Positions 1-64,000 of a stretch of 64,000 bases of DNA are shown one piece after another. Under the pieces are notes generated by a model that was not told the origin of the DNA, did not search any database, and was given only the letters and a program-made list of their open reading frames with translations. A program made the translations under genes and the position numbers. The DNA comes from Candidatus Methylomirabilota bacterium. GTDB lineage: Bacteria; Methylomirabilota; Methylomirabilia; Rokubacteriales; CSP1-6. The stretch lies in the NCBI GenBank assembly GCA_035709005.1, contig DASTFB010000071.1, positions 124,001 through 188,000 on the forward strand. The letters are read 5' to 3'. Each line of letters begins with the position of its first letter. The stretch's first letter is position 1.

Positions 1-102
1 CCCAAGGGCAATCGCGAGTTCTTCCTGCACATCTCCTCCCAGGGCCGGACGGCCGCCAACATCGAGACGCTGATCAATCGCACCGTCGAGGCGCTTGCGT
101 GA
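1..102 (+). CDS. tlyA: TlyA-family rRNA methyltransferase/hemolysin-like protein, 3' end only
   Basis: The window opens inside a gene whose last 33 codons are present, ending in TGA. The visible tail reads PKGNREFFLHISS, which resembles the C-terminal GPxGNxEF segment of TlyA proteins. These pair an S4 RNA-binding domain with a Rossmann methyltransferase and 2'-O-methylate rRNA. The catalytic part lies outside the window, so the call rests on this short tail and on context: tlyA commonly precedes nadK and recN in bacteria. Confidence 0.6.
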   Translation, partial: PKGNREFFLHISSQGRTAANIETLINRTVEALA

Positions 103-213
103 ACGCGGCAGTGACGGGGGCCGAGGCCCTCGCGTGTCAGGCAGCCTCATGAATGTGGCAGTGCGAGCCGCAAGACGGACCGGGGCTGGGGCCCCGGCGT
201 CTGAGGCGAGCCG
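103..213 (+). other. intergenic leader before nadK
   Basis: A G+C-rich gap of 111 bases with short self-complementary stretches such as GGGGCTGGGGCCCC. No convincing promoter or terminator is visible. The 13-mer GCAGTGCGAGCCG at 158-170 also occurs at 39491-39503 inside the tandem repeat array, so this leader may hold a fragment of the same intergenic repeat family. One 13-mer in GC-rich DNA is weak evidence. Confidence 0.3.
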
Positions 214-1071
214 ATGAAAAAGGTCGGAGTCGTCGTCAAGCCGGATGCCCGCGCCGCGCACGAGGTCGTTCGGCGTCTGGTCCAGTGGTCGAGCGGGCGC
301 GGCCTCGCTGCCCTCCTCGACAAGGAGACTGCCGACCTCGTTCCCGACCTCGCGGTCGCCCAGACCAGCCGAGCCGAGCTTCCGGCGCAGGTCGACGTCA
401 TCGTGGTCCTCGGGGGCGATGGCACCCTCCTGTCGGTGGCCCGGGCCGTCGGCGACCTCGGCATCCCGATTCTGGGCGTCAACCTCGGTGGGCTCGGGTT
501 CCTCACGGCCACGACGCTGGACGAGATGATCCCGGCTCTGGAAGCTTTCCTTGCCGGCCGTATGACGGTCGAGGACCGCATGATGCTGTCCGCCCGGCTG
601 CACCGGGAGGGCGGCTCGGCCGGCAGCTTCCTTGCCCTCAACGACGTCGTCATCGTGAAGGGGGCCATGAGCCGGATCATCGACCTGAGCGTGTCCGTCG
701 ATGGCCAGTCGGCCATCGACTACCGGGCTGACGGCCTCATCATCGCCACGCCCACGGGGTCGACCGCCTACTCGCTATCGGCAGGCGGGCCGATCCTGTT
801 TCCCACCATGGACGCCGTCGTCCTCACCCCGATCTGCTCGCACACGCTGACGAACCGCCCCATCGTCCTGCCGGGACGCCAGCGGATCGAGGTGGCCGTG
901 CTCACGAGCCAGGAGGTGGTGCTCACCGTCGACGGGCAGGTGGGGACGCCGCTCCGCGAGCGCGATCGCGTCGAAGTGGCCCAGGCGGCGTCGCGGATCC
1001 GGCTGGTGCGCTTCCCGCACAAGCATTTCTTCTCGGTCTTGCGCACCAAGCTGAAGTGGGGCGAGCGCTGA
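214..1071 (+). CDS. nadK: NAD kinase
   Basis: Phosphorylates NAD+ to NADP+ in the cytoplasm, the only de novo source of NADP. The 285-residue product has the family landmarks in order: GGDGT at residues 67-71 (nucleotide binding and catalysis), a GVNLGGLGFL segment just after it, ALND at 141-144 where many relatives have NE, and TGSTAYSLSAGGP at 181-193. The length matches bacterial NadK (about 290). The ATG is preceded by GAGGCGAG as a modest ribosome-binding site. It lies between tlyA and recN, a common arrangement. Confidence 0.95.
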   Translation: MKKVGVVVKPDARAAHEVVRRLVQWSSGRGLAALLDKETADLVPDLAVAQTSRAELPAQVDVIVVLGGDGTLLSVARAVGDLGIPILGVNLGGLGFLTATTLDEMIPALEAFLAGRMTVEDRMMLSARLHREGGSAGSFLALNDVVIVKGAMSRIIDLSVSVDGQSAIDYRADGLIIATPTGSTAYSLSAGGPILFPTMDAVVLTPICSHTLTNRPIVLPGRQRIEVAVLTSQEVVLTVDGQVGTPLRERDRVEVAQAASRIRLVRFPHKHFFSVLRTKLKWGER

Positions 1072-1088
1072 GCACTTAACGATACCTC

Positions 1089-1117
1089 TTGAGCCCTCGC
1101 CGCGGCTCAACTAGCAT
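1089..1117 (+). promoter_or_regulatory. candidate sigma-70-type promoter of recN, possibly leaderless
   Basis: TTGAGC (1089-1094), a 17-base spacer and TAGCAT (1112-1117) match the -35/-10 consensus at four of six bases each. The recN GTG at 1124 begins only six bases after the -10 box, where transcription would be expected to start, so the mRNA may have no 5' leader. No Shine-Dalgarno sequence is visible before this GTG, which agrees with that reading. Confidence 0.45.
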
Positions 1118-1123
1118 CGACCA

Positions 1124-2797
1124 GTGCTGCGAGCCCTCCGCATCAAGAACTTCGCCGTCATCGAAACGGTGACGGTGGGTTTCCAGCCCGGCCTCAACGT
1201 CCTCACCGGCGAGACGGGCGCCGGCAAGTCGATCGTGGTGGACGCCATTTTGTTGATCTGCGGCGGCCGCGCCCAGAGCGACGTGATCCGCGCCGACGCC
1301 GATGTTGCGACCGTCGAGGCGGTGTTCGACACGGCGGGCGACCCCGGGCTGGGGGCGACGCTGGAGGCCGCCGGCCTGCGGCTGGACGACGAGCAGCTCG
1401 TCGTCCGGCGCGAGCTGAGCCGCAGCGGTCGGCACCGGGCCTTCGTCAACGATTCGCCGGTCACCGTGGGGCTGCTGGAGCGGCTCGGCCAAGAGCTGGT
1501 GCAGGTTCATGGGCAGCACGAGCACCAGCGACTGCTGGAACCGGCGGCCCAGCTGGACCTGCTCGATCGCTACGCCGGCGCCGAGCCGGCCAGGGCCGAG
1601 GTGGCCGGGCTCTTCGAAGCGTACCGCGCGGCCCTGGGCGAGGTTCAGGAGCTCAGCACCGCCGAGCGGGATCGGGCCCAGCGGCAGGATCTCTTGCGTT
1701 TCCAGCTCTCCGAGCTCGACGGCGCTCGCCTACGGGCGGGCGAGGAAGACGAGCTGCGGGCGGAGCGGCGTCGCCTCCAGCACGCCGAGCGATTGGTCAA
1801 GGGTCTTGCCGAGACGGTTGCCCTGATCGTCGAGGATCACGACGCGGCCACCGGGCGAGTGGTGCGGGCCGCCCGCCTGCTCCGAGACCTCGGCCGCGTC
1901 GATCCGGCGCTGAGCTCGCCGGCGGACCTGCTCGAGGCGGCCGTGGTGCAGCTGGAGGACGCCATGCTGGCCGTGCGGGCCCTGCGCCAGCGCGCGGAGG
2001 CCGAGCCGGGCCGCCTCGAGGCCATCGAGGATCGCCTCGACGCCCTGGCTCGGCTCAAGCGCAAGTACGGCGATACGGAAGAAGCGCTCCTGGCCGTTCG
2101 CGACGGGGTGGCCGGCGAGCTGGAGGGGCTGGAGCGGTACGAAGAGGTGCTGGCCGCGGCGGAGGGGCGGCTGGCCGAGGCGCGGGCGAGGCTCGTCGCC
2201 GCGGCCGGCACACTGTCGCAGGTCCGGACGTCCGCGGGTACCCGCCTGGGCGGCCTGGTTCAGCGCGAGCTGCGCGCCCTGGGCATGGACCGGGCGCGCT
2301 TCGCGATCGCGGTAGTGCGCGGCCGTGAGGATCAGGTGACGGCCCGGGGGCTGGACCGGGTCGAGTTCGAGTTCTCGGCGAACCCCGGCGAGGATCCCCG
2401 GCCGCTGGCCCGCATCGCCTCGGGCGGCGAGCTCTCGCGGACGATGCTCGCCCTGCACGCCGTGATCGCCGGGGCCGAGCGGGTCCCCACCATGATCTTC
2501 GACGAGATCGACGCGGGGATCGGCGGCCAGATGGCGGCGGTGGTCGCTGACAAGCTGGCTGTGGCGGCGAGGGGCCGACAGGTGCTGTGCGTGACTCACT
2601 TGCCCCAGATCGCCGCCCGGGCCGCCCACCACCTGGGGGTCGTCAAGGCCGTCCGGGCCGGCCGCAGCCGGGCCGCCGTCCACGTGCTGACCGGGTCCGA
2701 CCGCGTCGAGGAGATCGCCCGCATGCTCGGGGGCACGGCCCCGTCGGGGACGGTGCGGCGCCACGCTCGCGAGTTGCTCGGGGCCCGGCCTGTATAA
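1124..2797 (+). CDS. recN: DNA repair protein RecN
   Basis: SMC-like ATPase that acts at double-strand breaks during recombinational repair. The 557-residue product (usual length about 550) has Walker A GETGAGKS at 29-36, the family segment [11 protein letters not shown] near 127, long charged helical regions in the middle, the ABC signature SGGELSR at 433-439 and Walker [10 protein letters not shown] from 457. The C-terminal [12 protein letters not shown] segment is typical. It starts with GTG, and the first residues [13 protein letters not shown] match RecN N termini. It stands apart from nadK by 52 bases carrying a possible promoter. Confidence 0.96.
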
Positions 2798-2798
2798 T
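2793..2798 (+). promoter_or_regulatory. perfect -10 box (TATAAT) 12 bases before secA
   Basis: TATAAT overlaps the recN stop codon, with the secA ATG at 2811. Transcription from it would start about 6 bases before the ATG. No good -35 box sits at 16-18 bases (that region reads CGAGTT), so it could be a chance match or depend on an activator. Confidence 0.35.
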
Positions 2799-2810
2799 GG
2801 TTGTGGACTC

Positions 2811-5597
<2,787 letters not shown>

Positions 5598-5669
5598 TCT
5601 TCCGCGTTTTCGAGGTTCGCGAGGTCGTGGATCAAGGAGAAGGCCCCGGTCTGGAGCAGACGGGCTGAG

Positions 5670-6065
5670 ATGGACGACCGACGGTATCGTCAGGCCGGCT
5701 ACCGGAACAATCAGAACGAACGGCGGGAGGCGCCGCCGCCCTCCGCTCGGCCGTCAAGCATCCTCAAGAGCCGGGCCGTCTCGCGCTGCGCCGAATGCGG
5801 CACGGTGTTACCCATCACGGCCGACTCGCTCAGCCAATGTCCCAACTGCCGGGCGGACCTGCACGCCTGCCGGCAGTGCGCCCATTTCGATCCGGCCCGG
5901 CGATTCGAGTGCGTCCAGCCCGTTGTCGCGAGGGTGGCCGACAAACGGCGCCGCAACGAGTGCACCGCGTTCGCGCTGACGGTGACGGTCGAGCGCGACA
6001 CCTCGGCGGGATCGATGCGCCCTGACGACGCCCGGCGGGCCTTCGGCAACCTCTTCAAGAAGTAG
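5670..6065 (+). CDS. cysteine-rich zinc-ribbon protein, function unknown
   Basis: A 131-residue soluble protein I cannot name. A basic, proline-containing N terminus (1-35) is followed by three CxxC pairs (Cys40/43, 57/60, 67/70), then HFDPARRFEC with Cys81 and a final NEC with Cys98. The first two pairs look like one zinc ribbon (CAECGTVLP...CPNC); CRQCAHFD...C...NEC looks like a second metal site. There is no signal peptide or membrane segment. The orderly cysteines and the ATG after a GCTGAGATGG context support a real gene. It sits alone between secA and smc. A nucleic-acid or protein-binding adaptor is possible but unproven. Confidence 0.75.
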   Translation: MDDRRYRQAGYRNNQNERREAPPPSARPSSILKSRAVSRCAECGTVLPITADSLSQCPNCRADLHACRQCAHFDPARRFECVQPVVARVADKRRRNECTAFALTVTVERDTSAGSMRPDDARRAFGNLFKK

Positions 6066-6193
6066 ACGAGGCCGCCTGCCGGGACTCGGTCCACGGCCGG
6101 TTCCGCGACATCTGGGGCCGCTGGGGCCGCAACGGCCCAACCGCTGGTGCCTTTTTTCTTGGGACCACGCAACCCCTCGTGATAGAAGGGCGC
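6066..6193 (+). other. intergenic region before smc with weak terminator-like hairpin
   Basis: This 128-base gap holds GGGCCG (6124-6129), loop CAA, CGGCCC (6133-6138), and 13 bases later a run of six T (6152-6157). The T run is too far from the stem for a classical intrinsic terminator, so termination is only a possibility. No convincing promoter is visible ahead of smc. Confidence 0.25.
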
Positions 6194-9100
6194 ATGCGTC
6201 TCGAGACCATCACGCTCAACGGCTTCAAGTCGTTCGGCGAGCGCACCGAGATCAAGGTGCTTCCGGGCATCACTGCCGTCGTGGGTCCAAACGGGTGCGG
6301 CAAATCCAATCTCTCCGACGCAGTGCGCTGGGCGCTGGGCGAGCAGAGCGCGAAATCGCTGCGGGGCCAGCGCATGGAGGACCTCATCTTCCACGGCTCG
6401 GCGTCCCGCCGCGCCGTGGGCATGGGGGAAGTGGAGCTCAGGTTCAGCAACGACGGCACCCTCAACGTACCGTGGAGCGAGGTCGCGGTCGCCCGCCGGC
6501 TCTACCGCACGGGTGAGAGCGAGTATCTGCTGAACAAGTCGGTGACCCGCCTGCGTGACATCCTCGATCTCTTCGCCGGGACGGGCGCCAATCCGCGCGC
6601 CTACTCCGTGATGGATCAGGACAAGCTCAACCATGTCCTCACCGCGAAGCCCCACGAGCGGCGCGTCTTCATCGAGGAAGCGGCCGGCATCGCCCGCTAC
6701 AAGCACCAGCGCAACGAGACCGAGGGCAAGCTGGAGGGCGCGCGCCAGAACCTCCTGCGCGTCCGGGACGTCATGGAGGAGGTTCGTCGCCAGCTGGGCT
6801 CGCTGGAGCGTCAGGCCAAAAAGGCGCAACAGTACAAGGCGCTCGAGCAGGAACGCCAGGCCCTGCGCCTGATCCTCACGGCCGCCGATTATGCCGTACT
6901 CGTGGCCGAGGGCGAGCGCCTGGACGTCGAGGTGGCCGCGCGGCGCGACCGCGAGCAGACGCTGCGGGTTCGCCTGGCCCACCTGGCGGCGCGGGAGGCG
7001 ACCGAGCGGGAGAGCCTGCTGGCCAGCGATCACCGGCTGGCCGACCTGCGCCAGTCGCTTCAGAAGGTGCAGGCCGAGCTGGAACGCCTGCTGGAGCGGC
7101 GCGAGCAGATGGGCGTGCAGCTGCACGAGACGACCGAGGAGGGCAGCCGGCTCGCCGAGGACATCCGATCCAGCACCGAGCGGCTGGCCAGCATCGTCGG
7201 CGAGCGCGAGACGATGCGGGTGGCCCTCGCCGAGGCCGAGCGACTGCGCGCCGAGCGGCAGCAGACGGCCGACGAGCTGGCCGGGCAGGTCGAGCGCCAT
7301 CGCCTCCAGCTGAGCGACGAGCGTGGCCGCCTGGAGGCGATGCGACTGGAGCAGGTCCGCCTGGCCGCCGAGCGAGCCGATCTCACCCGCTCGGCCGGCG
7401 AGTTGCGCGAGCGCCAGAGTCAGCTCGGGCGCCGCGCCGAACGGCTGGCCGCCGAGCTCCAGGGCGTCGAGGCCGAGGCCCTGCAGCTTACGGCAAGCCG
7501 ACACCAGCTGGAGACCGCGCGTGACCGTGCCCTGACCGAGGTGGCCTCCCTGACTGAGCAGCGAGACCGCCTGGCGACCGAGCTGGCCACCTTCGAGCGG
7601 CAGCTGGGCGAGGCGGAGGCCCGCCTGGGCGAGCTCCGAGTCTCCCTGGCCGCGCGGGGGTCCAGCCTCGATGCGCTGCGTGGGCTCGATCGCGCCCGCG
7701 AAGGCTACGGCTCGGGCGTGCGCGCGATCTTCGGCGAGGAAGGCAGCCCGCGCGTGGCCGGCGTCGTCGGCACCGTCGCCGAGCTCCTCGACGTCCCGCC
7801 GGAGCTCGAGCGGGCGGTGGAGGCGGTGCTCGGGGAGCGCCTGGAGTGGGTGGTGGTGGAGCGGTTCGAGCAGGCCCGCGAGGCGGTGGCATACCTGGAT
7901 GCCAGCAACGCCGGGGCCGCCACCTTCCTGCCCCTGGAGCATCTGCCGGCACCGAACGGGCTGCCACCGGAGGACAACGGCATCCGCTGGGTCGAGCGCC
8001 AGGTAGGCGGGTTCGCGCCGAATCTCCTGCACTACCTGCTCCGGCGGGTGGCGGTCGTCGAGCATCTCGATCACGCCGAGGCGTTGTGGCGGCGCAACGG
8101 CATCGTGGCCACCTACGTCACGCGCGATGGACAGGTGCTCACACCCACCGGTCGCCTGCGGGGTGGCTCGGAGCGGGAAGGGAGCGAGCACTCGCTGCTC
8201 GCGCGCCGGCGCCAGCTCCGGGAGCTCGAGGACGAGACCGCGCGCCTCACCGAGGCCGTGCAGACGACGCAGGCGGCGGTCACCCGGCTGGCCGGGGAGG
8301 TCGCGGCCCTGCGGGAGCGCCTCAACGCCTGCGAAGGGGGACTGAGGGAGCGTCAGGCGGAATACCTGTCCGGTGAGAAGGATCTGGAGCAGGCCATCCG
8401 CGAGCACGACCGCGTGCAGCGTCACGTCCAGACGGTGCGCCTGGAGGACCGGCAGATCGCCGCGGAGGCGGACGAGACGGCGGCCATGCTGGGGCGGCTC
8501 GAGCAGCGAATCGCCGCTGCCGGCGAGGCCGAGGCCGCTCAGGAGAACGCGATGGGCGTCCTCCGGGAGACCATCGCCGCCGCCCAGGAGCGCGAGACGC
8601 GCCTGGGGGCCGATCTCACCGCCCTCCGCGTCGAGGTCGGCTCGGTGACGGAGCGCGTCGAGGCGCTCGGACGCGAGCTGGCCCGCATCGACGAGATCGA
8701 GGCCGACCTCAAGGAGCGCCTGGCCTCGGCTCAGTCCCGCCAGAGTCAGCTCGCCGAGCGCCAGGCGTGGCTCCGGGAAGAGCGCCAGCGCACGGACGAC
8801 GCTGCCCGGGACGTCGCCGAGGAGCGCGACCGCGGGGAGGGCGAAGTCCAGGCGGCGGCCGAAGCCCATGAGGGCTTGCTCGGCGAGCTTCGAGGGCTGG
8901 AGCAGGAGGTTCGAGCGCTCGAGGGGGAGCTGGCTCGCCTGGTCGCCGGCATCCACGAGCTGGAGCTCCAGGCGACAGAGCGTCGCGTGCGGCGCGAGGA
9001 GCTGGCCCAGGAGGCCTATCGCGCCTGGAGCATCGACGAGGCCGCTCTGCGCGCCCGGCACGACCCCTCCCAGGATCCGGCGGAGGTCAAGCAGCGGGTC

Positions 9101-9739
9101 GGCGAGCTGGAGGAGCGGCTGGCGGGGATCGGGGCCGTCAACCTGGTGGCCGACGAGGAATACCGGGAGCTCGACGAACGCCTGAGCTTCCTCCGGACCC
9201 AGCACGATGACCTGGTCGCCTCCATCAAGGATCTCGAGAAAGCGTTGCGGGGGATGACCCGGACCGCCCAGGAGCGGTTCAACCAGGCGTTCGCGGAAAT
9301 CAACCGTGAGTTCTCGCGCCTGTTCGAGCGCCTGTTCGAAGGCGGCCGCGCCGAGCTGCGCCTGGTCGAGGCCGAGGAGGGAGGCGATCCGCTGGACACC
9401 GGCGTGGAGCTCATGGCCCAGCCCCGCGGCAAGCGCCTGCAGTCAGTGACGCTGCTGTCGGGCGGCGAGCGTGCCCTAACCGGACTGGCCTTGCTTTTCG
9501 CGATCTTCTACTACCGGCCCAGTCCGTTCTGCGTGCTGGACGAGGTCGATGCGCCCCTCGACGACGCCAACATCCACCGCTTCCTCAGGGTGTTGCGCGA
9601 GCTGACGAGCCAAACCCAGTTCCTCGTGATCACCCACAACCGCCGGACGATGGAGGCGGCCGACCTCCTGTACGGCGTGACCATGGAAGAGCCGGGGCTG
9701 TCCAGGCTGGTGTCCGTGAAGCTCAACGCGGAGGTGTGA
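6194..9739 (+). CDS. smc: chromosome segregation protein SMC
   Basis: Condensin ATPase that loops and organises the chromosome with ScpA/ScpB, both encoded at 45.7-47.1 kb. From this ATG the product is 1181 residues, the usual SMC length. Walker A GPNGCGKS lies at 31-38, a long Glu/Arg/Leu-rich coiled coil follows, the hinge is roughly 495-640 (GYGSGVRAIFGEEG onward), then the returning coil, the signature LSGGE at 1088-1092 and Walker B centred on Asp1116 (VLDEVDAPLDD). I chose ATG 6194 over the in-frame GTG at 6179 because it has GAAGGG just upstream and MRLETITLNGFKSF is the expected SMC start. Confidence 0.97.
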   Translation: MRLETITLNGFKSFGERTEIKVLPGITAVVGPNGCGKSNLSDAVRWALGEQSAKSLRGQRMEDLIFHGSASRRAVGMGEVELRFSNDGTLNVPWSEVAVARRLYRTGESEYLLNKSVTRLRDILDLFAGTGANPRAYSVMDQDKLNHVLTAKPHERRVFIEEAAGIARYKHQRNETEGKLEGARQNLLRVRDVMEEVRRQLGSLERQAKKAQQYKALEQERQALRLILTAADYAVLVAEGERLDVEVAARRDREQTLRVRLAHLAAREATERESLLASDHRLADLRQSLQKVQAELERLLERREQMGVQLHETTEEGSRLAEDIRSSTERLASIVGERETMRVALAEAERLRAERQQTADELAGQVERHRLQLSDERGRLEAMRLEQVRLAAERADLTRSAGELRERQSQLGRRAERLAAELQGVEAEALQLTASRHQLETARDRALTEVASLTEQRDRLATELATFERQLGEAEARLGELRVSLAARGSSLDALRGLDRAREGYGSGVRAIFGEEGSPRVAGVVGTVAELLDVPPELERAVEAVLGERLEWVVVERFEQAREAVAYLDASNAGAATFLPLEHLPAPNGLPPEDNGIRWVERQVGGFAPNLLHYLLRRVAVVEHLDHAEALWRRNGIVATYVTRDGQVLTPTGRLRGGSEREGSEHSLLARRRQLRELEDETARLTEAVQTTQAAVTRLAGEVAALRERLNACEGGLRERQAEYLSGEKDLEQAIREHDRVQRHVQTVRLEDRQIAAEADETAAMLGRLEQRIAAAGEAEAAQENAMGVLRETIAAAQERETRLGADLTALRVEVGSVTERVEALGRELARIDEIEADLKERLASAQSRQSQLAERQAWLREERQRTDDAARDVAEERDRGEGEVQAAAEAHEGLLGELRGLEQEVRALEGELARLVAGIHELELQATERRVRREELAQEAYRAWSIDEAALRARHDPSQDPAEVKQRVGELEERLAGIGAVNLVADEEYRELDERLSFLRTQHDDLVASIKDLEKALRGMTRTAQERFNQAFAEINREFSRLFERLFEGGRAELRLVEAEEGGDPLDTGVELMAQPRGKRLQSVTLLSGGERALTGLALLFAIFYYRPSPFCVLDEVDAPLDDANIHRFLRVLRELTSQTQFLVITHNRRTMEAADLLYGVTMEEPGLSRLVSVKLNAEV

Positions 9740-9764
9740 AAAGACGCCCCGGATAGGCTAGACT
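9736..9764 (+). promoter_or_regulatory. candidate promoter of rodZ
   Basis: GTGAAA (9736-9741; four of six to TTGACA), a 17-base spacer and TAGACT (9759-9764; four of six). Transcription would start near 9771, downstream of the GTG at 9769 but just before the ATG at 9778. If real, it favours the ATG start and leaves almost no leader. Confidence 0.4.
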
Positions 9765-9777
9765 CGCAGTGTCGGAC

Positions 9778-10590
9778 ATGGCCTCGCTCGGTTCATACCT
9801 TCGTGAGCTTCGTGAGGGACGAGGCCTCTCGCTCGAAGAGCTCTCCCGCGCTACTCGTGTGGCCCCCCGGTACCTGGAGGCGCTGGAGGCGGACGACCTC
9901 GCCGCCCTGCCCGGACATGTCTTCGCCCGCGGCTTCCTGCGCGCGTACTGCCAGATCCTGGAGACACCTCCCGACGAGGCCATCGCCCTCTACCATCGCC
10001 AGACGGGGACGCCGCTCCCCGCGCCGGCGAGCGCGGGCCGGCGGGTGGAGTCGGGCGCCCGCAACCGAAGCACGGTGTTGATCAGCTTCGTCCTCCTGGT
10101 CGTCTTCGGGGTCGCTCTGCTGGCAGTCGCCAATGTTCTGCAGTCCGCGCGCGAGCGGGCCAGCGCGCGCGAAGGGGTAGCGGCGCCCGGCGATGTTGCC
10201 ACTTCCGTGACGGCTCCCGTCCCCGCCGAGGACAGGCCGAAGGCGCCCGAGGCCCAGCCTCCGAAGGTCGCCGCGGCGCCCCAGCCGCCTCCCAGCCCGC
10301 CTCCGTCGCCGCAGCCCGCGGTGGCCACCCCTGGCTCCGGCGGTCAGTACCGGCTGGTGGCCCGGGTATCGGAGGCGACCTGGGTCCGCGTCCGGACGGA
10401 CGATGGACGCTCCACCGAGGAGACGATCCCCGCAGGCGCCGTCCGGGAATGGGTCTCCAGCACCCCGTTCGTCCTCACCGTCGGCAATGCGGGCGGGATC
10501 GCGCTGGAGCTGAACGGCCAGCCTCTTCCGCCCCTGGGACCGCGAGGAGCGGTCATCTCCCGGCTCGTGATTCCTTCCACGCAGCAGTGA
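9778..10590 (+). CDS. rodZ: RodZ-like helix-turn-helix membrane protein
   Basis: Probable cytoskeleton-associated cell-shape protein. From the ATG (270 residues) a RodZ-type N-terminal HTH domain (about 3-70, [19 protein letters not shown]) is followed by a basic linker, one membrane segment at about 99-121 ([20 protein letters not shown]), a Pro/Ala-rich periplasmic linker (about 150-188) and a C-terminal beta domain of the DUF4115 type. In E. coli, RodZ links MreB filaments to the membrane. No mreB lies in the window. An in-frame GTG nine bases upstream is an alternative start. The stop overlaps the ftsY start. Confidence 0.82.
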
Positions 10591-11513
10591 AGTTCATCCG
10601 TGGGCTGGGCGACCGCCTGAGCGCTGGGCTCAGGAGGTCGCGGGAGTACCTTGGCGAGCAGCTGGCGGCCGTCCTGGAGCCGGACAGGCCGATCGACGAG
10701 GCCCTGTACACCGAGCTGGAGGATCTGCTGGTTGCGGCCGACCTGGGGGCCAGTCTGGCGGCCGACTTCGTCAACCGCGCCCGCGAGGAAGTGATGTTCG
10801 GCACGGTGACCCGTGCCGAGCAGCTCCGACCGCTCTTCCGCCGCTTCCTGACGGAGATCCTCAGCCCGGCCGCCCAACCGCTGAACCTCGAGGCGCGACC
10901 AGCCGTCGTCCTCATGCTGGGCGTCAACGGCTCGGGCAAAACGACGACTTGCGCGAAGCTGGCGGCCGCCCTCAGCCGGGAGGGGCAGCAGGTGTTGTTG
11001 GCTGCGGCAGACACGTTCCGGGCGGCCGCCATCGAGCAGCTCGAGGCGTGGGGCCAGCGCATCGGCGTGGAGGTGATCCGCCAGGCGGCCGGGTCCGACC
11101 CTGCGGCCGTCGTGTTCGACGCTCTCAAGGCCGCCACCGCCCGTCAGATCGACGTGCTCATCGTCGACACCGCCGGTCGGCTCCACACCAAGTCGAACCT
11201 GATGCTCGAGCTCGCCAAGCTCAAGCGCGTGATCGAGCGGCAATTGCCGGGGGCGCCCCACGAGCGGTTGATCGTTATCGACGCGCCGACCGGCCAGAAT
11301 GGCCTGGCCCAGGCGCGGATGTTCCACGAGGCCGTGGGGCTGACCGGCGCCGTCCTCACCAAGCTTGACGGAACGGCGAAGGGGGGCATCGTCGTCCGTA
11401 TCGTTCGGGAGTTGGGCCTGCCCATCAAGCTGGTCGGTGTCGGTGAGAAGCTGGAGGACCTGGGCCCCTTCGACGTCGATCGCTTCGTGGAGGCGCTGGT
11501 CCCCACCTCATGA
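10587..11513 (+). CDS. ftsY: signal recognition particle receptor FtsY
   Basis: SRP-receptor GTPase that docks ribosome-SRP complexes at SecYEG. The 308-residue protein lacks the long acidic A domain of E. coli FtsY and consists of the N and G domains. G1 is GVNGSGKT at 112-119, then [19 protein letters not shown] at 194-198, TKLDG at 258-262 and the closing [13 protein letters not shown]. The conserved DATTGQN loop reads DAPTGQNG here, a small departure. The GTG start overlaps the rodZ stop (GTGA); a much longer upstream extension in this frame is only the shadow of rodZ. Confidence 0.95.
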
Positions 11514-12625
11514 GCGCCACCAGCGCGGACGAGGAATTCATGAGCCGGGCCCTGGCGCTCGCCGAGCGGGCCCGGGGGTTGACCTCGCCCAACCCCATGG
11601 TCGGCGCGGTCGTGGTACTTGGGGATCGCGTGGTGGGTGAGGGCTTCCACGCAGCGGCGGGAAGTGCGCATGCCGAGATCCAGGCGCTGGCCGCGGCCGG
11701 CGATCGCGCCCGAGGCGCCACGCTTTACGTCACCCTGGAGCCCTGCACGCACTGGGGGCGGACTCCGCCCTGCGCCCCGGCCGTGGTGGCGGCGGGAGTG
11801 CGCCGCGTGGTCGCGGCGCTCCAGGACCCCAACCCGATGATCGCCGGCCGGGGCCTCGAGGTCCTGCGGCGGGCGGGGATCGAGGTGGCGGTGGGAGTCT
11901 TACAAGCGCGGGCGGCGGAGCAGAACCGGATCTTTCTCACGGTGATGCGGCAGGGACGGCCGCACGTCCTCCTGAAAGCCGCCATGACCCTCGATGGCAA
12001 GATCGCCGATCTCCACGGCGAATCGCGATGGATCACGGGGGAGGCGGCCCGCCGCGAGACCCATCGCCTGCGCAGCGAGGCCGACGCGATCGTCGCCGGG
12101 ATTCGCACCGTGCTTCGCGACGATCCCCAGCTCACCGTCCGCCTGGAACCGCCCTGGCCGCGGGAGCCGCTGCGTGTCGTGCTCGATACCGGCGCGCGAA
12201 CCCCGCCGGCCGCTCGGGTCATCACGTCGGGTACCGCCGCCCGCACCCTCATCGCCGTGGGTGAGACCGCGCCGGCCGAGCGGGTTCGCCGGTTGCTCGA
12301 CGCGGGCGTGACGCTCGTGCGCCTGCCCGTGCGCGACGGCCGTGTCGGGCTGGCCGAGCTCCTCGCCGAGCTCCATGCGGGCGAGATCCGCGGGGTGCTG
12401 GTCGAAGGGGGTGCCGAGGTCCACGGGGCGTTTCTGGACACCGGGCTGGTGGACCGGGTCGCGGTCTTCGTGGCGCCGCGGCTGATGGGCGGGCGCGAGG
12501 CGACACCGATGATCGCCGGCAGCGGCCTGGCCCTGAAGCACGCCCTGAGACTCGGTGCGCTGTCGATCCGGCCCGTGGGCGAGGACGTCCTCATCGAAGC
12601 GGATGTCTGCCGCGAGCCCGCCTGA
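11510..12625 (+). CDS. ribD: bifunctional riboflavin deaminase/reductase RibD
   Basis: Catalyses the second and third steps of riboflavin synthesis: deamination of the pyrimidine from GTP ring opening, then NADPH reduction of its ribosyl side chain. The N-terminal cytidine-deaminase-like domain has HAE at 54-56 and zinc cysteines 79 and 88 (EPCTHWGRTPPC). The C-terminal reductase domain (about 150-365) begins with LLKAAMTLDGKIA. Length 371 fits the family (367 in E. coli). The start overlaps the ftsY stop as ATGA, and the stop is shared with the ribE start as TGATG. Confidence 0.96.
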   Translation: MSATSADEEFMSRALALAERARGLTSPNPMVGAVVVLGDRVVGEGFHAAAGSAHAEIQALAAAGDRARGATLYVTLEPCTHWGRTPPCAPAVVAAGVRRVVAALQDPNPMIAGRGLEVLRRAGIEVAVGVLQARAAEQNRIFLTVMRQGRPHVLLKAAMTLDGKIADLHGESRWITGEAARRETHRLRSEADAIVAGIRTVLRDDPQLTVRLEPPWPREPLRVVLDTGARTPPAARVITSGTAARTLIAVGETAPAERVRRLLDAGVTLVRLPVRDGRVGLAELLAELHAGEIRGVLVEGGAEVHGAFLDTGLVDRVAVFVAPRLMGGREATPMIAGSGLALKHALRLGALSIRPVGEDVLIEADVCREPA

Positions 12626-13227
12626 TGTTCACGGGGATCGTGGAAGAGGTGGGCGTGGTCCGGGCGGCCGCGCCGGCGAGCGACACGGTGCGGCTCCAGG
12701 TGCAGGCCACCGTAACGCTCGAGGGCAGTGAGCGTGGCGCCAGCGTAGCCGTCAATGGCGTCTGCCTCACCGTCGTCGAGCGCCTGGCCGACGCTTTCGT
12801 CTTCGACGTCGGCCCCGAGACGCTGGCCCGCACGACCCTGGGCTCGCTGACCCCGGGACGTACGGTCAACCTGGAACGTCCCCTCCGTCTGGGCGCTCCC
12901 GTGGGAGGTCACCTGGTCCTGGGGCACGTCGATGGCGTGGCCACCATTGCGGACGTAACGCGTGTAGAATCGACGGCGCGGGTCCGCCTCGCCCTGCCCT
13001 GTGCGGATCTGGAGCGATACCTGGTCATCAAGGGGTCGGTGGCGGTGGAGGGGGTCAGCCTGACGGTGGCAGCGTTGGGAGCGGGGTGGTTCGAGGTGAT
13101 GCTGATCCCGCACACGCTGGAGGCGACGACGCTGGGCGGGCTGCAGGTGAGCCAGGCGGTGAACGTGGAGACCGACGTGATCGGCAAGTACGTGGTGCGC
13201 GCGCTGTCGCTGCGGGGGGCCCGATGA
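12625..13227 (+). CDS. ribE: riboflavin synthase alpha subunit
   Basis: Dismutates two 6,7-dimethyl-8-ribityllumazine molecules to riboflavin. The 200-residue product has the diagnostic N terminus [10 protein letters not shown] and two tandem lumazine-binding barrels (about 1-95 and 96-195), each with the pattern VNGVCLTV / [19 protein letters not shown] marks the second barrel. It lies inside the rib operon, with one-base and four-base overlaps to its neighbours. The name ribE follows Bacillus usage; E. coli calls it ribC. Confidence 0.96.
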
Positions 13228-14438
13228 CAGTCTTTGCGCCGATCGAAGAGGCCATCGAGGAGATCCGGCAGGGCCGCATCCTCGTCGTCGTCGACGACGA
13301 GGACCGTGAGAATGAAGGCGATCTGCTGATGGCGGCCGACAAGGCCACGCCGGACGCGATCAATTTCATGGCACGGTACGGCCGCGGGCTCATCTGCGTG
13401 CCGATGACCGGGGAGCGGTTGGACGAGCTGAAGATCAGCATGATGGTCTCCGACAACACGGCGCCGCTCAGCACCGCCTTCACCATCACGGTGGACGCCC
13501 GCCGGGGGGTGACGACCGGGACCTCGGCCTACGACCGGGCCGTGACCATCCGCACCCTGGTCGACCCGAGCACGCGGCCGGAGGACCTCACGCGACCCGG
13601 CCACATCCTGCCGCTGCGAGCCATGCCCGGCGGGGTGCTGCGCCGGGCCGGCCACACCGAGGCCGCGGTGGACCTGGCCCGGATGGCCGACTGCTCGCCC
13701 GCGGGAGTCATCTGCGAGGTGCTCGACGAGACGGGGGCCATGGCCCGCGTGCCGCACCTCGTCGAGCTGGCCGCGCGGCACGGCCTCAAGATGGCCACCA
13801 TCAAGGACCTGATCGCCTACCGGACCCGGACCGAGAAGCTCGTGCGCCGCGTCGCCCAGACCCGCCTGCCCACGGAGTTCGGGGAGTGGACGGCGATCGC
13901 CTACGAGACGTCCGTGGAGAGCCGAACGCCCATCGCCCTGATGATGGGCGAAGTGGCCGGCGACGAGCCTGTGATGGTTCGGATGCACTCCGAGTGCCTG
14001 TTCGGCGACGTCTTTCAATGCCGACGCTGCGACTGCGGCGTGCAGCTGCGCACGGCGCTGGCGATGATCGAGCGCGAGGGGCGGGGCGTCATCGTGTACC
14101 TGCGCCAGGAAGGGCGGGGCATCGGGCTGCTCAACAAGTTCAAGGCCTACGAGCTCCAGGATGCCGGCAAGGACACGGTCGAGGCCAACGAGGCTCTGGG
14201 GTTCAAGCCCGACCAGCGCGACTACGGCATCGGCGCCCAGGTGCTCGTCGACCTCGGCGTGAAGAACCTCCGCCTGCTCACCAACAACCCCCGGAAGCGT
14301 GTGGGGCTGGAGGCCTACGGGCTGCACTTCGTCGAACGGCTGCCGCTCGAGGTGCCCCCGACCCCCGAGAACCACCGCTACCTCAGCACGAAGCGGGACA
14401 AGCTCGGGCACCTCCTCTCGTCCGCCTTCGAGGATTGA
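13224..14438 (+). CDS. ribBA: bifunctional DHBP synthase / GTP cyclohydrolase II
   Basis: Supplies both precursors of riboflavin: the four-carbon unit from ribulose 5-phosphate and the pyrimidine from GTP. The 404-residue fusion has DHBP synthase first (about 1-200), with the acidic [11 protein letters not shown] at 24-34, then GTP cyclohydrolase II with zinc cysteines 258, 269 and 271 (SECLFGDV...CDCG) and RQEGRGIGL. It closes with NNPRK and [10 protein letters not shown]. The ATG overlaps the ribE stop (ATGA). The longer upstream reading in this frame is the shadow of ribE. Confidence 0.96.
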
Positions 14439-14439
14439 C

Positions 14440-14955
14440 GTGTCCGGCCGCGCCCCCCGCCCGCGCCGCGCGGGGCTCACCAGCAGCCTGACCCGGGCTG
14501 GCGGTGGCGCCCGGTTCGGCGTCGTGGCCGCGCGCTTCCACGAGCCCATCAGCAAGAAGCTGGTCGACAGCGCTTTGCACGCCTTCGCCGCCGCGCGCGT
14601 GGCCTCCGGCGACGTGGAGGTCCACTGGGTCCCCGGGTCGTTCGAGCTCCCTCAGGCCGCCGCGCACCTGGCCCGGACGGGACGCTATGCGGCGATCGTC
14701 TGCCTGGGGGTGATCATCCGTGGTGAGACGCCGCATTTCGAGCACATCGCCCGGGAAGCCGCCGCCGGGATCCGTGAGGTGGGTCTCAGCACCGGCGTGC
14801 CGACGACCTTCGGCGTGATCACGGCCTTGAGCGAGGAGCAAGCCTGGGCACGGGCGGGCGGTGCGGTGGGCAATCGCGGTCAGGAGGCCGCCGAGGCAGC
14901 CATCGAGATGGCGGCGTTCGTGCGCCGCCGGCAGCCCGGACCGAGCCGCAAATGA
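14440..14955 (+). CDS. ribH: 6,7-dimethyl-8-ribityllumazine synthase
   Basis: Condenses the DHBP and pyrimidine intermediates into lumazine, usually as a 60-mer shell. From GTG the product is 171 residues, with FGVVAARFHE near 28, the substrate loop VPGSFELP, GVIIRGETPHFEHIA (containing the catalytic-region His) and VPTTFGVIT. The first 25 residues are an Arg/Ala-rich extension, so a later start cannot be excluded. The GTG follows the ribBA stop by one base. With ribD, ribE and ribBA this completes the core riboflavin pathway. Confidence 0.93.
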   Translation: MSGRAPRPRRAGLTSSLTRAGGGARFGVVAARFHEPISKKLVDSALHAFAAARVASGDVEVHWVPGSFELPQAAAHLARTGRYAAIVCLGVIIRGETPHFEHIAREAAAGIREVGLSTGVPTTFGVITALSEEQAWARAGGAVGNRGQEAAEAAIEMAAFVRRRQPGPSRK

Positions 14956-14982
14956 GCAAGGGCTAGGCACTCGGGGCCCGCC

Positions 14983-15399
14983 GTGGGACGACGCCGCAAA
15001 GCGCGCGAGGTGGCCCTGCAGTTCCTCTACCAGCTCGATCTGCGCGGGGATGACGATGCCCACCCGCACGCCGCGGAGTTCTGGTTCCATCACCCGGTGG
15101 ACGACGACACCCGGGCCTTCGCCGAGGCCCTCGTCCACGGCGCCAAGCGGCATCAAGCGAAGAGCGACGAGCTGCTCCGCCAGTACGTCGAGCACTGGGA
15201 TCTCGAGCGCATGGCCGTGGTGGACCGCAACATCCTGCGGCTGGCCATCTACGAGATGGTCTGGAGCGCGGAGGTGCCCTCCAAGGTCGCCATCAACGAG
15301 GCCATCGAGATCGCCAAGAAGTTCGGCACCGCCGAGTCGAGCCGGTTCATCAACGGGGTGCTGGATCGGATCCGCAAAGAGCTTCGGCCGGCCTCCTGA
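14983..15399 (+). CDS. nusB: transcription antitermination factor NusB
   Basis: Small all-helical RNA-binding protein that, with NusE (S10), binds boxA RNA and keeps rRNA transcription processive. The 138-residue product matches the family length. Its RRRKAREVALQFLYQLD start and the C-terminal KVAINEAIEIAKKFGTAESSRFINGVLD block are diagnostic. GTG start. Coupling of ribH and nusB is widespread in bacteria. Confidence 0.95.
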   Translation: MGRRRKAREVALQFLYQLDLRGDDDAHPHAAEFWFHHPVDDDTRAFAEALVHGAKRHQAKSDELLRQYVEHWDLERMAVVDRNILRLAIYEMVWSAEVPSKVAINEAIEIAKKFGTAESSRFINGVLDRIRKELRPAS

Positions 15400-15406
15400 G
15401 TCTCCC

Positions 15407-16132
15407 GTGCGGTACGCGATCCTCTCCGACATCCACGCCAACCTGGAGGCCCTGCGCGCCGTCCTGGACGACGCCCGCGACCGCGCGGACGTCATTCTCT
15501 GTCTGGGCGACGTCGTCGGTTATGGCGCCGAGCCCGAAGGGTGCATCGAGCTCGTCGCCGAACGCTGTCAGGCCGTGGTGGCCGGCAACCATGAGCACGC
15601 CACCGCGGGCCTCATGGCCCTGGAGTGGTTCAATCCCTACGCCCGGGTCGCCGCCGAGTGGACACGGCAGCGGCTCGATGACGAGCATCGGGCCTGGCTC
15701 GGAGCGCTGCCGCTGGTCTGCGAATGGGAGGACGCCACCCTGGTGCACGCCAGCCCGCATCAGCCCGAGGACTGGGAATACGTGATCTCCGCGGAAGACG
15801 GCTATCGCGCCTTCGCGTCGTTCACGACGCGGCTGTGCTTCGTCGGCCACTCGCATCTGCCCGGGGTCTGGGTCCAGGGCTCCTGGGGCCGACGCCACGA
15901 GGCCCGGCCGATGGACGTGCTCCTGGAGCCTGGGTGCCGGTACCTGGTCAACGTCGGCAGCGTGGGGCAGCCGCGGGACCGGGACCCGAGGGCGGCGTGG
16001 GCGCTCTGGGACACCGAGGCCAGGCGCGTGAGCATCCGCCGCGTGCCCTACGACGTCATGGCCACGCGCAAGCGGATCGTGGCCGCCGGCTTGCCCGCCT
16101 TCCTGGCGGACCGCCTAGGCGAAGGACGCTGA
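15407..16132 (+). CDS. calcineurin-like metallophosphoesterase
   Basis: A 241-residue phosphodiesterase-fold protein. Metal ligands appear in the standard order: Asp8/His10 (SDIHANLEAL), Asp35 (LGDVVGYG), Asn61/His62 (GNHEH), then a later His in VHASPH and GHSH. This layout fits the small YfcE/MJ0936-like class, whose physiological substrate is usually unknown. The GTG comes seven bases after the nusB stop, and the long reading upstream in this frame is nusB shadow. The stop is shared with a CTG at the head of lnt. Confidence 0.88.
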   Translation: MRYAILSDIHANLEALRAVLDDARDRADVILCLGDVVGYGAEPEGCIELVAERCQAVVAGNHEHATAGLMALEWFNPYARVAAEWTRQRLDDEHRAWLGALPLVCEWEDATLVHASPHQPEDWEYVISAEDGYRAFASFTTRLCFVGHSHLPGVWVQGSWGRRHEARPMDVLLEPGCRYLVNVGSVGQPRDRDPRAAWALWDTEARRVSIRRVPYDVMATRKRIVAAGLPAFLADRLGEGR

Positions 16133-16158
16133 GCCGCGAGACCCTGGGCGCGGCGCTC

Positions 16159-17637
16159 GTGGCGCTCGCCTCCGGTACGGCGCTGGCCCTGGCCTTTCCC
16201 CGTCCCGACTGGTCAGGGGCCGCCTGGGTGGCCCTGGCCCCGGTGCTGGTCCTGGCTCTCACTCGCAGCCCGGGGCCAGCGTTCGGATGGGGCTGGCTGG
16301 CCGGGTTCACCTTCTTCCTGTTGTTGCTTCGCTGGCTGAACTTCACCTTTCGCGTCTATAGCGAGATCCCGTGGCCCTTGACCTGGATGCCGACGGCCCT
16401 GCTGTCCGGGTACTGTGCGGTGTGGACCGGGCTCGTCGCGGGCGCCGTGTCCTGGCTGGCGCGCGGCCGCGGCTCGGCGGTGGCGCTGCTGGCGGCCCCC
16501 TGGCTGTGGGTGAGCGCGGAGTGGGCGCGGGGGTGGCTCATGGGCGGCTTTCCCTGGGGCAGCCTGGGCTATTCGCAGTATCGGCAGCTGCCGGTCATCC
16601 AGATCGCCGAGTTGGGTGGCGTCTGGGCCGTCTCGTTCGTCGTCTTCGCCGTGAACGCGGCGCTGGCCGGGGCCGTCGTGTTGTCACGCGGGCGAGCGGC
16701 GATCGGCCTGGCCCTCGGCGTGACCCTCGCGGCAGCCACCCTGGCCTTCGGCGCCTGGCGCCTGAAGGAGGCGCCGGCCCCCGGCGAGGTGACCGTTGCG
16801 GTGATGCAGCCGTCGATCGAGCAGCCGTTGAAGTGGAAGCCGGAGCACACCGAGTCGACGTTGGCCATCTACGGCGAGCTGACCCGCGCCGCGGCGAGCC
16901 AGCGGCCGGATCTGATCGTGTGGCCGGAGACCGCTTCGCCCACCATCCTGCGCCGGGACGCGACGCTCCTGGGCTCGCTCACGGAGCTCTCCGGCGCCTG
17001 GCAGGTCCCGCTGCTCGTCGGGTCGATCGACATCGTGGACAGCTCGGAGCAGGACCTGCGCAACACCGCATTTTTGTTGACCGAACGGGGGATCGTGAGC
17101 AGGTATGATAAGATCCACTTGGTTCCGTTCGGAGAGTATGTGCCGCTGTCCAGTGTGATCGGGTTCGTGAGGGGCTGGGCCGAGTTCATCTCCGAACTGA
17201 CGCCCGGCGCCCATGCCGTCGTCTTCGCCGGTCCACCAGCCCCGTTCGGCGTCGTGATCTGTTACGAGGGGATCTTCCCGGCACTGGTCCGCCGTTTCGT
17301 CACGGGCGGAGCCCGCCTCTTGGTGAACATGACGAACGACGCGTGGTTCGGCCGTACCAGCGGGCCGCTGCAGCACCTGGCGATGTATCCGCTGCGAGCG
17401 GTCGAGCATCGGACGGCCGTGGTCCGGGCCGCCAATACCGGCGTGTCGGCGTTCATCGCGCCCAGCGGACGGATCGTGCAGGCCCTGGACCTCTACGTCC
17501 GGGGCAACCTGCTCGCGCGGGTGCCGCTACGCAGCGGGGAGACGTTGTACACGCGGTGGGGAGATTGGCTGCCGTACCTGTCTGTCGTGGTTTCTGCGGC
17601 CGCGCTCGTGGCGGCCGCCCTGAGGAGGGCACAGTGA
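16159..17637 (+). CDS. lnt: apolipoprotein N-acyltransferase
   Basis: Inner-membrane enzyme that adds the third acyl chain to lipoproteins before Lol export. Several N-terminal membrane helices precede a periplasmic nitrilase domain with the triad Glu257 (VWPETASP), Lys318 (YDKIHLVPFGEY) and Cys368 (VICYEG), and a final membrane helix anchors the C terminus. Total about 492 residues. The start is uncertain: GTG 16159 is the first conventional codon, but homologous sequence seems to begin slightly earlier at a CTG (16129) that overlaps the preceding stop. The stop overlaps the prfB GTG. Confidence 0.9.
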   Translation: MALASGTALALAFPRPDWSGAAWVALAPVLVLALTRSPGPAFGWGWLAGFTFFLLLLRWLNFTFRVYSEIPWPLTWMPTALLSGYCAVWTGLVAGAVSWLARGRGSAVALLAAPWLWVSAEWARGWLMGGFPWGSLGYSQYRQLPVIQIAELGGVWAVSFVVFAVNAALAGAVVLSRGRAAIGLALGVTLAAATLAFGAWRLKEAPAPGEVTVAVMQPSIEQPLKWKPEHTESTLAIYGELTRAAASQRPDLIVWPETASPTILRRDATLLGSLTELSGAWQVPLLVGSIDIVDSSEQDLRNTAFLLTERGIVSRYDKIHLVPFGEYVPLSSVIGFVRGWAEFISELTPGAHAVVFAGPPAPFGVVICYEGIFPALVRRFVTGGARLLVNMTNDAWFGRTSGPLQHLAMYPLRAVEHRTAVVRAANTGVSAFIAPSGRIVQALDLYVRGNLLARVPLRSGETLYTRWGDWLPYLSVVVSAAALVAAALRRAQ

Positions 17638-18744
17638 TCGCCGGGGAGGTCAAGCGGGAGGCGGCGGAGCTGGCTCGCCGCGTCGACGAGCTCAGGAGGC
17701 ATCTTTGACCTGCCCGCCAAAGAGCAGCGGCTGGCCGGCCTCGACGCCGAGATGTCGGCTCCGGCGTTCTGGGAGGACAACCGGCGCGCTCAGGAGCTGA
17801 TCCGGGAGCGCTCGCAGATTCAGCGGCTCGTCGCCCGGCTCGGCGACCTGGCCCGCCAGGCCGACGATCTCGGCGTCCTGCTGGAGCTGGCTGCCGAGGC
17901 CGACGACGGCAGCCTCGACACCGAGATCACCGCGAGCATCGGCCGCTTGCGGCGGGACCTGGACGAGTTCGAGCTCAAGATCATGCTCTCCGGTCCTCAC
18001 GACGAAAAAGCCGCCATCGTCTACATCCACCCGGGCGCCGGCGGGACGGAGTCCCAGGATTGGGCCCAGATGCTCATGCGGATGTACCTGAGGTGGTGTG
18101 AGCGCAACGGCTTCAAGGCCGAAGTGGTGGATCTGCTGCCGGGGGAGGAAGCCGGGATCAAGTCGGCGACCATCGAAGTCACCGGCGAGTACGCCTACGG
18201 GTTGCTAAAGGGCGAGGCCGGCGTCCACCGGCTCGTGCGCATCTCGCCGTTCGACGCCTCCCGTCGCCGTCAGACCAGCTTCGCCTCGGTCGGGGTGGTC
18301 CCCGAAGTGGACGACGTCGAGGTGGTGGTACGCGACGACGAGCTGCGCATCGATGTCTTTCGCTCGTCGGGCCCCGGCGGGCAGGGCGTGAACACGGCCG
18401 ACTCGGCGGTCCGGATCACCCACCTGCCCACCGGAATCGTGGTGCAGTGCCAGAACGAGCGGTCGCAGCTGCGGAACCGGGACACGGCTCTGCGCATCCT
18501 CAAGGCGCGGTTGTTCGAGCTGGCCGAGCGGAAGCAACGGGAAGAGCTGGCCGAGCTGACCGGGGAGAAGAAGGGCATCGCCTTCGGCAGCCAGATCCGC
18601 TCGTATACCTTCCATCCCTACCAGCTGGTAAAGGACCACCGGACCGGCGTGGAGATCGGCAACGTCGAGGCCGTCATGGACGGAGACCTCGAGCCCTTCA
18701 TCAAGGCCTATCTGCTGGGCAGCGTGCGGGCCGCCCAGCTATGA
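17634..18744 (+). CDS. prfB: peptide chain release factor 2, with programmed +1 frameshift
   Basis: Terminates translation at UGA and UAA. The gene reads 24 codons from GTG 17634 and meets an in-frame TGA at 17706-17708. Coding resumes in the +1 frame from GAC at 17707, giving join(17634..17705,17707..18744) and 369 residues. The junction (LRRHL then DLPAKEQRL) is exactly where RF2 genes shift. The RF2 codon-reading tripeptide SPF is at 204-206 and the hydrolysis motif GGQ at 248-250. The stop signal lets RF2 regulate its own level. The GTG overlaps the lnt stop and the end overlaps the lysS ATG. Confidence 0.96.
17694..17709 (+). promoter_or_regulatory. RF2 programmed +1 frameshift site
   Basis: An internal Shine-Dalgarno-like AGGAGG (17694-17699), three bases, then CTT-TGA-C (17703-17709). 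The E. coli prfB signal is AGGGGG, three bases, CTT TGA C, so spacing and slippery codon are identical. At low RF2, ribosomes paused at the TGA slip from CTT to TTT and continue in the +1 frame; at high RF2 they terminate. Confidence 0.93.
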
Positions 18745-20222
18745 GCCAGCGCCACGAGAAGCTCGAGAGCTTGCGCAAGCGAGGGATCGACCCCTTCGGG
18801 GAGCGGTTCGTCGTGACGCATCAGGCCCAGCAACTGCACGAGCAGTTCGCCTCGGCCAAGGACGAAGAGCTGAAAGCCGCCGGTTCGGTCAGCGTGGCCG
18901 GACGCGTCATGGCCCTGCGCCACCATGGCAAGACCTGCTTCGCGCATCTTCAAGACTCCAGCGGGCGCATCCAGCTCTACGCGCGGGCCGATCAGCTCGG
19001 CGAGGCCTACTCGCTGTTCACGGATCTCGACCTGGGCGACTTCATCGGCGTCACCGGCGAGCCCTTCCGCACCCGTACGGGCGAGCTCACGGTCGCCGTC
19101 GGACGCCTGCAGTTCCTGACCAAGGCCTTGCGCCCGCTGCCCGAGAAATGGCATGGCCTGCGCGACGTCGAGACACGCTACCGGCGTCGCTACGTCGACC
19201 TCATCGTCAACCGCGACGTCCGCCGGATCTTCGTGCTCCGCTCGCGCATCATCAAGGCGTTGCGCGACTTTTTCGACGCCCGGGGGTTCATCGAGGTCGA
19301 GACGCCGATGATGCAACCCATTCCGGGTGGTGCCATCGCGCGACCGTTCAAGACGCACCACAACGCCCTGGACATGGATCTCTACCTCCGCATCGCTCCC
19401 GAGCTCTACCTCAAGCGGCTCATCGTGGCCGGGTTCGAGCGCGTGTACGAGATCAACCGAAACTTTCGGAACGAGGGTGTCTCCACCCAGCACAACCCCG
19501 AGTTCACGATGCTGGAGTTCTATCAGGCCTATGCCGATTACCAGGATCTGATGCGGCTCACCGAGGAGATGTTCGTGGCTCTCACCCAGGCCGTAGGGGA
19601 AGGACCGACGCTCCGGTGGGGAGAGCACGAGATCGACCTCCGGCCGCCGTGGCGGCGCCTGGGGTTCTTCGCGGGGCTGTCCCAGGCGCTGGGAATGGAC
19701 GTGAGCACCGAGACGGACCCGGCCCGGGTGGCCCAAGCGGCGGCGGCCCGCGGCATCACCGTCGACGCTGCGCCGGCGCCCTGGCGGCTGTGGAAAGAGG
19801 TCTTCGAGACGCTCGTGGAGCCTTCCCTCGTCCAGCCGACCTTCGTCATGGACTTTCCTGTCGAGCTCTCGCCCCTGGCCAAGAAAAAGCGGGACAACTC
19901 CCGCCTGGTGGATCGCTTCGAGCTTTTCATCGGCCAGCGGGAGATGGCCAACGCCTACAGCGAGTTGAACGATCCCATCGACCAGATGTCGCGGTTCCGC
20001 GAGCAGGCCTCGCTCCTGGCCCGCGGCGACGAGGAGGCCCACTGGCTGGACGAGGACTACGTTCGCGCCCTCGAGTACGGCATGCCGCCCACGGCCGGCG
20101 AGGGCATCGGTATCGACCGGCTGGTGATGCTCTTCGCCAACCAGCCCTCCATCCGCGAGGTGGTCCTGTTCCCGCATCTGCGCCCCGAGGCCGGGCGACC
20201 CGCCGATGAGGACGAGGCGTGA
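18741..20222 (+). CDS. lysS: lysyl-tRNA synthetase, class II
   Basis: Charges tRNA-Lys. The 493-residue product has the N-terminal OB-fold anticodon-binding domain (about 45-145) and a class II catalytic domain: motif 1 around FFDARGFIEVETPMM, motif 2 at INRNFRNEG...FTMLEFYQAY and motif 3 at GEGIGIDRLVMLF near the C terminus. The ATG overlaps the prfB stop, an order (prfB-lysS) also seen in E. coli. The stop overlaps the following permease start. Confidence 0.97.
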   Translation: MSQRHEKLESLRKRGIDPFGERFVVTHQAQQLHEQFASAKDEELKAAGSVSVAGRVMALRHHGKTCFAHLQDSSGRIQLYARADQLGEAYSLFTDLDLGDFIGVTGEPFRTRTGELTVAVGRLQFLTKALRPLPEKWHGLRDVETRYRRRYVDLIVNRDVRRIFVLRSRIIKALRDFFDARGFIEVETPMMQPIPGGAIARPFKTHHNALDMDLYLRIAPELYLKRLIVAGFERVYEINRNFRNEGVSTQHNPEFTMLEFYQAYADYQDLMRLTEEMFVALTQAVGEGPTLRWGEHEIDLRPPWRRLGFFAGLSQALGMDVSTETDPARVAQAAAARGITVDAAPAPWRLWKEVFETLVEPSLVQPTFVMDFPVELSPLAKKKRDNSRLVDRFELFIGQREMANAYSELNDPIDQMSRFREQASLLARGDEEAHWLDEDYVRALEYGMPPTAGEGIGIDRLVMLFANQPSIREVVLFPHLRPEAGRPADEDEA

Positions 20223-21454
20223 GCCGCGGCCTGCCCTTCGAGCTGTTCCTCGGCCTGCGTTATCTCCGCTCGGCCGGACAACGCGCCAACCTCTCACTGT
20301 TCGTGTGGATCGGGGTCGGTGGTGTCTTCCTGGGTGTCGCCGCCCTCATCCTGGTGCTGGCCGTGATGACCGGCTTCCAGGACTCGATTCGCGACAAGAT
20401 CATCGAGGCCAATCCCCACCTGCTCATCTTTCAGGCCGGCACTCCGGGCCTGGAGGACGCCGCCGCCGTCGCCGAGCGGGTGCGCACCGTCCCGGGAGTA
20501 CGCGCGGCGACGCCCTTCGTCCTGCAGCAAGCCCTCTTCACCACCAGCGGTGGGAGCGCCCATGGCGGCCTGATCCGCGGCGTGGACCTCACGAATCCCG
20601 TCGCCCTCGCCGACCTGCGCACCCACCTGCGCAGCGGGAGCGTCGAGCCGTTGCAGGCGGGGGAGGGCGCGCTGGTGCTGGGCGGTGAGATGGCCCGGGT
20701 GCTCGGGGTGATCACCGGCGATCCCGTCACCGTGATCTCCCCCAAGGGCGCGCTGACCGCGGTCGGCCTCGTGCCGAAGATGCGGCGCTATACGGTGGCC
20801 GGCATCGTGGAACTGGGGATGCACGAGTACGATGCGACGCTGGCCTTCATGAGCCTGCCCCGGGCCCAGGAGTTTGCCGGCCTGGGCACGGCGGTCAGCG
20901 GGATCGACGTGAAGCTCCACGATCCCTTCGACGCCAAGCGGGTGGGCGCGCTGATCGCCGCCCGGCTCGGGTTGCCCTACTGGATCCGCGACTGGATGGA
21001 CATGAACCGCAACCTGTTCGCGGCCCTGCAGCTGGAGAAGCTCGCCCTGTTCGTCATCGTGACGATCATCGTCCTGGTGGCCGCCTTCGCCATCATCGGC
21101 CACCTCGTGCTGCTGGTCGCCGACAAGCGCAAGGAGATCGGCATCCTCAAGGCCATCGGGGCCTCGGGGTCCATGATCACGGCGGTGTTCCTGGCCGTGG
21201 GGATGAGCATCGGCCTGGTGGGAACGGTGGCCGGGGCCGCGGTGGGACTGGCGCTCATCTGGGTGCAGAACACGTACAAGATCATCCGGTTGGCCGGCGA
21301 CGTGTACCAGATCGACTATCTGCTCATGAAGCTGACCTGGCCGGACTTCCTCCTGGTAGTGGGAGCCACGCTGATCCTCTCGTTCCTGGCCACCATCCTG
21401 CCGGCGCGGCGCGCCGGCGCCCTGGCCCCCGTCGATGTGCTGCGCTACGAGTAG
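20219..21454 (+). CDS. lolC: LolC/LolE-type lipoprotein-releasing permease
   Basis: Membrane subunit of the LolCDE ABC transporter that extracts mature lipoproteins from the inner membrane. The 411-residue product starts with FELFLGLRYLRSAGQRANLS and a first membrane helix (about 25-48), then a large periplasmic MacB_PCD-like domain, then three C-terminal FtsX-type helices (about 275-400) with DKRKEIGILKAIGAS between them. Only one permease lies next to lolD, so it may form a homodimer (LolF-like) or pair with a distant copy. GTG start overlapping lysS. Confidence 0.9.
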   Translation: MSRGLPFELFLGLRYLRSAGQRANLSLFVWIGVGGVFLGVAALILVLAVMTGFQDSIRDKIIEANPHLLIFQAGTPGLEDAAAVAERVRTVPGVRAATPFVLQQALFTTSGGSAHGGLIRGVDLTNPVALADLRTHLRSGSVEPLQAGEGALVLGGEMARVLGVITGDPVTVISPKGALTAVGLVPKMRRYTVAGIVELGMHEYDATLAFMSLPRAQEFAGLGTAVSGIDVKLHDPFDAKRVGALIAARLGLPYWIRDWMDMNRNLFAALQLEKLALFVIVTIIVLVAAFAIIGHLVLLVADKRKEIGILKAIGASGSMITAVFLAVGMSIGLVGTVAGAAVGLALIWVQNTYKIIRLAGDVYQIDYLLMKLTWPDFLLVVGATLILSFLATILPARRAGALAPVDVLRYE

Positions 21455-21497
21455 GCGCGGGCCCCGGGACGCCGCACCACTTCGAGTTCAACAAATC

Positions 21498-21580
21498 CGG
21501 AATACGAACGCAACCACGCCGCACCTGAAGCAGGCCACCCTCGGCCTGAGCCGGCCACGCGGCCCCCGCCACAACAAATC
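21498..21580 (+). repeat. divergent intergenic repeat unit before lolD
   Basis: An 83-base segment bounded by two copies of AACAAATC (21490-21497 and 21573-21580), the second abutting the lolD ATG. Its core aligns with the 81-bp units at 39372-39600: here GGCCACCCTCGGCCTGAGCC, there GCCCACCCCCGGCCCGAGCC. The small hairpin with a CYGA loop is kept. It fills most of the 126-base lolC-lolD gap. Confidence 0.6.
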
Positions 21581-22282
<702 letters not shown>

Positions 22283-22450
22283 GCCGGGACGCGGGTGCGC
22301 CGACTTTGACGCACACTTTCACAGGCTTAGACGGATTTTGGAGAAAAACCGTGGCGGCCCTTGCCAGCGTGAGCTATACTGAGGTCAACTAGGCGTCGAC
22401 GCAGGCAAATTTGGGCGACCACCGGCCATAGAAAGGGGTAAAGGACTCCA
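22283..22450 (+). other. clpC upstream region
   Basis: This 168-base gap is less GC-rich than the genes. It contains GTGCG (22295-22299) and CGCAC (22309-22313), which could form a short stem, and an A-rich tract near 22341-22348. I looked for a CIRCE element (TTAGCACTC/GAGTGCTAA) and for a CtsR-type tandem heptamer and saw neither. Confidence 0.4.
22375..22380 (+). promoter_or_regulatory. candidate -10 box (TATACT) of clpC
   Basis: TATACT matches the -10 consensus at five of six bases and lies 70 bases before the clpC GTG. No acceptable -35 box is found 16-18 bases upstream, so the promoter may need an alternative sigma factor or activator. Confidence 0.35.
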
Positions 22451-24898
22451 GTGTTCGAACGATTCACCGAACGGGCGCGGCGGGTCATCATCTTGGCGCG
22501 GGAAGAGGCGGGTCGCTTCCGCCACGACTTTGTCGGGACCGAACACGTTCTGCTCGGGCTGATCCGCGACGGCGAAGGCATCGCCACCGCCGTCTTGCAG
22601 CGGCTCGGCCTGCGACTGGAAACCGTGAAGGCCGAGGTAGAACGGGCCCTGGCCGGCTTCCCGAAGACGCTGACGTTCGGTGAGGTGCCCTTCACACCGC
22701 AGGCCAAGCGCGTCCTCGAGCTCTCCATCGAGGAGGCGCGCCAGCTCGGGCACAACTACATCGGCACCGAGCACCTGCTGCTCGGGCTGATGAAGGAAGG
22801 GCAGTCCATCGCCGCCAAGATTCTCGAATCCCTGGGTGCTCGTCTCGACGAGGTGCGCCAGGAGACGCTGGCGCTGCTCGGTGATCAGTACTACCCGCGG
22901 CCGAAGAAGCGATCCCAGACGCCCGTGCTCGACGAGTTCGCCCGCGACCTCACGCAGCTCGCGCGCGAGAGCAAGCTCGACCCCGTCATCGGCCGGGAAC
23001 AGGAGATCGAGCGCGTCATCCAGATCCTGGCCCGCCGCACCAAGAACAATCCCGTGCTCATCGGCGAGCCGGGGGTGGGGAAGACGGCCATCGTCGAGGG
23101 ATTGGCCCAGAAGATCGTCAGCCACGACGTCCCGGATGTCCTGCTCAACAAGCGGCTGCTGCAGCTCGATCTGGGAGCGCTCGTCGCCGGCACCAAGTAC
23201 CGCGGGCAGTTCGAGGAGCGGCTCAAGGCGGTGATGAAGGAGATCAAGCAGTCGGAGAACGTCATCCTGTTCCTCGACGAGCTCCACACCCTGATCGGGG
23301 CCGGCGCCGCCGAAGGCGCCATCGACGCCTCGAACATGCTCAAGCCGGCGTTGAGCCGCGGGGAGATCCAGACCATCGGCGCCACCACCCTGGACGAGTA
23401 CCGAAAGTACATCGAAAAGGACGGTGCGCTGGAGCGCCGGTTCCAGCCGGTGCTGGTGAAAGCTCCCTCCGTGCCCGAGGCCATCGAGATCATCCGAGGG
23501 CTGCGCCACAAGTACGAGGCTCATCACCGCGTGAAGATCACCGAACAGGCGATCACCGCCGCGGTGAACCTCGCCGACCGGTACATCACCGATCGCCAGC
23601 TTCCCGACAAGGCCATCGACGTCATCGACGAAGCGTCCTCGCGGACCCGGCTCATGGCCCTGACTCCGCCCCCGGAAGTAAAGGAGATCGAGAAGGAGCT
23701 GGAGCGGGTCATCCGCGAGAAGGACATGTACCTGGAGGCCCAGGAGTTCGAGAAGGCTGCGGCCCTGCGCGAGAAGGAGAAGCTGCTCCGGCACCGCGAG
23801 GAAGAGCTCAAGCGGGAGTGGGAGAAGAACAAGGGCAAGGGCAAGCAGCTCGTCGAGGAAGAGGACATCGAGTACATCGTCTCCCGCTGGACTGGCATCC
23901 CCCTGGCCAAGCTCGAGGAGAAGGAGTCGGAGAAGCTGGCCCGGATGGAGGAGGCCCTGCACGATCGGATCATCGGGCAGAACGACGCCGTGGCCGCGGT
24001 CGCCCGGGCCATCCGCCGTTCGCGGGCGGGGCTCAAGGACGCCAAGCGGCCGGTAGGCTCGTTCGTGTTCCTCGGTCCCACCGGGGTGGGCAAGACGGAG
24101 CTGGCCCGAGCGCTGGCCGAGTACCTGTTCGGGGACGAGAACGCCCTGATCCGGGTCGACATGTCGGAGTACATGGAGAAATTCTCGGTGTCGCGCCTGC
24201 TGGGCGCGCCGCCCGGTTATGTCGGCTACGAGGAGGGCGGGTTTCTCACCGAGAAAGTGCGGCGGCGCCCGTACTCGGTGGTCCTCTTCGACGAAATCGA
24301 GAAGGCCCATCCCGACGTCTTCAACATGCTGCTCCAGGTGCTCGATGACGGGCGGCTCACCGATTCCCTCGGCCACGTGGTGGACTTCAAGAACACCATC
24401 CTGATCATGACGTCGAACCTGGGGACGAGCCTCATCGGCAAGCGCGTCTCTCCGGGCTTCCTGCAGGAGTCGGACGAGCAGTCCTACGAGAAGATGAAGG
24501 AGCGGGTGCTGGAGGAGTTGAAGCGCACGTTCCGACCCGAGTTCCTGAACCGCGTCGATGAGATCGTGGTCTTCCACTCGCTCACGGCCGGTCACATCAA
24601 GGCGATCATCCGCCTCATGGCGCGGCGCATCAACAAGCAGCTCAGCGAGCGGGGGATCGAGCTGGTGCTGACGCCGGCCGCGGAGGATCTGCTCGTCGAG
24701 AAAGGCTACGACTCCACCTACGGCGCGCGGCAACTCCGGCGGACGATTCAGAAGCATGTCGAGGATCCCCTGGCTGAGGCCATCATCCGGGGCCAGATCC
24801 CCGAGCACGCCCGCATCGAGGTGGACGTCGATGCCGGCACCTTCGTCTTCCGGGAGGCGGAGACGGTCGACGCGCCGCTCGCACTTGCCGAGCACTAG
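22451..24898 (+). CDS. clpC: ATP-dependent protease/chaperone ATPase ClpC
   Basis: Hsp100 unfoldase that feeds substrates to ClpP. The 815-residue product has two Clp_N repeats (about 1-145, each with GTEHxLLGL), AAA-1 with Walker A GEPGVGKT at 205-212, a UVR-type linker ([18 protein letters not shown]), then AAA-2 with GPTGVGKT at 542-549 and YVGYEEGG, and the D2-small domain. The UVR linker and length point to ClpC rather than ClpA or ClpB. GTG start. It lies between lolD and bamA, so a role in envelope stress is conceivable but only inferred. Confidence 0.95.
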
Positions 24899-24928
24899 CC
24901 GAGCCTCGACGCGAGCCTGAGCGACCCG

Positions 24929-27184
24929 GTGAAGGTCAGGGGGAGAGTACGTCTCTCCGTCTGTTTTGTTGTGTGTCTCGTTGTGCTGGTCCGGAGCCCC
25001 GGGGCCGCCGGACAACAGCGACCGGTGCTGGTCAAAGAGCTACTGGTGGAAGGTAACCGCCGGGTCCAGGAGGCGGTCATCCTGAACCGTGTCCAGACCC
25101 GCATCGGCGCCCCGTTCAACCCCTCGACCCTCAGTGAAGACCTGCGGACGATCTTCGGCCTCGGCTTCTTCGACGACGTCCAGGCCAAAGTGGAGGATTT
25201 CGAGGGTGGCGTCAAAGTGACGCTGGTGGTGATCGAGCGCCCGTTCGTGCGGGACGTCGAGTTCATCGGCAACAAGAAGATCGAGACGAGCGCCCTGCAA
25301 GACCAGATCGACATCAAGCTGGGCAGCGTCTATAACCCGGTGGAGGTCCGAAAAGCCCAGGAAAAGCTCCAGGACTACTATGAGCAGTCCGGGTACTTCG
25401 AGGTCCAGGTGACGCCCGAGGTCGAGCGGCTGGCCGGTGGCGACGTCAAGGTGATGTTCAAGATCAACGAGGGCCGGCGCATCACGATCGAGCGCATCGT
25501 CATCGAGGGCAACCAGCAGCTCAGCGACCGTGAGATCAAGAAAGTGTTGGCCACGCAGGAGCGGGAGTATTTCATCCTGCGCGGCAAGCTCCAGCGCCAG
25601 AAGCTCGACGAGGACGTGGAGCGCATCCTGAGCTTCTACAACGATCACGGCCACATCCAGGCCCGGGTGGACGGGTACGACATCGCCGTCGACCGGGAGA
25701 AGGCCCGGGTGACGGTCACGTTCTCGGTGGTGGAGGGCCCTCAATACCGGGTGGATCAAGTCCTCATCCAGGGAGTGACGCTCTTCCCCGAAGAGGAAGT
25801 ACGGCGGGTGATTCAGGTCAAGGCCGGAGACGTCTATTCCCGATCCAAGATCCGCCAGTCAGTGGGGGCCGTCGTCGACCTCTACAGCTCGATCGGGCGC
25901 GCGGCGGCCGATGTCGTCCCCCGCTCGGAGACCTTCCCGGGCACGGCTCGGGTCAACCTCACCTTCGCCATCGCCGAAGGGCCCGAGGTCTACGTGGAGC
26001 GGATCAACATCAGCGGCAACGTCCGCTCCCAGGACAAGATCCTGCGCCGCGAGATCCCCATGGCCGAAGGCGACCTGTTCACGCTGCAGAAGCTGCAACG
26101 GGCCCGCCGACGCCTGATCAACCTGGGCTACTTCGAAACGGTCGAAGTCAGCACGGCACCTGGCTCGGATCGCAATCGGATCATCGTCGACATCAGAGTC
26201 ACGGAACGCCCCACCGGGATCTTCAGCATCGGCGGCGGCTTCTCCTCGGTCGACAATCTCATCGGGACCATCGACCTGGCCCAGCGCAACTTCCTGGGCC
26301 GCGGCTGGGAGGCCACGCTGCGCATCCGGGTGGGGGGCAGCACCCAACAGGGGATCCTCAGCTTCACGGAGCCCTGGCTGTTCGACCGCCCTCTGTCGGC
26401 CGGCTTCGACCTCTTCAATCTCCGACGGATCTTCGACGACTACGACTACGATTCTCTGGGCGGGAACCTGCGCATGAGCCATCCGTTCGCCGAGTACTGG
26501 CGCTGGCACACGGGATACCGCCTGACCCGCGACGAGATCAGCGACTTGGCCGAGGGTGTCAGCGCGACCCTGCAGGAGGAGGAGGGGGTGCGCGTGACGT
26601 CGCTGGTGTCGGGGGCGCTCACCCGCGATAGCCGGGACAACATCCTTGCTCCCACCCGGGGCGGCCACACCTCCCTGGGCCTGGAGTTCGCCGGGCTGGG
26701 CGGCGATTCCCAGTTCGTCAAGACGGTGGGCACCACCAGCTACTTCCAGCCGATCTGGCTCGGACACGTCCTGTCGGGCCGCCTGGAAGTGGGCGCGGGA
26801 TGGGGCTGGGGCGACGAGGAGTTTCCGTTGTTCGAGCGCTTCTACCTGGGCGGGCCCAACAGCTTCCGAGGCGTCAAGTTCCGGGAAATCTCCCCGGTGG
26901 ATGAGACCGGCACCCGTATCGGAGGCACGTCCGAGCTGCTCGGGACCGTCGAGTACATCATCCCGTTGCCCTTCGGCTTCCGGCTCGCCGCCTTCTTCGA
27001 CATCGGCAACGTCTACGGCTTCGGCACCTCGTTCGACCCGACCGATACCCGGGAGGCGGCGGGAGGCGGAGTCCGGTGGATCTCCCCGTTCGGCCCCATC
27101 CGGATCGACTACGGCGTTCTGCTGGACCGGAAGAGTGGGGAGGACTTTGGCGCAGTACACTTCTCTGTCGGGTCACCCTTCTAG
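24929..27184 (+). CDS. bamA: outer-membrane protein assembly factor BamA
   Basis: Omp85 insertase that folds beta-barrel proteins into the outer membrane. The 751-residue precursor has a signal peptide (about 1-28, hydrophobic run ending SPGAAG), five POTRA repeats (roughly 32-440, e.g. VKELLVEGNRRVQ, RDVEFIGNKKIE, ERINISGNVRSQD) and a C-terminal 16-strand barrel with the FYLGGPNSFRGVKF segment in the VRGF/Y loop position. It ends in Phe (VGSPF), the usual Omp signature. GTG start. Followed by ompH as in many diderms. Confidence 0.96.
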   Translation: MKVRGRVRLSVCFVVCLVVLVRSPGAAGQQRPVLVKELLVEGNRRVQEAVILNRVQTRIGAPFNPSTLSEDLRTIFGLGFFDDVQAKVEDFEGGVKVTLVVIERPFVRDVEFIGNKKIETSALQDQIDIKLGSVYNPVEVRKAQEKLQDYYEQSGYFEVQVTPEVERLAGGDVKVMFKINEGRRITIERIVIEGNQQLSDREIKKVLATQEREYFILRGKLQRQKLDEDVERILSFYNDHGHIQARVDGYDIAVDREKARVTVTFSVVEGPQYRVDQVLIQGVTLFPEEEVRRVIQVKAGDVYSRSKIRQSVGAVVDLYSSIGRAAADVVPRSETFPGTARVNLTFAIAEGPEVYVERINISGNVRSQDKILRREIPMAEGDLFTLQKLQRARRRLINLGYFETVEVSTAPGSDRNRIIVDIRVTERPTGIFSIGGGFSSVDNLIGTIDLAQRNFLGRGWEATLRIRVGGSTQQGILSFTEPWLFDRPLSAGFDLFNLRRIFDDYDYDSLGGNLRMSHPFAEYWRWHTGYRLTRDEISDLAEGVSATLQEEEGVRVTSLVSGALTRDSRDNILAPTRGGHTSLGLEFAGLGGDSQFVKTVGTTSYFQPIWLGHVLSGRLEVGAGWGWGDEEFPLFERFYLGGPNSFRGVKFREISPVDETGTRIGGTSELLGTVEYIIPLPFGFRLAAFFDIGNVYGFGTSFDPTDTREAAGGGVRWISPFGPIRIDYGVLLDRKSGEDFGAVHFSVGSPF

Positions 27185-27190
27185 GAGGGG
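27183..27190 (+). promoter_or_regulatory. strong Shine-Dalgarno site of ompH
   Basis: AGGAGGGG overlaps the bamA stop codon and sits three bases before the ompH ATG. It is one of the few strong ribosome-binding sites in the window and suits an abundant chaperone. Confidence 0.75.
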
Positions 27191-27193
27191 AGC

Positions 27194-27742
27194 ATGAGAG
27201 CAAGCCTGGCCGCCACCTCGATCCTCGCGGCGCTGCTGACAGGCGGCGCCGCCCTGGCCCAGGCCCCGACGGCGCCGCCGCCCCGCATCGGCTACGTGGA
27301 TCTTCAGCGGGTGCTGGTGCGATCGCAGCCCGGCGTCGCGGCCCGGGCGCAACTGGAACGTGAGAAGGCCCAGATGCAGCGGGAGATGGACAGCAAGAAG
27401 CAGGAGGTCGACAAGCTTCGCGAGGATCTGGAAAAGAAGGGCTCGCTGCTGACGGCCGACACCCGTCGCGAGCGCGAGGAGACGCTGGAGCGCAAGCGCC
27501 GGGACACCGCGCGACTCGCCGACGACTTCCAGCGCGACCTCGCCCGCAAGGAGCAGCAAGCGCTGTTCCGCCTGCAGCAGGATCTGGTGGGCGTGATCGA
27601 GCGGCTGGGCAAGCAGCGAGGCTACTACATGATCCTGGAACGCCGGGGGGCCGTGGTGCTCTACGCCGCGCCCGACGCCGATCTCACCGACGAGGTCATT
27701 CGCGCCTACGATCAAGAGGCGGCGACGAAGGGGAAGAAGTAG
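27194..27742 (+). CDS. skp: OmpH/Skp-family periplasmic chaperone
   Basis: Holds unfolded outer-membrane proteins in the periplasm before delivery to BamA. The 182-residue precursor has a signal peptide (cleavage likely after ALA at about 22), a short beta segment [10 protein letters not shown], a long charged coiled coil (about 50-135, rich in Glu, Lys, Arg and Gln: the tentacle hairpin) and a closing beta segment. A final KGKK tail is basic. Position between bamA and lpxD is the conserved order. Confidence 0.92.
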
Positions 27743-27746
27743 CGCG

Positions 27747-28826
27747 ATGGCGGGGCCGGCCGGTCTGCCGCTGGGCCACATTGCCGCCAGGCTGGGCGCC
27801 ACGCTCGAGGGCGACCCGGCCCGCGTCGTCCACGGGGTGGCGCCGCTCGACATGGCGGGCCCCGGCGACATCTCCTTCCTCATCGACGCCCGGTATCGCG
27901 CGGCGGCCCTCAGCTCCCGGGCCGGCGCCTTTCTGGCGCCGCCGGGCGTGACCGGGCTGCCGGCGCCCACGCTGGTGACGGCGGCACCCCGGCTCGCCCT
28001 CGTCGACCTCATCGCCCTGTTCCACCCGCCGGCGGTCGTGAGCCCCGGGATCCATCCCTCGGCCATCGTGGCGCCCGATGCCCGTGTCGCGGCCAGCGCC
28101 TGCATCGGCGCCCTCACCGTCGTGGAAACGGGCGCGGTGATCGGCGCGGGAACCCGTCTCTATCCACTCGTCTACGTGGGCGCCGGCGCCCGGATCGGCG
28201 ACGAGTGCGTCCTGTACCCGCACGTGGTGGTACGTGAGGGCGTGCGGCTGGGCCGGCGCGTCATCCTCCACGCCGGTGCCGTCATCGGCGCCGACGGCTT
28301 CGGCTACGTGTTCGACGGCAGCCGTCACCGCAAAATCCCGCAGCTGGGAGGTGTCAGCATCGAGGACGACGTCGAGGTCGGCGCCAACACCACGGTGGAC
28401 CGCGGGGGCTTCGGCGACACGGTCATCGGCCAGGGCACGAAAGTCGATAATCTGGTGCAGATCGGCCACAACGTGGAGGTTGGCGAGCACTCGGTGCTGG
28501 TCGCTCAGGTAGGCGTCGCCGGCTCGTGCCGGATCGGCCGCGGCGTGATGCTCGCCGGGCAGGTCGGGATCGCCGACCATGTGACCGTGGGTGACGGTGC
28601 CGTCGTGGCCGCTCAGTCCGGCGTCCATGCCGACATCCAGCCCGGGGAGAAAGTTCTGGGCAGCCCGGCGCGGCCGCTCACTCACAGCAAGCGTATCCTG
28701 CTGGCGGAGGGCCAGCTCCCCGAGATGGCCCGGCGCCTGCGCCGGCTCGAGCGGCGAGTCGAGGCTCTGGCCGCTCGCGTGGGCGACGTCAGCGCCTCGG
28801 ACGAGGAGGCCAGTGCCGATGCCTGA
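27747..28826 (+). CDS. lpxD: UDP-3-O-acylglucosamine N-acyltransferase LpxD
   Basis: Adds the second acyl chain in lipid A synthesis. The 359-residue product has an N-terminal uridine-binding domain (about 1-100), then left-handed beta-helix hexapeptide repeats (about 105-310) with [11 protein letters not shown] and [19 protein letters not shown], the latter holding the catalytic-region His, and a C-terminal helix ([15 protein letters not shown]). It follows ompH by four bases. fabZ, often next in this operon, is absent. Confidence 0.95.
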
Positions 28827-29676
28827 GGCCATTCACCCCAGTACAGTGGTGGATCCCCGCGCCGTGATCGGCCGCGACGTTCGCATCGGCGCCTACTCCA
28901 TCGTCGGGCCCGAGGTCACCCTGGGGGACGGCGTCGAGGTGGGCCATCATGTCATCCTGGAGGGACAGATCGACGTGGGGCCCGGGGTCCAGATCGGTCA
29001 CGGCTCGGCCCTGGGAGGGCGGCCTCAGGATCTCAAGTTCAAGGAAGGCACTCCTTCGGGGATCCGGATCGGCGCGGAAACGGTCATCCGGGAGTACGTG
29101 GTCATTCACCGCGCTACCCGCCCGGAAAGCGTTACCGAGATCGGCCCCAGGTGTCTCATCATGTCGATGAGCCACGTCGCCCACGATTGCCGATTGGGCC
29201 AGGGGGTCATCGTGATCAACTATGCCGGCATCACCGGGCACTGCGACATCGGCGACTACGTCACCGTCGGCGGCCAGACCGGAATAGCTCCGTTCGTGCG
29301 GGTTGGTCCCTACGCCTACCTCGGGGGAGGCAGCAAGGTCATCGCCGATGTGCCGCCCTTCATGATGGCCGACGGCGTGCCGGCCACGGTGCGTGCCGTC
29401 AACGTGGTCGGCCTCCGGCGCGCCGGCATCCCCCCGGCGGACCGCCGCGCCGTGCAGGAAGCCCACCGCGTCCTCTACCGCAGCGGCCTGACTCCCGCCC
29501 ATGCCCTCGAACGGCTGCGGCGCGAGCTGCCTCCGCATCCGATGGTCGACGCCATCGCCCGGTTCGTCGCCACCGCTTCGCGACGAGGCATGTGCGGGCC
29601 GCCCGGCGGCTGGGGCCACGCCCACGGCAACGCGGAGGAGCTCGAGGCCGGCGCCGACCACGAGAGCGTGCTGTGA
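28819..29676 (+). CDS. lpxA: UDP-N-acetylglucosamine acyltransferase LpxA
   Basis: First step of lipid A synthesis, transferring a hydroxyacyl chain to UDP-GlcNAc or, in some bacteria, to its 3-amino analogue. The 285-residue protein has the hexapeptide beta-helix (about 1-190), with [12 protein letters not shown] containing the catalytic-type His, [20 protein letters not shown], and the helical C-terminal domain. The last 25 residues ([12 protein letters not shown]...) exceed the E. coli length of 262. The ATG overlaps the lpxD stop by eight bases; GTG 28813 is possible. Confidence 0.95.
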
Positions 29677-30701
29677 CATCGCCCCACAGCCGGATCCGGG
29701 CTGCCGTGGTGGGTGTCGGCCACATGGGGCAATACCATGCACGCGTTTACGCCGAGCTGTGGGATGTCGACTTCGTGGGCGTCGTCGACATCGATGCTGA
29801 CCGCGCCGCCGAGGTGGCCCAGCACTACGACACCCGCAGCTTCAGCGACCACCGTGACCTCATCGGCAAGGTAGACGTCGTCTCGGTGGCCGTGCCCACC
29901 GAACAGCACTTCCACGTTGCCCGCGACCTGTTGGCGACCGGCATCGGCGTCCTCATCGAGAAGCCCATGACGCCTAGCCTGGAGGAGGCGCGAGAGCTGT
30001 TCGCCATCGCCCGCCGCTCGGGGGCGGCCCTGCAGGTCGGTCACGTGGAGCGCTTCAACGGAGCGGTCCAGGAGCTCCGCAAGATCGTGGAGCGGCCGAT
30101 CCTCATCGAATCGCGCCGCCTGGGGCCCTTCGCCCCTCGCGTCCAGAAGGACACGGTGGTCATGGACCTCATGATCCACGACATCGACATCGTCCTGGCG
30201 CTGGTGCCGTCGGCGCCGCGGCGGCTCGCCGCCTTCGGGGCCAGTGTCCATTCGGACGTGACCGACGTGGCCAACGTCCAGATCTGGTTCGAGTCGGGGA
30301 CGATCGCCACCATCACGGCCAGCCGGGCCACCGAAGAGAAGATCCGCACGCTGGCGATCACCCAACCCGACGCCTACATCGTCCTGGACTATCTCGTGCA
30401 GGACATCGAGATCCACCGCCGCGCCGCCCAGGAGGCTCGCTCCAACCGGGACGCCATCCGCTACCGGCAGGCCTCCTTCGTGGAGCACCTGTTCGTCCAC
30501 AAGGACAATCCGCTCAAGCTGGAGATCGCCAACCTCATCCGCACGGTGCTGCGCCTGCGCAGCGGCGAGGTGATCGAGCCGGCCGAGCTCGACGACCTTC
30601 GCTCGCTCGCCATGGCGCTCGAGATCGAGCAGATGATCCGCGACGGGCGCCGGGAGACCGCCCTGCCGCCCGACTGGCCGTGGAGCGGACGCTCGGTCTG
30701 A
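29673..30701 (+). CDS. Gfo/Idh/MocA-family oxidoreductase in the lipid A operon (GnnA-like)
   Basis: NAD(P)-dependent sugar dehydrogenase fold of 342 residues. The Rossmann motif GVGHMG lies at 14-19, the family EKP at 96-98 and the C-terminal domain carries HVERFNGAVQEL and MIHDIDIVLAL. Its place between lpxA and lpxI matches GnnA of Acidithiobacillus, which oxidises UDP-GlcNAc at C3 so that the aminotransferase GnnB can make the 3-amino sugar for lipid A. No gnnB is seen in the window, so that function is inference. GTG overlaps the lpxA stop. Confidence 0.8.
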   Translation: MTSPHSRIRAAVVGVGHMGQYHARVYAELWDVDFVGVVDIDADRAAEVAQHYDTRSFSDHRDLIGKVDVVSVAVPTEQHFHVARDLLATGIGVLIEKPMTPSLEEARELFAIARRSGAALQVGHVERFNGAVQELRKIVERPILIESRRLGPFAPRVQKDTVVMDLMIHDIDIVLALVPSAPRRLAAFGASVHSDVTDVANVQIWFESGTIATITASRATEEKIRTLAITQPDAYIVLDYLVQDIEIHRRAAQEARSNRDAIRYRQASFVEHLFVHKDNPLKLEIANLIRTVLRLRSGEVIEPAELDDLRSLAMALEIEQMIRDGRRETALPPDWPWSGRSV

Positions 30702-31489
30702 TGGCGGGCGCCGGCGTCCTGCCGGCCCTCATCGCCGAGCGGGCGCAGCGCCAGGGCTGGCAGATCGTGGGCTTCGCCTTTTCCGGCGCTGCCGAGCTGG
30801 GGAGCGCCGTCGCCCGCGTCATCCCCAGCCGCCTCACCGAGGCCGCCGCCGTGCTGGCCGCGCTGAGCGCCGAGCGGGTCACGGCTGCCGTGCTGTGCGG
30901 CCGCTTCTCCATGGGCGAGGTGCTCCGGGCCGAGCCCGGCGATCACATGGCCCACGACCTCGCCGCGCGGGCCGGCGGCCGGGTGGACGTGAAACTGGTG
31001 GAGGCCGTGATCGCTACGCTGGCCTCCGTCGGCGTCGAGGTGCTCGATCAACGGGAGTTCCTCGGCGATCTGCTTCTGGCTGGCGGCTGCTGGTCCCGCC
31101 GCTCACCCACCGAACCGGAGTGGAGTGAGATTCGCCGCGGCCTGGCCGTGGCCCGTCAGATGGCCGATCAGCGGATCGGCCAGACGGTCGTCCTGCGCCG
31201 CGGGGCGGTGACCGCGGTGGAGGCCGTCGAGGGCACGACGGAAGCCGTCCGACGGGGCACCGCCCTGGCCGGGCCCGGGGCTATCGTGGTGAAGGCGGTG
31301 GCCGGCGATCACGACTACCGCATCGACACGCCGGCGATCGGTCACGAGACCATCGCGGCGGCGGTGGCGGGGGGCGCCAGCGCGCTGGCCGTCGAGGCCG
31401 GACGCGTGCTCCTGCTGGATCGCGCTGCCGTTCTCGGCGCGGTCGACGAGGCCGGGATGGCCCTGGTGAGCGTGGATGGCGCGGCCTGA
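30680..31489 (+). CDS. lpxI: UDP-2,3-diacylglucosamine pyrophosphatase LpxI
   Basis: Hydrolyses UDP-2,3-diacylglucosamine to lipid X, replacing LpxH. The 269-residue product begins LGLMAGAGVLPALIAERA, as LpxI proteins do. The C-terminal domain has KAVAGDHDYRIDTPAIGHETI, where the IDxPxIGxxTI pattern and nearby acidic residues are the family mark. The GTG lies 22 bases inside the preceding gene. LpxI next to lpxB is the arrangement in bacteria lacking LpxH. Confidence 0.92.
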   Translation: MERTLGLMAGAGVLPALIAERAQRQGWQIVGFAFSGAAELGSAVARVIPSRLTEAAAVLAALSAERVTAAVLCGRFSMGEVLRAEPGDHMAHDLAARAGGRVDVKLVEAVIATLASVGVEVLDQREFLGDLLLAGGCWSRRSPTEPEWSEIRRGLAVARQMADQRIGQTVVLRRGAVTAVEAVEGTTEAVRRGTALAGPGAIVVKAVAGDHDYRIDTPAIGHETIAAAVAGGASALAVEAGRVLLLDRAAVLGAVDEAGMALVSVDGAA

Positions 31490-32657
31490 GCGGCGGCCAC
31501 CGCCGCCGCGGATCATGCTGGCCGCGGGGGAGGTGTCGGGCGACATTCACGGTGCGGCGCTGTGTCGCGCCCTGCGCGCCGACGCGCCCGGCGCGCGTCT
31601 GTTCGGGATGGGAGGCGGACGGATGGCGGCGGCGGGACTCGACGTGATGGCCGACATCCAGGACACCGCCGTCGTGGGGTTCAGCGAGGTCGTGCGCCGC
31701 CTGCCCCTGTTGCGCCGCACGTACGGACACCTCGTAGCGGCCCTGGCCAGCGAGCAGCCTGACGTGCTGGTGCTCATCGACTATCCGGGCTTCAACCTGC
31801 GCCTGGCCCGCGCGGCGCGCGAGCGGGGCGTTCCCGTGGTCTATTTCATCCCGCCCCAGGTCTGGGCCTGGCGTCCGGGCCGGCTACAGACGATCCGGCA
31901 GCGAGTCTCCCTTGTGCTCGCGGTGTTCCCGTTCGAGCGTGCCCTCTACGCCAGCGCCGGCGTGCCCGTTCAGTTTGTGGGCCATCCCGTCCTGGACACC
32001 CTGCCGGCGGCGCCGACTCGCGTGGCGGCGCGGCGCCAGCTCGGTCTGCACGAGGCCAGCGTGGTGATCGGCCTCTTACCCGGCAGCCGTTCCCAGGAGA
32101 TCGAGCGTCTGTTGCCGCTGATGGCCGACGCGGCCCGCCGCATCGTGGCCGTCCGGCCGGAGGTCCGCTTCGTGCTCGCGCTCGCCCCTTCGGTGTCCCG
32201 GACCCTCGTCGATCGATACCTCGCCGGCGGGCCGCCGGTGGGCGTGGTGGAGAACCAGACGTACGCCGTCATGCGCTCCAGCGACCTGCTGCTGGCGACG
32301 TCGGGGACCGCCACCCTGGAGGCTGCGCTGCTGGGAACGCCGATGGTGGTCTGCTACCGTCTCTCGGCGGTGAGCGAGCGCATCGCCTCCGTGCTCGTGC
32401 GGGTGCCCTGGGTGAGCCTCGTCAACCTGGTGCTCGGGCGCCAGGTAGTGCCCGAGCTCTGCCGCCGGCGCGACGCCACGGGGAAACGACTGGCCGGGGA
32501 AGCCGTGCGGCTGCTGGAGACGCCCGGCGCCCTGCAGGCCCAGCGTCAGGCGTTCTACGAGCTCGAGGCCGAGCTTGGCGCGGCCGGGGTCGGCGCTCGT
32601 GCGGCCCGGCTCGTCCTGGATGTCGCCGCCAACGGACTGCAGGTTCGAGCGTCCTGA
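31476..32657 (+). CDS. lpxB: lipid-A-disaccharide synthase
   Basis: GT19 glycosyltransferase that joins lipid X to UDP-2,3-diacylglucosamine, forming the beta-1,6 disaccharide of lipid A. The 393-residue product has the diagnostic AAGEVSGDIHGAALCRAL near the N terminus, VLIDYPGFNLRLA, IPPQVWAWRPGR, LLPGSRSQEI and SGTATLEAALLGTPMVVCYR. The ATG overlaps the end of lpxI by 14 bases; the stop shares a base with waaA (TGATG). Confidence 0.95.
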   Translation: MARPERRPPPPRIMLAAGEVSGDIHGAALCRALRADAPGARLFGMGGGRMAAAGLDVMADIQDTAVVGFSEVVRRLPLLRRTYGHLVAALASEQPDVLVLIDYPGFNLRLARAARERGVPVVYFIPPQVWAWRPGRLQTIRQRVSLVLAVFPFERALYASAGVPVQFVGHPVLDTLPAAPTRVAARRQLGLHEASVVIGLLPGSRSQEIERLLPLMADAARRIVAVRPEVRFVLALAPSVSRTLVDRYLAGGPPVGVVENQTYAVMRSSDLLLATSGTATLEAALLGTPMVVCYRLSAVSERIASVLVRVPWVSLVNLVLGRQVVPELCRRRDATGKRLAGEAVRLLETPGALQAQRQAFYELEAELGAAGVGARAARLVLDVAANGLQVRAS

Positions 32658-33934
32658 TGTACCGTTTCTATACCGCGATCCTGACCACGTTGCTCGCCGG
32701 CTACCTGCCTGCCCTGCTGTGGCGCCGTGTCGCCCGAGGCGTACCTCTGCGCCTGCGGGCCCGACTCGGCTACGATGCCGTGCCGACCGGCAACGGCCCC
32801 GTCGCCTGGGTGCACGCGGTGTCGGTGGGTGAGGCCATCGCCGCCGCCCCGCTCGTGGAGGGGCTGCGCCGCGCCTACCCGGAGCTTCCGGTCGTGGTCA
32901 CGACCGTCACCGAGACGGGTGCCCGCGTCGTTCGCGAACGATTCGCCGACGCCGCCGTCCATCGCTTCTTTCCTCTCGACCTGCCGGGGGCCGCCCGGCG
33001 CGTGATCGGCGCCATCAACCCGGCCTTCCTGGTGTGCATGGAAACCGAGCTGTGGCCCAACACGCTCAGGATCCTGGCCCAGCGCGGTGTGCCCGTCATG
33101 GTGGCCAACGGCCGCCTGTCCGATCGGTCGTTCCACCGCTACGCGCTGGTGCGCCGCTTGCTTCGCACGGTCCTCGATGACGTCCGCGTCTTCGCCATGC
33201 AATCGCAGGAGGATGCCCGCCGGATCATCGCGCTCGGCGCGTCAGCCGAGCGGGTATTCGTCACCGGCAACCTGAAGAACGAGGCGATGCCCGATCCGGC
33301 CGGCTCGGTCGAGCTCTGGTCCCGCATGCTGGGCCTGGGGCCGGGGCAGCGGGTGTGGATCGCCGGCAGCACACACCGGGGCGAGGAAGAGGCGGTGCTC
33401 GCCGCCCATGCGCGGGCTCGTGAGAGCTGCCCGGATCTCGTCCTGGTGGTCGCCCCGCGCCACCCCGAGCGCGTGCCCGAGGTGCTCGGGCTCGTCGCCG
33501 CCCGCGGGTGGCCGGCCGTCCGCCGCAGCGAGCTGCCCCGCCAGCGCCCCGGGGATGCCGTCATCGTCGTCGACACGGTCGGGGAGCTGGCCCCGATCTA
33601 CGCGGTCGCCGACGTCGTTTTCCTTGGAGGCAGCCTGGTGCCCGTCGGCGGCCACAACATGCTCGAGGCCGCGCTGCGGCGAAAGCCGGTGCTGTTCGGC
33701 CCTCACACGACCAATTTCAGGGACGCCGCGGCGACGCTGACCCGGGAGGGTGGCGGTCTCGTCGTCGCCGACGCCGAGGCCCTCGCCGACGAGCTGATTC
33801 GGCTGCTGAAGGACGACGACCTGCGCGCGCGCCTGGGGACCCGGGCCTACGAGGCGGTGGCCTCCCGCCAGGGCGCCGTGCAGGCGACCCTCGACCTGGT
33901 GGCGCAGTTCCTCCGGCCCCGAGAGACGCCGTGA
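32657..33934 (+). CDS. waaA: 3-deoxy-D-manno-octulosonic acid (Kdo) transferase
   Basis: Transfers Kdo from CMP-Kdo to the lipid A precursor on the cytoplasmic face of the inner membrane. The 425-residue GT30 protein starts with a membrane-anchoring hydrophobic helix (about 4-22). WVHAVSVGEAIAA places the catalytic Glu at residue 59. METELWPN and FLGGSLVPVGGHNMLEAA are conserved core segments. Kdo synthesis and activation genes (kdsA, kdsB) are not in the window. Confidence 0.95.
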   Translation: MYRFYTAILTTLLAGYLPALLWRRVARGVPLRLRARLGYDAVPTGNGPVAWVHAVSVGEAIAAAPLVEGLRRAYPELPVVVTTVTETGARVVRERFADAAVHRFFPLDLPGAARRVIGAINPAFLVCMETELWPNTLRILAQRGVPVMVANGRLSDRSFHRYALVRRLLRTVLDDVRVFAMQSQEDARRIIALGASAERVFVTGNLKNEAMPDPAGSVELWSRMLGLGPGQRVWIAGSTHRGEEEAVLAAHARARESCPDLVLVVAPRHPERVPEVLGLVAARGWPAVRRSELPRQRPGDAVIVVDTVGELAPIYAVADVVFLGGSLVPVGGHNMLEAALRRKPVLFGPHTTNFRDAAATLTREGGGLVVADAEALADELIRLLKDDDLRARLGTRAYEAVASRQGAVQATLDLVAQFLRPRETP

Positions 33935-35028
33935 CCCGCTCCAGCGCCAGCGTGCGGCTCGCCCGGCGTTGGGACGAGGGGTTCTCTCCCGGCCCGGCCC
34001 TGGTGCTGGGCGCGCTAGCCGGCGGGTACCGCGGCCTGCTCGGGGCGCGCCAGTGGCTCTACGACCGGGGCGTCTTGCGCTCGCGCGCGCTGCCGTGCGC
34101 TGTGGTCTCGGTCGGCAACCTCACGGTCGGCGGCACCGGCAAGACGCCGGCGGTGGAGCTGGCCGTGAGGACGCTGGTCGACCTCGGGCATCGCCCGGCC
34201 GTGGTAAGTCGGGGCTACCGCCGGCAGAGCCGGGGAGTGCAGGTCGTCGCGGACACGGCGTCGATCCGGCTCGATCCCGAGGATGCCGGCGACGAGCCGT
34301 TCCTGCTGGCCCGGCGGCTGCCGCGGGTGCCGGTCATCGTCGGAGCCAACCGCTATGAAGCCGCCCGCCTGGCCGTGCAGCGGTTCCGTGCGACGGCGGT
34401 CGTTCTCGACGACGGGTTCCAGCACCGGACGCTCGCCAAAGATCTCGAAGTCGTGATGACTCGGGCCCGCAATCCCTGGGGTAACGGGCAGCTGCTCCCC
34501 GGCGGCCCTCTGCGCGAGCCGCTCGCCGCGCTCGCGCGCGCGCACCTGATCGTGGCTACCGAGGCACGCAGCGCCGTCGATCTGGAGGAAGTCCAGGCGG
34601 CCGCCCGCCGCTGGGCACCCGGTGTGCCGGTGCTCAGCGCCCGCTACGCGCCGGTGGAATGCTGGGAAGCCGAGCGGATGCAAACGCGCCCGCTGACCAG
34701 TCTGAACGGTGCCCGCCTCCTGGCCTTCGCCGGCATCGCCTCTCCGCGCGGCTTCGGCACGACCCTGAACGAGCTGGGCGTCGCCGTGCTGGATCAGGTG
34801 TCGTTTCCGGATCACCACTGGTACACCCTCGAGGACCTTCGCGAGCTCAACGTGCGCGCTCGGCAGCTCGGCGCCGAGGCGCTCATCACCACCGAGAAGG
34901 ATTGGGTGCGGCTGCGCCGGCTGTCACGGCCGGAACGGGCACTCTACATCCTGAGCGTGCAGCTGGAGCTCCTCGCGGGCGACGATCTGTGGCGGGCCGC
35001 CTTCGCCCGCACATGCGCCCGGACGTGA
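33931..35028 (+). CDS. lpxK: tetraacyldisaccharide 4'-kinase LpxK
   Basis: Phosphorylates the 4' position of the lipid A disaccharide. The 365-residue protein has an N-terminal membrane-associated helix (about 18-45), the P-loop in VGNLTVGGTGKTPAVE near 65-80, SRGYRRQSRGV, a DDGFQH motif and the closing TTEKDWVRL. It is slightly longer than E. coli LpxK (328). GTG overlaps the waaA stop (GTGA); the upstream reading in this frame is waaA shadow. Confidence 0.94.
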   Translation: MTRSSASVRLARRWDEGFSPGPALVLGALAGGYRGLLGARQWLYDRGVLRSRALPCAVVSVGNLTVGGTGKTPAVELAVRTLVDLGHRPAVVSRGYRRQSRGVQVVADTASIRLDPEDAGDEPFLLARRLPRVPVIVGANRYEAARLAVQRFRATAVVLDDGFQHRTLAKDLEVVMTRARNPWGNGQLLPGGPLREPLAALARAHLIVATEARSAVDLEEVQAAARRWAPGVPVLSARYAPVECWEAERMQTRPLTSLNGARLLAFAGIASPRGFGTTLNELGVAVLDQVSFPDHHWYTLEDLRELNVRARQLGAEALITTEKDWVRLRRLSRPERALYILSVQLELLAGDDLWRAAFARTCART

Positions 35029-36011
35029 TTGTTCGCCTGCCCAACTGGCTCGGCGACACGGTTATGGCGGTCCCGGCCCTTCGCTCCCTCCGCGCCGGCC
35101 TGCCGGATGCTCGCATCGCGCTGGCCGGGCCATGGGCGCCGCTGCTGGCCGGGCAAGGTCTGGGCGACGTGCTGGTGACCTATCCGCGCTCGCTCTCGGG
35201 CCGCATGAAAGCCGCCGACACCGTGCGCGCGCTCGGGGCCGAGGTGGCGCTGCTGATGCCGAACTCGCTGGAATCCGTGCTGTCGGCCTGGTACTGGGGC
35301 GCTCGCCGACGGATCGGGTTCGTCCGGGGTGGACGGACGTGGCTGCTGACCGACCCGCTCACCCTGCCTTCCCCCCGACGCCATCAGGTCGAGGAATATC
35401 TGCTCCTGCTCGAGCCGCTTCGCCTTCAACCCGTGACGCGCGTGCCGATGCTCACACCTCCTCCGGAAGGCTCCGAGATACGGCAGACGGCCAGGGCGTT
35501 ACTCAGCAGCGTCGCGGATCGCGCTCGCGGTCCGCGGATCGGTGTCCACCTCGGGGCGGAGTTCGGGCCATCGAAGCTTTGGCCGATCGAGCGACTCATC
35601 CAGTTCTGTCGCATCTTGCTGGCCCGCGGCGCCCGTCCCGTGTTGCTGGGCACGGCGGCGGACGTGCCGACGGCGGAAAGCGTGTGCGAGGTGATCGAGG
35701 TGCCGAACCTGGCCGGTCGGGATACTCCAGCCCTGCTTCCCGCCGTTCTGGTCGAGCTCGACGGCCTCGTGTGCGGCGACACCGGGGTCGGGCACCTGGC
35801 CGCCGCGCTCGGCACGCCTGTCGTGAGTCTCTTCGGGCCCACCGATCCGGAACTGACGTCACCCCGCGGCCCGGTCGTCGTGGTCAACCGTCCAACGCCC
35901 TGCGCCCCGTGCTTCTACCGCGCCTGTCCGATCGAGCATCCCTGCTTGCGAGGCATCACCGCGGACGAAGTGGAGGCACGGCTCAGGCCCTTGCTCCCGC
36001 GATGGGCCTGA
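35013..36011 (+). CDS. waaF: ADP-heptose:LPS heptosyltransferase II
   Basis: GT9 transferase that adds a heptose to the LPS inner core. The 332-residue product has the RLPNWLGDTVM start (Asp15 is in the catalytic-Asp position), MPNSLESVLSAWYWGARRRIGF, HLGAEFGPSKLWP and the ADP-heptose-binding GDTGVGHLAAALGTPVVSLFGPTDP. CAPCFYRACPIEHPCL near the C terminus is typical of WaaF. The ATG overlaps lpxK by 16 bases; GTG 35025 is the alternative. Confidence 0.92.
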   Translation: MRPDVIVRLPNWLGDTVMAVPALRSLRAGLPDARIALAGPWAPLLAGQGLGDVLVTYPRSLSGRMKAADTVRALGAEVALLMPNSLESVLSAWYWGARRRIGFVRGGRTWLLTDPLTLPSPRRHQVEEYLLLLEPLRLQPVTRVPMLTPPPEGSEIRQTARALLSSVADRARGPRIGVHLGAEFGPSKLWPIERLIQFCRILLARGARPVLLGTAADVPTAESVCEVIEVPNLAGRDTPALLPAVLVELDGLVCGDTGVGHLAAALGTPVVSLFGPTDPELTSPRGPVVVVNRPTPCAPCFYRACPIEHPCLRGITADEVEARLRPLLPRWA

Positions 36012-37117
36012 CCGTTCTGCACCTGGTCGCCAACCGCTGGTGGACCGGCAGCGCCGATCCGGTGATCCGCCTTAGCTCGAGCCTGCGGCAGCGCGGCCAT
36101 CGGGTGCTGCTGGGGGTGATCCCCGGCGATCGCTTCGAGGCCAAGGCCCGCGAGGCCGGCCTCGATCCGCTCCCAGGCCTGCATCTCGAGTCACGAGGAC
36201 TCCCCACGCGGACGCTCGGTGACGTTCGCCGTTTGCGGGCGATCGCCCGTGCCGAGGGCGTGGACATCATCCACAGCCATCACTCGCATGACCACTGGCT
36301 GGGATTGCTCATCCGCACGGCACGGGGCTCGGGACGCCCGATCCCGGTGGTCCGCACGTTTCACAACTTTCGCTCGGTCAAGCGGGATCGCGTCTCGGCG
36401 ATGCTCTACCGGCGCACGGCCGCCGTCTTCGCCGTCTCGCGCCAGATCGAGGCGCGCTGCCAGGAGATGGGCATCCCGGCCGAGCGGACGCACTGGGTTC
36501 CCGGCATCGCCGACCTGCCGCGCTTCCAGGAGCCGCTGGATCCGGCGCCGGTGCGGGAGGAGTTCAAGCTCGGGCGAGCTCCCGTCATCGTCTCGGTGTC
36601 CCGGCTGGCTCCCAACCGCGGTCACGAGCTGCTCCTGGCCGCTTTCCAGGCGCTGCTGCGGACCCTGCCCGAGGCGCGGCTGCTCCTCGTTGGCAAGGGC
36701 GAGGCTCGGGCCCGCCTGGAGCATCACGTCGCGAGCATGAAGCTGACCGGGCACGTCATCTTCACCGGCTACCGCGATCGCGATCTTCCCGCCGTCGTCG
36801 CCGCCGCCGACTGCTTCGCCCTCATGGCCGCTGGCTCGGACGACTCTTGCCGGGCCGTCCTGGAGGCGATGGCCGCGGGCCGCCCGGTGGTGGCCCGTCG
36901 CGTCGGGGCGCTACCCGAGACGGTCGTCGACGGTGAGACGGGGCTACTGGTCGATGACGACCGTCCCGAAAGCGTTGCCGCCGCCCTGGCGGCGATCCTC
37001 ACCGACCCCGGCCTCGCGCGAGCGATGGGCCAGGCGGGCCAACGCCGAGCGGCAATGGAGTTCAGTCCCGAGCGTTCCGTGGTCATCGTCGAAGCGGTGT
37101 ACCAGACGCTGGTGTAG
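36002..37117 (+). CDS. GT4-family glycosyltransferase, probable LPS core enzyme
   Basis: A 371-residue GT-B protein. The N-terminal acceptor domain holds VLHLVANRWWTGSADPVI and HSHHSHDHWLG (91-101). The C-terminal nucleotide-sugar domain holds VSRLAPNRGHELLL and LLVGKGEAR. The EX7E motif reads Asp280...Glu288 (DDSCRAVLE), so the first Glu is replaced by Asp. It resembles the next gene in layout (LHL...W...HxxHxHWL), suggesting a tandem duplication. Acceptor and sugar cannot be told from sequence. The ATG overlaps the waaF stop by ten bases. Confidence 0.85.
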   Translation: MGLTVLHLVANRWWTGSADPVIRLSSSLRQRGHRVLLGVIPGDRFEAKAREAGLDPLPGLHLESRGLPTRTLGDVRRLRAIARAEGVDIIHSHHSHDHWLGLLIRTARGSGRPIPVVRTFHNFRSVKRDRVSAMLYRRTAAVFAVSRQIEARCQEMGIPAERTHWVPGIADLPRFQEPLDPAPVREEFKLGRAPVIVSVSRLAPNRGHELLLAAFQALLRTLPEARLLLVGKGEARARLEHHVASMKLTGHVIFTGYRDRDLPAVVAAADCFALMAAGSDDSCRAVLEAMAAGRPVVARRVGALPETVVDGETGLLVDDDRPESVAAALAAILTDPGLARAMGQAGQRRAAMEFSPERSVVIVEAVYQTLV

Positions 37118-37121
37118 GGCG

Positions 37122-38228
37122 GTGCGCATCCTGCACCTGATGTCCTGCCGCGGGTGGTCGTCGGACGCCTACTGGGCCGCCCGCATGAGCCGCGAGCTGA
37201 GCCGCCGGGGCCACACCGTCACCCTGGGCTGCCGGGCCGGCACCGAGGCCAGGGTCATCGGGCCGGCCCGGGCTGAAGGCGTCGAGGACATCATCACGCT
37301 CGCCATGCCTGGTGGAGTGCGTCCCGCCGCCGACGCGGCCGATCTCCGGCAGCTCCGCGGCTGGCTGACTCGGGTGGACGTCGTACACGTGCATCGCAGC
37401 AAGGAGCACTGGCTGGCGGCGATGGCCAATCGGCTGAGCGAGGCTCCGCGGCCCATCGTCCGGACCCGGCACATCGTCCAGGCAGTGAGGGCGCACGCCG
37501 TGAACCGCTGGCTGTATCGTCGGGCCACAGCGCTCGTCGTCACCGTGACCGAGGCGATCCGCCGGCAGTATCTGGCCAGCGAGCTGCTCCCGCCGGACCG
37601 GGTGGTCGCCCTGCCGGGCGGCGCCGACGTCGAGCGTTTCCGGCCGCGCTCGGCCGATCCCGCCGTGCGTCGCCGCCTCGGCGCCGCCGACGGCGAGCTG
37701 CTGGTGGGGATGATCGGGGGCTTGCGAGGGATGAAGGGGCATCGCGTCGTCATAGAGGCGGCCGGACGGCTCGCCGGCGAGGGCCTGCACTTCGCGTTCG
37801 TGGGGCGGGGGAGCGCGGAGCCCGCGATCCGGGAGATGGTCCGGCGTTCGGGGCTCGCGCATCGCTTCACCTTCGCCGGCTTCGCCGACGACCTTGCTGG
37901 CGTGTTGGCCGCCGTCGACGTGGCCCTGTACGTGCCGGTGGAGTCGGAGGGGATGTCGCGCGTCGTATGGGAGTATCTCGCGGCCGGCCGCCCGCTCGTC
38001 GCCTCGCGGGTCGGCGTGGTCAGCGAAGCGCTCACCGATGGCGAGGACGCGATACTCATCCACGCCGGGGACGCCGATGCGCTGGCCAGCGCGCTCCGCC
38101 GCCTGAGCCATGACCCGGCGCTTCGGGCGCGAGTGGCCGAGGCCGGGCGCCGGCTGGTGGTCAGCCGCTACTCGGGGGCCTGCGTCGCCGCCGCGCTGGA
38201 GGAGCGGTACCGGCAGCTCGCATCGTGA
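37122..38228 (+). CDS. GT4-family glycosyltransferase, likely paralogue of the preceding gene
   Basis: A 368-residue GT-B protein with RILHLMSCRGWSSDAYWAA at the start, VHVHRSKEHWLAA near 89-101, PGGADVERFRP, MIGGLRGMKGH and a full EX7E motif Glu276...Glu284 (EGMSRVVWE). The N-terminal segments parallel those of the upstream gene. It probably acts on the LPS core or another envelope glycan, on the strength of context only. GTG start four bases after the preceding stop. Confidence 0.85.
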   Translation: MRILHLMSCRGWSSDAYWAARMSRELSRRGHTVTLGCRAGTEARVIGPARAEGVEDIITLAMPGGVRPAADAADLRQLRGWLTRVDVVHVHRSKEHWLAAMANRLSEAPRPIVRTRHIVQAVRAHAVNRWLYRRATALVVTVTEAIRRQYLASELLPPDRVVALPGGADVERFRPRSADPAVRRRLGAADGELLVGMIGGLRGMKGHRVVIEAAGRLAGEGLHFAFVGRGSAEPAIREMVRRSGLAHRFTFAGFADDLAGVLAAVDVALYVPVESEGMSRVVWEYLAAGRPLVASRVGVVSEALTDGEDAILIHAGDADALASALRRLSHDPALRARVAEAGRRLVVSRYSGACVAAALEERYRQLAS

Positions 38229-39373
38229 AGATCACGGTCCTTACGTTCGACCTCTCGGATAACGCCACCGGCCGGGCCGACCTGTTGGCCCGCCTGCTGG
38301 CGTCGCGCTATCAGGTCACGGTGGTCGGGCCACAGTTCGGACCACGGGTGTGGAGCCCGGTGACGGGCGGCGCGATCGACTACGTGGCGGTGCCCGCGCG
38401 TCGGTATCCTGGCTTCCTCGCCGACGTCGGCGCCCTTTGCGATCGGATCGACGGCGATGTCCTCTACGCCTCCAAGCCGCGGCCCACCAGCTACGGCGTG
38501 GCATTGCTGGCCCGACGACGGCGGCGGCGGCCGTTGCTGCTGGACATCGACGACTGGGAGCTCGGCTTCTACTACCGTTCGGGCGTCTGGGGTCGGCTCG
38601 GCCGCGCGCTCAACCTGGCCAACCCCAATGGCCTGGCCTGGACCTGGCTCTGCGAGCGGCTCATCCCGGCCGCCGACGCGGTCACCGTCGCCTCCCGGTT
38701 CCTGGAGCGGCGCTTCGGGGGGATCCTGCTTCCCCACGTGCGTGACACCGATGCCTGGACTCCCGAGCGCTACGATGCCGCTACCGTCCGTGCGGCCCTG
38801 GGCATCGGGCGATCGCCGCTGGTCATGTTCCTGGGCACGCCGCGCGGCTACAAGGGGGTGGACGATCTGGTGGAGGCCGTGGCGCGCCTGGGCGGCGACG
38901 CCGCGCTGGCGATCGTCGGCGCCAGGCCGGACAGCGAAGCGGCGCGCCGGTGGGCGGCCCGGCCGTTCGTGAAGGTCGTCGGCGAAATCCCCTTCGACGA
39001 CGTCCCACGTTACCTGGCGGCGGCCACTGTCGTGGCCGTGCCGCAGCGCGCGACCTCCGACACCGTGGGACAGGTTCCGGCGAAGCTCTTCGACGCGATG
39101 GCGCTGGGACGTCCCATCGTCGCCACGGCCGTGTCGATGATCCCGGAGATCCTGGACGGCTGCGGCCTGGTCGTCCCGCCGGGCGATATCGGCCAGCTGG
39201 CCGACGCCATCCGCCGTCTCGTCGGCGACCCGGACACCGCGGCCGCGCTCGGCCGGCGAGCGCGGGCCCGGTGTGTCGCCGAATACAGCTTCAGGGCCGC
39301 GCGCGCCCGCCTCTTCCCGCTGATCGATCGGCTCGCCAGCGGCCGTGTGCTGGACAGGGCCGCTCGTGCGTAG
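38225..39373 (+). CDS. GT4-like glycosyltransferase
   Basis: A 382-residue GT-B protein with MKITVLTFDLSDNATGRADL, a YASKPRPTSYGVALLA segment and LLLDIDDWELGFYYRSG, typical of a branch of GT4 that lacks the classical EX7E; the corresponding region reads QVPAKLFDAMALGRPIVAT. An Arg run (90s) precedes the DIDDWE segment. The last codons overlap the first repeat unit downstream. GTG overlaps the preceding stop. Donor and acceptor unknown. Confidence 0.82.
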   Translation: MKITVLTFDLSDNATGRADLLARLLASRYQVTVVGPQFGPRVWSPVTGGAIDYVAVPARRYPGFLADVGALCDRIDGDVLYASKPRPTSYGVALLARRRRRRPLLLDIDDWELGFYYRSGVWGRLGRALNLANPNGLAWTWLCERLIPAADAVTVASRFLERRFGGILLPHVRDTDAWTPERYDAATVRAALGIGRSPLVMFLGTPRGYKGVDDLVEAVARLGGDAALAIVGARPDSEAARRWAARPFVKVVGEIPFDDVPRYLAAATVVAVPQRATSDTVGQVPAKLFDAMALGRPIVATAVSMIPEILDGCGLVVPPGDIGQLADAIRRLVGDPDTAAALGRRARARCVAEYSFRAARARLFPLIDRLASGRVLDRAARA

Positions 39374-39600
39374 ACGCCGCCGCCACCTCGCGCTCGGGTC
39401 AGCCCACCCCCGGCCCGAGCCGGGCACACCGTCGACCACAGCCAATCGGGGAAGCGCACGCCGCCACCTCGTGCCGAGAGCAGCCCACCTGCAGTGCGAG
39501 CCGAGCTCGCGGTCGACTACATCAAATCGGGGAGGCGCACGCCGCCACGTCGTGCCGAGGCCAGCCCACCCCCGGCCCGAGCCGGGCACACGGCTTTCGG
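39372..39600 (+). repeat. tandem array of three 81-bp intergenic repeat units
   Basis: Units at 39372-39452, 39453-39533 and a shortened third at 39534-39600. The period is exactly 81 bases. Shared blocks include CGCCGCCACCTCG, CAGCCCACC, CCCCGGCCCGAGCCGGGCAC (units 1 and 3) and AATCGGGGA at the unit end. Units 1 and 3 carry a 6-bp hairpin CCCGGC-CCGA-GCCGGG (39409-39424 in unit 1); unit 2 has CGAGC-CGA-GCTCG instead. Unit 1 begins inside the stop codon of the upstream gene, and the array ends at the next start codon. Confidence 0.9.
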
Positions 39601-39604
39601 TACA

Positions 39605-40720
39605 ATGAAGCTCCTGATCGTCGCGCGTCCGTTCGTGTTCCACGGCGGCGTGGAGCGGGCGACGGCCGGTCTGATCCGGGCGCTGGTCGAGCACGGCTAC
39701 GAGGTTCACCTGGCCAGCCCTCCGGGGCAGAAACCGGTCGACGGCGTCGTCCTGCACCGCCTGCCGGTGCCGCCCCTGACCGCGACCGCCCGGGCGTTGA
39801 CGCTGGCCCTGGCAACGCGCCTCATCGCGGCGCGAGGTTGGGACGTCGTGCAGAGTCACGAGCGGACGCTCGGTCAGGACATCTACCGCGCCGGTGAAGG
39901 CTGCCATCGCGGCTATCTCTTGACGCGAGGCCGAGCGCCGGGGCGGCGACTCTATCATCGGGTGGTCCTCGCGCTGGAAGGCCGCGTCTTCGCGCGGACG
40001 CCACGCATCGTGGCGATCTCCTGTGCCGGCAAGCGCGAGATCGAAACCCTGTATGGCGTGAGCCCGGACCGGGTCACCGTCATCTACAACGGCGTCGATC
40101 TCGAGCGTTTTCACCCGAACAATCGCCGCACCCTGCGCGCGGCCGCACGCCGGGAAGCCGCTCTCGACGCGGAGGCCTGGACGGCGCTCTTCGTCGGCAG
40201 CGGCTTCGAACGCAAGGGGCTGGCGACCGCGATCGAGGCGCTGGCGCTCCTGGACGATCGGCAGAGCCGCCTCATCGTCGTCGGCAAGGGCGATACCCGC
40301 CCTTACGAAGCGCTGGCCAGTCGTCACGATGTCACCGGGCAGGTGATCTGGCTCGGCCCCCGCGCCGACATCGAGCGGTGGTACGCGGCCGCCGACGTCG
40401 CGGTCCTGCCCAGCCGGTACGAGCCCTTCGGCAACGTGCACCTGGAGGCGCTGGCCTCCGGCCTGCCCGTCGTGGCCAGCGTGACGGCCGGCGGCAGCGA
40501 GCTGATTCGCCCCGGTCTCAACGGGGCCGTCGTCGATGCGCGGGATCCTGGCGCCATCGCCGCCGCGCTGGCCGAGTTGCGCCAGCGCGCCATCGCCGGC
40601 GGCGCAGAGACCTGCGCGGCCGCCCGGGCATCCGCCGAGCCCTACACCTACGTCGCGCAGGTCGCGGCGTTCGGACGGCTGTACGCCGAATGCGCGGCCG
40701 GAAAGGCCAAATTGTATTGA
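39605..40720 (+). CDS. WaaG-like GT4 glycosyltransferase
   Basis: A 371-residue GT-B protein beginning MKLLIVARPFVFHGGVERAT. Its SHERTLGQDIYRAGEGCHRGYL segment (84-105) and VGSGFERKGL resemble WaaG, which adds the first glucose to the heptose core. The EX7E motif is complete (Glu273...Glu281, EPFGNVHLE). An upstream in-frame GTG would add 37 residues encoded by the repeat array, so I chose this ATG. Its stop overlaps the -35 box of the next gene's putative promoter. Confidence 0.86.
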   Translation: MKLLIVARPFVFHGGVERATAGLIRALVEHGYEVHLASPPGQKPVDGVVLHRLPVPPLTATARALTLALATRLIAARGWDVVQSHERTLGQDIYRAGEGCHRGYLLTRGRAPGRRLYHRVVLALEGRVFARTPRIVAISCAGKREIETLYGVSPDRVTVIYNGVDLERFHPNNRRTLRAAARREAALDAEAWTALFVGSGFERKGLATAIEALALLDDRQSRLIVVGKGDTRPYEALASRHDVTGQVIWLGPRADIERWYAAADVAVLPSRYEPFGNVHLEALASGLPVVASVTAGGSELIRPGLNGAVVDARDPGAIAAALAELRQRAIAGGAETCAAARASAEPYTYVAQVAAFGRLYAECAAGKAKLY

Positions 40721-40745
40721 GAATCGAGGGGTAAGGCCGTAGACT
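40717..40745 (+). promoter_or_regulatory. candidate promoter of gmhB, possibly leaderless
   Basis: TTGAGA (40717-40722; five of six to consensus), a 17-base spacer and TAGACT (40740-40745; four of six). Transcription would start around 40752, about four bases before the GTG at 40756. No Shine-Dalgarno sequence is present. This is one of the best promoter matches in the window. Confidence 0.5.
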
Positions 40746-40755
40746 GACGCCAGTT

Positions 40756-41334
40756 GTGTCACGGCCCGCTGCCTTCATCGACCGCGACGGCACACTGACG
40801 GAAGAGGTGGGGTACGTCAACCACCCCGGGCGGTTACGACTGCTGCCCCGCACGGCCGAGGCGATCCGACGTCTGAATGCGGCGGGCGTCGCCGCCGTCG
40901 TGGTCACCAACCAGGCGGGCATCGCCCGCGGCTACTTCTCCGAGGACGTGCTGCAGGCCACCAACGCCGAGCTCCTGAAGCAGCTCAAGCGCGCCGGGGC
41001 CTCTCTCGACGGTCTCTACGTCTGCCCCCACCACCCCACGGAAGGACAGCCGCCGTTCCGCGGGCACTGCGAGTGCCGCAAGCCCAAGCCGGGGCTCGTC
41101 CTGCGCGCGGCGAGCGAGCTGGGGCTCGACCTCGCGGCCTCCACGGTCATCGGCGATCGGCCGTCCGACCTGACGATGGCCCACGCCGTCGGGGCCCGCG
41201 GCGTGCTGGTGCTCACCGGGTACGGTCGGGGCGAGTGGGAGTACCGCCGCGCGACTTTCCCGGTCACGCCCGACCACGTCGCCGGTGATCTCCTGGACGC
41301 CGTGGAGTGGATGTTGCGGCAGCGGAGCGAGTGA
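40756..41334 (+). CDS. gmhB: D-glycero-beta-D-manno-heptose-1,7-bisphosphate 7-phosphatase
   Basis: Third step of ADP-heptose synthesis. The 192-residue HAD-family enzyme has the nucleophile pair Asp9/Asp11 (FIDRDGTL), TNQAGIARG, and a zinc site with Cys90, His92, Cys105 and Cys107 (CPHHP...GHCECRKP) that marks GmhB. GDRPSDLTMA supplies the late acidic residues. It is followed directly by hldA and hldC; gmhA and hldD are not in the window. Confidence 0.95.
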   Translation: MSRPAAFIDRDGTLTEEVGYVNHPGRLRLLPRTAEAIRRLNAAGVAAVVVTNQAGIARGYFSEDVLQATNAELLKQLKRAGASLDGLYVCPHHPTEGQPPFRGHCECRKPKPGLVLRAASELGLDLAASTVIGDRPSDLTMAHAVGARGVLVLTGYGRGEWEYRRATFPVTPDHVAGDLLDAVEWMLRQRSE

Positions 41335-42338
41335 TGGCCGAACCCGCGCGCCTGCGCGCCCTCGTCGACCGCTTCAGCGAGCTGACCGTCGTCGTCGTCG
41401 GCGACCTCATCGAAGATGAGTACCTGATCGGCAAGCCGGGGCGGATCTCGAGGGAAGCCCCGGTGATCATCCTGAAGTTCACCGAGCGCGATGTCCGCCT
41501 GGGGGGCGCCGCCAATGCGGCGAACAACATCCGGGCCCTGGGCGCCCGCGTGGTGCCGGTCGGCGTGATCGGCCGGGACCGCGCCGGCGAGGAGCTCGTC
41601 GCGCTCTTCCACGCGGCGGGCGTGCCGACCGACGGGCTCGTCATCGAGGCGGGACGCCCCACCCCGGTGAAGACGCGGATCATGGCCGGCGGCTATCAGG
41701 CGACCCGTCAGCAAGTGGTCCGGTTGGATCGTGAGCCCACCGAGGAGCTGAACCCGACGACGGAGGACGACCTGCTCGGCCGGCTCACCTCGCTGGCCGG
41801 CCGCGCCGACGCCATCGTGCTCTCCGACTACGGCTATGGCACCTTGAGCCCGCGGCTGTACGAGCGCATCCGCGCGCTCGCCCGCCGCGGGAACATCATC
41901 ACCACGGCCGACAGCCGGTACGACCTGCCGAGCTTCGCCGGGGTGACGGCGGCGACGCCCAACGAGGCCGAGCTGGCCGAGCTGACCGCTACGGCGGTGG
42001 ACGACGAGCGCAGCCTGGAGAAGGCGGGCCGGCAGCTGCTGGAGCGGCTGGACGCCCGGATGCTGCTGGTGACGCGAGGCAGCCAGGGGCTCGCGCTACT
42101 CGAACGGGACGGCGCGACGACGTGCATCCCCATCTTCGGTAGCGACGAGATCGCCGACGTCACCGGGGCCGGGGACACGGTGATCAGCGCCTTCACCGTG
42201 GCCCTCGCCGCCGGCGGCTCGCCGGTGGAGGCGGCGACCCTGGCCAACATGGCCGGGGGCCTGGTCGTCATGAAGCGCGGTACGGCGACGGTGGCGCGCG
42301 CCGAGCTGGTGCAGGCGCTCGGCTCCGGCGCCGCGTGA
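41334..42338 (+). CDS. hldA: D-glycero-beta-D-manno-heptose-7-phosphate kinase
   Basis: PfkB-family kinase making heptose 1,7-bisphosphate, the substrate of GmhB. The 334-residue product has GGAANAANNIRALGA near the N terminus and the anion hole plus catalytic Asp281 in DVTGAGDTV. In E. coli this activity is the N-terminal half of fused HldE; here it is a separate gene. The ATG shares a base with the gmhB stop (TGATG). Confidence 0.93.
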   Translation: MAEPARLRALVDRFSELTVVVVGDLIEDEYLIGKPGRISREAPVIILKFTERDVRLGGAANAANNIRALGARVVPVGVIGRDRAGEELVALFHAAGVPTDGLVIEAGRPTPVKTRIMAGGYQATRQQVVRLDREPTEELNPTTEDDLLGRLTSLAGRADAIVLSDYGYGTLSPRLYERIRALARRGNIITTADSRYDLPSFAGVTAATPNEAELAELTATAVDDERSLEKAGRQLLERLDARMLLVTRGSQGLALLERDGATTCIPIFGSDEIADVTGAGDTVISAFTVALAAGGSPVEAATLANMAGGLVVMKRGTATVARAELVQALGSGAA

Positions 42339-42342
42339 GCCC

Positions 42343-42810
42343 TTGCTGACGGTCGACGAGGCCGCCGCGCTGGCCGACCGGCTGCGCGCCGCCGGCAAGC
42401 GGATCGTCCTCACCAACGGCTGCTTCGATCTGCTCCACGTGGGGCACGTTCGGTATCTGCGCGAAGCCCGGGCCCTCGGCGACGTGCTCTTCGTCGGGCT
42501 CAACTCCGACGCCGCTGTCCGGCGGCTCAAGGGGCCGGGGCGTCCGCTCCTGCCCAGCGCCGAGCGGGCCGAGATCTTGACCGCCCTGCGCGCCGTCGAC
42601 CACGTGGTGCTCTTCGACGACGACACCGCCGACCGGCTGGTGACCCGCCTGCGCCCGCACGTGCACGCCAAAGGCACGGACTACACGCCGGAGTCCGTGC
42701 CCGAGGAGGCCAGCGTGCGGGCCGTCGGAGGACGTGTGGTCATCGCCGGCGATCCGAAGACTCACTCGACGCGCGACGTCATCGCGCTCATCCGCGAGCG
42801 CTTCGCCTGA
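42343..42810 (+). CDS. hldC: D-glycero-beta-D-manno-heptose 1-phosphate adenylyltransferase
   Basis: Activates heptose 1-phosphate to ADP-heptose. The 155-residue nucleotidyltransferase has TNGCFDLLHVGHVRYL with the HxGH motif at 32-35, and GPGRPLLPSAERAEIL. It corresponds to the C-terminal half of E. coli HldE. Start codon is TTG, four bases after hldA; no ATG or GTG gives a full-length protein. Confidence 0.92.
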   Translation: MLTVDEAAALADRLRAAGKRIVLTNGCFDLLHVGHVRYLREARALGDVLFVGLNSDAAVRRLKGPGRPLLPSAERAEILTALRAVDHVVLFDDDTADRLVTRLRPHVHAKGTDYTPESVPEEASVRAVGGRVVIAGDPKTHSTRDVIALIRERFA

Positions 42811-42822
42811 GAGCCGCTTCCC

Positions 42823-43821
42823 GTGAACGTGGCCCTCGTCAAGCTTTCCTCGCTGGGCGACGTCGTGCACGCGCTGCCGGTGGCGGCGACGCTGCGCGCC
42901 CGTCTGCCCGACGCGCGGCTGACCTGGATCGCCGAGCGGCGGGAGGCCGAGGTCCTCGCCGGGCACCCCGCGCTGGACGAAGTCGTGACCGTCGACACGC
43001 GCGGCTGGCGACGGTCGCGCTCGCCCGCGGCCCTGGCCGGGACGGCCCGGGCCCTGCGGGCTCTGGCGCGGCGGCTGGCCCAGGCCCGCTTCGACGCGGC
43101 GCTGGATCTGCAGGGGCTGATCAAGAGCGGGATCCTGGTCGGGCTCACCCGCGCGCCACTGCGGATCGGCTTCGATGCCCGGAGCTGCCGCGAGCCCCTC
43201 GGCGCGCTGTTCACGAACCGGCGGGTGGAGCGGCCACGCGGCGTCCACGTGGTGGAGCAGTACCTGGCCCTGACCGGCCCGCTGGGGATCGCCGAGCCGG
43301 TCCGTGACTTCCGGCTTCCCTCTGACCCCGCCGCCGAGTCCAGTATCGACGAGCTCTTCGGAGCCACCGGCATGAAGCCCCGCGACCGCGTGGTAGTGGT
43401 CAACCCCGGGGCGGGTCGGCCAACCAAGCGGTGGCCGGTCGAACGCTTCCGCGCTCTCGCCGCGCACCTGGCCGGTCAGGCGGGTGCGCACGTGCTCGTG
43501 GTGTGGGGCCCGGGCGAGGAATCGCTGGCGTCGGCGATCGCGCGACCGCCGGCCGGCCGCGTCGTGCTGGGTCCGCCCACGAGTCTGGTCCAGCTGATCG
43601 CGGTTCTGCGGCGGGCGAGCCTGCTCGTGGCGGCGGACACCGGCCCGCTTCATCTGGCTGCCGCGCTGGGCACGCCGTGCCTGGGTCTCTACGGGCCGAC
43701 CGACCCCACACGCAACGGCCCCTACGGCTCCGGCCACCGGACCCTGCGCGCACCGGACGGCCAGATGACGTCGATCGACGTGGCGCCCGTCTTTCAGGCC
43801 GCGTTGGAGCTGCTCGCCTGA
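42823..43821 (+). CDS. waaC: ADP-heptose:LPS heptosyltransferase I
   Basis: GT9 enzyme that adds the first heptose to Kdo. The 332-residue product starts MNVALVKLSSLGDVVHALPVA, the WaaC pattern, with the catalytic-Asp position in LGD. ALDLQGLIKSG, NPGAGRPTKRWP and the donor-binding ADTGPLHLAAALGTPCLGLYGPTDP follow. The choice of WaaC over another GT9 rests on the SSLGDVVHALP start and on waaF being elsewhere. Confidence 0.88.
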   Translation: MNVALVKLSSLGDVVHALPVAATLRARLPDARLTWIAERREAEVLAGHPALDEVVTVDTRGWRRSRSPAALAGTARALRALARRLAQARFDAALDLQGLIKSGILVGLTRAPLRIGFDARSCREPLGALFTNRRVERPRGVHVVEQYLALTGPLGIAEPVRDFRLPSDPAAESSIDELFGATGMKPRDRVVVVNPGAGRPTKRWPVERFRALAAHLAGQAGAHVLVVWGPGEESLASAIARPPAGRVVLGPPTSLVQLIAVLRRASLLVAADTGPLHLAAALGTPCLGLYGPTDPTRNGPYGSGHRTLRAPDGQMTSIDVAPVFQAALELLA

Positions 43822-43951
43822 TGGATCGCGGTGGCTCGAGCGCCGGCCCCGAAACCGGTGTGGCACGCGGCGCGAGCGGGGAGGTTTGGAGGGGGCGGCC
43901 TCTGCCCCCTCCAACTTCTTGGTGGGGCCGGCGCGCCTCAAAGGCGCGCGC
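43822..43951 (+). other. intergenic element with two perfect hairpins
   Basis: Inside this 130-base gap, TTGGAGGGGGC (43886-43896), a 7-base loop and GCCCCCTCCAA (43904-43914) form a perfect 11-bp stem. GCGCGCC (43931-43937), loop TCAAA and GGCGCGC (43943-43949) form a perfect 7-bp stem ending three bases before the next gene's GTG. No T tract follows, so these are not standard terminators. Confidence 0.75.
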
Positions 43952-44707
43952 GTGAATCGCCCCCTCCGAATATCGGTCACCGTCATCACGCTCGACGAGG
44001 CCGAGCGCCTGCGCTCGTGTCTGGAGAGCGCGGCCTGGGCGGACGAGATCGTCGTGGTCGACGCCGAGTCCCGCGACAAGACCCCGCAGATCGCCCGGGA
44101 GTTCACCGAGCGGGTCATCATCCGGCCCTGGCCCGGGTTCGCCGCGCAGAAGAACTTCGCCCTCGACCAGGCCACCGGCGACTGGGTGCTGTCGCTCGAC
44201 GCCGACGAGGAGGTCTCGTCCGAGCTCCGGGACGAGATCCAGCGGGTGCTGGCCCGGCCCTGCACGGTCGACGCGTACGCGATCCCTCGGAAGAACATCT
44301 TCTGGGGCCGGTGGGTCCGCCACGGTGGCCTCTATCCCGACTGGCAAGTCCGCCTGGTCCGCCGGGGCCGGGCCCGCTTCGTGCCCCGGGCCGTGCACGA
44401 GTCGGTGCAGGTGGACGGCCGGGTCGCCCGCTTGACAAGCCCCTTGCTGCACCGCAGCTATCGCGACGTGTCCGACTTCCTGGTCCGGGCCGATCGCTAC
44501 TCCACCCTGGCCGCTGAGGACTGGCTGCGCAGCGGACGCCGGGTCCGTCCGATCGACCTCGTGCTCCGCCCGCTCGGACGGTTCGTCGGGATGTACATCC
44601 TCCGCCTCGGGGCGCTGGACGGGTGGAGAGGACTTCTGCTGGCGACGCTCTACGCGTACTATGTGGGCATGCGATCGGCCAAGGCACTGGAGCAGGCGAG
44701 GCGGTGA
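43952..44707 (+). CDS. GT2-family glycosyltransferase, WaaE/KdtX-like
   Basis: A 251-residue GT-A transferase with ISVTVITLDEAERL, VVVDAESRDKTPQIA, GFAAQKNFALDQATGDWVLSLDADEEVS (split here by the DxD motif DAD) and the C-terminal GMYILRLGALDGWRGLLLA. This matches WaaE/KdtX proteins that add glucose to inner-core heptose. The GTG at 43952 gives the expected N terminus, while an earlier in-frame ATG would translate the hairpin element. Its stop overlaps trpS. Confidence 0.87.
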   Translation: MNRPLRISVTVITLDEAERLRSCLESAAWADEIVVVDAESRDKTPQIAREFTERVIIRPWPGFAAQKNFALDQATGDWVLSLDADEEVSSELRDEIQRVLARPCTVDAYAIPRKNIFWGRWVRHGGLYPDWQVRLVRRGRARFVPRAVHESVQVDGRVARLTSPLLHRSYRDVSDFLVRADRYSTLAAEDWLRSGRRVRPIDLVLRPLGRFVGMYILRLGALDGWRGLLLATLYAYYVGMRSAKALEQARR

Positions 44708-45693
44708 CCATCAAGGAACGCGTGCTGTCGGGCATGCGTCCAACCGGCAAGCTCCACCTCGGCAATTATCTGGGGGCCCTCGACAACTGGGTCCGGCTTC
44801 AAGAGGATCACGAGGGCTTCTTCTTCGTGGCCAACTGGCACGCGCTGACGACCGACGCCGAGGACGTCCGCGACATTCCCGCCAACACCGTGGAGATGGT
44901 GGCCGACTGGCTGGGGGCGGGCCTGGATCCCGCGCGCTGCACGATGTTCGTGCAGTCGCTGGTTCCCGAGCACGCCGAGCTGCACCTGCTGTTCTCCATG
45001 ATCACGCCACTGGGCTGGCTCGAGCGGGTGCCGACGTACAAGGAAATGGTGGAGCAGCTGGGGATCGAGTCCCCCTCCTACGGGTTGCTCGGCTATCCGC
45101 TGCTACAGGCCGCCGACATTCTCATGTACAAGCCGCGCTGGGTGCCGGTCGGGATCGACCAGGTGCCCCACGTCGAGCTCACCCGCGAGGTCGCCCGGCG
45201 GTTCAACCACACCTTCGGTGAAGTGTTCCCCGAGCCCCAGGCCAAGCTCACGGAGATTCCCAAGGTGCCCGGCACCGACGGGCGGAAGATGTCCAAGTCC
45301 TACGGCAACGCCATCTACCTGTCCGACCCCGCAGAGGTGGTCCGAGCCAAGATCCGGCCGATGGTGACGGACCCCGCCCGCAAGCGGCGCTCGGATCCCG
45401 GCAATCCCGACGTGTGCCCGGTCTTCGACCTGCACCGTATCTTCACGCCACCGACCGATCGCGAGTGGGCGGCCACCGGCTGCCGCACCGCCGGGATCGG
45501 CTGCCTGGACTGCAAGGCCAAGTTGCTCGAGCATCTGGAGCCGGCCCTGGCCCCCATCCGGGAGCGGCGACAGGCGTTCGCCGAGAAGCCCGGCATGATC
45601 GTGGACATCTTGCGCGACGGCTCGGCCCGGGCGCGTCGGGTGGCCCAGGCGACCATGGAGCAGGTGCACCAGGTGGTGACCATCACGCCATGA
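44704..45693 (+). CDS. trpS: tryptophanyl-tRNA synthetase with four-cysteine metal-cluster motif
   Basis: Class I synthetase charging tRNA-Trp. The 329-residue product has the HIGH-equivalent KLHLGN at 16-21 and KMSKS at 195-199. Cysteines 238, 260, 267 and 270 form C-x21-C-x6-C-x2-C. Thermotoga maritima TrpRS binds a [4Fe-4S] cluster through C-x22-C-x6-C-x2-C at nearly the same positions, so a cluster is likely here, probably touching the anticodon region. GTG overlaps the preceding stop (GTGA). Confidence 0.94.
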   Translation: MTIKERVLSGMRPTGKLHLGNYLGALDNWVRLQEDHEGFFFVANWHALTTDAEDVRDIPANTVEMVADWLGAGLDPARCTMFVQSLVPEHAELHLLFSMITPLGWLERVPTYKEMVEQLGIESPSYGLLGYPLLQAADILMYKPRWVPVGIDQVPHVELTREVARRFNHTFGEVFPEPQAKLTEIPKVPGTDGRKMSKSYGNAIYLSDPAEVVRAKIRPMVTDPARKRRSDPGNPDVCPVFDLHRIFTPPTDREWAATGCRTAGIGCLDCKAKLLEHLEPALAPIRERRQAFAEKPGMIVDILRDGSARARRVAQATMEQVHQVVTITP

Positions 45694-45703
45694 GAGGCGC
45701 GCC

Positions 45704-46516
45704 ATGACCGAGGCGGCTCCCGCGACGCTCACGTTGCGGGTGGGACAGTTCGAAGGACCGCTCGATCTCCTGCTGCACCTGTGTCGCACCAACGAGATCG
45801 ACCTGGCCAACCTGCCGGTGCGAACGATCACCGACCAGTATCTCGCCCACCTGGAAGCCATGGAGTTCCAGGACCTGGAAGCGGCCGGCGCCTTCCTGGT
45901 GATGGCGGCCACGCTCGTTTACTTGAAGTCGAAGCTGCTGGTGCCCGCGGACGAGACCGACGAGCAGCTCGACGACGAGGCCCTGGCCCTCCGCCAGGAG
46001 CTGGAAGCCCGGTTGCGCGAGTACTCCCGGATCAAGGCCCTGGGCGCCTGGCTGGGCGAGCGCGAGGCCGAGCAGGCGCTGATCTGGGGGCGTCCGGTGA
46101 GCGAGCTTCCCCCGGCCGACGAGGTGCCGCTGGAAGACCTCAGCGTCCACCTGATCGAACGCGCCTTCAAGCGGCTCGTCGAGGAGCAGGCGCGGCGCAA
46201 GCCGCGCGAGGTCCAGGCCGAGCCGATGTCGGTCCTGGACCGCATGGGCGAGATCCTGGCCGTGCTGCGGGACACCTGGTCGCTGCTGTTCTCTTCGCTG
46301 CTCGGCGCCCAGCGGCCGCCGACGGAAGTGGTGGTGACCCTGCTGGCCATCCTGGAGCTCGTGCGTCTCGGGAACATCCGCGTGCAACAGACCGAGCTGT
46401 TCGGCGACATCGTCATCGAACGACGGTCGGCCGATCCGCTGGCCCCGAGCGCCGGCTTGGCCGGCGCAATCCATACGGGGGAGGATCCGGAGGACAAGCT
46501 TGCCTACACCGATTGA
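45704..46516 (+). CDS. scpA: segregation and condensation protein ScpA
   Basis: Kleisin subunit of the bacterial condensin that bridges the heads of SMC (encoded at 6.2 kb). The 270-residue protein has the family start RVGQFEGPLDLLLHLCRTNEIDLANLPV, VMAATLVYLKSKLLVP, a charged middle and a C-terminal winged-helix region (TLLAILELVRLGNIRVQQ). It ends within scpB, a 17-base overlap. Confidence 0.94.
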   Translation: MTEAAPATLTLRVGQFEGPLDLLLHLCRTNEIDLANLPVRTITDQYLAHLEAMEFQDLEAAGAFLVMAATLVYLKSKLLVPADETDEQLDDEALALRQELEARLREYSRIKALGAWLGEREAEQALIWGRPVSELPPADEVPLEDLSVHLIERAFKRLVEEQARRKPREVQAEPMSVLDRMGEILAVLRDTWSLLFSSLLGAQRPPTEVVVTLLAILELVRLGNIRVQQTELFGDIVIERRSADPLAPSAGLAGAIHTGEDPEDKLAYTD

Positions 46517-47105
46517 CGTCGTCGAGGCCCTGCTCTTCGCGTCGGACACGCCGCTGGAGGCCGAGCGGATCCGTGAGGTCCTCGATCTGGCCGACGCCGG
46601 CGAGGCCCGCGCCCTGGTCGAGGAGCTGCGCACGCGATATGCGGCGGCCGACCGGGCTCTCACGATCGTGGAGGTCGGCGGCGGGTACCGGATGGTGACG
46701 CGCCCGGAGATCGCGCCCTGGCTGGTGCGCCTGGCTCGCTCGCGCACGCGGGCGCGCCTCAGCCGTCCCGCGCTCGAGACCCTCGCCATCGTGGCCTATC
46801 GTCAGCCCGTGTCCCGACCTGAAGTCGACGCCATCCGCGGGGTGAACTCCGACGGCGTGCTCGACAACCTCCTCGAGCGCCGGCTCATCCGCATCGGCGG
46901 CCGCAAGGAAGCACCGGGCCGGCCCTTCCTCTACGAGACCACGCGGGAGTTCCTGGTGGCCTTCGGCCTCCGGGACCTCGGCGATCTGCCCAAGGTCGAG
47001 GGCGAGTTGCTGGTGCCCGAGTTGGCGGGAGTCGCCGGCGATGGCCAAGCTCAGGCTGAACAAGATCCTGGCCCAGGCGGGGCTGGCGTCCCGACGAGCA
47101 GCTGA
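46500..47105 (+). CDS. scpB: segregation and condensation protein ScpB
   Basis: Winged-helix partner of ScpA in the SMC complex. The 201-residue product has VVEALLFASDTPLEAERI, GGGYRMVTRPEIAPW and ALETLAIVAYRQPVSRPEVDAIRGVNSDGVLDNLLERRLI, which is diagnostic. TTG start within the end of scpA. The C-terminal 20 residues overlap rluB by 65 bases, an unusually long overlap. Confidence 0.94.
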   Translation: MPTPIDVVEALLFASDTPLEAERIREVLDLADAGEARALVEELRTRYAAADRALTIVEVGGGYRMVTRPEIAPWLVRLARSRTRARLSRPALETLAIVAYRQPVSRPEVDAIRGVNSDGVLDNLLERRLIRIGGRKEAPGRPFLYETTREFLVAFGLRDLGDLPKVEGELLVPELAGVAGDGQAQAEQDPGPGGAGVPTSS

Positions 47106-47769
47106 TCGCCTGATCGCCGAGGGGCGCGTCGCCGTCAACGGCGTCGCCGCCCGCGAGGTCGGCGCACTGGCCGACCCCGAGGTCGACGCGATCACCGTCG
47201 ATGGCCGCCCCGTCCCCAGGGCGGAGGCCAAGCGCTACCTCCTGCTGAACAAGCCGCGGGGCTACGTGACGTCGCGGGCGGATCCGCAGGGACGTCCCGT
47301 CGTCACCGATCTCGTCCCGGGCTCCGCTCGCCTGTACCCGGTCGGCCGTCTCGACGTCGACGTCGAAGGCGCCTTGCTCTTGACCAACGATGGCGCGCTG
47401 ACGCATCGCCTGTTACATCCCCGCTACGGCGTCCCCCGCGTCTACGAGGCCGACGTCGCCGGCGCGGTTGCCCGGGCCGAGCTCGATCGGTGGCGACGGG
47501 GCGTCCCGCTAGAGGATGGACCGGCCGTGCCTGCCACGGTGGTCTTGCTCCGGGGCGGGCCGGCCGGCAGCCGGCTGCGCCTGACCTTCACCGAGGGGCG
47601 GAAGCACGAGGTGAAACGCTATTGCCAGGCGCTCGGGCACCCGGTAGGGCGTCTGCGCCGCATCGCGTTCGGGCCGGTCGCGCTCGGTAACCTGGGCGTC
47701 GGTCACTGGCGTCCCCTCACACCGCGCGAGCTGACCGCCCTTCGCCGGGCGGTGGCCGACGCGCGGTGA
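47041..47769 (+). CDS. rluB: rRNA large-subunit pseudouridine synthase, RluB/RsuA family
   Basis: Isomerises a uridine in 23S rRNA. The 242-residue product has an N-terminal S4 RNA-binding domain (1-60, LNKILAQAGLASRRAADRLI) and the synthase domain with the catalytic Asp105 in GRLDVDVEGALLLTNDG. RKHEVKRYCQALGHPVGRLRRI is the conserved late motif. The scpA-scpB-rluB order is common. ATG inside the end of scpB. Confidence 0.92.
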   Translation: MAKLRLNKILAQAGLASRRAADRLIAEGRVAVNGVAAREVGALADPEVDAITVDGRPVPRAEAKRYLLLNKPRGYVTSRADPQGRPVVTDLVPGSARLYPVGRLDVDVEGALLLTNDGALTHRLLHPRYGVPRVYEADVAGAVARAELDRWRRGVPLEDGPAVPATVVLLRGGPAGSRLRLTFTEGRKHEVKRYCQALGHPVGRLRRIAFGPVALGNLGVGHWRPLTPRELTALRRAVADAR

Positions 47770-47791
47770 GTTGGCCGCCGGGCCCGGGCGC

Positions 47792-47821
47792 TTGCGTGGC
47801 TCGGAGACGTTAGCCTATAAT
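47792..47821 (+). promoter_or_regulatory. promoter of the pheA-rpsA operon
   Basis: TTGCGT (47792-47797), an 18-base spacer and a perfect TATAAT (47816-47821), in the 84-base gap before pheA. Transcription would begin about 26 bases before the pheA ATG. It probably drives pheA, hisC, tyrA, aroA and cmk, which are tightly packed downstream. Confidence 0.6.
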
Positions 47822-47853
47822 GCGCGGTATTCAGTAGACGGGCAGGGATCGCT

Positions 47854-48915
47854 ATGAACCTGGACGATTGGCGTTCCAGGATCAACCAACTCGACGACCA
47901 AATCCTCCACCTCCTCAACCAGCGCGCCGAGGCCGTCCTCCGGATCGGAGACCTCAAACGTCGGCAGGATGGACCGTCTTACGTCCCCGAACGCGAGGCG
48001 GAGATTCTCGCGCGCCTCGCCGCCGCCAACTCCGGACCCTGGCCGGTCGCAGCGGTGCGGGCGGTGTGGGTCGAGATCCTCTCCGCGTGCCGGGCCCTGG
48101 AAGGACCGCTCACGGTGGGCTTCCTCGGCCCCCAGGCCACGTTCACGCACCAGGCCGCGCTCCAGCATTTCGGCACCGCGGCCGCCTACGTGCCCCTGCG
48201 CACGGTGGCCGACGTCTTCGAGGACGTCGAGCATGGACGCCTCGAGTACGGGCTGGTCCCCGTGGAGAACAGCACCGAGGGCGCGGTCAACATCACCCTC
48301 GATCGGCTCATCGAGTCCAGCGCCCTCATCTGCGGCGAGCGCTACCTGCCGATCACCCAACATTTGCTCTCGTCGGCGCCGGGCCTGGAGCAGGTCAAGA
48401 CCGTCGTGTCCCATCCCCAGGCGCTCGCCCAGTGCCGGGGCTGGCTGGCCGCCCACCTGTCGGACGTGCCGACCCAGGAGGTCACCTCTACGGCAACGGC
48501 CGCCGAGCTGGCGGCCGGGGACGTCACCGTCGCGGCCATCGCCTCCGAGCTGGCGGCCCGGCTGTACAACGTCCCCGTGCTGCGCGCGCGGATCGAGGAC
48601 AACCCCTACAACTCGACCCGCTTCCTGGTGATCGGCCGGCGCCCGGCGGGCCCCAGCGGACGGGACAAGACCTCCATCCTGTTCGCCATGCGCAATGAGC
48701 CTGGTGCGCTCCACCGGGCGCTGGAGCCGTTCGCCGAGCGGAGCGTCAACCTGACCAAGATCGAGTCACGTCCGGCGAAGCTGCGGACGTGGGAGTACGT
48801 CATGTTCGTGGATTTCGAAGGGCACCGCGACACTCCCGTGGTGGCTGCCGCGCTCGAGGAGATTCGGGCCCGCACGGTGTTCATGAAGATCCTGGGCTCG
48901 TACCCAACCGGATAA
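47854..48915 (+). CDS. pheA: bifunctional chorismate mutase/prephenate dehydratase
   Basis: Converts chorismate to prephenate and on to phenylpyruvate for phenylalanine. The 353-residue P-protein has an AroQ chorismate mutase domain (1-85), prephenate dehydratase (about 86-265) with Thr255-Arg256-Phe257 (NSTRFLVIG), and an ACT regulatory domain (about 272-350) with GALH at 284-287 and ESRP at 304-307, the phenylalanine-binding motifs. Feedback inhibition by phenylalanine is therefore expected. It heads the aromatic operon. Confidence 0.96.
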   Translation: MNLDDWRSRINQLDDQILHLLNQRAEAVLRIGDLKRRQDGPSYVPEREAEILARLAAANSGPWPVAAVRAVWVEILSACRALEGPLTVGFLGPQATFTHQAALQHFGTAAAYVPLRTVADVFEDVEHGRLEYGLVPVENSTEGAVNITLDRLIESSALICGERYLPITQHLLSSAPGLEQVKTVVSHPQALAQCRGWLAAHLSDVPTQEVTSTATAAELAAGDVTVAAIASELAARLYNVPVLRARIEDNPYNSTRFLVIGRRPAGPSGRDKTSILFAMRNEPGALHRALEPFAERSVNLTKIESRPAKLRTWEYVMFVDFEGHRDTPVVAAALEEIRARTVFMKILGSYPTG

Positions 48916-48919
48916 GGAG
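48914..48919 (+). promoter_or_regulatory. Shine-Dalgarno site fixing the TTG start of hisC
   Basis: AAGGAG overlaps the end of pheA and lies six bases before TTG 48926, ideal spacing, which supports the rare TTG as the true start. Confidence 0.6.
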
Positions 48920-48925
48920 ACTGCA

Positions 48926-50038
48926 TTGACCACGCAGTGGGAGTCGCTGGCCAACGAGCACATCCTGGGGATCGCCCCCTACGAGCCCGGCAAGCCGATC
49001 GAGGAGCTGGAACGAGAGCTGGGGATCTCGGACGCCATCAAGCTGGCCTCCAACGAGAACCCCCTGGCCCCCTCTCCCCGAGTCCAGAAGGCGCTCGTCG
49101 CCGCGCTCACCACGCTGAACCGCTACCCGGACGGCAGCGGGTTCTATCTGCGGACGGCCCTGGCCAAGAAGCACGGCGTCACACCGGAGCAGATCATCCT
49201 GGGGAACGGCTCCAACGAGCTCATCGAGCTGCTCGTCCGGACGTTCCTCAAACCGGGGGACGAGGCCATCGTCCCCCATCCTTCCTTTGTCGTCTATCCG
49301 ATGATCGTGCAGGCCGCGGGCGGGATCCGCGTGATGGTCATGCTCAAGGACTATCGCCTCGACCTGGAGGCCATGGCCCGGGCCACCACCGCCCTCACCA
49401 AGCTCGTGTTCATCGCCAACCCCAACAACCCCACGGCGACGATCGTCACCGCCGACGAGGTCGAGCACTTCATGGGCCGGATCTCGGAACGGACGATCGT
49501 GGTCTTCGACGAGGCCTACATCGAGTTCGCGCTCGGCCCCGATTTCCCGGACACCCTCAACTACATCCGGCAGGGGCGGAGAGTCATCGTCCTGCGAACG
49601 TTCTCCAAGGCCAACAGCCTGGCCGGCCTCCGGGTGGGCTACGGCATCGCCGATGCCGACGCCACGGCGCTGATGAACCGCATCCGCCAGCCGTTCAACG
49701 TGAACTCGCTGGCCCAGGCGGCCGCGCTGGCGGCCCTGGACGACGACGCGCACGTGCAGGAATGCGTGCGCATGATCGAGGCGGGCCGGCGCGAGCTGGG
49801 CGCGGAGTTCACGGCCCTCGGGCTCAAGTACGTGCCCTCGCGGGCGAACTTCATTCTCGTCGACGTCGGGCGGAGCGCCGCCGAGATCTATCAAAAGCTG
49901 CTGCACCAGGGCGTCATCGTCCGGCCGCTCACGTCCTTCGGCATGGAGAGCACCCTGCGCATCACGGTCGGCACACCCGAAGAGAACCGCCGCCTCGTCA
50001 AGGCGCTCCGCGCGGTGCTCCGGAAGACTCCCGCGTGA
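48926..50038 (+). CDS. hisC: histidinol-phosphate/aromatic aminotransferase
   Basis: Class I/II PLP aminotransferase of 370 residues with SNENPLAPSP, NGSNELIELL, the ANPNNPTATI turn, the FDEAYIEF Asp and the PLP lysine Lys228 in TFSKANSLAGLRVGY. Family membership is HisC, but the genes around it (pheA, tyrA, aroA) suggest that it transaminates phenylpyruvate or hydroxyphenylpyruvate, perhaps together with histidinol phosphate. TTG start. Confidence 0.92.
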   Translation: MTTQWESLANEHILGIAPYEPGKPIEELERELGISDAIKLASNENPLAPSPRVQKALVAALTTLNRYPDGSGFYLRTALAKKHGVTPEQIILGNGSNELIELLVRTFLKPGDEAIVPHPSFVVYPMIVQAAGGIRVMVMLKDYRLDLEAMARATTALTKLVFIANPNNPTATIVTADEVEHFMGRISERTIVVFDEAYIEFALGPDFPDTLNYIRQGRRVIVLRTFSKANSLAGLRVGYGIADADATALMNRIRQPFNVNSLAQAAALAALDDDAHVQECVRMIEAGRRELGAEFTALGLKYVPSRANFILVDVGRSAAEIYQKLLHQGVIVRPLTSFGMESTLRITVGTPEENRRLVKALRAVLRKTPA

Positions 50039-50886
50039 TCCAGCGGCTGACGGTGATCGGGGTCGGCCTGCTCGGCGGCTCCATCGCCAAGGCGGCCCGC
50101 GCCCGCGGGCTCGCCCGGGAGATCGTCGGGGTCGGCCGCCACGCCGGGCGCCTGGAGCCCGCGCTGCGCGACGGCACGCTGGATCGCATCGCCACCGACC
50201 CGCTCGACGGTGTGCGAGGCGCGGATTTCGTGGTCCTGGCCGTCCCCGTGCAGACGATCGAGCGGCTCCTGGAGAGTATCTGGCCCGCTCTCGGGGCCGA
50301 CACGCTGCTGACCGACGTGGGCTCCACCAAGGCGGCCATCGCGCGCGCGGCCGAGCGCCTGGCCGCCCGTCGGCCGGTGGCGTTCGTGGGCAGTCACCCC
50401 ATGGCCGGCTCCGAGAAGAGCGGGTACGGCGTGGCCCGGGCCGATCTGCTGGGCGGCGCCACCGTCATCGTCACGCCGACCGAGACCAGCGCACCGGCCG
50501 CCGTGAAGGCGGTCTCCGGCTTCTGGGAATCCCTGGGCGCCGGCCGCATCCTCCTCATGGATCCGGCCGCCCACGACCGGGCCGTCGCGGCGGTCAGCCA
50601 CTTGCCGCATCTCGTCGCGTGCGCCCTCGTGGATGCAGTCGAGCGCCTGGATCCCGGGGCGTTCGATGTGGCGGCCCGGGGCTTTCGGGACACGACCCGC
50701 ATCGCCGCGGCCGATCCCGAGGTGTGGGAGGCGATTTTCCTGGCCAACCGCGAGGCCACGGCTGCGAGCACTCGCGAGTTCCTCCGATCCCTCGCCGACC
50801 TCAGCCGGCTGCTCGACACCGGCGACGGCGCCGGCTTGCGCGCCGCCCTGGCCCGCATCAAGGCCCGGCGCGAGGCCCTGTCGTGA
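50035..50886 (+). CDS. tyrA: prephenate/arogenate dehydrogenase
   Basis: NAD(P)-dependent oxidative decarboxylation of prephenate or arogenate on the way to tyrosine. The 283-residue product has the dinucleotide motif GVGLLGGS at 9-16, GSHPMAGSEKSGYG and SHLPHLVACALVDAV. There is no ACT or chorismate mutase domain. GTG overlaps the hisC stop (GTGA), and the long upstream reading in this frame is hisC shadow. Confidence 0.94.
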   Translation: MIQRLTVIGVGLLGGSIAKAARARGLAREIVGVGRHAGRLEPALRDGTLDRIATDPLDGVRGADFVVLAVPVQTIERLLESIWPALGADTLLTDVGSTKAAIARAAERLAARRPVAFVGSHPMAGSEKSGYGVARADLLGGATVIVTPTETSAPAAVKAVSGFWESLGAGRILLMDPAAHDRAVAAVSHLPHLVACALVDAVERLDPGAFDVAARGFRDTTRIAAADPEVWEAIFLANREATAASTREFLRSLADLSRLLDTGDGAGLRAALARIKARREALS

Positions 50887-52193
50887 GACTGCGCGTTCGT
50901 CCCGTGCGCAGGCTCTGCGGTCGTGTCGACGTGCCGGGCGACAAGTCCATCTCACACCGCGCCGTCCTGCTCGGCGCGCTGGCCGAGGGCGTCACCGACA
51001 TTCGCGGCTTCCTGGAGGCGGAGGACTGCCTGCGAACCCTGGCCGCGGTGGAGGCCCTGGGCGTCGAGGTGACGCGCAAGGGCCCGGGCGAGTACCGCCT
51101 CGCCGGGGGCGGGCGCGCGGGGATGACCGAGCCGAGCGACGTGGTCGACTGCGGTAACTCGGGCACGACGGTGCGCCTGCTCATGGGGGTGCTGACCGGG
51201 CAGCCCTTCTGGACTGTGCTCAGCGGGGATGCGTCGCTGCGGCGACGGCCGATGGGCCGGGTGGCCGAGCCCCTGCGGCAGATGGGGGCGACCGTCGTCG
51301 GTCGGGCCGAGGGTGGCCGACTGCCGCTGGCCATCCGGGGCACCGAGCAGGTGCGGGCCGACCGCTTTACCTTGCCGGTCGCCTCGGCCCAGGTGAAGTC
51401 GGCCATCCTGCTCGCGGGACTCTTCGCCGACAGCGACGTCACGGTCACGGAGCCGGCGCAGTCGCGCGACCACTCCGAGCGCATGCTGCGGCTGTTCGGC
51501 GCACGCGTGGAGACCCGAGGCCTGACCACGACCCTGAGCCCCGGACGGCTGACCGGCGCTTCGGTGAGCGTGCCCGGCGATATCTCGTCGGCCGCGTTTC
51601 TCCTGGTGGCCGGTCTCCTGGTGCCGGACGCGCGCGTCACGGTGGCCGCAGTGGGGCTCAACCCCACGCGCATCGGGTTGCTCGAGACGCTGTCGGCGAT
51701 GGGAGCGGGCCTGGAGATCGTGGCCGACCCTCACGCCGCCGGTGAGCCGAGCGGCACCGTCACGGCGGTGAGCTCCCAGCTTCGCGGTGGCACCGTCGCC
51801 GGCGCCCTCGTGCCGCGCCTGATCGATGAGGTGCCCGCCCTGGCCGTCGCCGCCGCCCTGGCCCGCGGTCGCACGGAGATCCGAGACGCCGCCGAGCTCA
51901 GGGTGAAGGAATCGGACCGCGTTGCGGCGCTGGCCCGGGGGTTGGGCGCCATGGGCGCATCCATCACCGAGCGGTCCGACGGCCTCGTGATCGAGGGTGG
52001 GGCGACGCTCCAGGGAGCCGCAGTGGCCAGCGGCGGAGACCACCGGATCGCCATGGCGCTCGCCGTGGCGGGGCTGGTGGCGGAAGGGGAGACGGTGGTG
52101 GACGACACGGCGTGCGTCGCCACCTCGTTCCCCCAGTTCGTCGACGCTCTCAATGCCCTGGCCGGCGGGCCCGCCGTCACGGTCGAGACATGA
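50883..52193 (+). CDS. aroA: 3-phosphoshikimate 1-carboxyvinyltransferase (EPSP synthase)
   Basis: Sixth step of the shikimate pathway. The 436-residue product has VPGDKSISHRAVLLGALAEG (Lys21, Ser22 and Arg26 contact substrate), CGNSGTTVRLLMG, RRPMGRVAEPLRQMGA and VKESDRVAALARGL, then the closing DHRIAMALAVAGLVA. The GNSGTT segment without Gly-to-Ala change looks like a standard class I/II enzyme; I cannot assign glyphosate class by eye. GTG overlaps the tyrA stop. Confidence 0.95.
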   Translation: MRLRVRPVRRLCGRVDVPGDKSISHRAVLLGALAEGVTDIRGFLEAEDCLRTLAAVEALGVEVTRKGPGEYRLAGGGRAGMTEPSDVVDCGNSGTTVRLLMGVLTGQPFWTVLSGDASLRRRPMGRVAEPLRQMGATVVGRAEGGRLPLAIRGTEQVRADRFTLPVASAQVKSAILLAGLFADSDVTVTEPAQSRDHSERMLRLFGARVETRGLTTTLSPGRLTGASVSVPGDISSAAFLLVAGLLVPDARVTVAAVGLNPTRIGLLETLSAMGAGLEIVADPHAAGEPSGTVTAVSSQLRGGTVAGALVPRLIDEVPALAVAAALARGRTEIRDAAELRVKESDRVAALARGLGAMGASITERSDGLVIEGGATLQGAAVASGGDHRIAMALAVAGLVAEGETVVDDTACVATSFPQFVDALNALAGGPAVTVET

Positions 52194-52870
52194 GGTCCGG
52201 CGACCGCGAGCCCGTGATCACAATCGATGGCCCGGCGGGGGCGGGCAAGACGACCGTGGCCCGGGCGCTGGCCCGTCGGCTCGGCTACCGGCTCATCGAC
52301 ACCGGCGCGATGTACCGGGCGCTGGCGTGGAGCGTACTCGACAAGGGGCTCGAGGCCAGCGATACTCCCGAACTGCGACGGCACCTCGAGGCGGTGGAGG
52401 TCGACCTGCGTGGTCAGCGTGTGTTCGTGGACGGGCGCGACGTGACCGACGAGATCCGGACCCCGCCGATCGACGCGCTGACGTCGACCCTCACCGTTCT
52501 GGAGCCGGTGCGAGCCAGGATGACGCCGGTGCAGCGACGCCTGGCGGCGTCCGGCCGGGCGATTCTGGAGGGGCGCGACACGGGCACCGTCGTGTGGCCG
52601 GAGGCCGAGGTCAAGTTCTACCTGGACGCCTCGCTCGAGGAGCGGGCCCGCCGGCGGCAAGCCGAGTTCCAGGCGCGCGGCATCGACAGCGACTTCGTGA
52701 CCGTGTACGGCGAGCTGGGCGCCCGCGACACTCAGGACAAGAGTCGGTCCCTGGCGCCCTTGCGCCCCGCGGCCGACGCCATCACGATCGACACGACGAA
52801 CCGGAGCGTCGACGAGGTCGTCGACACGATGATCCGGTACATCGAGCAGCGATGCTGTACGCGATCCTGA
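52190..52870 (+). CDS. cmk: cytidylate kinase
   Basis: Phosphorylates CMP and dCMP. The 226-residue product has the P-loop GPAGAGKT at 14-21, YRLIDTGAMYRALAW, the NMP-bind insert DVTDEIRTPPID and LEGRDTGTVVWPEAEVKFYLDAS. Genes aroA-cmk-rpsA are adjacent in many bacteria. The ATG overlaps the aroA stop (ATGA). Confidence 0.95.
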   Translation: MRSGDREPVITIDGPAGAGKTTVARALARRLGYRLIDTGAMYRALAWSVLDKGLEASDTPELRRHLEAVEVDLRGQRVFVDGRDVTDEIRTPPIDALTSTLTVLEPVRARMTPVQRRLAASGRAILEGRDTGTVVWPEAEVKFYLDASLEERARRRQAEFQARGIDSDFVTVYGELGARDTQDKSRSLAPLRPAADAITIDTTNRSVDEVVDTMIRYIEQRCCTRS

Positions 52871-53583
52871 AACCCCTCGTCGTGGCGGTGATGCGCCTGT
52901 ACTGGCGCCTGCAGGGGCACGGCTACCAGCACGTGCCCCGCTCCGGGCCCGTGCTTCTGGTGGCCAACCATTCGAGCGTGCTGGACCCTCCGCTCGTCGG
53001 CGGCATGGCGCCCCGGCGGGTCTCGTTCCTGGCCAAGGCCGAGCTGTTCGACATTCCCCTGTTCGGCCGCTTGATCCGTGGCCTGAACGCCCATCCTGTG
53101 CGCCGGGAGGGCGCCGACCCCGCGGCGCTGCGCACGGCCCTGCGGCTGCTTGAACGCGGAGAGATACTGTTGGTGTTCCCCGAAGGGACCCGTGGCGAGG
53201 AAGGAGTCCTCCGAGCCGGTAAGCCAGGGGCGGGGATGCTGGCGGTCCTCAGCGGCGCACCCGTGGTACCCGTCTACATCCGGGGGTCGGGACAGGCCTG
53301 GCCGCGAGGGCGGTGGATCCCCCGGCCGACGAAGATCACGGTCGCGTTCGGTCCGTCCCTTCGCTTCGAGCGCGAGGACGATGCCCGAACGAAGAAAGAG
53401 TCATACGAGGCCGCCAGTCGAGCGATGATGGCGGCCATTGCGCGCCTCAAAGACGCCGCGGACCGGACCGAGCCGTGCGCAGCGTCACCGCGTGAAGTAG
53501 CATTCGGCGGGGTGGGTGCGGGAGGAGCCTCGACCCCGTCCAAATCTATGCATGGGAGGAACGGGCAGCATGGAGAAGGATGA
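52852..53583 (+). CDS. plsC: 1-acyl-sn-glycerol-3-phosphate acyltransferase
   Basis: Makes phosphatidic acid at the inner membrane. The 243-residue product has an N-terminal hydrophobic helix, the acyltransferase box NHSSVLD (His40, Asp45), and FPEGTRG (110-115) for the phosphate. The last 30 residues (EVAFGGVGAGGASTPSK...) look non-conserved and overlap the rpsA start region by 14 bases. It sits where ispH is often found (cmk-ispH-rpsA); no ispH is present here. Confidence 0.9.
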   Translation: MLYAILKPLVVAVMRLYWRLQGHGYQHVPRSGPVLLVANHSSVLDPPLVGGMAPRRVSFLAKAELFDIPLFGRLIRGLNAHPVRREGADPAALRTALRLLERGEILLVFPEGTRGEEGVLRAGKPGAGMLAVLSGAPVVPVYIRGSGQAWPRGRWIPRPTKITVAFGPSLRFEREDDARTKKESYEAASRAMMAAIARLKDAADRTEPCAASPREVAFGGVGAGGASTPSKSMHGRNGQHGEG

Positions 53584-55291
53584 ACCGCGCCGAAACCTCG
53601 GCGGCCAGCGAAAGGAGGAGAAATCCAGCGCCCCCGAGGAGCACATGGAGGACTGGTACCGGACGACCGCCATCACCGAGTTCGAGGAAGGCGAGGTGGT
53701 TCGGGGCCGGGTCGTCCACGTCGGGCCCTCCGAGGTCCTGGTCGATGTCGGCTACAAGAGCGAGGGGGCCATCCCCATCGAGGAATTCCACCGGGCCGGG
53801 AAGCTGCCCGAGGTGGGAGAAGAGCTCGACGTCTACCTGGAGGCCAAGGAGGACGCCGAAGGGCTGATTGTCCTCTCCAAGGACAAAGCCGACAAAATCA
53901 AGGTCTGGGACGTCATCACCCAGGCGTTCGACAAGGGCAGTCCCGTCGAAGGGAAGGTCGTCGAGGTCGTCAAGGGCGGGCTGGCGGTGGACGTCGGCGT
54001 CAAGGCGTTCTTGCCCGGCTCCCAGGTGGACCTGCGGCCCGTCAAGAACCTGAACGCGCTGCTCGGCCACACGATCCGGGCCAAGGTCATCAAGCTCAAC
54101 CGACGCCGCGGAAACGTGGTGCTCTCACGGCGGGCCGTGCTGGAAGAAGAGCGGGAGGAAAAGAAGAAGCACACCCTCGAAGTCCTCCACGAGGGCATGG
54201 TCCTCACCGGCACGGTGAAGAACATCACCGACTACGGCGCCTTCATCGACCTGGGGGGCATCGACGGCCTGCTGCACGTCACCGACATGAGCTGGGGGCG
54301 GGTCGGGCACCCGTCGGAGATCTTCCAGGTGGGCGATCAGGTCGAGGTAGTCGTGCTGCATTTCGACCGCGAGACCGGCCGGGTGTCCCTCGGCTACAAG
54401 CAGAAGTCCGTGGACCCCTGGGAGCAGGTGGAGCAGAAGTACGCGGCCGGCACGAAGGCCAGCGGCAAAGTGGTGAGCCTCACCAACTACGGCGCCTTCG
54501 TGGAGCTGGAGCCGGGGGTGGAAGGCCTGGTCCACGTGTCCGAGATGTCGTGGACCCGTCGCGTGCGCCACCCCTCGAAGATCGTCAACGTCGGCGACGA
54601 GGTCGAGGTGGCGGTGCTCGACGTCAATCGGGCGGCCAAGCGGATCTCCCTGGGCATGAAGCAGGTCGAGCCCGATCCCTGGGAGACCATCGACGAGCGC
54701 TACCAGGTGGGCCAGCGGGTCACCGGCCGCGTGCGCAACCTCACTGATTTCGGCGCCTTCATCGAGCTGGAGCCGGGCGTCGACGGCCTGCTCCACATCT
54801 CCGACATGTCGTGGACCCGCTCGGTGGGCCATCCCTCCGAAGTCATCAAGAAGGGCCAGGATCTGGAGACGCAGATCCTCAACATCGACAGCGAGAACAA
54901 GCGCATCTCGCTGGGACTCAAGCAGGTCCAGCCCGATCCCTGGGCCACCGTCGCCCAGCGCTATCCCATGGGCTCGCGGATCACGGGTAAGGTCGTCCGG
55001 CTCACCGATTTCGGCGCCTTCGTCGAGCTGGAGCCGGGCGTCGACGGCCTGCTGCACATCTCCCAGATGGCCAATCGTCCGATCAGTCGTCCCGACGAGA
55101 TCGTCAACGTGGGCGACGAGCTCACCCTGCTCGTGATCCGAGTCGATTCGAACGAGCGGCGTATCGGGCTCAGCCTGAAGGAGCTGGCCCACGCGGTGGA
55201 CCTCGGCCGCGAGACGGAGGACGTGCGGGGTCAGGGGCGACGCGGCAAGCGCAAGCAGCGCGACGACTACGACGACGACACCGAGGAGTAG
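53570..55291 (+). CDS. rpsA: 30S ribosomal protein S1
   Basis: Binds mRNA on the 30S subunit. From ATG 53570 the product is 573 residues, with an acidic/charged N-terminal 35 residues, then six S1 domains starting near EGEVVRGRV, KGSPVEGKV, EGMVLTGTV, AGTKASGKV, VGQRVTGRV and MGSRITGKV. Domains 3-6 carry the classic YGAFI/V...GLLH pattern. The tail is basic then acidic (GKRKQRDDYDDDTEE). GGGAGGA nine bases before the ATG supports this start; GTG 53516 would extend it 18 residues. Confidence 0.96.
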   Translation: MEKDEPRRNLGGQRKEEKSSAPEEHMEDWYRTTAITEFEEGEVVRGRVVHVGPSEVLVDVGYKSEGAIPIEEFHRAGKLPEVGEELDVYLEAKEDAEGLIVLSKDKADKIKVWDVITQAFDKGSPVEGKVVEVVKGGLAVDVGVKAFLPGSQVDLRPVKNLNALLGHTIRAKVIKLNRRRGNVVLSRRAVLEEEREEKKKHTLEVLHEGMVLTGTVKNITDYGAFIDLGGIDGLLHVTDMSWGRVGHPSEIFQVGDQVEVVVLHFDRETGRVSLGYKQKSVDPWEQVEQKYAAGTKASGKVVSLTNYGAFVELEPGVEGLVHVSEMSWTRRVRHPSKIVNVGDEVEVAVLDVNRAAKRISLGMKQVEPDPWETIDERYQVGQRVTGRVRNLTDFGAFIELEPGVDGLLHISDMSWTRSVGHPSEVIKKGQDLETQILNIDSENKRISLGLKQVQPDPWATVAQRYPMGSRITGKVVRLTDFGAFVELEPGVDGLLHISQMANRPISRPDEIVNVGDELTLLVIRVDSNERRIGLSLKELAHAVDLGRETEDVRGQGRRGKRKQRDDYDDDTEE

Positions 55292-55300
55292 CCGCCCGCG

Positions 55301-56188
55301 GTGGCGCGCCCCATCACCGTCCTCGGTGTCACCCTCGCGTTATGGACGACCGTGGTGCTGCTGTTCGTCATCGTGGTGTCGGGCGGCCTGCGCGGGCCCG
55401 AGGGCGGCGTGGGCTTCGGGCCCCGGGTGGCGGTCGTCGAGCTGGACGGCCTCATCCTCGACGTCGAGGACCTCCTCAGCGATCTCAAGGGGCATCGCGA
55501 GAACCCGCTCGTGCGGGCCGTGGTGATCCGCATCAACAGTCCCGGTGGCGTGGTCGGGCCCACTCAGGAAGTGCACGACGCGTTACAGCGGCTGCGTCGC
55601 GCGGGCAAGCCCGTGGTGGCCTCACTGGGCGCCGTGGCTGCCTCCGGCGGCTACTACATCGCCGTGGCCGCCGACCGGATCTACGCCAATCCCGGCACGA
55701 TCACCGGCTCCATCGGCGTCATCATGCAGATGGCCAACCTCGAGAGCCTCATGAAGAAGGTCGGCGTGGACTACGTCGTGGTGAAGGCGGGGCAGTTCAA
55801 GGATATCGGGAACTTCTCACGCCCCATGAGCCCCGAGGAGCGCCGGGTTCTCCAGTCGCTCCTGGACGACGTCCATGCCCAGTTCGTGGGCGCCGTCGCC
55901 GCCGGACGCGGCCTGGACCAGAACGTCGTCCTCCGGTTCGCCGACGGGCGCGTGTTCTCGGGAGCTCAGGCCAAAACCCTGAGGATGATCGACGAGCTCG
56001 GCGGGCTCGAGGAGGCGATCAACGCCGCGGCCACGCTGGCCGGGCTCGACGTTCCCCCGCGGGTGATCCCACCGCGGCGCCGCCTGTCCATCTTCGACCT
56101 GCTTGGCGGCCAGCTCGGTCTCGCGACGGGGCGGCTGATAGCGCCGACGCTACCGGTCTTCAAGACTCCGTTGTATCTGATGGACTGA
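55301..56188 (+). CDS. sppA: signal peptide peptidase SppA-type serine protease
   Basis: Membrane-anchored S49 protease that digests signal peptides. The 295-residue protein has one N-terminal membrane helix (about 7-28) and a ClpP-like domain with RINSPGGVVGPTQE, catalytic Ser115 (AASGGYYIA) and general-base Lys167 (AGQFKDIGNFSRP), 52 residues apart as in Bacillus SppA. GTG start ten bases after rpsA. This is the short single-domain form. Confidence 0.93.
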   Translation: MARPITVLGVTLALWTTVVLLFVIVVSGGLRGPEGGVGFGPRVAVVELDGLILDVEDLLSDLKGHRENPLVRAVVIRINSPGGVVGPTQEVHDALQRLRRAGKPVVASLGAVAASGGYYIAVAADRIYANPGTITGSIGVIMQMANLESLMKKVGVDYVVVKAGQFKDIGNFSRPMSPEERRVLQSLLDDVHAQFVGAVAAGRGLDQNVVLRFADGRVFSGAQAKTLRMIDELGGLEEAINAAATLAGLDVPPRVIPPRRRLSIFDLLGGQLGLATGRLIAPTLPVFKTPLYLMD

Positions 56189-56394
56189 CAGGGTTCCATC
56201 GGTCCTGACCTCGAGTGGATTGGTCAGAACATGGTCGTAAGGCCTCATAACATAAGGGCTCATGCTATGCATCGAGCTCTAACACCCTGGGGCCGTGGTC
56301 TCTAACCCCTTAGACTGTTTGACATTCTCGCCGGCCGCGTGCTACGTTCGCGATGACTTCTGACGATGGGGCCTGACGCCGGGTGGGGTGGACG
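56189..56394 (+). other. AT-richer intergenic region upstream of HU
   Basis: A 206-base gap; the stretch 56221-56280 is about 48% G+C, well below its surroundings. CTGACC (56205-56210) and GGTCAG (56222-56227) form a 6-bp stem with an 11-base loop. CAGGGT (56189-56194) pairs with ACCCTG (56284-56289) at long range. GCCTCATAACAT and GGCTCATGCTAT are imperfect direct repeats. No ORF or tRNA fold is evident. Confidence 0.6.
56319..56348 (+). promoter_or_regulatory. promoter of the HU gene
   Basis: A perfect -35 TTGACA (56319-56324), an 18-base spacer and TACGTT (56343-56348; three of six to consensus). Expected leader about 40 bases to the ATG at 56395. The consensus -35 box is the best of its kind in the window. 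Confidence 0.5.
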
Positions 56395-56670
56395 ATGACG
56401 AAAGCGGAGCTGATTGACGAGGTCTCCAAGATCGCGAACCTGACGAAGAAAGAGACCGAGACGATCGTCAACACGGTCTTCGACAACATCACAGAGGCCC
56501 TGGTCAAGGGCGACAAGGTGGAGTTGCGGGGCTTCGGAAGCTTCCGGATCCGCCAGCGGCATTCCCGGAAGGGCCGGAACCCCAAGACCGGTAGCAGCGT
56601 CGACGTCCCCGACAAGCGCGTCCCCTTCTTCAAGGTCGGCAAGCGCCTGCGCGAGCTCGTCAACACCTGA
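56395..56670 (+). CDS. hup: HU-family DNA-binding protein
   Basis: Nucleoid protein that bends DNA as a dimer. The 91-residue product has the helical N terminus MTKAELIDEVSKIANLTKKE, GFGSFRIRQRHSRKGRNPKTG covering the beta-arm base, and the closing PFFKVGKRLRELV. IHF cannot be wholly excluded, but the arm tip and length fit HU. An in-frame GTG 12 bases upstream is less likely than this ATG. Confidence 0.94.
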   Translation: MTKAELIDEVSKIANLTKKETETIVNTVFDNITEALVKGDKVELRGFGSFRIRQRHSRKGRNPKTGSSVDVPDKRVPFFKVGKRLRELVNT

Positions 56671-56679
56671 GCCTGGGGC

Positions 56680-57162
56680 GTGAAGCGCCTCTGGGCGCCG
56701 TGGCGCATGGCCTACGTCGGAGGGTCCACGCCTACGACCGGCTGCATCTTCTGTAACGCCCTCACCGCCGACGACGACCCGCGCCACCTCGTCCTCGTCC
56801 GCCGGCCGGCCGCCTTCTTGATCCTGAACGCGTACCCCTATACGCCCGGGCACCTCATGGCCGCTCTCAACCGGCACGTCGGCACGGTGGGGGAGGCGAC
56901 GGCCGAAGAGCTGGCTCAGGCGATGCAACTGGTCGCCGTGGCCACGTCGGCCCTCGTGACGGAGTACCGTGCCGAGGGTTTCAACATCGGCCTCAACCAG
57001 GGCCGGGTGGCCGGGGCCGGCATCACCGACCATCTGCACGTGCACGTCGTCCCTCGCTGGCAGGGCGACTCCAACTTCATGCCGGTGCTGGGGGACGTGC
57101 GCGTGCTGCCCGAGGCGCTGGACGCGACCTGGCAGCGTCTGCGGAGCCGGCTTCGTGACTGA
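56680..57162 (+). CDS. HIT-family nucleotide hydrolase/phosphorylase
   Basis: A 160-residue histidine-triad protein with His118, His120 and His122 (DHLHVHVVPRW) and an N-terminal zinc half-site CIFC (Cys22, Cys25). The LWAPWRMAYV start and length match the HIT proteins annotated as Ap4A phosphorylase-like in many bacteria. Substrate is probably a dinucleoside polyphosphate or AMP conjugate; not provable here. GTG start ten bases after HU; its end overlaps mutS by eight bases. Confidence 0.88.
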   Translation: MKRLWAPWRMAYVGGSTPTTGCIFCNALTADDDPRHLVLVRRPAAFLILNAYPYTPGHLMAALNRHVGTVGEATAEELAQAMQLVAVATSALVTEYRAEGFNIGLNQGRVAGAGITDHLHVHVVPRWQGDSNFMPVLGDVRVLPEALDATWQRLRSRLRD

Positions 57163-59716
57163 GCCGCCGGCGGGGCTCACGCCGATGATGCGGCAGTATC
57201 GGGAGCTCAAGCGGCGGTTCCCGGACTATCTGCTGCTCTTCCGGCTCGGCGACTTCTACGAGCTGTTCTTCGAGGATGCCGAGCGGGGAGCGCGGTTGCT
57301 CGGGATCACGTTGACGGCCCGCCAGGGAGCGCCCATGGCGGGCATTCCCCATCATGCCGCGGAGACCTACATCGCCAGGCTCGTCCAGGCCGGGTGCAAG
57401 ATCGCCATCTCCGAGCAACTGGAGGCGCCGGGCCAGGGGCGCAAGCTGTTGCGACGCGACGTCGTGCGGCTCATCACCCCGGGCACCATCACCGACACGG
57501 CGTATCTGTCCAGCGCGGCCAACAATTTCCTGCTCGCCGTGACCCATGGTCGCGAGGGCACGGGCGTCGCCCTGCTCGACGTCTCCACCGGCGACTTCTG
57601 GGTCGGTGAGGACCCGGGGAGCCAATCGGCCGCGCTGGAGGCGGCGCTCCTGCGCCGGCCCGCCGAGATCGTCGCCCCGGAAACCCTTCGCGAGACTCGC
57701 GACCTGATGGCCCGTGTGCAGTCCAGCGGAGCCGTGCTCACGTTCTGGGAGCCGGCTGCCTTCACCGGGCGCCGCGCCTCGGCAGACCTCACGGCCCATC
57801 TCGGCGTCCCCTCCCTGGCCGTCTTCGGCGTGGCCGACATGACCGTGGGCCTGGCCGCCGCAGCGGGGGCACTGGCCTACGTCCGGGCCACCCAGGGCGA
57901 TCGGCTCGGCCACTTGACCCGGCTGCAGCGCCTGAGCACCGCCGACGCCATGGTGCTCGATCAGACCGCCGTAGAGACGCTGGAGGTCGTCGAGTCGCGC
58001 GACGGCACGCCGCGCGCTTGTCTCTTCGGCGTCATCAACGAGACGGTCACGCCGATGGGCGCCCGGCTCCTGCGGCAGTGGCTGCTCCGGCCCCTGCTCG
58101 ACCCGGACGTCATCGGTCGCCGCCAGGCCGCGGTGGCGGCGCTGGTGGAAGCGCCGGCCGTGCGGAACCGGCTGCGGACGCTCCTGGCCCGGATCGGCGA
58201 CGTGGAGCGCCTGGCCAGTCGAACCACGCTGGGTGTCGCTCACGCCCGTGACCTGGCCGGCCTGCGGGCCAGCCTGGAGCCGCTCGACGAGATCCGCGCC
58301 GCGATAGCCGAGGCCGGCGCCACGGTCATCGTGACCGCGCGGGAGCAGCTCGCCCCGCTCGAGGACCTCAGAGCCCTGCTGCGAGAGGCCCTGGTCGACG
58401 AGCCGCCGCTGACGCTCCACGAGGGCGGCCTCATCCGCGAGGAATGGAGCGAGGCGCTGACCGCGATCGCGAGCGGCGCGCGCCAGGCGCGCCAGTGGAT
58501 CGCGGGCCTCGAGGAGCGCGAGCGGGAGCGCACCGCCATCCCGAGCCTGCGCGTGCGCTTCAACCGCGTCTTCGGCTACGGCATCGAGGTCACCCACGCC
58601 CAGGCCGCGCGCGTCCCGGCCGACTACATCCGGCGCCAGACCCTCAGCGGGGCCGAGCGCTACGTCACTCCCGAGCTCAAGGAGTACGAGGCCAAGGTCT
58701 TGGGGGCCGAGGAGCGGCGGCGCCGGCTGGAGTACGAGCTGTTCGACGACCTGCGCCAGCGGGTGGCTGCCCGGGCTCCCGAGTTGCTGGCGACGGCGCG
58801 CGCCCTGGCCCGCCTGGATGTGCTGGCGGCGCTCGCCGAGGTGGCCGAGACGCGGGGTCATGTGCGGCCCATCGTCGATCGGAGCGACGTCCTGACGATC
58901 GTCGAGGGCCGCCATCCGGTGCTGGAGGCGCGGGCGGGGGAACCGGTGACGCCGAACGACGTGAGGCTCGATCCCGCCGCCCGCATCGTCATCCTCACCG
59001 GCCCCAACATGTCCGGCAAGTCCGTCTACCTTCGCCAGGTCGGCCACATCGTCATCCTGGCCCAGATCGGGGCGTTCGTCCCGGCCCGCGAGGCCCGGAT
59101 CGGCATCGTCGATCGGATGTTCACCCGCGTCGGCGCCCAGGACAACCTCGCCCGCGGGCAGAGCACGTTCCTGGTGGAGATGGTGGAGACAGCGAACATC
59201 CTCAACAACGTGACCCCGTGCAGTCTGGTCCTGCTCGACGAGGTCGGCCGAGGAACGTCCACGTTCGACGGGCTGGCCATCGCCTGGGCCGTCGTGGAGT
59301 CTCTGCACGCGCAGCCCGGCACGAAGGTGCTGTTCGCCACCCACTTCCACGAGCTCACGCAGCTCGCCGACCGCCTGCCCGCCGTACAGAACTTCCACGT
59401 GGCCGTGCGCGAGTGGAACGACGAGATCATCTTCCTGCACAAGGTTCGGCCCGGCGGCACCGATCGCAGCTACGGCATCCAGGTCGCGCGGGTGGCCGGG
59501 CTGCCGGGGCCGGTCATCGCGCGGGCCCGCGCGCTGCTCGCCGAACTCGAAGCCGCCGGGCAGCGCACGGCCGACGCCCGCGACGCGGCCCAGCTGGGTC
59601 TGTTTCCCCCACCGCGCGACCCTATCCTCCAGGACCTGGCGCGCCTGGATCTGGCCCATCTCACGCCGATCGAGGCCCTCAACCTCCTGGTGAAGTGGCA
59701 GGGGCAGGTGCGGTGA
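57155..59716 (+). CDS. mutS: DNA mismatch repair protein MutS
   Basis: Recognises mismatches and recruits MutL. From GTG 57155 the product is 853 residues, the same as E. coli MutS. The mismatch-wedge motif Phe34-Tyr35-Glu36 lies in GDFYELFFEDA, Walker A GPNMSGKS at 616-623 and Walker B at Asp695 (LLDEVGRGTSTFDGLA). HFHELTQLAD and the C-terminal dimerisation helices follow. ATG 57184 is an alternative that would trim ten residues before MRQYRELK. Confidence 0.96.
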   Translation: MTEPPAGLTPMMRQYRELKRRFPDYLLLFRLGDFYELFFEDAERGARLLGITLTARQGAPMAGIPHHAAETYIARLVQAGCKIAISEQLEAPGQGRKLLRRDVVRLITPGTITDTAYLSSAANNFLLAVTHGREGTGVALLDVSTGDFWVGEDPGSQSAALEAALLRRPAEIVAPETLRETRDLMARVQSSGAVLTFWEPAAFTGRRASADLTAHLGVPSLAVFGVADMTVGLAAAAGALAYVRATQGDRLGHLTRLQRLSTADAMVLDQTAVETLEVVESRDGTPRACLFGVINETVTPMGARLLRQWLLRPLLDPDVIGRRQAAVAALVEAPAVRNRLRTLLARIGDVERLASRTTLGVAHARDLAGLRASLEPLDEIRAAIAEAGATVIVTAREQLAPLEDLRALLREALVDEPPLTLHEGGLIREEWSEALTAIASGARQARQWIAGLEERERERTAIPSLRVRFNRVFGYGIEVTHAQAARVPADYIRRQTLSGAERYVTPELKEYEAKVLGAEERRRRLEYELFDDLRQRVAARAPELLATARALARLDVLAALAEVAETRGHVRPIVDRSDVLTIVEGRHPVLEARAGEPVTPNDVRLDPAARIVILTGPNMSGKSVYLRQVGHIVILAQIGAFVPAREARIGIVDRMFTRVGAQDNLARGQSTFLVEMVETANILNNVTPCSLVLLDEVGRGTSTFDGLAIAWAVVESLHAQPGTKVLFATHFHELTQLADRLPAVQNFHVAVREWNDEIIFLHKVRPGGTDRSYGIQVARVAGLPGPVIARARALLAELEAAGQRTADARDAAQLGLFPPPRDPILQDLARLDLAHLTPIEALNLLVKWQGQVR

Positions 59717-59822
59717 GGACGCGCCGGATTATTGAGATTGGGGGGGGCGAGACGCCCCCCCCGATTCCCCCCCGGTCCACGCGAGAGCAACCACCGCCTC
59801 CGACGGCGCGAGGCGATTCACG
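59717..59822 (+). other. intergenic element with G-run/C-run hairpin before mutL
   Basis: GGGGGGGGC (59740-59748), loop GAGAC (59749-59753) and GCCCCCCCC (59754-59762) form a perfect 9-bp stem that extends to 59737-59765 through T-G, T-A and A-T pairs. A second run of seven C follows at 59767-59773. No T tract follows. Design resembles the 43886-43914 hairpin. Confidence 0.75.
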
Positions 59823-61496
59823 ATGAGCCGGATCCGGAGGCTGCCCGACCATCTGGTCAACAAGATCGCGGCCGGCGAGGTCGTGGAGCGGCCGGCGTCA
59901 GTCGTCAAGGAGCTGGTCGAGAACGCCCTCGACGCCGGCGCCCGCTCGATCACCGTCGACCTGCGCGACGGCGGGGCCGCGCTGGTGCGGGTCACCGACG
60001 ACGGGGCCGGGATGACGGCCGACGAGGTGCTGCTGGCGCTGGAACGGCACGCCACCTCCAAGCTCGTCGCCGACGAGGATCTCGACACGATCGCCACGCT
60101 GGGGTTTCGAGGCGAGGCTCTGCCGGCCCTCTGTGCGGTCTCACGTTTCGTCATCGTCAGCCGGGCCCGAGAGGCGCCGGAGGGGTTTCGCGTCACCGGG
60201 GCGGGGGGGGAGATCATCCAGCGGCTGTCGGTCCCGGCCGAGGTCGGCACCACCGTCGAGGTCAGCGATCTGTTCTTCAATACGCCGGCCCGGCTCAAGT
60301 TCCTCAAGGCGCCGGCCACCGAGCTGGCCGCCTGCTTGCGCGTGCTGGGACATCTCGCCCTGGCCCATACCGATGTGCACCTCCGGGTCAGGCACGGTCC
60401 GCGAGCGGTCCTCACGGCGCCGCCCGCCCCTGATCTGCGCACGCGCGTGGCCGCGCTGTGGGGCTGGGACGTCGGCGCTCGCCTGCTCGGCATCGAGCGG
60501 GCGGATCAGGCGGTCAGCGTCCGCGGGGTGGCGGCGCCACCCGATCTCACACGAGGCAGCCGCGACGACGTCGTGATCGTCGTCAATGGCCGTCCGGTGC
60601 GCGACCCGGCCCTCTTCCAGGCCGTCCTCGAAGGCTATCGGCCGCTGCTGCCGCGCGATCGCTTTCCGCTGGTGGCGCTGGCCATCGCGCTCCCCCTGGC
60701 CGACGTCGACGTCAACGTGCACCCCACGAAAGCCTGGGTGCGCTTTCGCCATCCGCGGCTCGTGCACGAGACCGTCGCGGCGGCCGTCGGCGAGGCGTTG
60801 CGCCGGCGCGCCGCCGCGCCGGCGATCGAGCTGCCCGCGGCATCCGGCCCGGCCGGGGCGATCGCCGAGCCGGCCGGCCAGCAGGCGCCACTCTTCGCCG
60901 AGACGATCCGGACGTATGAGACCGCCGGGCTCGGGCGCGTGCTCGGTCAGGCTCAGGACACGTTCATCGTGGCCGTCTCGGACACCGAGGTGTTCTTCGT
61001 CGACCAGCACGCGGCCCACGAGCGCGTGATCTTCGAACGGCTGCAGGCTGACCTGACCGCGGGCCGCCCACCCGCGCAAGCGCTGCTCTTCCCCGACCCG
61101 TTGCCTTTGACGCCGGCGGCGCTCGCACTCCTGGAGCGCTCACGGCAAGCGCTGGAACAGCTGGGCTTCGCCTTCGAGGGCTTCGGGGGCGACACCGTCG
61201 TGCTGCGCGCCGTGCCCGGCCTGCTCGAGGGCGATGAGCCGCGCCGGCTCCTCGAGGCGATGCTCGACGAACTGGCCACCGTGAAGGCCGGCGAGCCGGT
61301 CCAGGATCGCGCCCTGGCCCTCGTGGCCTGCCGCGCCGCCATCAAGGCCGATACGCCGCTGGAGCGGCCGGAGATGGACCGGTTGCTGGCGGAGCTGGCG
61401 GGCACGGCCACGCCCTATTTCTGTCCCCACGGCCGCCCGACCATGAGCCGCATCTCGCTGGCGGACATCCGGCGCGAGGTCCGCCGGGTCTGGTAG
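59823..61496 (+). CDS. mutL: DNA mismatch repair protein MutL
   Basis: Couples MutS to strand removal. The 557-residue product has the GHKL ATPase domain with Glu33/Asn34 (VENALDAG), DDGAGM, GFRGEAL and a transducer domain to about 330. The C-terminal domain has the endonuclease motif DQHAxxExxxxE at 394-405 (DQHAAHERVIFE), ACRAAIK and CPHGRP, so it is predicted to nick DNA itself, as in bacteria lacking MutH. Separated from mutS by the hairpin element. Confidence 0.96.
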   Translation: MSRIRRLPDHLVNKIAAGEVVERPASVVKELVENALDAGARSITVDLRDGGAALVRVTDDGAGMTADEVLLALERHATSKLVADEDLDTIATLGFRGEALPALCAVSRFVIVSRAREAPEGFRVTGAGGEIIQRLSVPAEVGTTVEVSDLFFNTPARLKFLKAPATELAACLRVLGHLALAHTDVHLRVRHGPRAVLTAPPAPDLRTRVAALWGWDVGARLLGIERADQAVSVRGVAAPPDLTRGSRDDVVIVVNGRPVRDPALFQAVLEGYRPLLPRDRFPLVALAIALPLADVDVNVHPTKAWVRFRHPRLVHETVAAAVGEALRRRAAAPAIELPAASGPAGAIAEPAGQQAPLFAETIRTYETAGLGRVLGQAQDTFIVAVSDTEVFFVDQHAAHERVIFERLQADLTAGRPPAQALLFPDPLPLTPAALALLERSRQALEQLGFAFEGFGGDTVVLRAVPGLLEGDEPRRLLEAMLDELATVKAGEPVQDRALALVACRAAIKADTPLERPEMDRLLAELAGTATPYFCPHGRPTMSRISLADIRREVRRVW

Positions 61497-61500
61497 CATG
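61492..61500 (+). promoter_or_regulatory. possible extended -10 promoter of miaA
   Basis: TGG-TAGCAT fits the TGn extended -10 pattern and overlaps the mutL stop. No -35 box is present. Transcription would begin about five bases before the miaA ATG at 61512, so the transcript would be nearly leaderless. TAGCAT is the same box seen before recN. Confidence 0.3.
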
Positions 61501-61511
61501 AAGACGTACGG

Positions 61512-62450
61512 ATGAAGCGTCCCCTCCTCGTCATCGCGGGGCCGACCGGAGTCGGCAAGACAGCCACCGCGGTCGCCCTGGCGGTGCGGCTGCCGCTCGA
61601 AGTGATCAGCGCGGATTCCCGACAGGTGTATCGCGGCATGGATCTGGCCACCGGCAAACCGACGCCGGAGGAGCGGCGCGCCGTGCCCCACCACCTGATC
61701 GACGTCGCCGATCCGGACGACCGCTACCACGCCGAGCGGTTCCGCGCCCAGGCCCAGCGCCTGGTGGGCGCCATCCACGAGCGTGGCCGGCTGCCGGCAA
61801 TCGTCGGCGGTACGGGGTTGTACATCCGGGCGCTGCTGCGCGGGCTCGATCCGGCTCCGCCGGCCGACCCCGAGTTCCGCCGAGAGCTGACCGCGCTGGC
61901 GGCTCGGGAGGGCCGGCAGGCGCTGCACGCCCGCCTGAGGCGCGCGGCGCCCGTGTTGGCCCAGCGCCTGCATCCCAACGACGCGGTCCGGGTCATTCGC
62001 GCCCTCGAGCGTCTGCGGACGGCTGGGGCCGCGGCGACCGAGCAGGTGCGCTGGGCCCAGCCGGCGCCGTTCTGCGACGTTGCCTATATTGGGCTGACCA
62101 TGGAGCGCTCGGCCCTGCGCGCACGTCTGGCCGCTCGCGCCGCGGCGATGGTCGCCGCCGGTCTGGGCGAGGAGGTGCACGGGCTCCTGGCGTGTGGCTA
62201 TGATCCGACGTTGCCGGCCATGCAGGGGATCGGCTACCGTGAGTTCGCGCGCGTCGTGCAGGGCACGCTGCCCGCCGCCGAAGCGCTCCGGCTGATGCAG
62301 CGGGATACGATGCGCTACGCCAAGCGGCAGTGGACGTGGTTCGCTCGCGAGCCCGGCGTGCAGTGGCTGGACGTGGGGCTGGCCGGCGGACCCGCAGGCG
62401 CCGCCCTGATCATCGAGCGGCGACTACGCGAGCGAGGCCTGATCGGGTGA
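61512..62450 (+). CDS. miaA: tRNA dimethylallyltransferase
   Basis: Adds the dimethylallyl group to A37 of tRNAs reading U-initial codons. The 312-residue product has the P-loop GPTGVGKT at 10-17, SADSRQVYRGMDLATGKP, HHLIDVADPDD and VGGTGLYIRALLRGL, and the C-terminal KRQWTWFARE. mutL-miaA is a classic order. hfq, often next, is absent; hflX follows directly. Confidence 0.96.
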   Translation: MKRPLLVIAGPTGVGKTATAVALAVRLPLEVISADSRQVYRGMDLATGKPTPEERRAVPHHLIDVADPDDRYHAERFRAQAQRLVGAIHERGRLPAIVGGTGLYIRALLRGLDPAPPADPEFRRELTALAAREGRQALHARLRRAAPVLAQRLHPNDAVRVIRALERLRTAGAAATEQVRWAQPAPFCDVAYIGLTMERSALRARLAARAAAMVAAGLGEEVHGLLACGYDPTLPAMQGIGYREFARVVQGTLPAAEALRLMQRDTMRYAKRQWTWFAREPGVQWLDVGLAGGPAGAALIIERRLRERGLIG

Positions 62451-63736
62451 GGACCGACCGCCGCAACGGCGGACGGGGCGCCGACGGCCGGGAGCGCGCC
62501 GTGATCGCGGCCTTGCGGCTGCCGAATCAGCGACGCTGGGAGGTCGAGGAGTCGCTCGACGAGCTGGCGGCCCTGGCCCTGGCGGCGGGCGCCACCGTCG
62601 TCCACCGCGTCGTCCAGGAGCGGACGGCGCCCATGCCGGCCCTCTACTTCGGGCGAGGCAAGGTCGACGAGATCGCCCAGGCCGCGCGAGCCACGCGGGC
62701 GGAGCTGCTGATCTGCGACGACGCGCTCACGCCCGTGCAGGAGCGCAACCTCTCGCAGGCGCTCGGGCGCAAGGTGATCGACCGCACCGCCCTGATCCTC
62801 GACATCTTCGCCCAGCGGGCCCGCACGAGCGAGGGCAAGCTCCAGGTGGAGTTGGCCCAGCTCACCTACCTGCTCCCGAGGCTGGTCGGCCAGTGGACCC
62901 ACCTCGAGCGCCTGGGCGGCGGCATCGGCACGCGGGGACCGGGCGAGACCCAGCTCGAGTCCGACCGCCGCGTCATCCGCCGCCGCGTGATGCAGATCCG
63001 TCGCGAGCTCGAGCACGTGCGGGTGCATCGGCGCGTGCAGCGCGAGGGCCGCCGCCGCGCCGGCCTGCCCGTGGTGGCCCTGGTCGGCTACACGAACGCC
63101 GGCAAGACCACGGTGATGAACCGGCTGACGGGGGCGCGCCTGGTGGCGGCCGACCGGCTCTTCGTGACTCTGGATCCCGCCGCGCGCCTGGTCAGCGGCA
63201 ACGGCCAGCCGCCCTTCATCCTCACCGACACCGTGGGCTTCATCCGCAAGCTGCCGCCCGAGCTGGTCGCCGCCTTTCGCGCCACGCTCGAGGAGCTGAC
63301 CGAGGCCGACGTCCTCGTGCACGTGGTGGACGCCAGCCATCCGTCCTTCGAGGAGCACCTGGCCGCGGTCGAAACCCTGCTCGACGAGCTGGAGGTGGGC
63401 GATCGGCCCGTCGTCCTCGTCCTCAACAAGGTGGACCGGATCGACAACCGGCACACCGTCGATCGGCTGCTGGACGCGCGAGGCGGCGTGGCCATCTCGG
63501 CGGTGACCGGGGAGGGGCTCGACTCGCTGCGCGCCGCCATCGCGGCCAGCCTGCCGCCCGCTGACACCATCCGGGTGCGCATCCCCCACGGCAATCCCGG
63601 CGCCCTGGCCCTGTGCTACAACCGTGGGCGCGTGGTGGAGCGGAGCGAGGACGGCGAGCACGTGACGCTGGAGGTCGCCCTGCCGCCCGCGCTGCAGGCG
63701 ACGCTCGCGCCGTACAAGGTGGCCCGAGTACACTGA
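62447..63736 (+). CDS. hflX: ribosome-associated GTPase HflX
   Basis: GTPase that splits stalled or heat-damaged ribosomes. The 429-residue product has an N-terminal HflX domain (ALYFGRGKVDEIA; LDIFAQRARTSEGKLQVELAQL; GIGTRGPGETQLE), a coiled linker, then the G domain with GYTNAGKT at 214-221, DTVGFIRKLP and NKVDRI. GTG overlaps the miaA stop; the longer upstream reading is miaA shadow. Confidence 0.96.
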   Translation: MRTDRRNGGRGADGRERAVIAALRLPNQRRWEVEESLDELAALALAAGATVVHRVVQERTAPMPALYFGRGKVDEIAQAARATRAELLICDDALTPVQERNLSQALGRKVIDRTALILDIFAQRARTSEGKLQVELAQLTYLLPRLVGQWTHLERLGGGIGTRGPGETQLESDRRVIRRRVMQIRRELEHVRVHRRVQREGRRRAGLPVVALVGYTNAGKTTVMNRLTGARLVAADRLFVTLDPAARLVSGNGQPPFILTDTVGFIRKLPPELVAAFRATLEELTEADVLVHVVDASHPSFEEHLAAVETLLDELEVGDRPVVLVLNKVDRIDNRHTVDRLLDARGGVAISAVTGEGLDSLRAAIAASLPPADTIRVRIPHGNPGALALCYNRGRVVERSEDGEHVTLEVALPPALQATLAPYKVARVH

Positions 63737-63745
63737 GCGGCAGTC

Positions 63746-64000
63746 ATGGGCCTGGCCAACTGGTTGACCGTCCTCCGGATCGTCCTGATCCCCGTCTTCG
63801 TGACCCTGCTGGTGTATCGCCGCCCCGGCTGGGCGCTCATCGTCTTCACGGTGGCTGCCTTCACGGATCTGCTCGACGGCTGGGTGGCCCGGAGGCGACA
63901 GATGGCCAGCCGCCTGGGCGCGTTCCTCGATCCCCTTGCCGACAAGCTGCTGCTCACCGCCTCGTTCGTGACGCTGACCTATCTGCGGGCGCTGCCCTTC
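63746..64000 (+). CDS. pgsA: CDP-diacylglycerol-glycerol-3-phosphate 3-phosphatidyltransferase, 5' end only
   Basis: First 85 codons of a CDP-alcohol phosphatidyltransferase, cut by the window end. NWLTVLRIVLIPVFV is a typical PgsA N-terminal helix, and the full signature DGx2ARx8Gx3Dx3D is present (DGWVARRRQMASRLGAFLD, then PLAD). This motif binds the CDP headgroup and metal. PgsA is the best member; phosphatidylserine or cardiolipin-type relatives remain possible because the rest is missing. Confidence 0.85.
   Translation, partial: MGLANWLTVLRIVLIPVFVTLLVYRRPGWALIVFTVAAFTDLLDGWVARRRQMASRLGAFLDPLADKLLLTASFVTLTYLRALPF

Follow-up and report, generated by a model that had tools for sequence, protein, structure and literature searches.

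A short, probably mobile repeat at stop/start junctions of co-directional genes in one family of Rokubacteria

The spacer between two lol genes in a 64,000-nucleotide stretch of a Rokubacteria genome (hereafter the window) contains one copy of a dispersed sequence that is very probably a short mobile repeat, devoid of mobility genes of its own, which multiplies within a single family of Rokubacteria at the junctions of co-directional genes. Its copies are scattered over many genomes of this family, sites filled in one species are empty in relatives, and insertions strongly favor junctions between co-directional genes, above all those where the upstream gene ends in ATGA. A preliminary description of the window had recognized the repeat, having overlooked that the element is mobile, that its typical target is the stop/start junction and that it also resides in frame inside genes. 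In the open-access papers searched, judged by titles and abstract openings (subscription papers fall outside this scope), no description of the element was found.

Two Related Loci in the Window

The gap at positions 21455-21580 of the window separates a lolC/E-type permease gene (20219-21454, plus strand, stop codon TAG; NCBIfam TIGR02212, E 2.3e-102, with 343 bits under the curated cut-off of 362) from a lolD-type ATPase gene (21581-22282, plus strand; TIGR02211, E 2.6e-77, with 259 bits under the curated cut-off of 308). Aligned with a tandem array at 39.4 kb, the gap yields a score of 57 over 83 columns, which none of 2000 dinucleotide shuffles reached (mean 19.7, SD 3.0, maximum 39); when the array was scanned against the remaining window, the top unrelated stretch scored 37. 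The original proposal that a divergent relative of the 81-bp array lies directly before lolD is thus borne out for the whole array, as well as for array unit 3 (39540-39604, plus strand; score 46) and unit 1 (39378-39458, plus strand; score 36), each with 0 of 2000 shuffles as high, and not for unit 2 alone (39459-39539, plus strand; score 22), where 103 of 2000 shuffles score as high and the match is not significant. The array itself was found independently, being recovered both by a repeat finder, as three 81-base copies in register at 39378-39620 of which the third extends beyond the gene start, and by TRF (39378-39591, period 81, 2.6 copies); all three units also match the family model R1 described below. 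It is flanked by two glycosyltransferase-like genes with matches under the curated cut-offs, one upstream (38225-39373, plus strand, stop codon TAG) and one downstream (39605-40720, plus strand). Both loci end right before a start codon, as had been noted: the GTACA end of unit 3 abuts the ATG at 39605, and the lolD ATG is located at 21581.

In the lolC-lolD copy, the conserved core occupies positions 21504-21574 on the plus strand (alignment A1 and model R1, the R1 match G000:C71:145505-145574 corresponding to window positions 21505-21574) and ends in CCACAA, the usual right end of the family being CTACAA. It is preceded by a left extension, TTCGAGTTCAACAAATCCGGAAT (21481-21503, plus strand), that resembles the left ends of copies at three other loci (L002, L010, L015). 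Direct reading shows AACAAATC twice on the plus strand, at 21490-21497 and at 21573-21580, the second copy abutting the lolD ATG. This octamer had been taken for the boundary of the unit; it is not the boundary of the family because the homology runs left to approximately 21481 (TTCGAG...AATC.GG), a left end common to other copies, and the right end is of the CTACAA type. The hairpin with a CTGA loop exists in the lolC-lolD copy and fails as a common feature of the family: its inner pair is broken in 15 of 35 copies and the next pair in 9 of 35, with no covariation above that in shuffles. Elsewhere in the window, a 261-base tandem repeat (54478-55063, 2.2 copies) lies inside a long open frame and probably represents repeated protein domains.

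Consensus, Copy Number and Range of the Family

A blastn search of the window's genome (4.59 Mb) with the lolC-lolD stretch located 21 sites at E<1e-4, the query itself counted, and the sequence-only model R1, built from 35 copies, gave 45 matches there at E<1e-4. The core, approximately 65-71 nt in length, has the approximate consensus ACGCAGCCACGC(C)GCACCTAGAGCAGsCCACCCwCGGcCCGAgCCGGGCTCGCGGCCCCCGCTACAA; a left extension is frequent and varies between genera, and copies occur singly or in head-to-tail arrays. With one cut-off applied throughout, an nhmmer control produced 0 matches on the reversed loci (1.43 Mb), and the real loci gave 435 rows, a figure that counts overlapping loci.

The element was found in 40 of the 57 genomes of the Rokubacteria family to which the window belongs, with counts among the genomes that carry it ranging from at least 1 to at least 92 matches when 88 candidates were scored in each; with 126 candidates scored per genome, G004, G003 and G021 contain at least 115, 119 and 126 matches, respectively. 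Copy number also varies inside genera (at least 11, 31 and 77 in g18; at least 2, 34, 39 and 12 in g14). At E<=0.001 no match was found in the 38 other genomes of the phylum, with 53 candidates scored per genome, and a search of 40 genomes at E<=0.01 returned one weak match (E 0.003-0.007) in each of three genomes, of which two lie outside the family. Plasmids and phages gave no match to the element. A viral home was considered and rejected: the one IMG/VR contig with a 19-base pattern is a chance occurrence, located (by eye) inside a phage head-type gene.

Placement Relative to Genes

Placement was determined for 250 arrays (146 from the discovery set and 104 new; 63 multi-copy), after removal of arrays located no more than 60 bases from the end of a locus and of duplicates (by a 38-base key, so that a few may remain); genes were called with a simple coding-score caller, errors included. 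Between co-directional genes, 178 of the 250 arrays lie in gene orientation and 15 in the opposite one (p ~1e-36). For the remaining arrays, the neighboring genes are divergent in 11 cases and convergent in 4; 37 arrays fall within predicted genes, some of them perhaps gene-calling errors, and 5 lie at an edge, which left them unplaced. Altogether, 30 of 250 run against gene direction or lie between divergent or convergent genes. The stop of the upstream gene is ATGA in 89 of 182 cases near the element, compared with 141 of 993 elsewhere in the same loci (p 4e-23). Of the 102 arrays in a 132-array set that precede a same-direction gene, 46 have a start codon that begins on the final core base, and 74 of the 84 starts located within 25 bases of the core are ATG. 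The idea of a dispersed family tied to gene starts, which had been put forward from the two window loci, is supported by these placements.

Filled and Empty Sites

The lolC-lolD junction was compared in loci from 30 of the 56 genomes with a lolC match, 28 of the 30 junctions being readable. At 20 of these, just 22-46 nt separate the lolC stop from a conserved LolD motif, which leaves no room for a spacer; three junctions measure 61, 66 and 125 nt and lack the element, and five, of 148-276 nt, contain it (the window's genome G000, G041, G040 and G061 at E<=2.1e-4, and G003 with an interrupted copy, E 0.07). Within the genus g4, G042 displays GTGA at this junction, and G041, G040 and G003 display RTGA, element sequence and ATGA. 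Syntenic alignment in the same genus further reveals clean 66-bp presence/absence differences inside hemW and ahead of a Shine-Dalgarno sequence, with an apparent deletion remnant of the element at the latter site in G040. Ten element sites of G045 were located in its congener G017: one holds a diverged copy and nine have no detectable copy, two of which (L268, L270) hold other sequence and are not clean empty sites; six empty G017 junctions are, by eye, RTGA stop/start overlaps. At the G045 sites, G044 retains the copy at L260 and L262 and, by eye, a remnant at L272. At the gatA-gatB junction (read in loci from 30 genomes, out of 51 in which gatB was matched), six loci are filled, those of all four g4 genomes, G004 and G047; the junction is without the element in G046, a congener of G004, and in the seven other fetched genomes of g9, the genus of G047.

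At many filled sites, RTGA-like sequence flanks the element on both sides, and it occurs once in empty sites; the flanks vary, as do the left ends of the element, and flank likeness beyond RTGA is irregular, so that an exact target duplication is a candidate feature only. Judged from these sequence comparisons, the element is a mobile repeat whose mobility is evident from the empty sites in related species.

Other inserts were encountered as well. In another Rokubacteria lineage, the lolC-lolD junctions of L165 and L190 contain a different palindromic repeat, in L190 as two tandem copies with a GACGAATGA-like end, so several element families may be attracted to stop/start overlaps. The gatA-gatB junction of the window's genome (L329) holds a different GC-rich, hairpin-like insert that is read, by eye, into gatB. 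G041 lacks a long, GC-rich, inverted-repeat-like intergenic stretch (L199, L235, L236, L237; alignment columns 5506-5578 and 2398-2434) that G003, G040 and G042 possess, and part of this sequence turns up again elsewhere in the region.

Copies Inside Genes and Recurrence at Shared Junctions

The hemW insertion (the gene being identified by TIGR00539 above its cut-off) is antisense and in frame, and lengthens the protein of G003 and of G041 by 22 residues. In genes for livF/urtE-type ATPases of G005 and G015, which belong to two genera, one and the same loop holds an in-frame insertion of the element (RSHAAPRAGHPR...SLQ and RSHAASRPGHPR...PLQ, respectively), other available homologs having shorter loops. 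GatB of G047 starts with MTEPGRISRRPLPDRAGLTDPAPTTYDVVIG, an in-frame N-terminal extension absent in the seven other fetched g9 genomes.

Eleven junctions with similar genes on both sides are filled in two different genera; two further pairs, both involving L203, were excluded as probable transporter paralogs (identity only 46-60%). By a rough estimate, uniform insertion would yield about one such orthologous junction among approximately 5300 cross-genus pairs, against the eleven observed; the excess would have to come from insertion hot spots, ancient inheritance or some function under selection. At most of these junctions, the similarity of the two elements does not exceed that of randomly drawn pairs; the elements at gatB in g4 and g5 (identity 0.90) reach the 99.5th percentile of random pairs, and those at two other junctions the 95th and 90th. 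With only one pair clearly more alike than random, most copies at shared junctions look like separate insertions; vertical inheritance was discarded as the general explanation, the gatB pair alone standing out, and the sequence similarities favor repeated insertion at preferred junctions over inheritance. In G000 (L005) and G021 (L208), an element copy is directed toward the 3' end of a tRNA gene that appears by eye to be the same in both genomes; the neighboring genes match, and the two elements are 0.80 identical (90th percentile of random pairs).

A Possible Mechanism and Its Alternatives

The RTGA-like motif often present on both sides would allow the upstream gene to retain its stop and the downstream gene its start. 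Mobilization would be provided in trans by a recombinase or transposase that recognizes the conserved ends and an asymmetric target, and such recognition would account for the fixed orientation. Tandem copies might arise through a target recreated by the element's own end or by slippage, and selection would remove insertions that break genes, leaving junctions and in-frame sites. Terminal inverted repeats were not found among 164 copies: the mean best match is 11.73 of 24, compared with 11.56 for shuffled left ends, a difference of 0.2 match that, with an SD of 0.09 among the shuffled means, amounts to roughly two SD and is far too small for inverted repeats. The Y1 transposase domain (Y1_Tnp, PF01797) was found in 0 of the 29 genomes with at least 11 element matches, some of these assemblies being incomplete, and in 11 of the 28 with 0-9 matches. 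The IS110 transposase (PF01548) was found in 38 of 57 genomes and not found in 8 of the 29 with at least 11 matches (G005, G045, G047, G048, G051, G059, G067, G068), again with some assemblies incomplete. Derivation from IS110 and mobilization by Y1 were both rejected, as neither transposase shows an association with element numbers.

A reading that would add to mobility rather than oppose it holds that the element is a mini-gene translated between coupled genes: ribosomes would terminate at RTGA, reinitiate at the RTG that overlaps it, read some 22 codons (e.g., MKPRAPRAGHPRCEPGSRTPLQ) and terminate again at CTA CAA TGA, where TGA overlaps the downstream ATG, such that coupling survives the insertion. 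We regard this relay as doubtful overall. Equally tentative is the corresponding mini-cistron scheme, whereby the element enters and duplicates an ATGA overlap, its 65-nt form supplying a right-phase frame that ends in a new ATGA overlap and lengths that are multiples of three supplying an N-terminal extension; relay is most plausible for the 65-nt form, in which the element's own length sets the phase. Phase scoring was confined to single arrays that have a downstream start near the core end and whose nearby stop, at most 60 bases away, is ATGA or GTGA. In the first set, the distance from the old overlapping start to the downstream start was 2 mod 3 in 26 of 27 cases (27 of 28 on rerun), a spacing at which the element's frame closes with its TGA forming a new -4 overlap. 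The phase prediction was fixed beforehand for starts within 12 nt, and 100 further loci were then fetched as a new set; in this form it failed for the new arrays other than the 65-nt type (phase 2 in 3 of 9, p 0.62; 17 of 18 in the discovery set), and the new 65-nt arrays, with their length-determined phase, gave 7 of 8. Under a looser cut (called start within 40 nt), phase 2 accounts for 27 of the 34 arrays in the discovery set (the other 7 being in frame and none in the third phase) and 15 of 22 new ones (4 in frame, 3 in the third phase), falling to 8 of 14 (p 0.058) for new arrays not of the 65-nt type. Pooled, the figure is 42 of 56 against 19 of 58 element-free spacers (p 6e-6), and 26 of 39 against the same 19 of 58 once the fixed 65-nt type is set aside (p 0.0017), although the phases of these control spacers are unevenly distributed as well (30, 19 and 9 for phases 0, 2 and 1). 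An exact -4 overlap reached by a fully open path occurs in 30 of 56 arrays compared with 13 of 58 spacers (p 0.0009), but exclusion of the 65-nt type reduces this to 15 of 39 against 13 of 58 (p 0.11). The reading also gains from the in-frame N-terminal fusion of gatB in G047 and from the Shine-Dalgarno-like 4-mers, none of which precedes any of 58 core-end starts, compared with 15 of 56 window genes. Against it, stop-free frames of the core number 85, 85 and 76 among 103 single copies (83, 83 and 74%, compared with 75-77% in shuffles), a share not clearly above the shuffles, on which ground selection for an open frame in the core was rejected; moreover, both window loci misfit, with upstream genes ending in TAG and distances of 1 mod 3. 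The exact -4 relay frame in 13 of the 58 element-free spacers (15-140 nt, RTGA stop) suggests that small genes have been overlooked in Rokubacteria or that translated inserts of other kinds are present.

The orientation of the element and its position ahead of start codons, along with its recurrence at the same junctions in different genera, could also be accounted for by a mobile promoter, that is, a cis-regulatory module that would set the expression of the downstream gene, and the right end TACAAT resembles the -10 box consensus. Given that at least some copies lie in frame within coding sequence, that no canonical -35 hexamer is seen by eye at the right distance and that an asymmetric RTGA target would confer orientation too, such a role appears unlikely. 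Short length, mainly intergenic location, tens to over a hundred copies per genome and tandem clusters would equally befit REP or REPIN sequences moved by a RAYT (Y1) transposase; but there is no conserved palindrome and Y1_Tnp was not found in any of the 29 genomes with at least 11 matches, which makes this origin highly improbable and, as far as these two properties go, refuted. Least probable of all is a structured RNA leader or riboswitch family: the position just ahead of starts and the conserved core would suit it, but RNAalifold predicts two pairs with no compensatory change, two named hairpins show no covariation above shuffles, the window and four loci have no Rfam match at gathering scores (weak sub-threshold matches being found in five loci), and coding genes receive insertions as well. 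Lacking covarying pairs and an Rfam family at gathering scores, this reading is largely contradicted.

Relationship to Known Repeats

Very small mobile repeats, to which the element seems akin as a tiny mobile repeat, were reportedly described in cyanobacteria by Elhai et al. in 2008. Like the MITEs and other miniature non-autonomous elements covered in a review (PMC10969869), the element is short, multicopy, mainly intergenic and without its own transposase, and genic copies in frame are possible; unlike the MITEs outlined there, it has no terminal inverted repeats, is GC-rich, strongly favors ATGA-stop junctions in one orientation and yielded no parent transposon in searches for Y1 and IS110 transposases. 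It shares in-frame insertion into protein-coding genes with the Rickettsia palindromic elements as summarized in the same source (PMC10969869), but is not palindromic, measures approximately 66 bp rather than approximately 150 bp and resides mainly at gene junctions. REPINs with their RAYT transposases (PMC3116915, PMC8049555) are likewise small dispersed repeats in clusters; the element differs in having no palindrome and in that Y1 was not found in high-copy genomes. The putative mobile promoters mentioned in PMC8049555 resemble it in being repeats right upstream of many genes, whereas for the element a promoter role is only a candidate, copies occur in genes and the target would explain the orientation. 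Its sequence features place the element among the miniature mobile repeats, as a distinct form that appears to behave as a non-autonomous one.

Implications

Tightly packed operons offer little room for parasitic DNA. A repeat that lands on the stop/start junction in one orientation shows that parasitic DNA can spread without breaking genes, insertion usually leaving both flanking genes readable. The element can mislead the annotation of Rokubacteria through added spacers, N-termini and small frames. It also provides a natural means of testing to what extent translational coupling requires an exact overlap and, if the mini-cistron reading is true, ribosomes would pass from gene to gene through the parasite.
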